This document shows positions 1-39,721 of a DNA stretch of 39,721 bases, piece by piece. How positions within the stretch are numbered: position 1 is the first letter of the stretch; every line of letters begins with the position of its first letter. Both the position numbers and the translations under genes were made by a program. The notes under the pieces are model-generated. The model was not told the DNA's origin. It worked only from the letters and a program-made list of their open reading frames with translations, and made no database searches. Source of the DNA: Symbiobacterium thermophilum (GTDB taxonomy: Bacteria; Bacillota; Sulfobacillia; DYFQ01); assembly GCA_020725105.1 (NCBI GenBank), contig DYFQ01000029.1, positions 1-39,721 on the forward strand, read 5' to 3'.

Positions 1-41
1 TCCGGGTCCAGGGTGGACCGGACCAGGCGCTGGCCGTCGAA

Positions 42-236
42 CTAGACCCGGAGCCAGTCGCCCTCGCGCGCGCCCGCCGGGAGCTCACCGGCGGGACAGT
101 GCACCTCCCGCTCCGCCTCGCCCACCAGCAGGACGGCCATGCCCGCCACGATCCGGTCGATGACCGCCTCTTCGCCCGAGTCCGCCGGCTCGCGGCCAGC
201 CGGCGGGGACCCGCCCGGCGGTGTTCCGCTCGGCAA
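42..236 (-). CDS. DUF3006 domain protein, frame closed early by an amber codon
   Basis: Small protein of 64 residues read to the TAG at 42-44. The core around AVIDRIVAGMAVLLVGE and the following EGDWLRV match my memory of DUF3006, a small beta-rich domain of unknown function usually encoded beside ComEC-like metallo-hydrolases. It lies 20 bp downstream of such a gene, so the pairing is the usual one. The start is a TTG at 236 preceded by GGAGAGGAAG. After the TAG the same frame stays open to the window edge (FDGQRLVRSTLDP) and looks like the natural end of the domain. The gene may therefore be freshly truncated, read through, or carry a sequence error. Function unknown; family call moderately secure. 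Confidence 0.6.
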   Translation of the reverse strand: MPSGTPPGGSPPAGREPADSGEEAVIDRIVAGMAVLLVGEAEREVHCPAGELPAGAREGDWLRV

Positions 237-256
237 CTTCCTCTCCCCCTTCCGCC

Positions 257-1246
257 CTACCGCTCGGTCTCGACGTGGTACGTTCTCCCGTCGGTGGTCA
301 CGGTGATGGTGCCGCGGACGTCGGTGCCCAGCACCGTCACGCCCAGCGAGCGCAGGCGGGCGAGGGCTTCCGGGTGCGGGTGCCCGTACGGGTTGCCCTC
401 GCCGGCCGAATACACTGCCAGCTCGGGGGCGACCGCCTCGAGAAAGGCCGAGCTCGAGGAAGTCTGCGACCCGTGGTGCCCCAGTTGAAGTACGTGGGCC
501 CGCAACTCGTGGCCCCGGCTGATCATGGCCGCCTCCGTGTGGGCTTCCGCGTCCCCGGTGAAGAGAAAGGCCACCTCCCCGAAGACGGCGCGCACCGCCA
601 CCGACCCCTCGTGCAGGTCACCGGTGAGCTCGGCCGGATTGACCACCTCGATCCGCAGCGAGCCCACCTGGTGAACCTCGCCGGCCCGCGGCTCGTGGTA
701 GCCGGCGCCCGAGGCCAGCAGGGCGTCGAGGGCCCGCTCGTAGCTCTGGGAGGTGTGCACGTCGCCCGACATCCAGACCTCGCGGACCTTGAAGGCGTCA
801 AGGACCGCCGGCAACTGGCCGATGTGGTCGGCGTGGGGGTGGGTGACGATCACCAGGTCCAGTGCCCGCACCCCGCGGCGCCTCAGGTGAGGCACCACGT
901 CGTCCCGGTCGTGCCGCCCGGCGTCGATCAGGATGGTGAAGTCGGGGCCCTGCAACAACGTGGCATCGCCCTGGCCCACGTCCAGAAAGGACACGGCCAG
1001 GCCTTGCAGCGGCGCGGGGCCCGGCGGCACCAGCACCGCGAAGAGGCCGGCGGCGAGGACAAGGGCGGCCAGAAGCGTGGCCGCCACCCGCCACGCCCGC
1101 CGGTCGGTGCCTCTCGCGGGGCGCCCCGGGTCTCTCCCCGGCCGCCCCGCGCCTGGCCCCGATCGCCCCGCGCCCGCCACAACGTCACACCCCCGAGCCG
1201 CCTTGACCCCATCTTCGCGGTCCGGCCCGGGACCTACCTGCCGCAC
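257..1246 (-). CDS. ComEC/Rec2-like metallo-beta-lactamase fold hydrolase, membrane anchored
   Basis: Metallo-beta-lactamase-fold hydrolase of the ComEC C-terminal type, probably exported or anchored by one N-terminal hydrophobic segment (about residues 53-72 of the longest reading). The domain opens with LDVGQGDATLL, carries the metal-binding THPHADHIG motif, then FTGDAE, LGHHGS and YGHPHP, all typical of this family. Natural substrates are unclear; ComEC relatives have been proposed to act on DNA or phosphodiesters. It is followed after 20 bp by a DUF3006 gene. The start is uncertain: the GTG at 1246 has no clear ribosome site, while an in-frame GTG about 26 codons later follows a GGGGG run. 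A possible minus-strand promoter (TTGTCA, 17 bp, TAATTA) lies at about 1258-1287. Confidence 0.85.
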   Translation of the reverse strand: MRQVGPGPDREDGVKAARGCDVVAGAGRSGPGAGRPGRDPGRPARGTDRRAWRVAATLLAALVLAAGLFAVLVPPGPAPLQGLAVSFLDVGQGDATLLQGPDFTILIDAGRHDRDDVVPHLRRRGVRALDLVIVTHPHADHIGQLPAVLDAFKVREVWMSGDVHTSQSYERALDALLASGAGYHEPRAGEVHQVGSLRIEVVNPAELTGDLHEGSVAVRAVFGEVAFLFTGDAEAHTEAAMISRGHELRAHVLQLGHHGSQTSSSSAFLEAVAPELAVYSAGEGNPYGHPHPEALARLRSLGVTVLGTDVRGTITVTTDGRTYHVETER

Positions 1247-1318
1247 CGTTTCTTATAATTAATTAGGCACTTCTTGAAGGTTTGACAACCAGAGGCCTGG
1301 AGATCGGCGGGTGACCAG

Positions 1319-3159
1319 ATGGCCGGCCGTGGTGCCGGGACGCCGTTGTTGGTCTCCCTCGCCTACCTGCTGCTGGCGGGGGCGTGGCTGCTGCTGGCCG
1401 GCCGGCTGGGTGGTGGCGCGGGAGGGCCGTGGGTGGTCGCCCCGGTGCCGGGTCACTGGGCCTGGCTCCTGGTTGCGACCTCGGCCGTCGTGGTCTACCT
1501 GCTCGCCCGGGACGGCGGGCCCGCTCCCGAGCCGGCCTCCGGCGCCCCGGGACGCGTCCTGGACGTGCTGCTGCAGGCTTCCCCCCTGGCCATCGCCATC
1601 CTCGACCGCGACGGCAACATTCTCGCCTGGAACGCCGGGGCCGAGCGGATCCTGGGCTGGAGCCGACGGGAGGCCCTGGGACGGCCCTCTCCTTCTGGCT
1701 TGACGCGCCGGCAGCCGCGGGCCAAAAGCCCCGGGGCCCGTGGCGCCGGGGCCTGCCACCCGCGAAACCGGCCAGCACCGAGCTTGAGGGCCAGCGCAAG
1801 GTCGGCTCCCCGGCGCCGGCGGGCCTCTGGACGGCACCCTTCGGTGAGGGGGCCGGCGGACCGGCCGGCTTCGTGGCCGTCATCACCGACCTGGCCGAGC
1901 GCAAGCGGCAGGAGGAACGCATCCACTACCTGGCGACCCACGACCCGTTGACCGACCTTCCCAACCGGCGCGCCCTCGAGGACAGCCTGACCCGGGTCGT
2001 GGCCCGCTGCCAGCGGGGCCGCCGCGGGGCGCTGCTACTGCTGGACCTGGATGAGCTCAAGCTGGTCAACGACACGGTCGGCCACCCGGCCGGCGACCGG
2101 ATGCTGACGGCCCTGGCCGGCCTGCTCAGGAAGAAGCTGCGCCCGGGGGATCTCCTGGCCCGGCTCGGCGGCGACGAGTTCGCCGTCCTCCTGGAGGACA
2201 CCCCGGTGCACGACACCCACGCCGTGGCCGAGCGGCTCCGGCAGGTGGTCGACGAGTTCAGGTTCACCGAGGCGGGGCGCGTCTTTGACCCGGCGGTCAG
2301 CGTGGGCATGGCCGTCGTCGACGGCAGCCTGGACCCCCAGGCCGTGCTGGCCCTGGCCGACACGGCGCTGTACGCGGCCAAGGACCTCGGCCGGAACCGG
2401 ACCGTCGTCTACCGGCCCGAGGACCAGGCGCGGACGGGCTCCGACCGGCTGAGCCCCTGGCCGCCCCGGATCAAGGACGCGCTGCGCGAGAACCGCCCCC
2501 TCTTGCACTACCAGTCGGTGGTGCAGTTGGCCACCGGCCGGCCCGAATACTACGAAGCGCTGATCAGGCTCCGGGACGAGGCGGGCCGGCTCGTGGAACC
2601 GAAGGTCTTCCTGCCGGCCGCCGAGCGCTTCGGGCTCATGCCGCTTATCGACCGCTGGCTGGTGGGCCACCTGCTGGACCTGCTCCGCGGCCGGCCCGGG
2701 CTCAGGATCTTCGCCAACCTGTCGGGCCCCAGCCTCAAGGACTACGACCTCTTGGAGTTCATCCAGACCCGCCTGGCGGAGTCGGGCGTCGCCCCCGGCC
2801 AGCTCGGGCTGGAGATCACCGAGTCGGTGGCCGTGGCCGACCTGGTGGGGTGCCAGAACTGGATGCACGAGTTGCGCCGGCTGGGTTGCGGCTTCGCGCT
2901 GGACGACTTCGCGCTGTCGTCCTTTTCCTACCTGCGGGCGCTGCCCGTGGACTACGTGAAGGTCCACGGCGCCTTCGTGCGCAACCTGGACGCCGACCCG
3001 ACCAACCGCGCCCTGGTGCAGGCCATGGGCTCGGGCAAACGGGTCATCGGCGAGTGGGTGGAGTCCGGCGCGGTGGCGGCTCAGCTGGAGCGCATGGGCT
3101 TTGAGTGTGGCCAGGGCTTCTACTGGGGCGAGCCGGAGGCCGCGCTGCCGGAGCCTTGA
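1319..3159 (+). pseudogene. PAS-GGDEF-EAL cyclic-di-GMP signalling protein, split by a frameshift
   Basis: Encodes a bifunctional diguanylate cyclase/phosphodiesterase broken into two frames. The first frame, from ATG 1319, gives two hydrophobic segments and the start of a PAS domain (about 1560-1685). The second frame carries the rest of PAS, then GGDEF (motif 2167-2181) and EAL (motif 2554-2562). One extra C in the CCC run at 1685-1687 would rejoin them as GRPLSFW. The GGDEF domain keeps the inhibitory RxxD site (RPGD, 2140-2151) five residues before GGDEF. The EAL domain keeps the expected residues in ANLS, LEITES, DDF, VKV, GEWVES and GQGF. The catalytic half could still be made if translation reinitiates. 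The 3' end overlaps the convergent maoC-like gene by 40 bp. Sequencing error cannot be excluded. Confidence 0.85.
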
Positions 3160-3548
3160 AACAGCACCAGCGCCTCGCCTCCCAAGACGATTTCCCCGTG
3201 CTGGTTGGCGCAGGTGGTCTTCAGGCGCAGCAGGGGCTTGTCCTTCCGCACCTCGACCACCTCCACCCTGGCCGTCACTGTGTCGCCCACGTAGACCGGC
3301 CGCCTGAAGTTCAGTTGCTGGGCCAGGTACACGCATCCCGGCCCGGGTAGCCTGGTCCCCAGCACGGCTGAAATGAGGCCCGCCGTGAGCAGCCCGTGGA
3401 CCACCGGCCGGCCGAAGCTGGTCTGGGCGGCGAAGGCCTCGTCGAAATGCAGGGGATTGGTGTCCCCGGTGGCGGCCGCAAACGCCGCCACGTGATCTGC
3501 CTCGATGGTCCGAGTCAGTTCCGCCGCCTGGCCGGGCCGATACGGCAA
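3120..3548 (-). CDS. MaoC-like (R)-specific enoyl-CoA hydratase
   Basis: Hot-dog-fold hydratase of 142 residues, the usual size for PhaJ-type (R)-enoyl-CoA hydratases that hydrate trans-2-enoyl-CoA. The active-site stretch GDTNPLHFD holds the expected Asp and His. It is followed by the family features FGRPVVHGLLTAG, GDTV and NQHGEIVLGGEALV. I placed the start at TTG 3548 because AGGAGG sits eight bases before it and just after the stop of the upstream alpha/beta hydrolase, so the two are probably coupled. It is the last gene of the minus-strand run that begins with livK and would suit breakdown or recycling of an acyl-CoA made from the imported acid. The substrate is unknown. Its end overlaps the end of the opposite-strand GGDEF-EAL gene. 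Confidence 0.85.
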   Translation of the reverse strand: MPYRPGQAAELTRTIEADHVAAFAAATGDTNPLHFDEAFAAQTSFGRPVVHGLLTAGLISAVLGTRLPGPGCVYLAQQLNFRRPVYVGDTVTARVEVVEVRKDKPLLRLKTTCANQHGEIVLGGEALVLFQGSGSAASGSPQ

Positions 3549-3562
3549 AGGGATCGCCTCCT

Positions 3563-4366
3563 CTAGTCGGCTTCCTCGAGGAAGTCCACCAGCACCTGCG
3601 TGAACTGCTCCGCCTGTTCGATGAAGAAGAGGTGACCAGCCCCTTGGAAGAGCACCAGCCGTACACCCGGGATTCTTGCCGCCAGCCGGCGAGAGTTTTC
3701 GACCGGAACCACCCGGTCCTGGTCGCCCGAGCAAACCAGGGTCGGGCGGTCAATGGTCCCCAGCCTGTTCGACGTGTCGTGGCCCAGGATGGCATGGAAC
3801 TGAGCCAGCCACGCCTCACGCGGCGGGAGCCACTCCAGCCGCCGCCGGACCCAACGGTCAAAGGCGTCGGGGTGTCTGGTGGTCCAGCCGGGCGCAAAGG
3901 CGACCTCCATGTTGCGGCGCACCGCTTCCTCGGGGGAAACGCCCGAGGGGTCAGCCATGAGTAGCGCCCGGGTCTCGGGGGGCGCGGGAACGCTCTCCGG
4001 GCCGCCGAAGCTGGTGGCGCCAAGGATCAGCCGGTCCACCAGCGCCGGGTGGCGGATGACCATTTCCTGGGCGATCATGCCCCCCATGGAGATGCCGAGC
4101 ACGTGGGCGCGGGCGACACCCAGGCGCGCAAGAAGGCCGGCCGCGTCGTCGGCCATCCCGGCGGTGGAGTAGGGGCCAGGCGGCTTGTCGCTACGCCCGA
4201 CCCCGCGGTTATCAAAGGCAATCACCTGGAACCGCCGGGCCAGCTCGGGCAGCAACTCGTCCCACATCCAGAGCGAGTAGCCCAACCCCTCGAGGAGCAG
4301 AAGCGGCGGCCCCGCGCCGTGAACCTCGAAGTAGAGGTCTATGTCGCCCACCCTTGCCAGCGGCAT
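3563..4366 (-). CDS. alpha/beta-fold hydrolase (enol-lactonase/esterase-like)
   Basis: Cytoplasmic alpha/beta hydrolase of 267 residues. The nucleophile elbow is GISMGG, the acid is in GDQDRVVP and the catalytic His in GAGHLFF, giving a complete Ser-Asp-His triad. The region FDNRGVGRSD is typical of 3-oxoadipate enol-lactonase and related C-C or ester hydrolases. No lid insertion or signal peptide is seen. ATG 4366 was chosen because a GGGGGA ribosome site lies just upstream; longer readings add an unconserved stretch. It starts 28 bp after livM and ends 14 bp before the maoC-like gene, so it belongs to the same transcript. The exact substrate cannot be told from sequence. Confidence 0.88.
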   Translation of the reverse strand: MPLARVGDIDLYFEVHGAGPPLLLLEGLGYSLWMWDELLPELARRFQVIAFDNRGVGRSDKPPGPYSTAGMADDAAGLLARLGVARAHVLGISMGGMIAQEMVIRHPALVDRLILGATSFGGPESVPAPPETRALLMADPSGVSPEEAVRRNMEVAFAPGWTTRHPDAFDRWVRRRLEWLPPREAWLAQFHAILGHDTSNRLGTIDRPTLVCSGDQDRVVPVENSRRLAARIPGVRLVLFQGAGHLFFIEQAEQFTQVLVDFLEEAD

Positions 4367-4394
4367 GGAGAATCCCCCTTCGAGCCCGAACCTG

Positions 4395-5369
4395 CTAGCC
4401 CCCCCGGCCTTCCGGTTCGCGGAGCCGGACAACGCGCCAGGAACCGAGCAGGCCCTGGGGCATGAACATCACGATGGCCACGTACACCAGCCCAAAGACA
4501 AGAACCCACCGCTCGACGTGAGTGCTCAGGACGGCCCCCATGACCCGCACGACGGTCGCGCCCAGAATCGGCCCCACCAGCGTGCCGGCGCCGCCGATGA
4601 TGGTCATCAGCAGCACGTTGATGGTGTTGTCGATGCCCAGCGAACCCGGGGACACGTAGGCGAAGAACAGGGCGTGCAGGATGCCGGCCACCGCCGCCAG
4701 GGTGCCGCCGACGATGATGGCGATGAGCTTGTAGGCGAAAACGTTATAGCCGATGGCGGCCGCCCGCGCCTCGTTTTCACGGATGGCCACCAGCACCCGG
4801 CCGATGGGCGAGTTGACCAGCCGGCGCAACAGCCAGAAAGCGACCGCCAGGACGGCCAGCGCGACGTAGTAGAAGGTCAGCCGGTGATTCAGGAAGGCCG
4901 GCGTCGGAATCCCGGGTAGACCGTCGGCGCCGCCGGTGATCCGGCTCAGCTTCTCCACGGCCAACCTGGCCAGCTCGGCAAAGGCCAGGGTGACCATGGC
5001 GAAGTAGACGCCGCGGACCCTCAGCGCCAGCACCCCGAACGCGACGCCGGCCAGCACCGCCACCACGACGGCCGCGGCCAGCGCGGCGGCGAAGACCCAC
5101 CCCGCCCGCTTCATCAACAGGGCCACCGTGTACCCGCCCAGCCCGAAGAAGAGCGTGTGGCCGAAGGAAAGCAGGCCCGTGTAGCCCATCAGCAGATCGA
5201 AGCTCATGGCGTAAAGGGCCATGACATAGACGTCGATGACCACCGAGGTGGCGTAATAGGAAGGGCTGACCCACGGGAAGCCCAGTGCCAGCACGGCGAG
5301 GGCCATCCCGCCCCCCAGCCGCGGGCGGTTCAAGCGGGCAAACGCCGCCACCGGCCCGATACCACCCAT
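4395..5369 (-). CDS. livM: branched-chain-type ABC transporter permease LivM
   Basis: Inner-membrane permease of 324 residues with about nine hydrophobic segments and the LivM hallmarks GYTGLLSFGHTLFFG near the N-terminus, ITGGADGLPGIP in the middle, and RENEARAAAIGYN, the loop that touches the ATPase. It would pair with LivH to form the channel of a HAAT-family importer. I start it at ATG 5369 behind GGTGAGGG; an upstream in-frame start adds 14 unconserved residues. Unlike the rest of the transporter, it is separated from livH by about 1 kb containing a decayed IS110 element. It may therefore depend on read-through or a new promoter. Downstream genes follow closely (alpha/beta hydrolase, maoC-like). 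The substrate could be an amino acid, benzoate-like acid or amide. Confidence 0.92.
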   Translation of the reverse strand: MGGIGPVAAFARLNRPRLGGGMALAVLALGFPWVSPSYYATSVVIDVYVMALYAMSFDLLMGYTGLLSFGHTLFFGLGGYTVALLMKRAGWVFAAALAAAVVVAVLAGVAFGVLALRVRGVYFAMVTLAFAELARLAVEKLSRITGGADGLPGIPTPAFLNHRLTFYYVALAVLAVAFWLLRRLVNSPIGRVLVAIRENEARAAAIGYNVFAYKLIAIIVGGTLAAVAGILHALFFAYVSPGSLGIDNTINVLLMTIIGGAGTLVGPILGATVVRVMGAVLSTHVERWVLVFGLVYVAIVMFMPQGLLGSWRVVRLREPEGRGG

Positions 5370-5672
5370 GCGACCCTCACCCCTCCCCCTGATATGGAAG
5401 GGCCGTGTCAAGCCCCTCCGCGGTCTTGTTCCTCAGTCTCTGCGGCAGGGTGCAGGGGGCGGCGGGCGAGCGCTACGCTTCGACGGTGGATCAGCCTGAT
5501 ATTCGCGGGTTGGTTACCGCATGACCCAGATCCGCCGGGAGCTGCCTCGGTCTAGTGCCGTGCGTTCGGCCATGCCTACAGCACATAGGGGGTCCGAGGA
5601 TACTCCCCGCCGCTTGAGCGCTCGCCCGCTCCCTGCTGCACCCCACCCTTCAAACCGGTCCGATGGTCAAAG

Positions 5673-6356
5673 TCAGGCCGCCCGATCCACCTGACCTCCC
5701 CGAGCCACTTCCTGGCCGATGGCCCACATGAAACCCACGAGTTCCCGGGCCACGGCCACCACGGCTGCTGGCACGGCTTGCCCCGGGCGACCAGCCGCCG
5801 GAACTTCTTGCCGAGCCGGAGCTGGGCCTCCCAACTGATGCGCTGGATGGCCGGCGGCAGCTTGGCCAGTCGCTTTCCCAGCTCCGGCCCCACCCGCGGC
5901 CGGTGCCGGTAGTGCCAGGCCGCCTCTACCACCGGCGCTTGCGGTGGCGGTCCTGCTTGGCGTCCTCCCGGGCCCGGACCACGTCTCTGAGCGCCTCATG
6001 GGCCTAGTCCGCCACCCATACCGCGGTCAGGTCCCCGCTCCGTACCCCGCGCCAACTGCCGCGCGTCCCGCCGGTCGGTCTTCACCCGATCGCCTGGGCA
6101 CCAGAGACGCTGCCACCACCACGCACCGAATCCCCATTGCCTCGAGTTTGCGGTAAAGCCCGTACCCGCACGGCCCGGCCTCGTAGGCCACCAGCAAGCT
6201 CTCGGGTGGCCCCAACCGCCGCAACAGCCTGGCCACCGCATCGGGCTCGTAGGGTACAATCCCCAGGTCCCGGGCGTCCTCGCCATCCAGCCTCGCCATC
6301 GCCGCCGCAACCCTGTCCTTGTGCACATCAAGCGCCACAAATCTGGTATCCTTCAT
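5673..6356 (-). pseudogene. decayed IS110-family transposase
   Basis: Remnant of an IS110 (DEDD) transposase lying between livH and livM. The N-terminal catalytic part reads from ATG 6356 with VALDVHKD and YEAGPCGYGLYRKL, behind a good GGGAGG site. It then needs frame changes: near 6095 to reach PGDRVKTDRRDAR, and at an extra G near 6030 to reach VRSGDLTAVWVAD. A TAG at 6004-6006 replaces the codon before AHEALRD. After AREDAKQDR the centre of the protein is missing and the sequence jumps, near 5935, to the C-terminal VEAAWHYRHRP region. A last frameshift near 5770 leads to VVAVARELVGFMWAIGQ. A full transposase is about 400 residues; here some 150 or more are deleted. It is certainly non-functional. 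The flank 5370-5672 shows no gene. Confidence 0.88.
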
Positions 6357-6371
6357 GGTGCCAGCCTCCCT

Positions 6372-6414
6372 GTGGTGGGTTTGCTCTTTGTGGAGCGCAA
6401 GAGCACTTCACCAC
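6372..6414 (-). other. stem-loop in the IS110 left end, possible relic of a bridge RNA
   Basis: Upstream of the IS110 transposase start the minus strand can fold into a two-part hairpin. The outer stem GTGGTG/CACCAC uses 6372-6377 with 6409-6414. The inner stem of seven pairs uses 6382-6388 with 6399-6405. In IS110 elements the non-coding end next to the transposase encodes the guide (bridge) RNA, so this may be its trace. It is only about 85 bp from livH, and no guide loops can be assigned. Confidence 0.3.
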
Positions 6415-6443
6415 CGCGGGGGGGGCCGGCCCTTCCATTGTGT

Positions 6444-7322
6444 CTAGCGCCCGGGCGCAAACAGGCCCTGGGGTCGGATCAGGAGCACCAGAGCCATCAG
6501 GCCCACGTTGACGATGAGGGCGCCAGCCGGAAAGAAGTAGCCCACAAACGCCTGGGATAGCCCCACTAGCAGGCTGCCCACCGCCGAACCGGTGACACTG
6601 CCCAGGCCCCCGATGACCACCACGATGAACGCGGCCAGCTGGACCTCGGCTCCCATCTGCGGCCAGACCACCCGAAAGAAGGGGCCCGCGGCGGCTCCAC
6701 CCAGGGCGGCCAAGGCTCCACCCAGCACGAACACCACGGTGAACACGCGCTGAATGTTGACGCCCAGCGCTTGTACCATTTCCGCGTTCCCCACCCCGGC
6801 CCTGACCACGATGCCCAGGCGGGACCGCCCCAAGATGACGTAGACCGCGGCGAAGACGGCCCCGCCCAGGAGCAAGACGACCAGCCGGTAGGTGGCAAAG
6901 GGCATCCCCAGGATGGAAATGGTCGTCCTGGCCCAAGCGGGCACGCCGAAACTGATGAGCGACGGCCCCCAGACCAGTTGCAGCAGTTCGTTGAGGACCA
7001 GAAACAGGCCCAGGGTGAGCAGGATCTGAAAAGTGTGGTTGCCGTACAGGGGCCGGATGAAGCCGACCTCCATGACCGCCCCGAGCGCCGCCCCGGCTGC
7101 CGCTCCCGCCACCAGGGCGAGGGGCAGGCTCCCGGTGGCGTTGAAGACGGCCAGACCGACGTAAGCACCCCAGGTGAACAGGCCGGCATGGGCCAGGTTG
7201 AGCACGCTCATGAGGCCGAAGATCAGTGACAGCCCCGAGGCGATGAGGAAAAACAGGGTTCCCAGGACCAGCCCGTTCAGGAACAGATTCACCAGCAGGG
7301 GGATGGTTACCGGCGCGCCCAT
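6444..7322 (-). CDS. livH: branched-chain-type ABC transporter permease LivH
   Basis: Membrane permease of 292 residues with about eight hydrophobic stretches. Family features are LFFLIASGLSLIFGLMSVLNLAHAG at the N-terminus (residues about 20-45), a central RSRLGIVVRAGVGN loop that contacts the ATPase, and IGGLGSVTGSAVGSLLVG near the C-terminus. It forms the translocation channel with LivM. ATG 7322 overlaps the end of livF by 16 bp, indicating coupled translation. Its stop codon lies at the edge of the IS110 remnant, where TCTAGCGCC (6443-6451) resembles TCTAGTGCC at 5551-5559 on the other side. The gene itself is intact and of normal length. Confidence 0.93.
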   Translation of the reverse strand: MGAPVTIPLLVNLFLNGLVLGTLFFLIASGLSLIFGLMSVLNLAHAGLFTWGAYVGLAVFNATGSLPLALVAGAAAGAALGAVMEVGFIRPLYGNHTFQILLTLGLFLVLNELLQLVWGPSLISFGVPAWARTTISILGMPFATYRLVVLLLGGAVFAAVYVILGRSRLGIVVRAGVGNAEMVQALGVNIQRVFTVVFVLGGALAALGGAAAGPFFRVVWPQMGAEVQLAAFIVVVIGGLGSVTGSAVGSLLVGLSQAFVGYFFPAGALIVNVGLMALVLLIRPQGLFAPGR

Positions 7323-8062
7323 GGTAGCGCCCTCAGACCCCCGTTCCGCTCCGTGACTCCCAGGTAGACTCGCTGGAGTTGCCTGTCCATCGCGATTTCG
7401 GCCATCGGCCCTTCCCGCACCGACCGGCCGTCGTCAATGATCACGTACCTGTCGCCGGCGTGGGCCGCCAGCGCCAGGTTCTGCTCGACCAGGACCACGG
7501 TCGCCTCCCGGGCCACCTCCCTCAGAGCCTCCCCCACGTTGCGGACGAGAATGGGCGCCAGGCCCTTGGAAGGCTCGTCCACCAGGAGCAACCGGTTGGG
7601 GTTGACCATGACCCTGGCGATGGCCAGCATCTGCTGCTGGCCGCCGCTCAGAAGGCCTGCCCGCCGGTGCCTGAAGCGGTACAGGTCGGGGAAAAGGTCG
7701 AAGATCCGCCCGCTCCGCTGGCGCAGGTTGCCGCGGTTGCGCTCGGCTACCTGCAGGTTCTCTTCCACGGTGAGCTGGGTGAAGATACCGCGGTCCTCCG
7801 GGACGTACCCCACCCCTAGCCTGGCGATCTCGTGGGGTCGCCACCCTACCAGGCTCAACCCGTCCAGCCGGATCTCGCCCCGGCCGATTCGGGTCAGGCC
7901 CAGAACCGACCGCAGCGTGGTGGTCTTGCCGGCCCCGTTCCGGCCGAGTACGACGGTGACCTCACCTTCCCGGACGTCGAAGGAGACGCCCTGCAAGATG
8001 TGGTACTGGCGGATGTACGCGTGAAGCTCAAGCACCTGAAGCAGCAAGGTCGCCCATCCCAC
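7307..8062 (-). CDS. livF: ABC transporter ATP-binding protein LivF
   Basis: ATPase subunit of the HAAT importer, 251 residues in the longest reading. It has the Walker A GRNGAGKTT, Q-loop region YVPEDRGIF, signature LSGGQQQ, Walker B LLLVDEPSKGL and the His of the switch region replaced within VLVEQNLALA as is normal for LivF. The GTG at 8062 overlaps livG by 35 bp. A shorter start, GTG about 9 codons later (giving MLELHAYIRQ), overlaps the livG stop more tightly and matches usual LivF N-termini, so the true start may be there. It works with LivG, LivH and LivM. Substrate unknown. Confidence 0.93.
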   Translation of the reverse strand: MGWATLLLQVLELHAYIRQYHILQGVSFDVREGEVTVVLGRNGAGKTTTLRSVLGLTRIGRGEIRLDGLSLVGWRPHEIARLGVGYVPEDRGIFTQLTVEENLQVAERNRGNLRQRSGRIFDLFPDLYRFRHRRAGLLSGGQQQMLAIARVMVNPNRLLLVDEPSKGLAPILVRNVGEALREVAREATVVLVEQNLALAAHAGDRYVIIDDGRSVREGPMAEIAMDRQLQRVYLGVTERNGGLRALPWARR

Positions 8063-8843
8063 CCAGATACGCCGCCTGAACGGTCTCGTCGTCCACGATC
8101 ACGTCCGGGGGCCCGGAGGCGATCACTCGACCAAGGTTTAAAACGGTGATCCGGTCCGACAGGGCGAGGACAACGTCCATCTTGTGCTCTACCAGCACCA
8201 CGGTGCGCCTGCCGGACTCCCTCAGGCTCCTGATCACGTCCAGGATAGCCGGCACCTCCTCGTGGGACATGCCGGCCGTTGGCTCGTCCAGCAGCAGCAA
8301 GTGCGGGTCCGAGGCCAGCACCATGGCAAGCTCCAGCTTTCGCTGGTCGCCGTGGGACAGAGTCCGAACCCGTTCCCCTCGCATAGCCAGCAGGCCAACC
8401 TGGTCCAGTACCCGGTCGGCTTGAAGAGCGGGCCCCTCTAGTCTGGCCGCGGCAGGCAGGCGTAACCACCCCGGAGCCGGCCAGCCGGCCCGGTTCCCGG
8501 CGGCACCCGCCTGGACCGCCAGCCGGACGTTCTCCAAGACCGTCAGGTTGGGGAAAAGGTTGGTTATCTGGTACGAGCGGCCGATCCCCAGGTGCACCCG
8601 GAGATGGGGCGCCAGGCGGCTCATGTCCCTGCCGAGCCAGATGATTCGCCCTTCGCTGGGCGTCAGGTCGCCGGTCAGCAAGTTGAACAAAGTGGTCTTG
8701 CCGGCGCCGTTGGGTCCGATGACGGCGTGGAATTCCCCGGCCCGGATCTGGAGCTCCACCTTGTCCAGGGCCACGAAGCCCCCGAACCGTTTGGTCAAGC
8801 CCTGGGTCTCGAGAATCGGATCCGCCGTCGCGAGCCCTGCCAT
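8028..8843 (-). CDS. livG: ABC transporter ATP-binding protein LivG
   Basis: Second ATPase of the importer, 271 residues from ATG 8843. It contains Walker A GPNGAGKTT, the LivG-type GIGRSYQITNLFPNLTVLENV segment, signature LSHGDQRKLE, Walker B LLLLDEPTAGMS and the switch region VLVEHKMDVV. LSHGD instead of LSGGE is common in LivG. A longer reading from 8909 would run through the preceding hairpin and into livK, so I prefer 8843 even though no strong ribosome site precedes it; the hairpin ends only 8 bp before this ATG and could control initiation. It lies second in the operon after livK. Confidence 0.92.
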   Translation of the reverse strand: MAGLATADPILETQGLTKRFGGFVALDKVELQIRAGEFHAVIGPNGAGKTTLFNLLTGDLTPSEGRIIWLGRDMSRLAPHLRVHLGIGRSYQITNLFPNLTVLENVRLAVQAGAAGNRAGWPAPGWLRLPAAARLEGPALQADRVLDQVGLLAMRGERVRTLSHGDQRKLELAMVLASDPHLLLLDEPTAGMSHEEVPAILDVIRSLRESGRRTVVLVEHKMDVVLALSDRITVLNLGRVIASGPPDVIVDDETVQAAYLGGMGDLAASGA

Positions 8844-8850
8844 ACAACAA

Positions 8851-8882
8851 GGGGCCGGGAGCCCGGGCAGGCTCCCGGCCCC
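8851..8882 (-). promoter_or_regulatory. intercistronic 13-bp hairpin between livK and livG
   Basis: A perfect inverted repeat: GGGGCCGGGAGCC (8851-8863) and its complement (8870-8882) around a six-base loop. It starts 14 bp after the livK stop and ends 8 bp before the livG ATG. On the transcript it is followed by TTGTTG, not a U-tract, so it is better read as an mRNA-stabilising or partially terminating element. Such elements often keep the binding-protein message more abundant than the rest of an ABC operon. It may also mask livG initiation. Confidence 0.7.
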
Positions 8883-8896
8883 TCTCCGCACCCTCC

Positions 8897-10135
8897 TTAC
8901 CTGGTGCACGTGACCGGCGGCGCGGTAGCCTCCGGCGGCAACTCCTCTATCAGAACCGGAACCGGATAGTCGTACCCCTCCTTCTTTTCCAGCCGCACCA
9001 CGTACATGGGCTGCAGCGCCTGATGGTCCTCGGCCCGCAAGGTGTAGGTACCCTTTGGCCCCTGGAACGACATTCCCTCCAGGGCGGCGATCAGCGCTTC
9101 GCTGTCGGTGGAGCCGGCCTTCTCCAGGCCCTTCACGATGGCGATGGCCGCCGCCATACCGCCGGCCGTGAACAGGTCGGGCGGCTCGCCATGGACCTCC
9201 AGGTGCCGTTTCACAAGCCAGTCGTTGACCTCGGTACGTGGCAGCAAGTGGAAGTAGGTATTGATGCCCACGGCCCCGACGCCCGCGTCGCCGGTGGCCT
9301 TCAGCGACGGGATGTCGCCGATACCGGTGAAGACCAGCATGTTGCTGTACACGTCAAGCTCGGCGATCTGCTGGAACAGCGTCACCGCCCCGGCCCCGGC
9401 CCAGGTGACCACTACCCCATCCGGCCTGGCCTGAATCAGCCGCTGCAGGTACGGGGTGAAGTCCTTGGTGTCGAGCGGGGCGAAGATGTCACCGAGAATC
9501 TCGCCGCCCTGGGCCTTGATCACGGCCGACCAGGCCGCGGCGCTGGAGTGGCCAAAGGCGTAGTCGGGAGCCACGTTCATGAAACGGTTGCGGCCTTCCT
9601 TCACCAAGTACTTGGCGCCGGTGAGGGCGTCCTGGGAAACATTCCGGCCGGTGCGAAAGACATACCGGCTGCAGGCCTTCCCGGTGATGTCGTCCGCGGC
9701 TGCCGGATCCACCATGAGGATTTTCCGGGCCTTGGTCACTTCCGGGATGATGGCCAGGGTGGCACCACTGGACACCGAGCCCTGCAGCATGTCCACTTGG
9801 TCCTGCTCCAACAACTTGCGGACCTTCTGCACCGCCTGCTCCGGGTTGGAGGCGTCGTCTTCCACGATGAGCTCGATGGACCGGCCCAACACCTGCATGG
9901 TGCCGCCGGTGGCATACTCGAAGCCAAGCCTGAGCCCCCGGACCTGCTGGATACCGTAGCTCTTGAGCGGGCCGCTCTGATCGCTGAGCACACCGATCTT
10001 CAGCGGTGGCGGAGGTGGTTCGGCAGCCGGCGTCGTCTCCGCGGGCTGGGCCGCCTTCTGGCCGGCGCACGCCGCCATCAGGAGCGCCAGGGCGGTTGCC
10101 AGCGCCAGGACCAGGTAACCCCTCTGCGGTCTCAT
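8897..10135 (-). CDS. livK: branched-chain-type substrate-binding lipoprotein LivK
   Basis: Extracytoplasmic solute-binding protein of 412 residues (periplasmic-binding-protein type I, Leu/Ile/Val family). The N-terminus has a positively charged start, a hydrophobic core and the lipobox-like LMAAC (Cys about 23), followed by a Pro/Ala-rich linker PAAEPPPPP. It is therefore a membrane-anchored lipoprotein. The mature part opens with LKIGVLSDQSGPLKSYG and has SSGATLAIIPEV, DPAAADDITG and NVAPDYAFGHSSA, as in binders of amino acids, amides and aromatic acids. ATG 10135 follows a strong GGGGAGGG site. First gene of the uptake operon, divergent from the acyl-CoA synthetase. That arrangement points to a carboxylic-acid ligand, but this is inference. 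Confidence 0.92.
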   Translation of the reverse strand: MRPQRGYLVLALATALALLMAACAGQKAAQPAETTPAAEPPPPPLKIGVLSDQSGPLKSYGIQQVRGLRLGFEYATGGTMQVLGRSIELIVEDDASNPEQAVQKVRKLLEQDQVDMLQGSVSSGATLAIIPEVTKARKILMVDPAAADDITGKACSRYVFRTGRNVSQDALTGAKYLVKEGRNRFMNVAPDYAFGHSSAAAWSAVIKAQGGEILGDIFAPLDTKDFTPYLQRLIQARPDGVVVTWAGAGAVTLFQQIAELDVYSNMLVFTGIGDIPSLKATGDAGVGAVGINTYFHLLPRTEVNDWLVKRHLEVHGEPPDLFTAGGMAAAIAIVKGLEKAGSTDSEALIAALEGMSFQGPKGTYTLRAEDHQALQPMYVVRLEKKEGYDYPVPVLIEELPPEATAPPVTCTR

Positions 10136-10364
10136 GGCATACCCTCCCCAAGACCAGAATCCACAACCATCCGCACCTGAAACCCAATTCGTATTTCGGC
10201 TTGTCCATTCGCTCAGTGGCCGCCTGATCCTGCCAGCACATCAGATATTTTTCGCTTTTTCTGTTTCGCGGTAGGATGACGGTCTTCGGAACCGAATACT
10301 GATTCAGCTTTTCTGGGACGGAGCAGGCCTTAGCCGTGAGCTTGCCCGGTGAGGGGGTAGGGAC
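10136..10364. promoter_or_regulatory. divergent control region livK / acyl-CoA synthetase, with candidate TetR operator
   Basis: Intergenic stretch that is AT-richer than its surroundings (for example ATATTTTTCGCTTTTTCTGTTTCG at about 10244-10267). An imperfect 18-bp palindrome, GT.TTCGG..CCGAA.AC, lies at 10282-10299 and overlaps GAAT-N4-ATTC at 10294-10305. It is a reasonable operator for the TetR protein encoded at the end of the divergent operon. I found no convincing -35/-10 pair on either strand. Confidence 0.4.
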
Positions 10365-11888
10365 GTGAAACCCGTCCACACGTGGGTGGAACACCACGCC
10401 ACCTGGCATCCGGAACGGACCGCCCTGGTGACGGAAGACCATACCTGGAGCTACGCCCAACTGTGGGCCTGCGTCCGGCGAGGGGCGGGTATCCTTGACC
10501 GGCTGCGGATCGGGCGGGGCGACCGCCTGGGAGTGCTGGCCATGAATCTCCCGGAATTCCTGGAGCTTCTGCTGGCGGCCTCGTGGCTGGGCGCCACCGT
10601 GGTGCCGCTGAACTACCGGTTGTCGGCACCGGAGATCGGCTACCAGCTTCAAGACAGCGGGTGCCGGGTCTTGTTCGTTGGCCGGGAACAGTTGGATCAC
10701 GTTCCGGTGCTTCGTTCCCAGGCGCAACTGGAAGCCGTCATCGCGCTCGACCAGGACGTTGAAAGGGAAGACGTCCTTGCCTACCACCGGCTGGGAGAGG
10801 AGGCGCCGCCGCCCGGCCAGGCGGAGCTCCAGCCGCCGGACCCGTTGCTCATCATCTACACTTCCGGGACCACCGGCAGGCCCAAGGGCGCCGTCCTCAG
10901 CAACCAGAACATGCTGGCCAACGCGGTGAACGGCATCGTGACCCTGGGCCTGACCTGGCAGGACAGGTTCCTCACTCTCTTGCCGCTCATCCACATCGGA
11001 GGGATCGGCCTCTTCACCCTGCCAGCGCTGCTGCTGGGAGCCACCGTCATCATGCCCCGCCGCTTCGAACCCAGGACTGCCCTGCAACTGGCCGCTCGGG
11101 AACGGGCCACCGTCATCATGGTCGTCCCCACGGTACTGAGGTTTCTCACGGAAGAGCCCGCCTGGGCGGAGGCCGACCTGTCCAGCGTGCGCTACTTCAT
11201 CAACGGGGGTGACCGCTGCCCGTTGGAACTCGTCGACCGGGTCCGCGCCAAGGGCGTGGCCATGGGGGGTGGCTACGGCCTGACAGAGTCATCACCCATC
11301 GCGTACCTAATGACGCCTGACGACTTTGCCAGCGGGACCCGTGGCCTCGGCTTCATCGGCAAGCCAGCCGTCCTCACCGAGGCCAGGATCGTTGACGAAG
11401 CCGGGTCGGATTGCGGCCCGGGCGAGGTCGGCGAGATCTGGCTTCGAGGGCCGAACATCTTCCAAGGTTACTGGAATCTGCCCCGGGAAACCCATGAGAG
11501 CTTTACCGAAGGCTGGTTCCGCACCGGCGACCTGGCACGCCGGGAGCCCGACGGCCACACCTTCATCGTGGGCCGCAAGAAGGAGATGCTCAAGTCCGGG
11601 GGCGAGAACATCTATCCGGCCGAGGTAGAGGCGGTGCTGGCCCAACATCCGGCCGTGGCCGAAGCATGCGTCATCGGCCGCCCCGACGAGGTCTGGGGAG
11701 AGGTTCCCAGGGCCGTGGTGGTCTTGCACCCGGGCGCGGAAACCACGGCGGAGGAACTTCGGACCTTCGCCGCCCAGCACCTGGCCCGCTTCAAAGTACC
11801 GAAGGAGTGGATCTTCGCTGACTCTCTGCCTCGCACGTCCATCGGAAAGATCGCCCGCGGGGAGGTCAAAGATCGGTATGGCCGGTGA
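10365..11888 (+). CDS. AMP-forming acyl-CoA synthetase (ligase)
   Basis: Cytoplasmic ANL-superfamily enzyme of 507 residues that would convert a carboxylic acid, ATP and CoA to acyl-CoA. It shows the P-loop YTSGTTGRPKGA, the helix GGGYGLTESSP, the hinge region WFRTGDLA followed by GRKKEMLKSGGENIYP, and the C-terminal catalytic Lys in PRTSIGKIARGEV. All adenylation core motifs are present and length is normal. The start is GTG 10365 behind GAGGGGG. It overlaps the KAS III-like gene by 11 bp, and that gene overlaps the tetR gene, so all three are co-translated. Divergent from the livK operon, it probably activates the acid that transporter brings in. Chain length or aromatic specificity cannot be predicted. 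Confidence 0.9.
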   Translation: MKPVHTWVEHHATWHPERTALVTEDHTWSYAQLWACVRRGAGILDRLRIGRGDRLGVLAMNLPEFLELLLAASWLGATVVPLNYRLSAPEIGYQLQDSGCRVLFVGREQLDHVPVLRSQAQLEAVIALDQDVEREDVLAYHRLGEEAPPPGQAELQPPDPLLIIYTSGTTGRPKGAVLSNQNMLANAVNGIVTLGLTWQDRFLTLLPLIHIGGIGLFTLPALLLGATVIMPRRFEPRTALQLAARERATVIMVVPTVLRFLTEEPAWAEADLSSVRYFINGGDRCPLELVDRVRAKGVAMGGGYGLTESSPIAYLMTPDDFASGTRGLGFIGKPAVLTEARIVDEAGSDCGPGEVGEIWLRGPNIFQGYWNLPRETHESFTEGWFRTGDLARREPDGHTFIVGRKKEMLKSGGENIYPAEVEAVLAQHPAVAEACVIGRPDEVWGEVPRAVVVLHPGAETTAEELRTFAAQHLARFKVPKEWIFADSLPRTSIGKIARGEVKDRYGR

Positions 11889-12981
11889 CGCAGTGGTCGC
11901 CAGCGAGATAAAGGTTCCGGTCGGGGCCGAGCCGCTGCCCGGAGATGCCGAGGTCGAAAGGTCGGCCGCCGGCCCGGCGGTCGGCATCGTCGGACTGGGC
12001 CATTTCCTGCCGGAAGGGATCATGACGGCGGCCGACCTCGAAGCGGCGACCGGGATTCCTGAAGCGGTGGTCCGCGTCAAGCTCGGCCTGCACCAGAAGC
12101 ATATCGCCGCCCCGCGCGAAACGGTGTCTACCTTGGGCGTCCAGGCCGCCCGGCGGGCCCTGGCCGACGCGGGAGTAGGACCCGAGGCCGTGGATGCGAT
12201 CATATACTTCGGCAGTCCCCACAAGGACTACCACGTCTGGCTGGCCGCGCCCCGGATCCAACACCTGCTGGGGGCTAGCCGTGCATTCTGCTACGAGGTG
12301 TGCGGCGTCAGCGCGGGGCTGCCTTTCGCCCTCGAGTCGGCAAGAGGTCTCTTCGCCGTGCGGCCCGACGTTCAACGAGTCCTGCTCGTGGGGGCTTCGA
12401 CAGAGTCCCGTATTCTGAATTACCGAAACGAGCGCTCCAGGTTCATGTTCAACTTCGGCGACGGGGCCGCCGCGGCATTGCTTGAACGATCTGACGGCCG
12501 CGCTCGGGTCCTGGCGTCTGCTTTCTATACCGACGGGCGGTTCGCGGAGTTCGTCCGGATCCCGGCCGGGGGAGCGCTCCTCCCGGCTAGCCACGCTACG
12601 GTGGTGAACGGGTTACACTTCATTGACGTTTGCGACCCGCCGAAGATGAAATCGCTGCTGGACCCTATAACCCTGCCCAACTTCGTGCGGGTCGGCAAAG
12701 AAGCCCTGGCCCGCAGCGGCGCCGACCGGCCGGACTGGCTGCTGCCCCTTCACACCAAGCGCTCACTGTTCGAGGCATTGTGCGAGGCCTTTGACCTGCC
12801 CGCCGAACGAGGCGTTTACCTTGAAGACACCGGTCACATGTCAGCCGTGGACCCGTTGCTCGCCCTCGCCCGCCTGGCCGACCGGGCCGACGGTCCGGTG
12901 AAGGGGGAACGAATCCTCATTTTGACGGCGGGTACGGGTTATAATTGGGCGGCAACAGTTTTGCGCTGGGAGATGTCATAG
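11878..12981 (+). CDS. KAS III / thiolase-fold condensing enzyme with C-H-H active site
   Basis: Ketoacyl synthase III-like protein of 367 residues with an extra N-terminal tail of about 34 residues before AVGIVGLGHFLPEG. The nucleophile is Cys142 in EVCGVSAG and the first catalytic base is His292 in LLPLHTKRS. Where FabH has Asn in GNTSAAS, this protein reads GHMSAVD (His320, Asp325), so it is not a normal fatty-acid initiating enzyme. It could transfer or condense acyl groups from the acyl-CoA made by the upstream ligase. The ATG overlaps the ligase stop in ATGGCCGGTGA, and GGGGAGG precedes it by about ten bases. I believe other bacterial KAS III-like sequences share the GHxxxxD pattern, but I know of no assigned activity. 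Confidence 0.82.
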   Translation: MAGDAVVASEIKVPVGAEPLPGDAEVERSAAGPAVGIVGLGHFLPEGIMTAADLEAATGIPEAVVRVKLGLHQKHIAAPRETVSTLGVQAARRALADAGVGPEAVDAIIYFGSPHKDYHVWLAAPRIQHLLGASRAFCYEVCGVSAGLPFALESARGLFAVRPDVQRVLLVGASTESRILNYRNERSRFMFNFGDGAAAALLERSDGRARVLASAFYTDGRFAEFVRIPAGGALLPASHATVVNGLHFIDVCDPPKMKSLLDPITLPNFVRVGKEALARSGADRPDWLLPLHTKRSLFEALCEAFDLPAERGVYLEDTGHMSAVDPLLALARLADRADGPVKGERILILTAGTGYNWAATVLRWEMS

Positions 12982-13574
12982 TGAGGGAACCGGTCACCGA
13001 AAGAGGCATGGCCACCCGCCAGCGGCTGGTGGAGGCCGCTGAACAGGTTTTCGGTACCGAGGGCTTCCACGCGGCCACCATCGTCGAGATAACCCGAGTG
13101 GCCGGGGTGGGGTTGGGCACCTTCTATGAGTACTTCGACAGCAAGGAGTCCCTCTTCAAAGCACTGGTGCGCCACATGAGCCACGAGCTTCGCCGGGCCA
13201 TCGCGACCGAGGTGGCGGGTCTCTCAGACAGGCTCGCCCAGGAGCGGGTGGGGTTTGAGACCTTCTTTCGCTTCGCCTTGCGCCACAAGAACCTCTACCG
13301 CATCGTGCTCGAGTGTCAGTTCGTCGACGAGGAGCTTTACCGGTGGTACTACCAGCGCCTGGCCGATGGCTACCGCCGCGGCCTGAGGGCGGCCATCGCC
13401 CAGGGGCAGGTACGGTCCTGCGAGGTCGAAACGGTCGTTTACGCCCTGTTGGGAATCGCGCAGATGCTGGGAATGCGGTGGGTCCTGTGTGAGAACCGTG
13501 TGCCGCCGCCGGAGGCCCTGGAAGAGCTATCCGTCATCATCGCCCGGATCCTTGCACCGGAGCCCAAAGCCTGA
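12981..13574 (+). CDS. TetR/AcrR family transcriptional regulator
   Basis: DNA-binding repressor-type protein of 197 residues. The N-terminal helix-turn-helix is clear (TRQRLVEAAEQVF, then FHAATIVEITRVAGV, GTFYEYFDSKESLF), with a longer variable ligand-binding domain. I chose GTG 12981: it overlaps the previous stop by one base in TAGTG, and GGGAG lies eight bases upstream. A longer reading from 12945 would overlap the KAS III gene by 37 bp. Being last in an operon with an acyl-CoA ligase and divergent from a transporter, it probably senses the acid or its CoA ester and controls both operons, perhaps via the palindrome at 10282-10299. It ends 14 bp before a convergent GNAT gene. Confidence 0.9.
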   Translation: MREPVTERGMATRQRLVEAAEQVFGTEGFHAATIVEITRVAGVGLGTFYEYFDSKESLFKALVRHMSHELRRAIATEVAGLSDRLAQERVGFETFFRFALRHKNLYRIVLECQFVDEELYRWYYQRLADGYRRGLRAAIAQGQVRSCEVETVVYALLGIAQMLGMRWVLCENRVPPPEALEELSVIIARILAPEPKA

Positions 13575-13588
13575 CCTTTGCCGCGGTG

Positions 13589-14527
13589 CTACGTGTGGTC
13601 CAACTGACCGAGCCACAGCCGGCCCTGCTCCACCCCGAGTAGCTGCTCGACCTGGAGGGTAGGCTCTGAAGAGCCGCCCAGGCAACACACCATCAGCCTG
13701 CCGTAGCTCTCCAGAACGGCGAAGCCGAGCGCCCGCAAGGCGCCGACCTCGGGGCCCTCCACCAGGCCGGTCATGACCAGGGGCCCCTCGCCGGCCAGAG
13801 CCAGCACCGCGTCCCGGTAGACGCCCGCCGGAGCCGCCAGTTCCAGCACCCGGACCTGCGCCGGGCCCGACCGGACGAAGGCGTAGCCCACCGGCTGGCC
13901 GCGCCGGCTGATCAACCGGATACCCTGGGGCTCCAGATCGCCGCCGGCTTCCGCCGCGGCCAGGAAGGCGCGGGGCCGGACGAAACCCAGGCGGCCCCGG
14001 AACGCGTCCCGCCAGATGTTCCACGCGGTCCCGGCAACTTCCGGGGTGAGGCCCGGACTTGTCAGCGACCAGGAGTCGTCGGGCGGCTTCAGGCTCGCCG
14101 GGGCGAAGGCGGTGGCCATGGGGGCCAGGTCGCGGTAGCCGAGGTCGCGGTAGAGGTGATGCGCCACCAGCGACCTGGAGGTCGTCAGGAAGGAAAAGCG
14201 GTAGCCCCGTTCGGTGAAGATGCGGTGGGCTTCGGTGAGCAGCGCCCGGGCCACGCCTCGCCGGGCATGCCCCGGGAGCGTGCATACGGCCCACAGGGCG
14301 CCGGCCTTCTCCTCGCCGGCGACGGTCCGAAGGGTCACCTCCAGCAGGCCGGTCTGGGCGAGCACCTGCCCATCCTCCACGGCGTACAGGGCGAAGTCAC
14401 CCCCGAACCGGGGGTCCAGCCGCCGCATCCGGGCAACCCTCTCCGGGCCCAGGTAGTAGCCAAGGCCCAGCAGGTTCAGGCGGCGGACCTGTTCCGGGTC
14501 TACCCGGTCATAGGGCAGAAACTCCAC
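13589..14527 (-). CDS. GNAT-family N-acetyltransferase, two-part
   Basis: Protein of 312 residues. The N-terminal half is a recognisable GNAT domain: VCTLPGHARRGVARALL is the acetyl-CoA-binding motif A, followed by LTTSRSLVAHHLYRDLGYRDL. The C-terminal half (LISRRGQPVGYAFVRSG through LRALGFAVLESYGRLMV) looks like a second, degenerate GNAT fold. The GTG at 14527 is preceded by GGAGGG and overlaps the MFS gene by 20 bp, so the two are co-translated. An MFS exporter plus an acetyltransferase can form a detoxification or resistance pair, but the substrate is not evident. The longer upstream reading is out of character and was rejected. Confidence 0.82.
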   Translation of the reverse strand: MEFLPYDRVDPEQVRRLNLLGLGYYLGPERVARMRRLDPRFGGDFALYAVEDGQVLAQTGLLEVTLRTVAGEEKAGALWAVCTLPGHARRGVARALLTEAHRIFTERGYRFSFLTTSRSLVAHHLYRDLGYRDLAPMATAFAPASLKPPDDSWSLTSPGLTPEVAGTAWNIWRDAFRGRLGFVRPRAFLAAAEAGGDLEPQGIRLISRRGQPVGYAFVRSGPAQVRVLELAAPAGVYRDAVLALAGEGPLVMTGLVEGPEVGALRALGFAVLESYGRLMVCCLGGSSEPTLQVEQLLGVEQGRLWLGQLDHT

Positions 14528-15914
14528 CGGCCACGCTCCCTCCGCCGCCTGCCGGCCCCGCCGCCGCCCGCCCGACCAGCACCAGCAAGGGTAGGGAGGC
14601 CAGTTCCAGGGCAACCGCAAAACCGATGAGGCCCGCCAGCGAGACCTCGTACAGAAACCCCATTGCCACGGCCCCCAGCAGCAACGCGCCGCCGTAAGCC
14701 GCGTTGAAGATGCCGTACGCCAGCCCCCGGCGCTCCGGCGGCGTCAGGTCCGCGATCCCGGCCCGCATGACGGTCTCGTGCACCGCCATCACGGCGCCCC
14801 ACAGCACCGCCGCCGCCACGGCCAGCCCGTAAGCCCGGGAAAACGCGAGGAAGGGCACGGGCACCGTCAGCACGGGAACGGCGACCAGCGCGGCCAGACC
14901 GACCCGGTCGTAAGCCTTGCCGACGGCGAGGGCCACCAGGGCGTCCACGCCCATGGCCAGGGCGTACAGCAGCGGAATGTGGGCCTCGGGAACCACCGCC
15001 TGCGCCCGCCAGTGGTAGGCGACCAGCGGGAAGCTGGCCAGGCCCGCCGCCGCCAGCACGCTGAACAGGGCGTAGTACCAGAAAACCCTGGGCAGCCGCC
15101 GCTCCCGGGCGGTACCTGCGGCCCCCATGTCGGCGCCGCGAGCACCGGATCGCCCTTCCGCGCCGGAGGCTCCGGCGCGTGCGCCCGCCGCCCCGGCTTC
15201 CAGCGTCTCCGGAGCCGGGACACGGGCGCGGGCCACGGCCAGCATGACCAGGACCAGCACCGCCGGGACCCACAACAGGCTGAAGGCCACCCGGTAGCCG
15301 CCGCCCAGCAGCAGAACGGCGGAGAACAGAACCGGTCCCAGCAGCGCCCCCACCTGGTCCAGGGCCTCGTGAATGCCGAAGCCCCAGCCGCGGCCCACCT
15401 CCTTGCTGGCGTGGGAGAGGATGGCGTCCCTGGCCGGTGCCCTGACGGCTTTGCCCAGCCGCTCCAGCACGAGAAATCCGGCCGCCACCTCCCAGCGGCC
15501 CGCCAGGGCCAGCAGGGGGATGGCCAGCAGCATGGCGTAGCCGATGATGGTGAGCGTCCAGTAGCGGGCGGTGCGGTCGGCGAGGTACCCGGACAGAAGC
15601 CTGAGCCCGTAGCCCGCGAACTCGCCGGCCCCGGCCACCAGCCCGACCGCGGCGGCGCTGGCCCCCAGCACCGACAGGTAAGGCCCGGTGATGCTCCGGG
15701 CCCCTTCGTAGGTGATGTCGCCCAGCAGGCTCACCAGGCCCAGCAACAGGATGACCTGGTAGGCCTGGCGCTTGAACTCGCCAGGGGGTCCGGCCGAGGT
15801 GTCGGCCGGGGTAGTGGCTGAGGTAACCGGTGGTGTGTCCATACCGGGGTGGTTCGGCGGGCCGGCGGCCCTCTCCTCCGCGGCAGGAACGGCGGCCGGG
15901 CCGGTGAATCCCAT
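14508..15914 (-). CDS. MFS transporter
   Basis: Major facilitator protein of up to 468 residues with about 12 hydrophobic segments. The loop GYLADRTARYW between TM2 and TM3 and the matching ERLGKAVRAPARD stretch are MFS-like. The central cytoplasmic loop (about residues 225-265) is Ala/Gly-rich and contains a 10-bp perfect palindrome at DNA level (15159-15179). The N-terminus is poorly defined: ATG 15914 lacks a ribosome site, and ATG 15842 would remove 24 residues without touching TM1. It is divergent from a RimJ-like acetyltransferase (17 bp apart) and overlaps a downstream GNAT gene. Probably an exporter of small molecules; substrate unknown. Confidence 0.87.
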   Translation of the reverse strand: MGFTGPAAVPAAEERAAGPPNHPGMDTPPVTSATTPADTSAGPPGEFKRQAYQVILLLGLVSLLGDITYEGARSITGPYLSVLGASAAAVGLVAGAGEFAGYGLRLLSGYLADRTARYWTLTIIGYAMLLAIPLLALAGRWEVAAGFLVLERLGKAVRAPARDAILSHASKEVGRGWGFGIHEALDQVGALLGPVLFSAVLLLGGGYRVAFSLLWVPAVLVLVMLAVARARVPAPETLEAGAAGARAGASGAEGRSGARGADMGAAGTARERRLPRVFWYYALFSVLAAAGLASFPLVAYHWRAQAVVPEAHIPLLYALAMGVDALVALAVGKAYDRVGLAALVAVPVLTVPVPFLAFSRAYGLAVAAAVLWGAVMAVHETVMRAGIADLTPPERRGLAYGIFNAAYGGALLLGAVAMGFLYEVSLAGLIGFAVALELASLPLLVLVGRAAAGPAGGGGSVAGGVSAL

Positions 15915-15931
15915 CGCCCGGGAGGGAGCGC

Positions 15932-16489
15932 ATGCGACTGCGCGGCGAGCGAGTTACCCTGCGGGCACTCGAGCCGGCCGACGCCGCGGCCGGCCACCGC
16001 TGGATCACCGACCCGGAAGTGCTGGCCCACCTGGAGGTCGGGGCGTACCCCGTGTCCGTGCTGGCCGAGGAAGAGTGGTACCGCCAGCAGGCGGCCGCCC
16101 TCCCCGCCCACCCCTCGTCCGTCGCCATGGGCATCGAGGACGAGACCGGCCGCTACATCGGAAATATCGGCCTGCACCGGATCAACTGGCGCGACGGCCA
16201 TGCCGTGCTGGGCATCCTCATCGGGGAGAAAGACCGCTGGGACCAGGGTTACGGCACCGAGGCCATCCGGGTACTGCTCCGGTGGGTCTTCGGCCGCCTG
16301 CGGCTCCACCGGGTGTGGCTGGTGGTGAACGAGAACAACCACCGGGTCCGCCGCTGCTATGAGAAAGTCGGCTTCGTGGTGGAGGGCCGGTGGCGCCAGC
16401 ACGTCTTCCGCGACGGCCGTCACGTCGACCAGATCATCATGGGCATCCTGGCTCCCGAGTTCACGGGCTCCGAACCGCCGCGGACCTGA
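15932..16489 (+). CDS. RimJ/RimL-type GNAT acetyltransferase
   Basis: Acetyltransferase of 185 residues resembling ribosomal-protein N-acetyltransferases and spermidine/aminoglycoside acetyltransferases. It begins MRLRGERVTLRALEPADA, has GYIGNIGLH-like central strands (GRYIGNIGLHRINW), the CoA-binding stretch KDRWDQGYGTEAI and the C-terminal VNENNHRVRRCYEKVGF. These are canonical and the domain is complete. ATG 15932 follows GGGAGGGAG. The exact amino-group acceptor (protein N-terminus or small molecule) cannot be told. It is divergent from the MFS gene. Confidence 0.9.
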   Translation: MRLRGERVTLRALEPADAAAGHRWITDPEVLAHLEVGAYPVSVLAEEEWYRQQAAALPAHPSSVAMGIEDETGRYIGNIGLHRINWRDGHAVLGILIGEKDRWDQGYGTEAIRVLLRWVFGRLRLHRVWLVVNENNHRVRRCYEKVGFVVEGRWRQHVFRDGRHVDQIIMGILAPEFTGSEPPRT

Positions 16490-16537
16490 CGCCGACGGGC
16501 CCGCGCGGCGGGCGAACGGTGTTCCGGACCCACCGCC

Positions 16538-16609
16538 GACCTTCTCCGCCAGCCGCCGGGCGGACAGCATGGCCTCCTGGGCCTTCTCGGTCAGCCGGTT
16601 GAGGTTCAT
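16538..16609 (-). pseudogene. clpB: 5' stub of clpB (24 codons)
   Basis: The minus strand from ATG 16609 encodes a short stretch beginning MNLNRLTEKAQEAM and ending RLAEKVG. This matches the very N-terminus of the ClpB disaggregase (Clp-N domain). After about 24 codons the similarity stops abruptly. The frame continues only as the antisense of the RimJ-like gene, and no later ClpB domain (AAA+ or middle coiled coil) is found in the window. It looks like what remains after a deletion or rearrangement removed the rest of clpB. No heat-shock operator was recognised in 16610-16779. Confidence 0.65.
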
Positions 16610-16779
16610 CTCATCCCGCGGCGGGCGGCCGCGCGAGAGCCGTGGCCCTGCGGGGGTCGCGGGCGCCGGGCGCAGGCGCAGCGCCTCTGCGCGGCGTATT
16701 ACCGTTCAGACGCTGGCGCGCTGCCCTCGAACGTGTCATTGGCAGCACGCGATCGACGAGGACGGAGGGGTGGGGCGCC

Positions 16780-18159
16780 GTGTTCAAGAAGGTCCTGGTC
16801 GCAAACCGGGGCGAGGTTGCCGTGCGGGTGATCCGGGCATGCCACGAGCTGGGCATCAAGGCGGTCGCCATTTACACCGAGCCTGACCGGGACTCCCTGC
16901 ACGTCCATTACGCCGACGAAGCTTACCCCCTGGAAGCCTGTGCCTCCTCGGGGCGCCCGCGGGCCCAGGCCAGGCCGGGTCTTGGTTACATGGACATACC
17001 CGCCATCATCCAGGTGGCGCAAAGGGCGAGGGCGGACGCCATACACCCGGGGTACGGGTTTCTGTCGGAAAACCCGCACTTCGCCGCCGTGTGCGAAACC
17101 TGGGGCATCACGTTTATCGGCCCCACGGGCGAGACCATGCGCAGGGCGGGAATGAAGGACGAGGCCCGCCAGCTGGTGGCCAGGGCCGGGGTACCGGTCC
17201 TGCCCGGCAGCGACGGCTCCCTGGCACCCGGCGACGCGGCACTGCGGGTGGCCGAGTCCGTCGGCTACCCGTTGCTGGTCAAGGCCGCGGCCGGTGGCGG
17301 CGGCCGGGGTACCCGGATCGTACGGCGATCCGAGGAACTACTCTCTGCCATGAGCCGGGCAAGCCAGGAGGCACAGGGGGCCTTTGGCGTCGGTCAGGTC
17401 TACCTGGAACGATACCTGGAGCGGCCCCGCCACGTGGAAGTTCAGGTGATCGGGGACCACCACGGTAACCTGCTACACGTGGGTGAGCGGGAGTGCTCGC
17501 TGCAGCGGCGGCGGCAGAAGGTGCTGGAGGAGGCGCCCGCGCTGGGGGTCAGTCCCGACCTCCGGGCGGAGCTCACCCGTGCCGCTCTGGCTGCGGCCGA
17601 CGCCGTCGGCTACACCAGCATGGGCACCGTGGAGTTTCTCCTGGACCAGAACGGCAGCTTCTACTTCATCGAGATCAATGCCCGCATGCAGGTGGAGCAT
17701 ACGGTGACAGAGGCCGTGTACCTGGTGGATCTGGTCAAGGAACAGATCCTGGTGGCAGCGGGCGAGCCGTTGAGCTGCACCCAGTCGGACCTGGTCCCCC
17801 ATGGCTGGGCGCTGCAGTGCCGGATCACCGCCGAAGACCCGGCGCAGGGCCTGTTGCCGGCCCCCGGCACCATCACCGCCTACGTGGAGCCGGGCGGGCC
17901 GGGCATCCGCGTGGACAGCTACGTGACGGCCGGCTACTCCATACCGCCCCAGTACGACTCCATGTTTGCCAAGGTCATCGCCTGGGGGCGGAACCGGTCC
18001 GAGGCCATCGCCCGCATGAACCGGGCCTTGCGGGAGTTCCGCATCGAGGGGGTCAAGACCATCATCCCCCTGCACCTGGAGATCCTGAACCACCCGGCCT
18101 TCCTGGCCGGAACCGCGGACGTCGGCTTTCTCGAGCGCGAGATCCTCGGGCAAGGTTGA
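16780..18159 (+). CDS. accC: biotin carboxylase (acyl-CoA/acetyl-CoA carboxylase subunit)
   Basis: ATP-grasp biotin carboxylase of 459 residues, forming carboxybiotin from ATP and bicarbonate. Evidence: FKKVLVANRGEVAVRVIRAC at the start, HPGYGFLSEN, the glycine-rich KAAAGGGGRG, HVEVQVIGD, ERECSLQRRRQKVLEEAP, and EINARMQVEHTVTE. The start is GTG 16780 behind GGACGGAGGGG; the longer reading adds Arg-rich junk. Between YADEAYPLEA and YMDIPAII there is a segment about eight residues longer than the usual CIGPAP...SYLNIPAII. No biotin carrier protein or carboxyltransferase gene lies beside it, so it must partner with proteins encoded elsewhere or serve another carboxylase. Confidence 0.88.
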   Translation: MFKKVLVANRGEVAVRVIRACHELGIKAVAIYTEPDRDSLHVHYADEAYPLEACASSGRPRAQARPGLGYMDIPAIIQVAQRARADAIHPGYGFLSENPHFAAVCETWGITFIGPTGETMRRAGMKDEARQLVARAGVPVLPGSDGSLAPGDAALRVAESVGYPLLVKAAAGGGGRGTRIVRRSEELLSAMSRASQEAQGAFGVGQVYLERYLERPRHVEVQVIGDHHGNLLHVGERECSLQRRRQKVLEEAPALGVSPDLRAELTRAALAAADAVGYTSMGTVEFLLDQNGSFYFIEINARMQVEHTVTEAVYLVDLVKEQILVAAGEPLSCTQSDLVPHGWALQCRITAEDPAQGLLPAPGTITAYVEPGGPGIRVDSYVTAGYSIPPQYDSMFAKVIAWGRNRSEAIARMNRALREFRIEGVKTIIPLHLEILNHPAFLAGTADVGFLEREILGQG

Positions 18160-18297
18160 CGCGCTGCCAGAGCGCAGCGGTCGGGGCACAGGCCTCCTGA
18201 GCTTTCTCGGTCGGTGGTGACCGTTGGCGGCCGGCCGGTCGGCGGCTGCCGCGGACGGTTGGTGGTTGCCGCGGGCGGCCATGTTAAGCCGTGGGGG

Positions 18298-18879
18298 ATG
18301 CCAGTGAGCCAGTGGCCGCCGCCCGGCGGCCGGCCGGACCTCTCCGTCTACCGGCAGCTACGGAACTTCCGGCTGACGCCGGAACCCACCGGCAACGAGC
18401 CGTTGCTGGAAGAACTGTACACCGGCAACCGGGCGCCGGCCGGCGTCCCGGGCACCTTTCGCGGCCGCTACCTGGGTGACACGCCGGTGCGGCTGCCGCC
18501 GCGGCCGTCTCCCGACGCCCGCTGGTTTGTCGTTCACAAGCACGCCGCCACGCGGCTCCACTACGACCTGCGGCTCGAGCTGGACGGGGTGCTCAAGAGC
18601 TGGGCCGTGCCCAAAGGGCTGCCCCAGGATCCGGCCGCCCGCCACCTGGCCGTCCAGACCGAAGACCATCCCCTGGCCTACCTGGTCTTCGAGGGCGTCA
18701 TCCCGGAGGGAAACTATGGCGCCGGGACGGTCGAGATCTGGGACTGGGGCTATTACCTGCCCCACCGCTTCGACGACCGCAAGATCGTGGTGGCCCTGAT
18801 GGGCCACCGCGTGGCCGGCGGCTACCAGATGGTGCGAACCAGGGGCGACCACTGGCTCCTGTTCAGACTGACCGATTGA
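18298..18879 (+). CDS. stand-alone LigD-type 3'-phosphoesterase
   Basis: Protein of 193 residues consisting mainly of the phosphoesterase domain otherwise found at the N-terminus of DNA ligase D. That domain trims 3' ribonucleosides and 3'-phosphates during end joining. The metal/active-site signature is intact: His82, His88 and Asp90 in FVVHKHAATRLHYDLRLELD, then WAVPKG, EDHPLAYLVFEG, IPEGNYGAGTVEIWD and the C-terminal LLF. No polymerase, ligase or Ku gene is nearby. The start is ATG 18298, or GTG 18304 six bases after GGGGGA. About 70 residues precede the domain and are not recognised. It is co-directional with accC (138 bp gap showing no gene). Confidence 0.86.
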   Translation: MPVSQWPPPGGRPDLSVYRQLRNFRLTPEPTGNEPLLEELYTGNRAPAGVPGTFRGRYLGDTPVRLPPRPSPDARWFVVHKHAATRLHYDLRLELDGVLKSWAVPKGLPQDPAARHLAVQTEDHPLAYLVFEGVIPEGNYGAGTVEIWDWGYYLPHRFDDRKIVVALMGHRVAGGYQMVRTRGDHWLLFRLTD

Positions 18880-18917
18880 AGCTGAACGGTGCGGCAGCGC
18901 CCGGAGTGCTCGCACCC

Positions 18918-18950
18918 AAAAAAACCCGGCCGGCATGTCGCCGGCCGGGT
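18918..18950 (-). terminator. rho-independent terminator of rnpB
   Basis: Perfect 11-bp stem, ACCCGGCCGGC (18924-18934) with its complement (18940-18950), five-base loop, and seven A on the plus strand (18918-18924) giving a U-tract on the minus-strand transcript. It lies about 10 bp beyond the P1 helix of the RNase P RNA. The hairpin may also insulate the convergent phosphoesterase gene, although that strand lacks a U-tract. Confidence 0.93.
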
Positions 18951-18960
18951 GGCGGATCCA

Positions 18961-19370
18961 CTCCAAGCAAGCCTGTACTCCGAGTTCTGTCGAGGGTGAC
19001 CATCTATCTGGGACGCCGGTTGCCCGGCGCCTCGAGCGACCAACCCGAGGGGTCGGCGGGCCGCGTCATGCCCCTCCTATTTGGTCTTGCTCCGGGTGGG
19101 GTTTACCTAGCCGACCCGTCGCCGGGGCCGCTGGTGCGCTCTTACCGCACCGTTGCACCCTTACCGCACCCGCGGCCGGCTTCCCGGCCGCGGCCGGCCG
19201 TGGCCGGCGCTTGCCGGTCACGCCGCGAAGCGGCGGTCTGCATTTCTGTGGCACTTTCCTTGGGGTCGCCCCCACTGGGTGTTACCCAGCACCCTGCCCT
19301 GCGGAGCTCGGACGTTCCTCGGACACGGCCTTGCGGCGCTTGTGCCCGCGGTCACCCGGCTTGCTTGGAG
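18961..19370 (-). ncRNA. rnpB: RNase P RNA
   Basis: Catalytic RNA of RNase P, about 410 nt, which matures tRNA 5' ends. Ends are set by the 13-bp P1 helix (18961-18973 with 19358-19370). Reading the minus strand, conserved blocks occur in the right order: GAGGAACGTCCGAGCTCC, GCAGGGCAGGGTGCTGGGTA, AGTGCCACAGAAA then GCAGACCGCC, GGTAAGGGTGCAACGG, GGTAAGAGCGCACC, GTAAACCCCACCCGGAGCAA, GATAGATGGTCACC and GACAGAACTCGG. The overall plan looks like the ancestral bacterial A type rather than the Bacillus B type. Its P4 helix differs from the usual sequence on both strands (see findings). It has its own promoter at 19407-19415 and terminator at 18918-18950, and lies downstream of an RNase HI gene. Confidence 0.95.
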
Positions 19371-19406
19371 CATCAGTTTGGTTGTCAGCGCTTGCGGCGC
19401 AGCTAC

Positions 19407-19415
19407 ATTATAACA
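19407..19415 (-). promoter_or_regulatory. extended -10 promoter of rnpB
   Basis: Minus-strand TGTTATAAT (TGnTATAAT, a perfect extended -10) without a recognisable -35. The predicted start is about 19400, leaving a leader of roughly 30 nt before P1. It overlaps the last codons and TAA stop (19408-19410) of the upstream RNase HI gene. The 16-base context GGCGGCATGYTATAAT is shared with the tRNA-Met promoter. Confidence 0.75.
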
Positions 19416-20073
19416 TGCCGCCGCCAGCGCCGCTGCTGGCCCGCACCCGGGCGATGGCCGTCTCGACCGCCCGCAGCCTCCTTTCGACCCGCGAGAGCCG
19501 TTCCGTTTCCGGGCCGGCGGGCAGCCGCCGGATGGCGCCGGCCAGTTGCTCGCAGGCCGCGGCGAGGGCCTCGAGCGGCTCATCCGGCGCGGCCGGCCCG
19601 TCGGGCCCGGTCGGAGGCAGGTATCGGTCCAGCACGTCGTTGACGATGGCGTCCGCCTCGGTGTTCTCCGAGCGTGGGACGTGCCTGACTTGCCAGTCGC
19701 TGAAGTCCAGCAATAGCTGGCGCGCGCGCGCGCGCAAGGCCTTCAACTTCTCGTCCTTGGTCTTCCACTCGCCCTTCAGCTGCTGCACCAGCAGCTCGCT
19801 GTCGGAGCGAATCTCCACGCGCCGGGCGCCCAGGCGCCGGGCCTCCTCCAGGCCGCGGCAGAGCGCCTGGTACTCGGCGACGTTGTTGGTGGCAACGCCG
19901 AGGTACTCGCCGATCCGGGCCAGCACCTCGCCGTCAGGCGTCGTGATCAACACGCCCAGGGCGGCCGGGCCCGGATTGCCGCGCGCTCCGCCGTCGGGCC
20001 AAACGATCACCGCGTCGGGACCGCCGCCCGCCGGTCTGACCCGACCGGGGTCGTCGAACAGCGGTCCAATCAT
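19408..20073 (-). CDS. ribonuclease HI family protein with C-terminal extension
   Basis: RNase H fold protein of 221 residues that would cut RNA in RNA-DNA hybrids. The four acidic residues are present: Asp in WPDGGARGNPGPAALG, Glu in NNVAEYQAL, Asp in RSDSELLVQQLKGEW and Asp in ENTEADAIVNDVLD. After the domain (about residue 150) comes an unconserved Ala/Glu/Arg-rich tail with helix-forming LSRVERRLRAVETAIARV. ATG 20073 overlaps the upstream stop as ATGA, so it is co-translated with the zinc-ribbon gene. A (CG)7 run at 19721-19735 encodes Arg-Ala repeats. The gene's end contains the rnpB promoter. Confidence 0.9.
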   Translation of the reverse strand: MIGPLFDDPGRVRPAGGGPDAVIVWPDGGARGNPGPAALGVLITTPDGEVLARIGEYLGVATNNVAEYQALCRGLEEARRLGARRVEIRSDSELLVQQLKGEWKTKDEKLKALRARARQLLLDFSDWQVRHVPRSENTEADAIVNDVLDRYLPPTGPDGPAAPDEPLEALAAACEQLAGAIRRLPAGPETERLSRVERRLRAVETAIARVRASSGAGGGML

Positions 20074-20792
20074 CGTTCGAGCACCAGAATCCGGCCACAG
20101 TTCTCGCACTTGACCAGCTGCCCGTCGCGCACCTGAATCGCCAGGGCCGACGGGACCTTCACCCGGCACGCGCCGCAAAGCCCCTTCTCGAGGGCCGCCA
20201 CGGCCACGCCGCCCCGCCGCCGCCGGGTGTACTCGTAGTTTTCCAGGAGCTTGGGGTCGATTCGCGCCGTGATGGCTTCCCGCCGCTCCGGATACTTCTC
20301 CAGTTCGGTCTCGATGGCGCCCACGGCCGACGCCTGTTGCCGGGTCTTCTCCTCGAGCAGCGTCTTCTGGCGCGCCAGTTCCTCCTCGGCCGCCCGGATC
20401 TCCGGCTCGAGCCCCTCGATGGCTTCCAGAGCCTCCAGCGCCCGCGTCTCGTGGTCGGAGATCTTGGCCTTTATCTCGTCTACCTTGACCTGCAACTGCT
20501 CGAGTTCCTTGATGTTCCGGACCTCACCCGAGTAGAGCTTTCGTTCCTGGCGGGCCCGCTCGAGGTCGAGATCCTTGGCCTCGCTTTCCTGCCAGCGGGC
20601 GTCCCGGCGAAGCTGGGCCAGCCGCTGCCGCCGCTCGGCCAGGGCGGCCTCCAGCGCCTGCACGTGAGCCCGGAGGGTTTCGATCTCGTCCGGGGCCAGG
20701 GTGGCTTCGCGCTCCTTTTCCAGGGTTTCTTTTCGCAGGTCCAGCCGCTGAAGTTCCAGCAACGCGGCCAGAACTTCCCGCACGGCCGTCAC
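20070..20792 (-). CDS. coiled-coil zinc-ribbon protein (DUF164 / CdsZ-like)
   Basis: Protein of 240 residues with a long antiparallel coiled coil (about residues 10-175, rich in Glu, Leu, Arg and Ala) followed by a C-terminal C4 zinc ribbon. The cysteines are in LCGACRVKVP and VKCENCGRILV. This architecture is that of the DUF164/zf-RING_7 family, widespread in bacteria and commonly encoded near RNase H, Nif3 and tRNA methyltransferase genes. A role in nucleic-acid binding or secretion has been suggested for homologues, but the function here is unproven. The GTG start at 20792 overlaps the trmK stop as GTGA and its own stop overlaps the RNase HI ATG, making a three-gene coupled unit. Confidence 0.9.
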   Translation of the reverse strand: MTAVREVLAALLELQRLDLRKETLEKEREATLAPDEIETLRAHVQALEAALAERRQRLAQLRRDARWQESEAKDLDLERARQERKLYSGEVRNIKELEQLQVKVDEIKAKISDHETRALEALEAIEGLEPEIRAAEEELARQKTLLEEKTRQQASAVGAIETELEKYPERREAITARIDPKLLENYEYTRRRRGGVAVAALEKGLCGACRVKVPSALAIQVRDGQLVKCENCGRILVLER

Positions 20793-21604
20793 CGTCCTTG
20801 AGCCACCCGCTCCTCCAGGGCACGGAGGTCCGCCAGGCGGCGCTCGAATTCAACGCGGACTTCCCCTTCGCCGGCGCTCGGGCCGGCCCCTTGCCAGAAA
20901 CCGAAACTCTCCTGCCCGGCGGGGCGCCGCCCGGCAGAACCTCTGGCCATGTCCCGGAGAATCCGCCGGTAACCGACCTGCTTCTCCTGAATCCAGGCCG
21001 CCAGGTGCCGGTGCGGCGGTTCGAGGAGCAAGGGACCGATTTCAAGCACTGTTTCGAGGTCGACGCCGAGCCGGTCGGCCAGGGCGGCCGCGCCGGCGGC
21101 GTCAAGCCCCTCCGCCCCCGGGGCGCCGGGCGGCGCCGCCGCGATGAGTTCGTACAGCCGCTGCCCTCCCTCGACCAGGTCTTCCGCTTCGAGCAGGAAT
21201 TCATGCTCCAGAAGCCAGCGCCGCAGGACCGAGCCGGCCACCATGGGCTGGGCAACCACCCGGCGGTACCGCAGCGCCTCAGGCGGGCGACCGTCCAGAA
21301 TCTTGGCGATGCTCACGCCGCCCAGCCCGGCAATGACGAGCACGTCCGCCTCACCGGGCGCCAGTGGCTCCAGCCCGTCGCCCTGCCGCAGGTCGACGGC
21401 GTCTTCCAGACCGGCCTCGTGGACCGCGGCGCGGGCCGCGCCCAGCGGACCCGGGCGCGAGTCGGTGGCGATGGCCCGTGGCGACCGCCCGGTGGAGACC
21501 AGGTAAATGGGCAGGTAAGCGTGGTCGGTGCCGATGTCGGCAACCACGCTGCCCGGCGGGACCAGGCGGGCGATGGCCCGCAGCCGCCTGGACAGTCTGG
21601 CCAT
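20789..21604 (-). CDS. trmK: tRNA (adenine22-N1)-methyltransferase TrmK
   Basis: Class I SAM methyltransferase of 271 residues that methylates A22 in the D-arm of tRNAs. Family features: LSRRLRAIARLVPPGSVVADIGTDHAYLPIYLV (first strand and SAM loop, GTDHAYLP being diagnostic), AIATDSRPGPL, LRQGDGLEPL, VIAGLGGVSIAKIL, and AQPMVAGSVLRRWL with FLLEAEDLVEGGQRLYE. TrmK is mainly a Bacillota enzyme, which supports the suggested affiliation. ATG 21604 gives the usual N-terminus. It lies about 130 bp downstream of tRNA-Glu, on the same strand. Confidence 0.93.
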   Translation of the reverse strand: MARLSRRLRAIARLVPPGSVVADIGTDHAYLPIYLVSTGRSPRAIATDSRPGPLGAARAAVHEAGLEDAVDLRQGDGLEPLAPGEADVLVIAGLGGVSIAKILDGRPPEALRYRRVVAQPMVAGSVLRRWLLEHEFLLEAEDLVEGGQRLYELIAAAPPGAPGAEGLDAAGAAALADRLGVDLETVLEIGPLLLEPPHRHLAAWIQEKQVGYRRILRDMARGSAGRRPAGQESFGFWQGAGPSAGEGEVRVEFERRLADLRALEERVAQGR

Positions 21605-21704
21605 GCCGGTCCCCCACCCATCCGGCGCCCGGGTGCCAGGTATCGGGCCGCATCAGGTTTCGGCGGCCCGGCCGGCCACACCTGTCGGCCGGCCCGAGGA
21701 CAGC

Positions 21705-21732
21705 GCAGCCGCACCGGCCCCGGTGCGGCTGC
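21705..21732 (-). terminator. hairpin immediately after tRNA-Glu
   Basis: Near-perfect 12-13 bp inverted repeat GCAGCCGCACCG...CGGTGCGGCTGC spanning 21705-21732, only six bases beyond the tRNA-Glu 3' end on the minus strand. It lacks a U-tract, so it is either a weak terminator or a 3' trailer structure that guides processing. trmK begins about 100 bp further on. Confidence 0.55.
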
Positions 21733-21738
21733 TGGCGG

Positions 21739-21811
21739 TGGCCCTACCGGGATTCGAACCCGGGTTCCCACCTTGAAAGAGTGGTGTCCTAGTCCCCTAG
21801 ACCATAGGGCC
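21739..21811 (-). tRNA. tRNA-Glu (anticodon UUC)
   Basis: Seventy-three-base cloverleaf on the minus strand. The acceptor stem is GGCCCTA with TAGGGCC and discriminator A. The anticodon loop is CTTTCAA within CCACT/GGTGG, and the T arm is CCGGGTTCGAATCCCGG. CCA is not encoded (ACCG follows). It has its own promoter at 21869-21897 inside the small upstream ORF. Confidence 0.97.
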
Positions 21812-22039
21812 ACATGACGCTGGCAAATCTAAGCGCTGGCTCTGTGTCGCCCCGACCAGCGCCCTATCATTATAGGCGAAATCGCAGGCCCGTGCAATGG
21901 CGCGCGCCGGACCGCCGGGCCAGCGTAAGGCATGTCCGTCTAACAGCTTCCTGTACTGCTCCATCGTGAGGCCGTGAACCTCAAGGTGAAAGCCGGTGAT
22001 GGCGGAGAAACGCCGCCCGCAGACGCCGCACTTGACCAC
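21797..22039 (-). CDS. small zinc-finger protein (ROS/MucR-like) wedged between two tRNAs
   Basis: ORF of about 80 residues starting at GTG 22039, eight bases after GGGGG. The first 35 residues form a plausible single zinc finger: CGVCGRRF with HLEVHG, followed by LTMEQYRKLL, the pattern of ROS/MucR-type C2H2 proteins. The rest (Ala/Arg-rich, from about 21930 down) is not recognised, overlaps a good tRNA-Glu promoter, and runs 15 bases into tRNA-Glu before stopping at TAG 21797. It starts only about 24 bp after the tRNA-Met 3' end. It is either a real minigene with a sacrificed C-terminus or a truncated remnant. DNA-binding function is inferred from the finger only. Confidence 0.5.
   Translation of the reverse strand: MVKCGVCGRRFSAITGFHLEVHGLTMEQYRKLLDGHALRWPGGPARAIARACDFAYNDRALVGATQSQRLDLPASCGPMV
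21869..21897 (-). promoter_or_regulatory. sigma-70-type promoter of tRNA-Glu
   Basis: Minus strand TTGCAC (21892-21897), 17-bp spacer, TATAAT (21869-21874). The predicted start is about 50 bases before the tRNA. It lies inside the zinc-finger ORF. Confidence 0.7.
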
Positions 22040-22062
22040 GGCCAAGACCCCCAAAAAGCTTG

Positions 22063-22136
22063 TGCGCCCGGCAGGACTCGAACCTGCACCCCAGGGCTTA
22101 TGAGGCCCCTGCTCTCGCCACTTGAGCTACGGGCGC
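22063..22136 (-). tRNA. tRNA with CAU anticodon, probably elongator tRNA-Met
   Basis: Seventy-four-base cloverleaf on the minus strand. The acceptor stem is GCGCCCG with CGGGCGC and discriminator A. The D arm starts AGCTCAAGTGGCGAGAGC, the anticodon loop is CTCATAA (CAU) within GGGGC/GCCCT, and the T arm is TGCAGGTTCGAGTCCTGC. CAU could also be tRNA-Ile with a lysidine; I favour Met but the two are not separable with certainty here. It is not the initiator (no three G-C pairs in the anticodon stem). CCA is not encoded. Confidence 0.93.
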
Positions 22137-22169
22137 ACGAAACAAGGCTGTTCAGTTTCTGGCAGGTCG

Positions 22170-22178
22170 ATTATAGCA
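22170..22178 (-). promoter_or_regulatory. extended -10 promoter of tRNA-Met
   Basis: Minus-strand TGCTATAAT, a perfect extended -10, about 27 bp before the tRNA. The preceding GGCGGCA context is the same as at the rnpB promoter. The -35 is weak (TGGAGC at 17 bp). Confidence 0.75.
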
Positions 22179-22337
22179 TGCCGCCAGCGGATGCTCCACC
22201 GCGCCTCGAAGCCGGGCACCGAACACATGTTAGCATGACCTGGGCTGCCGGCACTGTCGAACGGTGACGACAGGCCCGAAAAGTTTTTCCGGCGAAGCTG
22301 GTCTCACGCCCGCCGCCGGGCAGGGAGGAGAACGCGC

Positions 22338-22445
22338 ATGAACGACGGTGCCGGATTCCGGGGCGGCTCCACCGTCGTCTCAACCGGGCCTCCGACCAGA
22401 GCCGACCCCTCCCGCGACTTTGCAACGCAGGCCGTCCCGCGCTAA
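22338..22445 (+). CDS. possible 35-residue leader or small protein
   Basis: Short ORF from ATG 22338 to TAA 22445, preceded by GGGAGGAG at ideal spacing. The product (MNDGAGFRGGSTVVST...) has no recognisable domain and is polar, without a membrane segment. It ends six bases before the ArsR-type operator. It could be a small metal-stress protein, a leader peptide or chance; the ribosome site is the only support. The remainder of 22137-22484 holds the tRNA-Met promoter and the cmtR operator and nothing else I recognise. Confidence 0.28.
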   Translation: MNDGAGFRGGSTVVSTGPPTRADPSRDFATQAVPR

Positions 22446-22450
22446 TATAT

Positions 22451-22465
22451 CATCAACAGCTGATG
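22451..22465 (+). promoter_or_regulatory. ArsR/SmtB-type operator before the metal sensor
   Basis: CATCA-N5-TGATG at 22451-22465, flanked by ATATAT and TTTTT. This AT-rich dyad lies 19 bases before the regulator's ATG in an otherwise very GC-rich region. It resembles operators of ArsR/SmtB repressors and is the likely autoregulatory site for the sensor-ATPase operon. Confidence 0.65.
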
Positions 22466-22484
22466 TTTTTGCGGGGGCTTGCCC

Positions 22485-22844
22485 ATGGCGGTCGGAACCG
22501 ACCAGGCTACCCAACGGCCAAAGGTGACGCGCGCGGCGCTCAAGGCCAAGCTGTTTCGCGGCCTTGGCGACCCGTCGCGGCTGGCCATCCTGGAGACCCT
22601 GAGAGACGGCCCGCGGTGCGTGTCGGACATCACCGGCCTTACGGGGCTCAGTCAGCCCAACGTCTCCAACCACCTGGCCTGCCTGCGCGACTGCGGCCTG
22701 GTCAGGGCCCGGCCCCGGGGTCGCCACGTGTACTATTCCCTGGCCCATCCCGGGGTGGCCGAAATCCTGGCCCGGGCCGATAAACTGATGGAGCGGGTCG
22801 CCGCCGGGGTGGAAGCCTGCCCCAACTACCAAGAGCGGACTTGA
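22485..22844 (+). CDS. ArsR/SmtB-family metal sensor, CmtR-type
   Basis: Winged-helix repressor of 119 residues. The DNA-binding core is clear: FRGLGDPSRLAILETLRDG, SDITGLTGLSQPNVSNHLACLRDCGLV, then the wing RPRGRHVYYSL. Cysteines fall in CLRDC (C-x3-C in the recognition helix) with a further Cys near the C-terminus (EACPNY). That is the arrangement used by mycobacterial CmtR to bind Cd(II)/Pb(II). Another Cys lies in RCVSD. It should leave its operator when such metals bind. ATG 22485 follows GGGGG by seven bases. The metal ATPase gene begins 45 bp downstream, so the two form a sensor-pump operon. Confidence 0.88.
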   Translation: MAVGTDQATQRPKVTRAALKAKLFRGLGDPSRLAILETLRDGPRCVSDITGLTGLSQPNVSNHLACLRDCGLVRARPRGRHVYYSLAHPGVAEILARADKLMERVAAGVEACPNYQERT

Positions 22845-22889
22845 ACCCGGCCGACCACCGGTGCCGGCTCCGGACTGGAGAGAGTGCTG

Positions 22890-25004
22890 ATGGGCCAGCG
22901 ACTGGCAAGACTACAACTGGGCGTGGGCGGGATGGACTGCGCCCAGTGCGCGCTGCACGTGGAGGAAGCGGTCCGCTCGCTTCCCGGCGTCCGCGACGCC
23001 CGGGTGCTGCTGGGCGCCGAGCGGCTCGACGTCGTCCACGACCCGGACCTGGTCGACCTGGGCCAGGTGACCCGGGCCGTGGAGCGGGCCGGCTACCACG
23101 TGAAGGACGGTTCGGCCCGGGCTGCCCACGCGGGCCCCGCCGGCCTGGCGGCGCGGGTCGCCTGGACCTTCGCGGCGCTGGTCGCGGTGGTGTTTCTCGT
23201 GGCCATGGTCGGCGAGGGGCTGGGGCTCCTCGACGCCGCGCTGGAGCACGCGCCGCCGGGCCTGGCCGTTGCCGCCGTCCTGCTGGGCGGCTACCCCATC
23301 TTCAAGAACGTCCTCACCGCGCTTCGCCGCGGCAAGGTGACGGCCCACGCCCTCATGACCCTGGGCGTCGCCGGCGCCCTTGCCATCGGCGAGTACCCGG
23401 CGGCGGCCGTGATCGTTGTCTTCATGCGGGTGGCGGAAGCCCTGGAGAGCTACACCACCCGCCACGCCCGGCGGGCCCTGAGCGCGCTGACCCGCCTCGC
23501 TCCCGACGTGGCCCATCTCGCGCGCGACGGCCGGGAAGAGGACGTGCCCGCGGCCGCCCTCAAGACCGGCGACCGGGTGGCCGTCCGGCCGGGAGAACGC
23601 GTGCCCGCCGACGGCGTGGTCGTCGCCGGCCAGGCCGCCGTTGACCAGTCGCCCATCACCGGCGAGAGCATGCCGGTGGAAAAGCTCCCCGGTGCCGAGG
23701 TCTTCGCCGGGACCATCGTCCACGGCGGCCGCCTGGAGGTCAGGGTCACCCGGACCGGCCCGGAGAGCACCCTTGGCCGCATCATCAAGCTTGTGGAAGA
23801 AGCCGAGGCGCGCAAAGCACCCATCCAGCGGGTCGCCGACCGGTTCACGGCGTGGTACCTGCCGGTGGTGGTCGGCGTCGCCGGCGCCACCTACCTGCTG
23901 GGCCGGAACCCGACCGCCGCCATCGCCGTACTCCTGGTCGCCTGCGCCTGCGCCGTCGCCCTGGCCACCCCGACCGCCGTCATCGCGTCGGTCGGCGCGG
24001 CGGCCCGCCGCGGGATCCTGATCAAGGGTGGGCGGTACCTGGAGGCCCTGGCGCGGGCCGATACGCTGGTCATGGACAAGACCGGCACCCTCACCTTCGG
24101 CCGGCCGGCGGTGACGGACGTGGTGGCCCTGGACGGTCACGGCGCCGTGGACGTCCTCAGGCTGGCGGCGGCCGCCGAGCGCTTCTCGGAACACCCGGTG
24201 GCCGCGGCCGTCCGGACCGCCGCGGCCCGGCAGGGGATTGCCGTGGCGGCGCCCGAGCGTTTTGAGCCCCTGGTCGGCCTGGGCGTCCAGGCCCGCTGGA
24301 ACGGTCACGACGTGCTGGTCGGCAGCCGGAGGCTCCTCGACGTGCACCACGTGCCCCTCCCCAGGGCCGCCGAGGACCGGGCGGCGGGCTGGGAAGCCCA
24401 GGGCAAGACCGCGTTTTACGTGGTGGCGGACGGCCGGCCCGTCGGCATGCTGGCCGTCGCCGATACCCCACGGCCTGAGGTGCCCGAAGCCCTCGGGGCC
24501 CTGCGGCGCCTGGGCATCCGCCGGATCGTCCTGCTCACGGGGGACAACGAACGGTCGGCCAGGGCTCTGGCGGCCGAACTGGGCGCCGGCTTCCGGGCGA
24601 ATCTCTTACCCGAAGACAAGATCGCCGTGGTCCGCAAGCTTCAGGCCCGGGGTCACGTCGTCATCGTGGTCGGCGACGGGGTGAACGACGCGCCCGCCCT
24701 GGCCCAGGCCGACGTGGGGGTGGCCATGGGGGTCGCCGGCACCGACGCGGCCATGGAAGCCGCCGACGTGGTGCTCATGGGCGACGACTGGCGTGCCCTG
24801 GCCGAAGCGGTCCGCATCGGCCGGCGCACCTTCCGGGTGATCCAGCAGAACCTGGCCGTGGGCGTGCTGTACAACGTGGTGGGCATGAGCCTGGCCGCCG
24901 TGGGCCTGCTTCCGCCTGTGGTCGCCGCCGCCAGCCAGTCGCTCCCCGACCTCCTGATCATGCTCAACTCTACCCGCCTGCTGCGCAGCCCCGCCGGGCG
25001 CTGA
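22890..25004 (+). CDS. P1B-type heavy-metal ATPase with CAC membrane motif
   Basis: Membrane metal-transporting ATPase of 704 residues. Residues 13-21 are an N-terminal HMA domain (GGMDCAQCA; Cys17, Cys20). Then follow paired TM helices, the actuator TGES (257-260), the phosphorylated Asp396 in DKTGT, SEHP, TGDN and GDGVNDAP. The metal-site helix reads CAC (352-354) in VACACAVALATPTA, where nearly all P1B pumps have CPC, SPC or TPC. The last helix reads SQSLPDLLIMLNSTRLL, unlike the usual Zn/Cd or Cu patterns. Start ATG 22890, nine bases after GGAG. Co-transcribed with the CmtR-like sensor, so it probably exports Cd, Pb or Zn, but the altered site makes the ion uncertain. Confidence 0.92.
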   Translation: MGQRLARLQLGVGGMDCAQCALHVEEAVRSLPGVRDARVLLGAERLDVVHDPDLVDLGQVTRAVERAGYHVKDGSARAAHAGPAGLAARVAWTFAALVAVVFLVAMVGEGLGLLDAALEHAPPGLAVAAVLLGGYPIFKNVLTALRRGKVTAHALMTLGVAGALAIGEYPAAAVIVVFMRVAEALESYTTRHARRALSALTRLAPDVAHLARDGREEDVPAAALKTGDRVAVRPGERVPADGVVVAGQAAVDQSPITGESMPVEKLPGAEVFAGTIVHGGRLEVRVTRTGPESTLGRIIKLVEEAEARKAPIQRVADRFTAWYLPVVVGVAGATYLLGRNPTAAIAVLLVACACAVALATPTAVIASVGAAARRGILIKGGRYLEALARADTLVMDKTGTLTFGRPAVTDVVALDGHGAVDVLRLAAAAERFSEHPVAAAVRTAAARQGIAVAAPERFEPLVGLGVQARWNGHDVLVGSRRLLDVHHVPLPRAAEDRAAGWEAQGKTAFYVVADGRPVGMLAVADTPRPEVPEALGALRRLGIRRIVLLTGDNERSARALAAELGAGFRANLLPEDKIAVVRKLQARGHVVIVVGDGVNDAPALAQADVGVAMGVAGTDAAMEAADVVLMGDDWRALAEAVRIGRRTFRVIQQNLAVGVLYNVVGMSLAAVGLLPPVVAAASQSLPDLLIMLNSTRLLRSPAGR

Positions 25005-25077
25005 GACGGCCACCGCGGCCCGCTCGTGCTCGGGCGTGGGCTACCTGGCCCCCGGCTTCATCCACACCTGGCCGGCG

Positions 25078-25830
25078 CTACGGTCTGCGCGCCAGCACCA
25101 CCAGGCGCCTGGCCTGGTGGTCGTAGGGGCTTCCCGCCACGTCGCCGTGGACGGCGGTCACCTCGAAGCCGCTCCCGGCCAGCAGCGAGGTGAGCTCCAC
25201 GGCCGAATAGGGGCGGTGGGAGACGGTCAGATCCGTCCGCTGCCCGTCTTTCAAGAGGATCCAGCGGTTCTCCATCCAGCCCCAGTTCCGGGTGACCTTG
25301 CGTTCCTCCAGGACGATCATGCCCTCCTGCTCGTACCAGTCCCGCTCCCGGAAGATGCGGGCCAGCACCTCCTTGCCCATCATCTCCAGGAGGAAGACCC
25401 CACCGGGCTTGAGGGAGCGGAAGACGTTGTCCACCACCCGCCGGTCGTCCGCGGGGTCCTCGAAGTAGCCAAAGGAGGTGAAGAAGTTGATGGCGCCGTC
25501 GAAGCTCTCGGGGCGGCAGAATTCCCGCATGTCGGCCTCGACGAACTCGACGGTAAGCCCCTCGGCCCGGGCGCGTTCCACTGCCCGGTCGAGGTAGGCC
25601 CGGGTGCGATCCACGCCGGTCACCAGAAACCCCCGCCGGGCCAGCTCCAGGGAATGTCGCCCGCCCCCGCAGCAAAGGTCCAGCACCCGGGCGCCGGGCC
25701 CGACGCCCAGCAGGGCAACGATCTGGTCCACCTCCCCCGGCGTCTGCTCCAGGCGCCGCCGGGAGAAAAGCAGCGGGCCCACCGTCTCCCAGAAGACGTC
25801 CTGATCGTACCAGGGCCTGCCCTCGGCCAC
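25078..25830 (-). CDS. class I SAM-dependent methyltransferase
   Basis: Methyltransferase of 250 residues with motif I VLDLCCGGGRHSLELA, motif post-I VTGVDRTRAYLDRA, FVEADMREF, motif II FDGAINFFTSFGYFED and LKPGGVFLLEMMGKE. The family is that of small-molecule methyltransferases with an insertion after strand 5 (RNWGWMENRWI). The substrate is not predictable. I place the start at GTG 25830 behind GGGGAGG; the longer reading to 25971 has low-complexity Arg/Gly sequence and no ribosome site. It converges on the metal ATPase gene (73 bp apart, no terminator seen) and is divergent from the dhaM fusion; the 206 bp between those starts shows no gene. Confidence 0.88.
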   Translation of the reverse strand: MAEGRPWYDQDVFWETVGPLLFSRRRLEQTPGEVDQIVALLGVGPGARVLDLCCGGGRHSLELARRGFLVTGVDRTRAYLDRAVERARAEGLTVEFVEADMREFCRPESFDGAINFFTSFGYFEDPADDRRVVDNVFRSLKPGGVFLLEMMGKEVLARIFRERDWYEQEGMIVLEERKVTRNWGWMENRWILLKDGQRTDLTVSHRPYSAVELTSLLAGSGFEVTAVHGDVAGSPYDHQARRLVVLARRP

Positions 25831-26036
25831 AGGCCTCCCCACCCTTCCGTGAAGCCCTGGCAAGCTTCTGCGGCCCACCCGGCGTTCCCTACCGCGGGCG
25901 CTCCCGGCCGGCCGGGGGTACGCGCCGACCACCCGGGAGAACCTCTTGAAAGAGGGACCGCCGTGTAGCAACCTGGGGTTGCGGACCCTGTTTGCCCATC
26001 GAAAAGCCGTCCGGTCGCCGAGGAAGGGACACGACC

Positions 26037-28637
26037 ATGATGGGCCTGGTCATCGTGGCTCACAGCCACCGGCTGGCCGAAGGTGTCAGGGAACTGGCCG
26101 AACAGATGAGCCGGGGCAAGGTCGCCATCGCCACCGCCGGCGGGCTCGACGAGGCAACCATCGGCACCAGCCCCGAGCGCATCGCCCGGGCCATCGAGGC
26201 GGTGTCCGGCCCCGACGGCGTGCTGGTGCTCATGGATCTGGGGAGCGCGCTCCTGAGCGCCGAGATGGCGCTGGAACTGCTTCCCCCCGAACGCGGGGAA
26301 CGGGTTGTCCTCTCGGAGGCGCCGCTGGTGGAAGGGGCCGTGGCGGCGGCGGCCGTGGCCGCCGCGGGGGCAACCCTGGAGGAGGCGGCCGCCGAGGCCA
26401 GGGCGGCGCTGGACCCCAAGCGGGCGCAGCTTGCCACCGTTGAGCCGTCCCTTGCCGCCGTCTCCCCGGCTGAACCCGGCACCCCGCCGGAAGCCGGTCC
26501 CGGGCCGCAGGCGGTTCGGACCGGCCGGACCACCCTGGTCAATCCCCTGGGCCTGCACGCCCGGCCCGCCGCCCGGCTCGTGGAAGCGGCCGCCCGGTTC
26601 AAGGCAGCGGTCCGGGTGCGGAACGCGACGCGGGGCGCCGGGCCCGTCAACGCCAGGAGCATCAACGCCGTGGCGTTGCTGGACGCGCGCCAGGGGGACG
26701 AGCTGGTCGTCGAGGCTGAAGGTCCCGAGGCCGAGCAGGCCGTGACCGCACTCACCGCCCTCGTTGCCTCGGGCTTCGGGGAAGTGGAACCGGCCCGGGC
26801 CGCCGTGGCCCAACCGGCAACTCAACCGGTCGAGGCGCCGGGAGCGGCCGGCGAGCCGCCATACCGGGGAACCACTGTCCTGCGGGGCGTCCGCGCCTCA
26901 CCCGGCATCGCCCTCGGCCCGGCCGTCGCGCTCCGCCCGGCCCGACCAGCCGTGCCCCGCCAGCGCGTGGCCGATGACCCCGACGCGGAACTCCGGCGCC
27001 TGGAGCAGGCCAGGCGGGCCGGGGCCGCCGAACTGGCGGCCCTCGGCGGCAAGCTCGCCGCCACCCTGGGCCGGTACGAGGCGGCCATCTTCGACGCCCA
27101 CCGGGCCTTTCTCGACGACCCGGAGTTGCTGGAGGGCGTGGAGCGGGCCATCCGCCAGGAGGGGCTCAGCGCCGAGGCGGCGTGGGAGCGCCAGCTCACC
27201 AGCACCGCTGAGCGTTACCGGGCCCTGGACAACCCGGTCCTGAAGGGGCGCGCCACGGACCTGGAGGACGTCCGTGACCGGGTGCTGCTGGCCCTCGCGG
27301 CCACGGCCGGCGCCGGCGGGTCGGCGCCCGGGCCCGACGAACCGGCACTCCCGGCAGAAGGGCCGGAACCCGGCCGGTCAGGGGTCCTCGTCGCCGGGGA
27401 CCTCACCCCCTCCCAGGTGGCGCGACTCGACCCGGGCCGGGTGCTGGCGGTGGTCACCGCGGCAGGCAGCGCCACCTCGCACGCCATGGTGCTGGCCCGC
27501 TCCATGGGGCTCCCCGCCGTGGTGGGCGTGGGTCGGGCGGTCCTGGGGGTGCCCGATGGAGCCCCCCTGGGAGTGGACGGCGAGCGCGGGGTGGTCGTCG
27601 TCGAGCCCGACGCCGCCAGCGAGGCCGAACTCCGGCGCCGGCGGGAAACGTGGCTGGCACGGCGGCGCCGGGCCCACCAGACCCGCCACCGGCCGGCGGT
27701 CACCACCGACGGCCGGCGGGTGGAGGTGGCGGCCAACGCCGGGAGCCTGGAGGACGCCAGGGCGGCCAGGGAGGCGGGCGCCGACGGGATCGGCCTCCTG
27801 CGCACCGAGTTTCTGTTTCTGGACCGCGAGCAACCGCCCGACGAGTCAGAGCAGGTCAGCGCGTACCGGGCTATCGCCGAGGCCGTGGCCCCCCACCCTG
27901 TCATCATCCGGACCCTCGACGTGGGCGGGGACAAACCCGTCAGGTACCTGGAGACCGCGGCCGAGACCAACCCGTTCCTGGGCATCCGCGGCCTGCGCGT
28001 CAGCCTCGCTCACCCGGAACTGTTCCGCACCCAGCTCCGGGCCATCCTGCGGGCCGCGTCGGCCGGCCGGGTGCGGCTCATGTTTCCCATGGTGGCCACC
28101 CCGGAAGAACTGGCGGCCGCCCTGGAGCACCTGGCCGCGGCGCGCGTCGCTCTGCGCCGGGCGGGTGACCCGGCGGCGGAGTCCGGCATCGAGGTGGGCA
28201 TCATGGTGGAAGTGCCCTCGGCGGCCCTGCTGGCCGGGCACCTGGCCCGGCAGGCCGAGTTCTTCAGCCTGGGAACCAACGACCTGACCCAGTACGTGAT
28301 GGCGGCGGAACGGGGAAATCCCGGCGTGGCGGCGCTGTCAGACCCCTTGCACCCCGCCGTGCTCCGGCTCGTCGACATGGTGGTCCGGGCGGCTCACGAC
28401 GCTGGACGCTGGGTGGGCGTCTGCGGGGAGATGGCCGGCGATCCGGTGGCCGTTCCGATCCTGGTGGGGCTGGGCATCGACGAGTTGAGCGCCGCGCCCG
28501 TGGCCGTGCCCGGCGCCAAGGCGGTGATCCGGCGGCTGGACACCGCCCGCGCCGGCCAGGTGGCCCGCGCGGCCCTGGAGGCGCCCGACGCCGAGGGCGT
28601 GCGGGCCATGGTCAGACGGGAGTTTCCCGTCCGCTAG
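26037..28637 (+). CDS. dhaM: DhaM-HPr-Enzyme I fusion, PEP-dependent phosphorelay for dihydroxyacetone kinase
   Basis: A single chain of 866 residues holding a whole phosphorelay. Residues 1-125 are the EIIA-Dha domain (LVIVAHSHRLAEG, His9). Then comes an Ala/Pro linker and HPr at about 160-250 (NPLGLHARPAARLVE, His174). A complete Enzyme I follows from about 280 to the end: GSATSHAMVLARSMGLPAVVG with His482, RTEFLFLDRE, RTLDVGGDKPVRYL, GTNDLTQYVMA, and VCGEMAGDP. E. coli DhaM has the same order but only a shortened EI, so this version could take phosphate from PEP to DhaL-ADP unaided. ATG 26037 follows AGGAAGGG. It faces glpC tail to tail; the two stop codons share CTAG at 28634-28637. Confidence 0.93.
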   Translation: MMGLVIVAHSHRLAEGVRELAEQMSRGKVAIATAGGLDEATIGTSPERIARAIEAVSGPDGVLVLMDLGSALLSAEMALELLPPERGERVVLSEAPLVEGAVAAAAVAAAGATLEEAAAEARAALDPKRAQLATVEPSLAAVSPAEPGTPPEAGPGPQAVRTGRTTLVNPLGLHARPAARLVEAAARFKAAVRVRNATRGAGPVNARSINAVALLDARQGDELVVEAEGPEAEQAVTALTALVASGFGEVEPARAAVAQPATQPVEAPGAAGEPPYRGTTVLRGVRASPGIALGPAVALRPARPAVPRQRVADDPDAELRRLEQARRAGAAELAALGGKLAATLGRYEAAIFDAHRAFLDDPELLEGVERAIRQEGLSAEAAWERQLTSTAERYRALDNPVLKGRATDLEDVRDRVLLALAATAGAGGSAPGPDEPALPAEGPEPGRSGVLVAGDLTPSQVARLDPGRVLAVVTAAGSATSHAMVLARSMGLPAVVGVGRAVLGVPDGAPLGVDGERGVVVVEPDAASEAELRRRRETWLARRRRAHQTRHRPAVTTDGRRVEVAANAGSLEDARAAREAGADGIGLLRTEFLFLDREQPPDESEQVSAYRAIAEAVAPHPVIIRTLDVGGDKPVRYLETAAETNPFLGIRGLRVSLAHPELFRTQLRAILRAASAGRVRLMFPMVATPEELAAALEHLAAARVALRRAGDPAAESGIEVGIMVEVPSAALLAGHLARQAEFFSLGTNDLTQYVMAAERGNPGVAALSDPLHPAVLRLVDMVVRAAHDAGRWVGVCGEMAGDPVAVPILVGLGIDELSAAPVAVPGAKAVIRRLDTARAGQVARAALEAPDAEGVRAMVRREFPVR

Positions 28638-29884
28638 GCCTGCCCGTCGGCAAGCCCGTAGGCCCGGGCCAGCAGTTCGATGGGGTGCAGGCACCGCACG
28701 CCGGTGGCGTGGGTGATCTGCCAGCGGCAGGTCTCGCTGTCGCACGCGGCGACGGTGGCCCCGCTATCCTTCACGAAGTCAAAGAGCGGCCGGCCCACTG
28801 CCATCCCGACGGCGTACTTCTCCTTCTTGAGGCCGTAGGTACCGGCGATGCCGCAGCACGCCGCGCCGCTCTCCTCGACCTCGAGGCCGGGAATGATGGC
28901 CATCAACTCGGTGGCGGGATGACCGATCCGGTGGGCGTTGAGCTGGCACGGCGGGTGGTAGGCCACGCGCAGCTCCAGCGGTTCAAAGCCGGTGTCCAGT
29001 TCGCCGGCCTCGTGCATGGCCATCAGGTACTCGCAGACGTCGTAGGTGTGCTCGCCCACCAGGCGCGCCGCCTCCGAGTCGTCGCCCAGCAGTTCGCGGG
29101 CCTCCGCCTTGAGGGTCAGCGTGCAACTGGTGGAGGTGCCGACGATGTCGTAACCGGCCTCGACGACGGGGGCCAGGTGGCGGAGGTTGGTCTGAAAGCA
29201 GGCGCGCGCCGGGTCGAAGTCGCCGTTGGACAGCATCGGCAGCCCGCAACACACCTGCTCCGGCACGATGACCTCCACGCCGTTGCGCTCGAGCACCGCC
29301 AGGGCCGCCCGGCCCACGTGCGGCTCGTAATAATTGGCGGCGCACCCGTGGAAGTAGGCCACCTTGCGCCGCCCCGTAGTAAACCTGGCCCCGGCAGCCT
29401 CGCGAGCCCTGCCGCCGCGGCGCGAGAACCATTCCCGGAAGGTGCGGTTGGCAAAGCGGGGTAGCGGCGCCCGCCGGTCGATCCCCAGCAGAACTTCGGC
29501 GGCCCAGCGCGACGCGGCGTTGTGCAGCAGCAGGTTGGCTACGGGCGCCACGGGCCGGGCGAGCCGGCCCAGAAGTTCGGCCCGGCCCAGCAGCCGTTCG
29601 CGAAGGGGCACCCCGCCGCGGTCACGGAAGAGGCTGGCCCGGGCCCTGGCATTGAGTTCCGCGATCTTGACCCCGGCCGGGCAGACCAGGTTGCACACCC
29701 GGCAACCGTTACAGTAGTCCACCGAGGCGTCCGGCGAAGGCTCCCGGGGCGATCGGAACCGTTGCGCCTGCGGGCCGGCGTACTTGGGGCCCGGAAAAGC
29801 GCCGGTCACCTGGGCCGGCGGGCAGTAGCTGGTGCAGATGTTACACTTGATGCACGCGTCCAGGGTTGCCTCGACGTCAGCCAT
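28634..29884 (-). CDS. glpC: anaerobic glycerol-3-phosphate dehydrogenase subunit GlpC
   Basis: Iron-sulfur membrane-linking subunit of 416 residues. Two ferredoxin-type [4Fe-4S] motifs lie near the N-terminus (CIKCNICTSYCP and CNGCRVCNLVCP), followed by two CCG domains (EQVCCGLP and ESGAACCGIAGT with further cysteines), as in heterodisulfide-reductase-like proteins. It passes electrons from GlpA to the quinone pool. ATG 29884 overlaps glpB by 8 bp. It is the last gene of the glp/dha run, ending exactly at the stop of the opposing dhaM fusion. Length is close to the E. coli protein (396). Confidence 0.92.
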   Translation of the reverse strand: MADVEATLDACIKCNICTSYCPPAQVTGAFPGPKYAGPQAQRFRSPREPSPDASVDYCNGCRVCNLVCPAGVKIAELNARARASLFRDRGGVPLRERLLGRAELLGRLARPVAPVANLLLHNAASRWAAEVLLGIDRRAPLPRFANRTFREWFSRRGGRAREAAGARFTTGRRKVAYFHGCAANYYEPHVGRAALAVLERNGVEVIVPEQVCCGLPMLSNGDFDPARACFQTNLRHLAPVVEAGYDIVGTSTSCTLTLKAEARELLGDDSEAARLVGEHTYDVCEYLMAMHEAGELDTGFEPLELRVAYHPPCQLNAHRIGHPATELMAIIPGLEVEESGAACCGIAGTYGLKKEKYAVGMAVGRPLFDFVKDSGATVAACDSETCRWQITHATGVRCLHPIELLARAYGLADGQA

Positions 29885-31208
29885 GGCCCCCACGTCCTGT
29901 CGGCAGGTCAGCTCGGGATCCTTCCCCCGAGCCCGGCTCAACGCTCTTCCCCGCTGCCGCCCGGCCGGCCCGGTAGCCGGTGGCCAGGGATACCCCCTCG
30001 TGGGACTTCTCCCGCCAGAGGTCGGTCCCGGCCAGGACGGCCCCGGCCGCGTACACGTTGCCGTAGACCACCTGGCCCTCGCCCGTCACCGGCCGCAGCC
30101 GCCCGTCCACCCGCACCCCGGCGCGGTAGATGGGATGCCCGTCGGGGTGCATCAGTTGCGGGCGCAGCCAGCCCTCGCGGGCCGCGGGGGCCGAGACCGG
30201 CAACCCCAGGGCCACCTCGGCCACGCTGCCGTCCGGGCGGGTCACGATTCCCCCGCCCAGAATGCCGCCGGTGGCCAGAACGAAGGCGGCGGCCGGGTGG
30301 CGTTGCACCCGCGACGCGGTGGCGGTGCCGACGGCCACCAACCGGTCGCCGTCGGCGAAGGCCTGCACCACCTCGGCGCCGATGGTGATCCGGACGCGGC
30401 GGGCGGCCAGGTGGCGCCGCAGCGCCTCGAACAGCCGGAAGCCGGGCACCGAGGGCGGCAGGGTCGGGACCTCGAAAACCGGAACGCCCACCGCTTCCTC
30501 CAGCCGGACGACCACCTCGGGGTGCCGCCTGAACCCGAGCACCGCCGGGAGACCGATCCGGTCCACGCCCGAAGCGTGCGGCCGCACCGCGCGGATGACC
30601 TCGTTCAGGACGGCCGGGTCGTCCAGCAAGGACGCCAGGACCACCGCGGTCTGGGGGCGCCGGGCCCGGACCGCCGCGACGTCAAGCCAGACGTGTCCGG
30701 CGTCAAGTCCTTGCGCCCGCAGGTTGGCGGCCACAAAGCCGGGGTAAAAATCCTGTGTCCCGGCGAAGCCGGCGATCAGGGTCCGGCCTTCGGCCACGGC
30801 CGCCCCGGCAGCCATGGCCCGCGGCACGAGGCAGGTCGGCTTCAACGCGCCGGCAGGGGTCGGCAGCATCTGGTTGGCGTCGAGGCTGCCTTCGTAGGCG
30901 AGCCCCTGGGCCGCGACGGCCCGTCCGAAGGCGTTCAGGGCTTCCTCGACCCCGGCCACGCCGACCAGGGCGTAAGGGTGGCCGGGAGCCTCCTCGACCA
31001 GCCGCGCCACGATCTCGCGCGGCCGCTTCACCGGGTCCGCCGCCCCCGGCGGCCAGTACCCCAGGACGTCCACGGTCCCGGCGGCCAGGTGCGTGGTGCC
31101 GACGCCACCGGCCAGGACCGCAACCCGGGCTCCCGCCTCGGCGGCCCCCAGCGCCGCCGCCAGGCCCGCCGGCCCCGCGCCGACGACGACGACGTCCTGG
31201 CTAGCCAT
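29877..31208 (-). CDS. glpB: anaerobic glycerol-3-phosphate dehydrogenase subunit GlpB
   Basis: Flavoprotein subunit of 443 residues. It opens with DVVVVGAGPAGLAAALGAAEAGARV, a canonical FAD/NAD-binding Rossmann stretch, and later has FVLATGGILGGGIV and VYGNVYAAGAVLAG, as in GlpB. It joins GlpA and GlpC to oxidise sn-glycerol-3-phosphate to DHAP with a quinone acceptor under anaerobic conditions. ATG 31208 sits behind AGGAG and overlaps the glpA stop (ATGGCTAG); the end overlaps glpC. The C-terminal tail (about 25 residues after RAGRAAAG) is low-complexity. Confidence 0.92.
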   Translation of the reverse strand: MASQDVVVVGAGPAGLAAALGAAEAGARVAVLAGGVGTTHLAAGTVDVLGYWPPGAADPVKRPREIVARLVEEAPGHPYALVGVAGVEEALNAFGRAVAAQGLAYEGSLDANQMLPTPAGALKPTCLVPRAMAAGAAVAEGRTLIAGFAGTQDFYPGFVAANLRAQGLDAGHVWLDVAAVRARRPQTAVVLASLLDDPAVLNEVIRAVRPHASGVDRIGLPAVLGFRRHPEVVVRLEEAVGVPVFEVPTLPPSVPGFRLFEALRRHLAARRVRITIGAEVVQAFADGDRLVAVGTATASRVQRHPAAAFVLATGGILGGGIVTRPDGSVAEVALGLPVSAPAAREGWLRPQLMHPDGHPIYRAGVRVDGRLRPVTGEGQVVYGNVYAAGAVLAGTDLWREKSHEGVSLATGYRAGRAAAGKSVEPGSGEGSRADLPTGRGGHG

Positions 31209-32856
31209 GCCGCTCCTGCCCCCCACCGCCCGTTAACGGCTGTTCCACGCCGTGGGCCGACGACTCGGCCTGCTGCAGGTAGAAATCGGTCAGCGGGCTC
31301 TTGCGGCCCCCGGTGTCCAGGCGCTCGGCGTTCATGATGCCGAGGTAGATCAACTCGTCCAGCCTGGCCTGCCTGAGCTGCCGGCCCCACAGCACGGGAA
31401 GGAGCCCCTTCCAGCGCTCCTGAAGAAAGTCACGCAGCGCCAGGTTGGCCTCCTGGACCGCGGGCTGCCGGCGCTCGTGCAGCAGGCCGGCGGCCCGGTA
31501 GCCGCAGAAGCCAGCCTGGCAGGGCCCCATGCCCAGTCTGGTGCTGCGGCGCACGTCGTCCAGGGTCACCGCCCCGGCGTCGATGGCCGTCTCGACCTGG
31601 TCGCGGGTCACAAGCTCGCACTCGCATACCAGTTCCGCCTGCCGGCCTCCCTCCACCGCCCGGAGCGGCGCGCCCACCCTGTGGTAGTCCCGCCGCTCTG
31701 AACCAGGTAACGGCTCCAGGTGGGTCCGGCAGGGCCGGGCCACGCCGAGCTTCTGGCACACGGCGTCCACCGTCACCTGGGCCATCTGGCGGAAGGTGGT
31801 CCACTTGCCGCCGGTGATGGTCAGCAAGCCCGCCACCCCGTCGCGGGTCTCGTGGTCCAGCAGCGTGAAGGTGCGGCTGACTTCCCGCGTCGCACCGCCG
31901 GCCGTGGCCTCGCCGGAGTAAAGGGGCCTGACCCCGGCCCAGGCGCGAAGGGCGCGGGCCGCCTTGAATCCGGGTACCAGCTTCTCCCCTTCGTCCAGCA
32001 GAAGGGCCACTTCCCAGGCCTCGATGCCGTAGTTTTCCGGGTCGGGAACCTCGTAGGAAGTGGTGCCGATGACGCACACCTGACCAACGGGGACCAGGAT
32101 GTCGCCGTCGCCGGGAGGCTTGCAGCGGTTGACGACGGTGTTCACCAGACGGTGGTTCAGGGCCACCATCACGCCCTTGGCCGGCACGATCTTGACCTCG
32201 CACCCGGCCAGGGCGGCGATCCGGCCGGCCCAGGCGCCGGCGGCGTTGACGGTGATCGCCGCTTCGACGAGTACTTCTTCGTCGTTGACCAGGTCGCGCG
32301 CCACGACCCCCGACACCCGCCCGCCCCGCAGCACGACCCGGGTGACCTCGTGGTAACGGTAGATCCGGGCACCGTGGGCGCGGGCCGACTCGGCGGTGGC
32401 CAGGGTCGCCACGAACGGGTCGGCGGCGCCGTCGGGTACGGAAAAGGCCCGCCGCAGCCGGGGGTCGAGCCGCGGCTCGCGGCGAAGCGCCCCGGCAGGC
32501 GTGATCTCCTCGCATGGAATGCCGCAGGCGTCGCAAGCGGCCTTGAAGCGGTCACCGTACGCGGGGTCGTCCGACGACGTCACCACGAACAGCCCGCCGG
32601 TGTCCTCGATGCAGTGGGGCATGATCCGCCTCAGGATCCGGTTCTCCTCGATGCATTCGCGGGCCGAGACGGGGTCTTTGACGGCGTAACGGCCACCCGA
32701 GTGCAAGAGACCGTGGTTGCGCCCGGTGGTTCCGTGGTTCAGGTCGCGCCGCTCCAGCAGCACGGTCCACAGACCCCGCATGGCGGCGTCGCGGGCCACG
32801 CCGGTCCCCGTGGCCCCGCCACCGATCACAAGTACGTCGGCGCTGATGCGTCGCAC
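31201..32856 (-). CDS. glpA: anaerobic glycerol-3-phosphate dehydrogenase subunit GlpA
   Basis: Catalytic FAD subunit of 551 residues. ADVLVIGGGATGTGVARDAAMRG is the FAD-binding N-terminus; RNHGLLHSGGRYAV, VNAAGAWAG and ITGGKWTTFRQMA are conserved GlpA/GlpD features. A C-terminal BFD-like [2Fe-2S] domain is present (CECELVTRDQV with GPCQAGFCGYR), which separates GlpA from aerobic GlpD. The start is GTG 32856 with only a weak ribosome site, 24 bases after a hairpin. First gene of the tightly overlapped glpABC block and downstream of glpK. Confidence 0.93.
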   Translation of the reverse strand: MRRISADVLVIGGGATGTGVARDAAMRGLWTVLLERRDLNHGTTGRNHGLLHSGGRYAVKDPVSARECIEENRILRRIMPHCIEDTGGLFVVTSSDDPAYGDRFKAACDACGIPCEEITPAGALRREPRLDPRLRRAFSVPDGAADPFVATLATAESARAHGARIYRYHEVTRVVLRGGRVSGVVARDLVNDEEVLVEAAITVNAAGAWAGRIAALAGCEVKIVPAKGVMVALNHRLVNTVVNRCKPPGDGDILVPVGQVCVIGTTSYEVPDPENYGIEAWEVALLLDEGEKLVPGFKAARALRAWAGVRPLYSGEATAGGATREVSRTFTLLDHETRDGVAGLLTITGGKWTTFRQMAQVTVDAVCQKLGVARPCRTHLEPLPGSERRDYHRVGAPLRAVEGGRQAELVCECELVTRDQVETAIDAGAVTLDDVRRSTRLGMGPCQAGFCGYRAAGLLHERRQPAVQEANLALRDFLQERWKGLLPVLWGRQLRQARLDELIYLGIMNAERLDTGGRKSPLTDFYLQQAESSAHGVEQPLTGGGGQERHG

Positions 32857-32879
32857 CGTATCACCACCGTCCCGGCGCG

Positions 32880-32905
32880 AAAAGGGGCCCGGACAGCCGG
32901 GCCCC
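32880..32905 (-). terminator. attenuator-like hairpin between glpK and glpA
   Basis: Perfect 9-bp stem GGGGCCCGG/CCGGGCCCC (32884-32892 with 32897-32905), four-base loop, followed on the minus strand by TTTT (32880-32883). The U-run is short, so partial termination is likely, letting glpK exceed glpABC. It lies 36 bp beyond the glpK stop. Confidence 0.75.
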
Positions 32906-32940
32906 GCACGACTCCCTTCTTAGTCTACATAATGCGGCCG

Positions 32941-34440
32941 TCAATCTTCAACCCAGTCGAAGGTGCGGGTGACCGCCTTCAACCAGCCACGGTACAGCCG
33001 CTCCCGCTCCTCGGGCGCCATCTTCGGCTCCCACTCCTTGTCTTTGGCCCAGTTGGCCCGCAGGTCCCCGAGATTGGACCACAGCCCGGTGGCCAGCCCG
33101 GCCGCGTACGCGGCCCCAAGGGAGGTGGTCTCGGCGACGGTGGGCCGGATCACCGGAACGCCCAGGATGTCCGCCTGGAACTGCATGAGCAGTTCGTTGT
33201 GGACCATCCCGCCGTCCACCCGGAGCGAGGACAGCTCCACGCCCGAGTCCTTGTTCATGGCGTCCAGAACCTCGCGAGTCTGGTACGCGGTGGCCTCCAG
33301 CGCCGCCCGGGCCACGTGGCCCCGGTTGACGTAACGGGTCAGGCCGACGATGACGCCCCGGGCGTCGCTCTTCCAGTAGGGCGCGAACAGGCCCGAAAAG
33401 GCGGGTACGAAGTAGATGCCGCCGTTATCCTCCACCGTCCTGGCGAGGTCCTCCACCTGGGCCGACCTCTCGATCAGCCCCAGGTTGTCCCGGAGCCACT
33501 GGACCAGCGCCCCGGTGATGGCGATGGAGCCCTCCAGGGCGTAGACCGCCTTCTCCTGGCCGATCTTGTAGGCCAGGGTGGTCAGAAGGCCGTGCCGCGA
33601 CTGCACCGGGGTCGTCCCGGTGTTCAGCAGCATGAAGCATCCCGTGCCGTAGGTGTTCTTGGCCTCGCCCACGTCAAAGCAGGTCTGGCCGAACAGGGCT
33701 GCCTGCTGGTCACCGAGGTCGCCCGCCACCGGCACGCCGTCCAGGTCACCCCCGGCGGTGCCGTAGACCTGGCTGGAGGGCCGGATTTCGGGCAGCATGG
33801 CCCGGGGGACGCCCATGATGCCGAGGATCTCGTCGTCCCAGTCCAGCGTCTGCAGGTTCATCAGCATGGTCCGGCTCGCGTTGCTCACGTCGGTCACGTG
33901 GACCCCGCCGTCGGGCCCGCCGGTGAGCCACCAGATGACCCAGGTGTCGATGTTGCCAAAGAGCGCGTCGCCCCGCTCGGCCGCCGCCCGCACCCCGCTG
34001 ACGTTGTCCAGGATCCACTTGATCTTGGGGCCGGAGAAATACGTGGCCAGCGGCAGCCCCACCTTGGGCCGGAAGCGGTCCTGGCCACCGTCTCTGGCCA
34101 GTTCGTTGCAGATGACATCAGTGCGGGTGTCCTGCCAGACAATGGCGTTGTAGACGGGCCGGCCGGTCCTTCGGTCCCAGACCACCGTGGTCTCGCGCTG
34201 GTTGGTGACACCGACCCCCGCAATGTCCCTGGGGTCAATGTTTCCCTTGCCCAGCGCGCCCTGGATGACCTCCTGGGTCCGCTGCCAGATCTCCATGGGG
34301 TCGTGCTCGACCCAGCCCGGCCGGGGGTAGATCTGCTCGTGCTCCTCCTGCTCGAGGGCCACCACCTTGCCCTCGCGGTCGAAGACCATGAACCGGGTGC
34401 TGGTGGTACCCTGATCCACCGCCGCTGCGTACTTGGCCAT
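32941..34440 (-). CDS. glpK: glycerol kinase
   Basis: FGGY-family kinase of 499 residues that makes sn-glycerol-3-phosphate from glycerol and ATP. Motifs: [70 protein letters not shown] and [20 protein letters not shown]. Length is that of E. coli GlpK. The loop before GDQQAALF ([15 protein letters not shown]) lacks the His that HPr phosphorylates in Bacillus and Enterococcus enzymes, so PTS activation is not expected. ATG 34440 follows GGGAGG; the longer reading is rejected. It lies 38 bp after dhaL in the glpF-dhaK-dhaL-glpK-glpABC order. Confidence 0.96.
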
Positions 34441-34478
34441 ACAAAGCACCTCCCGTGGCGCAAGATCACGTTCTCGGG

Positions 34479-35117
34479 TCAGTCCTGGCCGGACCACACC
34501 TCCGCTGCCGCCCGGAGCAGCAGGTGGGAGGAGGTGGCGCCGGGATCCTGGTGGCCGGCGCTGCGCTCTCCGAGGTAGCTCGCCCGCCCCTTCCTCGCGA
34601 CCAGGGGGATGGTGTCCTTCATCCCCTGCTCGGCGGCGGCCGCCGAGCGGCGGAGGGCCTCGGCCAGGGGCGCGCCGTCGTTGAGCGCGGACCGCAGCGC
34701 CTCCAGGGCCGGTAGCAGGGCGTCGACCATTGTCTTGTCGCCCGGACTTGCCTTGCCGCGGTTGATGACCCCGTTCACCGCCGCTTCAAGGGCCTTCGCC
34801 CAGTCCTCCGGCTCCAGAGCGTCCTTACCTGAAGTCGCCGTGCCGGCCTGCATGAAGAAGGTTCCGTACAGCGGGCCGCCGGCACCGCCCACCGTCGAGA
34901 CCAGGGTCATGCCGACGGTCTTGAGAACCGTGCCGATGTCTTTGTCCGCCACGGTCGGAAGTTTCTGCAGCACGGCCCGAAACCCGCGGTCCATGTTGGC
35001 CCCGTGGTCGGCGTCACCGATAGCGGCGTCCAGCTGGGTGAGGTAGTCCCTGTTCTCGGCCAGCAATTCCGCGGACCTGCGAATCCAGCCCACCACGTCA
35101 TCGCCAGAAATAGCCAT
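34479..35117 (-). CDS. dhaL: dihydroxyacetone kinase ADP-binding subunit DhaL
   Basis: All-helical subunit of 212 residues that keeps ADP tightly bound as a cofactor and passes phosphate to dihydroxyacetone on DhaK. Conserved pieces: [21 protein letters not shown] (Mg/ADP-binding aspartates), [46 protein letters not shown]. All belong to PTS-type DhaL. ATG 35117 lies behind GGGGGCG. It follows dhaK after a 120-bp gap with a strong hairpin and precedes glpK by 38 bp. The phosphate donor should be the DhaM-HPr-EI fusion encoded at the other end of the island. Confidence 0.95.
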
Positions 35118-35151
35118 GAGCGCCCCCTGCCCGTCACCCTGCTGCGATTCA

Positions 35152-35178
35152 CCAGGACCGGCTGGGAGCCGGTCCTGG
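35152..35178 (-). promoter_or_regulatory. intercistronic 12-bp hairpin between dhaK and dhaL
   Basis: Perfect stem CCAGGACCGGCT/AGCCGGTCCTGG (35152-35163 with 35167-35178), three-base loop and no U-tract. It ends 35 bp before the dhaL ATG. It is probably an mRNA-stability or differential-expression element. A small ATGG repeat lies beside it at about 35206-35220. Confidence 0.65.
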
Positions 35179-35237
35179 CGGACCGGACCCCCAGCCAGCC
35201 ATCAGGGATGGATGGATGGTCGCTGCCTGCCGCCGGC

Positions 35238-36239
<1,002 letters not shown>

Positions 36240-36300
36240 GGTATCTCACTCCTCGCCAGCGTCGTCGGCACCCGCCCGCGGCCTCGCCCGCGAGCGAGTC

Positions 36301-37053
36301 CTAGCTGCCGATCACCGTCGCGTAGAGCATGGCCCCGATGATCCCGCCGATGATGGGCCCGACCACCGGGATCCACGCGTAGCCCCAGTCCGAGTCCCGC
36401 TTGCCCGGGATGGGCAGCACGGAGTGAGCGATGCGCGGACCGAGGTCACGGGCCGGGTTGATGGCGTAGCCGGTGGGCCCACCGAGGGACAGGCCGATGG
36501 CCCACACCAGAAAGCCCACCAGCAGGGGCGGGAACGCCACGCTGAAGCCCTGCCGCAGCGAGATGTCCTCGATGGCCGGTCCGGTGAAGTGGCCGACGAT
36601 GGCCATGACGCCGAAGACCAGCATGGCGGTGCCGATGACCTCCGTCAGGAGGTTCTGGGCCGGCTTGCGAATGGCCGGGCCGGTCGAGAACACCCCCAGC
36701 TTGAGGTTGGCGTCCTCGGTCTCGGCCCAGTGCGGCAGATACGCCAGGTACACGAGGACGGCGCCGATGAAGGCGCCGATCATCTGGCCGACGATGTAGG
36801 TCGGTACGATGGACCACGGTATGGCTCCGACGGAAGCGAGAGCGATCGTGACCGCCGGGTTTATGTGGGCACCGCTGAAGCGCCCCACGGCATACACGGC
36901 GACGGCCACCGCGAGACCCCAGCCCGCGGTTATGACGATCCAGCCCGAGTTCTGACCCTTCGATCGGTTGAGCACGACGTTGGCCACGACGCCGTCGCCC
37001 AGGAGAATGAGGATCATGGTGCCGACTATCTCGGGCACCAGTACGGTATTCAT
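36301..37053 (-). CDS. glpF: glycerol uptake facilitator GlpF
   Basis: Aquaglyceroporin of 250 residues with six TM helices and two half-helices. Both NPA boxes are present: SGAHINPAVT and GYAINPARDLGPR. The Asp after the second box (NPARD) marks glycerol channels rather than water channels. ATG 37053 was preferred to the adjacent GTG 37056 because AAGGGGGGACC gives better spacing. First gene of the island, admitting glycerol (and perhaps dihydroxyacetone) for GlpK and DhaKL. Confidence 0.95.
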   Translation of the reverse strand: MNTVLVPEIVGTMILILLGDGVVANVVLNRSKGQNSGWIVITAGWGLAVAVAVYAVGRFSGAHINPAVTIALASVGAIPWSIVPTYIVGQMIGAFIGAVLVYLAYLPHWAETEDANLKLGVFSTGPAIRKPAQNLLTEVIGTAMLVFGVMAIVGHFTGPAIEDISLRQGFSVAFPPLLVGFLVWAIGLSLGGPTGYAINPARDLGPRIAHSVLPIPGKRDSDWGYAWIPVVGPIIGGIIGAMLYATVIGS

Positions 37054-37589
37054 CACGGTCCCCCCTTTTCTGACCGAGATCCCGCCGGGAAATGAGTGTC
37101 ACTGGACCGCCCGTAGGTCGCATCTCACCTGCCCGTGACCACCCCCCAACCGCGAGTGGGTATGCGGCAAGACGGGGAAAAAGGCGCCGTGTCGGTCCGG
37201 CACGTCGGCGAGCGGCTGGAGGTAAGTCTGCAGAAGTGTACGTCAATCGCCACGGCCGTACTGGCCCGCATGACCGTGGTGGCCGCCTGGCTGCCCAGAG
37301 CCTGGTCCGTGCGTGCGTCAGCGCGCCCGGGCGGCAGCGGCTCGTAACCGAGCGGTCAGGCCTGCCGGTCCATGAGTGGGTGCTCGTGGGCATTCCATTC
37401 TACGATCCGTGGCCCATTCCTTCCAGAAACCGCCATTATTCGGACCTGTTGAAAGTGATCCTTGCTCTCCGGCGACTCAGGGCCAGGCGCCCCAAGCCGC
37501 TGGCGGCGAAGCCGTGGCCCTGGCGGTGACAGGAACGCCGGCACCCCCGTCGAACTCGTAGGCATTCATCCGCGGCACCGGGAGGTAAC
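37054..37589. promoter_or_regulatory. 536-bp intergenic region upstream of glpF, with a leader-terminator candidate
   Basis: No convincing gene is seen here; short ORFs on both strands lack domains and good ribosome sites. On the minus strand at 37178-37210, about 125 bases before the glpF ATG, an interrupted stem (CGCC and GTG pairing with CAC and GGCG) is followed by TTTTT. This is the position of the antiterminator-controlled leader terminator in Bacillus glpFK, but the stem is short. No clear sigma-70 promoter was found on either strand. The region must hold the promoter of the glp/dha run. Confidence 0.4.
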
Positions 37590-38207
37590 GTGGTCGTGGG
37601 TCGAGGCAAACGGAGACGGGAGACCGGCAAGACTCGAGAAGGTGCCGGACGCAAGGCCCGTTCCCGACGGCCCGGCCGGCGACGTAGCGGCGGCCCGCGT
37701 CTCTGGCTGGCGCTGGCCGTGGTGGGTGTGCTGGCGCTGGTGGCGGCCTGGTGGTACCGGAGCGGGCCGGCGGGCGACCTTCCCGTCGAGGTGTACCCGA
37801 GCCAGGGCGTGACCCACGTCGCCAGCCTCGATTCGCCCCACGAGCCCTACAACAGCGAGCCCCCCACCTCGGGGCCCCACGTGAACCAGGTGGCGCGCCC
37901 GGGTTTCCACTCCACGCCCGTGCCGCCCCAGATCCTGGTCCACAACCTGGAACACGGGAACGTGGTCATCTACTATCGTTCTGACATCTCCGAGGACGTT
38001 CGGAGCCGGCTTCGGGCCTGGGGTACCCGTTACCAGGGACCGTCTCGGGGCGTCGTGGTGGTCCCCATGGAACGGGACGGCCCCCACGAGGTCATCTTCA
38101 CCGCCTGGACGGTGCTGATGCGCCTGGAGCGTTACGACCACGCCAAGGCGGCCGCCTTCATCCGCCGGTACCTGAACAAGGGGCCCGAGCGCCTGGAGAC
38201 GCCTTGA
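37590..38207 (+). CDS. DUF3105 domain membrane-anchored protein
   Basis: Protein of 205 residues. A very basic N-terminus (RGKRRRETGKTREGAGRK) leads into one TM helix (about 37-55, LWLALAVVGVLALVAAWWY); the rest lies outside the cytoplasm. The extracytoplasmic part shows the DUF3105 pattern: PPTSGPHVNQ, PVPPQILVHNLEHGNVVIYY, with several conserved His residues suggestive of metal binding. Function unknown; homologues occur in Actinobacteria, Chloroflexi and high-GC Bacillota. The start is GTG 37590 behind GGGAGG. It is followed 90 bp later by an M50 protease on the same strand; whether they share a transcript is unclear. Confidence 0.85.
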   Translation: MVVGRGKRRRETGKTREGAGRKARSRRPGRRRSGGPRLWLALAVVGVLALVAAWWYRSGPAGDLPVEVYPSQGVTHVASLDSPHEPYNSEPPTSGPHVNQVARPGFHSTPVPPQILVHNLEHGNVVIYYRSDISEDVRSRLRAWGTRYQGPSRGVVVVPMERDGPHEVIFTAWTVLMRLERYDHAKAAAFIRRYLNKGPERLETP

Positions 38208-38297
38208 CTTCGCGGGCCCGCGCCCACCCCCGCCGCGACAGTCGGCTCTCGGCATGCGGCCGGCAGAAGTCTAGCATGAGATAGAGGGGGCACGGCC

Positions 38298-39410
38298 ATG
38301 CGATGGTCCATCCCGCTGGCGCGGGTCGCCGGGATCGAGATTCGCCTGCACGTCACCTTCCTGCTGCTGCTGGCCTGGTTAGGCCTGACTTTCTTTGCCC
38401 GGGCAGGGCTCCCCGGAGCGGCCCGCGGCCTGGCCTACATCCTGGGACTCTTCGGCTCGGTGCTGCTTCACGAGTTCGGGCACGCCATGGCCGCCCGGCG
38501 GTACGGCGTCCACACCCCTGACATCACGCTGTTGCCCATCGGTGGCGTGGCCCGGCTGGAGCGGATACCCGACAACCCCCGGGAGGAACTGGTGGTGGCG
38601 GCGGCGGGCCCGGCCGTGAACGTGGCCATCGCCCTGGTCCTGGGAACCCTGCTCCAGGCAGCCGGGGTGCCCCTGGTGCCGGAGCGGGTCAACCTCCTCA
38701 CGGGCAACCCTCTGGTCGGGATCCTGTGGGGGAACCTGTTTCTCATCGCCTTCAACCTGCTGCCGGCCTTCCCCATGGACGGAGGCCGGATTCTCCGGGC
38801 CGTCCTGGCCACCCGGATGGACTACGCGGCGGCCACCCAGATCGCCGCCTCCCTCGGGCAGGCGATGGCCTTCGTGTTCGGCTTTCTCGGCCTCTTCTTC
38901 AACCCGCTCCTGATCTTCATCGCCCTCTTCGTGTACCTTGGCGCGGCGGGTGAGGAGTCGCTGGCGCAGATGCGCACGGTCACCGAGGAGATACCCGTGT
39001 CCAGCGCCATGGAAACCGACGTCCACGCCCTCAAAGCCGAGGATCCGCTGGCGGAGGCGGTGGGCCTCATCCTGCGCACGCCGCAGCGCACTTTCCCGGT
39101 GCTGGATCCGGCCGGCCGCGTCGCCGGCGTGCTCACCCGGGAGGACATCATCAAGGGCCTGGGCGCCGGCGGACCGTACACTCGCATCGGCGACGCCATG
39201 CAGTCCGGCATACCGGTGGTGCGCCCAGAAGACGTGCTGCACGAAGCCTTCCTCAGGATGCAACGGTGCGCCTGCCCCGCCCTCCCGGTGGTCGACCGCT
39301 ACGGCCGCATCGTCGGCATGCTCACCACCGACAACGTGGGCGAACTGGTGATGATCCACAGCGTGTTGAAGCGGGGCGAGCGGCCCACCTGGCGCCGGCC
39401 TTGGGGTTGA
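38298..39410 (+). CDS. site-2 protease family (M50) membrane metalloprotease with CBS pair
   Basis: Intramembrane zinc protease homologue of 370 residues (Rip/SpoIVFB-like). The first half has about six TM segments with the zinc motif HEFGH (58-62) and the third ligand region NLLPAFPMDGGRILRA. The C-terminal half is a tandem CBS domain (about 235-350: VSSAMETDVHALKAEDPLAEA through FPVLDPAGRVAGVLTRED, then IPVVRPEDVLHEAF through LPVVDRYGRIVGMLT) that probably senses adenylates. Such proteins cleave membrane-bound anti-sigma or regulatory proteins; no substrate is evident nearby. ATG 38298 follows AGAGGGGG. Complete and of usual size. Confidence 0.93.
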   Translation: MRWSIPLARVAGIEIRLHVTFLLLLAWLGLTFFARAGLPGAARGLAYILGLFGSVLLHEFGHAMAARRYGVHTPDITLLPIGGVARLERIPDNPREELVVAAAGPAVNVAIALVLGTLLQAAGVPLVPERVNLLTGNPLVGILWGNLFLIAFNLLPAFPMDGGRILRAVLATRMDYAAATQIAASLGQAMAFVFGFLGLFFNPLLIFIALFVYLGAAGEESLAQMRTVTEEIPVSSAMETDVHALKAEDPLAEAVGLILRTPQRTFPVLDPAGRVAGVLTREDIIKGLGAGGPYTRIGDAMQSGIPVVRPEDVLHEAFLRMQRCACPALPVVDRYGRIVGMLTTDNVGELVMIHSVLKRGERPTWRRPWG

Positions 39411-39489
39411 TCCGACCCGCCCTCCGGGTGGCCCGGGCCTGCCCGGGGGGCGAATCCGGCAGGCACCAGATAAGGAAGGAGTGGCAGGC

Positions 39490-39721
39490 GTGAAGGAGTT
39501 GTTCGACCTCTCCGGACGGGTGGCCGTCGTCACCGGCGGCTCGCGGGGGCTGGGCAAGACGATGGCCCTGGCGCTGGGCCGGGCCGGAGCCGCCGTCGCC
39601 GTCTGCGCCCGCCGGCCCCAGTGGCTCGAACCGGCACGGGACGAGTTCGGCGCCGCCGGTCTCGACGTGCTGGCGCTACTCTGCGACGTCACCGACCCGG
39701 CAGCCGTGTGGACCTTCGTCG
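39490..39721 (+). CDS. SDR-family dehydrogenase, 5' part (cut by window edge)
   Basis: First 77 codons of a short-chain dehydrogenase/reductase. The NAD(P)-binding turn is VVTGGSRGLGKTMA, followed by AVCARR and the adenine-pocket LLCDVTDPAAV. The start is GTG 39490 with AAGGAG nine bases upstream. The catalytic Ser-Tyr-Lys lies beyond the window, so the substrate cannot be guessed. Confidence 0.9.
   Translation, partial: MKELFDLSGRVAVVTGGSRGLGKTMALALGRAGAAVAVCARRPQWLEPARDEFGAAGLDVLALLCDVTDPAAVWTFV

Follow-up and report, generated by a model that had tools for sequence, protein, structure and literature searches.

In this work, we analysed a heavy-metal pump gene of Symbiobacterium thermophilum, located in a 39,721-nucleotide stretch of contig DYFQ01000029.1 (hereafter the window), together with its relatives in other bacteria. 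The pump carries Cys-Ala-Cys (CAC) in place of the CPC motif in M4 and, on the sequences compared, this oddity is a trait of a whole clade and not a quirk of a single pump. We lean towards reading the gene, together with the repressor gene that precedes it, as a two-gene metal-resistance operon in which a putative Cd(II)/Pb(II) exporter is governed by a CmtR-type repressor. The CPx proline is treated as a hallmark of heavy-metal pumps, and a clade in which the cysteines are invariant, the central position is free (Ser, Ala, Thr, Pro) and close relatives have CPC amounts to a natural experiment on the role of that proline.

The pump gene and its motifs

The pump gene and the motifs discussed below are located in the window as follows:
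22890..25004, + strand: P1B-type ATPase, 704 aa, ATG start (an in-frame GTG at 22884 is possible)
22929..22949, + strand: HMA motif GMDCAQC, residues 14-20, of DCxxC type (from the sequence and HMA comparison)
23943..23951, + strand: M4 metal-site motif Cys352-Ala353-Cys354 (from the sequence and clade alignment)
24870..24875, + strand: M5 Tyr661-Asn662, the YN pair of CopA pumps, at the position of the P1B-2 lysine
24936..24950, + strand: M6 Gln683-Ser-Leu-Pro686-Asp687 (QSLPD; from the sequence and clade counts)

The frame 22890-25004 is open throughout and its product has a P1B-type core, i.e. a score of 595.5 bits against TIGR01525 (heavy metal translocating P-type ATPase; curated cut-off 346.25), the Pfam domains HMA, E1-E2_ATPase and Hydrolase, and the motifs TGES, DKTGT, SEHPVA and GDGVND, which agrees with the initial annotation of an otherwise intact enzyme. 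The CPx proline is absent from M4. Positions 23931-23966 encode LLVACACAVALA, within which 23943-23951 read in frame as CAC, at residues 352-354 as first annotated when counted from ATG 22890 (354-356 if GTG 22884 is used), and this CAC aligns with the CPC of AfCopA. The last helix of the pump is SQSLPDLLIMLNSTRLL. The G+C content of the window is 70%.

Collection of the clade and conserved positions

Named genomes were scanned for relatives, and the best 80 of at least 585 confirmed stretches were used. Clade membership was set at 735 bits against a profile, A2, derived from seven members without the Pro; the successive scores near this threshold are 790, 738 (L203) and 699. The 87 open frames were reduced to 74 by merging duplicates and to 73 distinct members by dropping the interrupted L203, a pump on a Shinella zoogloeoides plasmid whose two parts lie in different frames and whose annotation spans the second part alone. 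Given the origin of A2, further CPC relatives may be missed. Most members come from one phylum and they are not independent of one another.

Cys352, Cys354, Pro686, Asp687 and Asn693 are each invariant (73/73). The residue between the two cysteines is Ser in 57 members, Ala in 10, Pro in 4 and Thr in 2, and the codons are uniform in kind: every Ser is encoded by TCN, every Ala by GCN, both Thr by ACG and the four Pro by CCN. Since the centre is non-Pro in 69 of the 73 members (a share biased by the Pro-less origin of A2) and Ala in ten, a sequencing slip is ruled out as the source of CAC. Gln683 is kept in 70/73, Tyr661 in 68/73 and the YN pair in 67/73, while position 662 is Asn in 71, Asp in two and Lys in none. 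Phe661 occurs in all four CPC members (L039, L040, L041 and L257) and in one Ser member, a link that amounts to about one evolutionary event. Among 167 other distinct ATPases compared, CPC was found in 147 and GAC in four.

The five closest relatives by score among the 80 stretches used are L038 (Anaerolineaceae), L042 (Chloroflexia), L039, L040 and L041. All five share xxPD in M6, and their M4 motifs are CSC (L038), CAC (L042) and CPC (the other three). In L039 and L040, a long open frame with extra membrane-like and Cys-rich stretches lies ahead of the HMA domain; Pfam named no extra domain there. A plasmid search found members on plasmids of Mycobacteroides abscessus, Diaphorobacter, Streptomyces and Shinella, and the five that were read (L196-L199 and L203) all have CSC. 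Near one pump (L242:6619-7791), a CRISPR-like array of 16 copies at 73-77 base spacing was observed, and similar repeat frames occur in L231, L232, L238, L239 and L241.

Distribution and surroundings

The distribution of the clade was surveyed in four phylum searches (three with A2, one with a second profile, A1), for which the rows shown had two fully scored candidates per genome. At E 1e-230 or better, A2 matched 58 of 400 genomes in the phylum of L038 (Chloroflexota), 1 of 396 in the phylum of a Mycobacterium and 0 of 398 in the phylum of Comamonas, where members are nevertheless present on plasmids. Within the phylum to which the window belongs, the A1 score was 1135 bits for the window's genome and no higher than 721 for the 397 others; the best match to the window protein among 40 relatives of its class reached 492 bits, versus 1475 for itself. 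As high-scoring relatives are scarce in its own phylum and class and found in other phyla, the pump was likely gained by horizontal transfer. Three RNA genes lie upstream of the metal operon:
18960-19367, - strand: RNase P RNA (RNA gene search)
21737-21811, - strand: tRNA gene, one of two before the metal operon (tRNA-Glu, tRNA-Met)
22062-22136, - strand: tRNA gene, the other of these two
Acquired DNA often inserts at tRNA genes. Elsewhere in the window, a single gene at 25992-28637 encodes a fusion of PTS domains (EIIA-man, HPr, enzyme I), near genes of glycerol-type FAD, iron-sulphur and FGGY kinase proteins.

Phylogenetic position

After an 80% identity filter, 45 of the 73 members were kept for the trees. 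A quick tree was built with 94 rows and two careful trees with 63 and 55 rows; 31 of the 94 rows, including two long ones, L155 (a P1B-5) and L202, were dropped for the former, and 14 more for the latter, to which six P1B-5 rows were added (L155 and five of eight new loci, leaving out L277, which has an internal stop, L278 and L279). Solved structures (AfCopA, SsZntA and sCoaT) served as references, along with L048 (strain JL40) and L132 (a Mycobacterium angelicum gene), which we take to be AntA and CtpC, in part from a neighbouring gene. L201, a near copy of L048, adjoins a gene annotated antR.

In the quick tree, the clade was whole except for L155, which fell inside it. In the two careful trees, the clade (99/93 with 63 rows, 100/97 with 55) and the Pro-less set within it (100/98 and 100/99) were recovered, with bootstrap values of 99-100 for a clade standing outside the CopA, ZntA, CoaT, P1B-5, AntA and CtpC-like rows; the six P1B-5 rows formed a branch of their own (100/100) in the 55-row tree. 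The initial annotation had proposed a sub-class without the central Pro and named clustering inside a characterised subgroup as the outcome that would speak against it. Within the references used, no such placement was found in either careful tree, and the sub-class stands. The accompanying view of the Pro as the defining feature of P1B pumps was overstated, as CPC and non-CPC members share one clade and a CSC subgroup, P1B-7, had reportedly already been named.

Within this clade, the CPC rows L257, L039 and L041 fall outside the Pro-less branch (L040, 90% identical to L039, was not placed). On this topology, we consider it rather probable that the central Pro was lost once inside the clade, the number of losses being extrapolated beyond the tree rows. 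The order with the window first, followed by the CAC and CSC branches, was supported at 98/77 in the 63-row tree and had no resolution in the 55-row tree.

Other unusual M4 motifs were seen among the pumps compared. L070, L081, L091 and L098 are P1B-like pumps with GACG at the CPC position, hence without the Pro and the first Cys; the three that were placed group in a single branch, which stands next to the clade in the 63-row tree and has no resolved position in the 55-row tree. L202, encoded on a Shinella plasmid, is a P-type ATPase whose M4 reads SPAELG and whose M6 reads HLGPD; it lacks the usual cysteines. L059 (Candidatus Kuenenia) is a second CSC pump, with NEIGG in M6, which lies outside the clade and by the ZntA rows with weak support (87/35 in the 63-row tree); given L059, loss of the Pro seems, from sequence, to have occurred on more than one occasion in P1B pumps.

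The repressor gene and its putative operator

The regulatory part of the proposed operon consists of:
22447..22466, + strand: putative operator ATATCA-N8-TGATGT, 18 bases before ATG 22485
22485..22844, + strand: CmtR-type ArsR/SmtB repressor with Cys66, Cys70 and Cys112, starting at ATG 22485 or possibly at the in-frame TTG 22479

The repressor gene ends 45 bases before the pump gene, on the same strand. Its product contains the Pfam HTH_5 domain, and its best PDB match, at E 9.7e-15, is 2jsc, the CmtR of Mycobacterium tuberculosis, in an alignment that includes the NHLxCLRxCGLV stretch. Cys57, Cys61 and Cys102 are the metal ligands of CmtR. The first two align with Cys66 and Cys70, and the C-terminal one is matched by Cys112 through its position in the tail. 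We call the protein CmtR-type and not CmtR because it scores 75.3 bits against the NCBIfam CmtR model NF047906, half of the 150-bit cut-off. According to PMC7863910, these three residues are among six conserved CmtR cysteines, and CmtR of M. bovis is reported to respond also to zinc and peroxide; titles in the reference lists of PMC7863910 and PMC4531530 call CmtR a cadmium-lead sensor.

A profile built from relatives of the window's repressor, which selects this subfamily by overall likeness and in which the Cys played no part in selection, detected a CmtR-type ArsR at E <1e-30 within 1 kb of 41 of the 73 pumps, the window's included. In 37 of these 41 loci the repressor gene adjoins or overlaps the open frame of the pump, and in the other four (L039, L040, L207 and L235) it lies 406-977 bases off; the repressor of L268 is on the other strand and that of L207 is truncated. 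Cys66, Cys70 and Cys112 are kept in 41/41, and the 40 full repressors, whose pairwise identity ranges from 28 to 98%, have only ten invariant columns, three of which are these Cys. No such repressor was found at E <1e-30 in 184 non-clade control loci (best 4e-20), a set that includes duplicates and loci whose flanks are short. The linked CmtR-like sensor of the initial annotation is thus real and conserved. As a precedent, Thermus TtSmtB/TTC0354 was considered and set aside; its repressor has ELCVCD and is of the other type (PMC5658604).

An exact dyad, TATCA-N8-TGATA, lies ahead of 10 of 39 related repressor genes, whereas in 20 shuffled sets (single-base shuffles) no dyad preceded more than two genes. 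The dyad of the window has a one-base difference in an arm, and the ten do not include it. CATCA-N5-TGATG, a previous candidate found at 9 or 10 of 10 matches in 5 of the 39 genes (the window's included; 0.8 expected), was replaced by this dyad. A sigma-70 promoter scan found none.

Metal-site positions and probable cargo

The HMA domain of the clade is of DCxxC type in 60 of the 62 members with a motif (11 of the 73 are without one), and this type was found in 13 of 15 ZntA-type and 1 of 87 CopA-type pumps, as classed by M4 motif. In ZntA, DCxxC in the HMA domain marks divalent ions. In M6, counting from the Asn, Gln683 occupies the place of AfCopA Met711 and SsZntA Asp714, and Asp687 that of AfCopA Ser715 (AfCopA residues as in PMC9433437; SsZntA K693 and D714 as in PMC8880997). 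ZntA-type pumps are described, in PMC10800456, as coordinating Zn, Cd and Pb with two Cys and the M6 Asp.

Three signs argue for a soft divalent ion: a CmtR-type ArsR with three Cys is conserved beside the pump, the HMA domain is DCxxC as in ZntA-type and not CopA-type pumps, and M6 carries an invariant carboxylate (Asp687, 73/73). The Cd/Pb suggestion of the initial annotation is strengthened by all three and still has the standing of a best guess, since these signs agree and the copper, mercury and arsenic contexts of a few members oppose it. Also counted for Cd/Pb, the window's genome encodes five P1B pumps over the family cut-off, of which the other four are all without ZntA-type motifs. 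Against it, 32/73 pumps are without a CmtR-type repressor near by, and M5 has the CopA-type YN and not the P1B-2 lysine. Where inspected, the pumps without this repressor have MerR-family genes (L196, L198 and L199) or a CxC-type ArsR (L222 and L267) as neighbours.

Under the preferred Cd(II)/Pb(II) reading, in which we infer operator use, ion, transport direction and site geometry, the CmtR-type repressor would sit on the palindrome ahead of its own gene and release it once its three cysteines are occupied by Cd(II) or Pb(II). The P1B ATPase would hold the same soft divalent ion between Cys352/Cys354 in M4 and Asp687 in M6, with Gln683 and Tyr661/Asn662 near by, and export it through a standard P-type cycle with phosphorylation at Asp396. 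Loss of the central Pro, with a small residue taking its place, would have happened once inside the clade.

The alternatives differ in cargo. Export of mercury, or zinc, through the same soft-metal site is unlikely, yet it fares best among them: the MerR-family genes beside L196 and L198 (Mycobacteroides and Streptomyces) score best to mercury MerR and second to a zinc regulator, all under the cut-off, and a response of CmtR to zinc is among the results reported in PMC7863910, whereas the commonest neighbour in the clade is CmtR-type. About as improbable, and marginally more so, is a Cu(I)/Ag(I) exporter whose site would be CopA-like in its CxC and YN but have QxxPD where CopA has MxxSS in M6. 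It would account for the YN pair, for AfCopA (7r0g) as the first Foldseek match by E-value, and for the copper genes around the Diaphorobacter (L197) and Shinella (L199) members, the latter also beside a MerR-family gene that scores best to CueR (126 bits, under the 147.4 cut-off); it is opposed by the position outside the CopA branch in both careful trees, the absence of the M6 methionine and serines, the HMA counts (60/62 versus 1/87) and the CmtR-type repressor.

An As(III)/Sb(III) pump like AntA is a poorer candidate still. It draws on a single member, L267 (the same place as L195), which adjoins an arsenite methyltransferase gene (NF008823, 349.6 of 263 bits) and an ArsR with LCTC, but whose HMA motif is atypical (MTCxxC), and the AntA rows form their own branch with CPC and QEAGC. 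MTCxxC is found in both HMA exceptions, L222 and L267, i.e. the two members seen with a CxC-type ArsR, which may reflect a cargo switch inside the clade. A standard P1B-2 pump whose Pro-to-Ala change is cosmetic would fit the DCxxC domain common to ZntA-type pumps and is very improbable in view of the separate branch, the lack of an M5 Lys and M6 DxG, and the non-Pro centre (Ser, Ala or Thr) in 69/73 relatives.

Extending the preferred Cd/Pb reading to the clade as a whole, we tentatively suggest a distinct CxC (M4)/YN (M5)/QxxPD (M6) class for Cd/Pb, possibly DCxxC-fed and run by CmtR-type repressors, in which the M4 Pro would have been lost once with pumping kept and a carboxylate would stand in for the copper-site serine. 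The window pump, early in the Pro-less branch, would then allow, with its CPC relatives, a direct test of proline function.

Structure models

The AlphaFold2 model of the window pump (30 rows) has a pLDDT of 82.7. M4 is modelled as two helices (341-350 and 354-373) that are separated at residues 351-353, and M6 is unbroken (676-695) despite Pro686. In the model of the CPC control L039, M4 breaks at the same place (helices 335-344 and 348-367). A loss of the M4 break without Pro was seen in neither model, a weak check given that both use the same 30 sequences. The missing Pro kink of the initial annotation is therefore not supported, such models being weak on one residue. Foldseek gave AfCopA 7r0g a TM of 0.73, and SsZntA 4umw and sCoaT 7qbz 0.56 each; such differences may owe as much to the state of the pump in its cycle as to relatedness.

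Comparison with known systems

The window pump resembles P1B-1 (CopA) pumps in overall fold and in the YN pair of M5; unlike them, it has neither CPC nor MxxSS, its HMA domain is of another type and it stands on another branch. With P1B-2 pumps (ZntA, CadA) it shares the HMA DCxxC and an M6 carboxylate, and ArsR-type repressors are common neighbours of both. It differs from them in lacking CPC and the M5 Lys (Asn is found at this position), in having QSLPD and not DxG in M6, with the Asp one helix turn further on, and in its branch; the ArsRs next to the P1B-2 pumps compared carry an ELCVCD-type box, unlike the window's repressor. Neither SPC nor HEGxT of P1B-4 (CoaT) was found. The clade shares the spacing of the M6 Gln and Asp with P1B-5, while TPC, QExxD and the P1B-5 branch do not apply to the window pump. 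AntA is an Sb(III) pump; AntA-like rows are 45-47% identical to the window over the aligned core and share the M5 YN, but have CPC, QEAGC in M6 and their own branch, none of which is found for the window pump.

Smith, Smith and Rosenzweig reportedly named, in 2014, a subgroup P1B-7 with CSC in M4. The window has CAC and most of its clade CSC, and the clade may be this subgroup, with which it is compared here by the CSC motif; the present sequences describe the CPC relatives, the CmtR-type repressor and the use of Ala where CSC has Ser. In the part of the literature that our search covered, no publication on CAC or CSC motifs came up. The substrate of P1B-7 is given as unknown or not biochemically examined (PMC7558416, table; PMC4932525), and a third source regards the subgroup as lacking a definitive definition (PMC6884021). 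Should the clade be P1B-7, the conserved repressor and the HMA signature supply a testable cargo for a subgroup whose substrate is listed as unknown.
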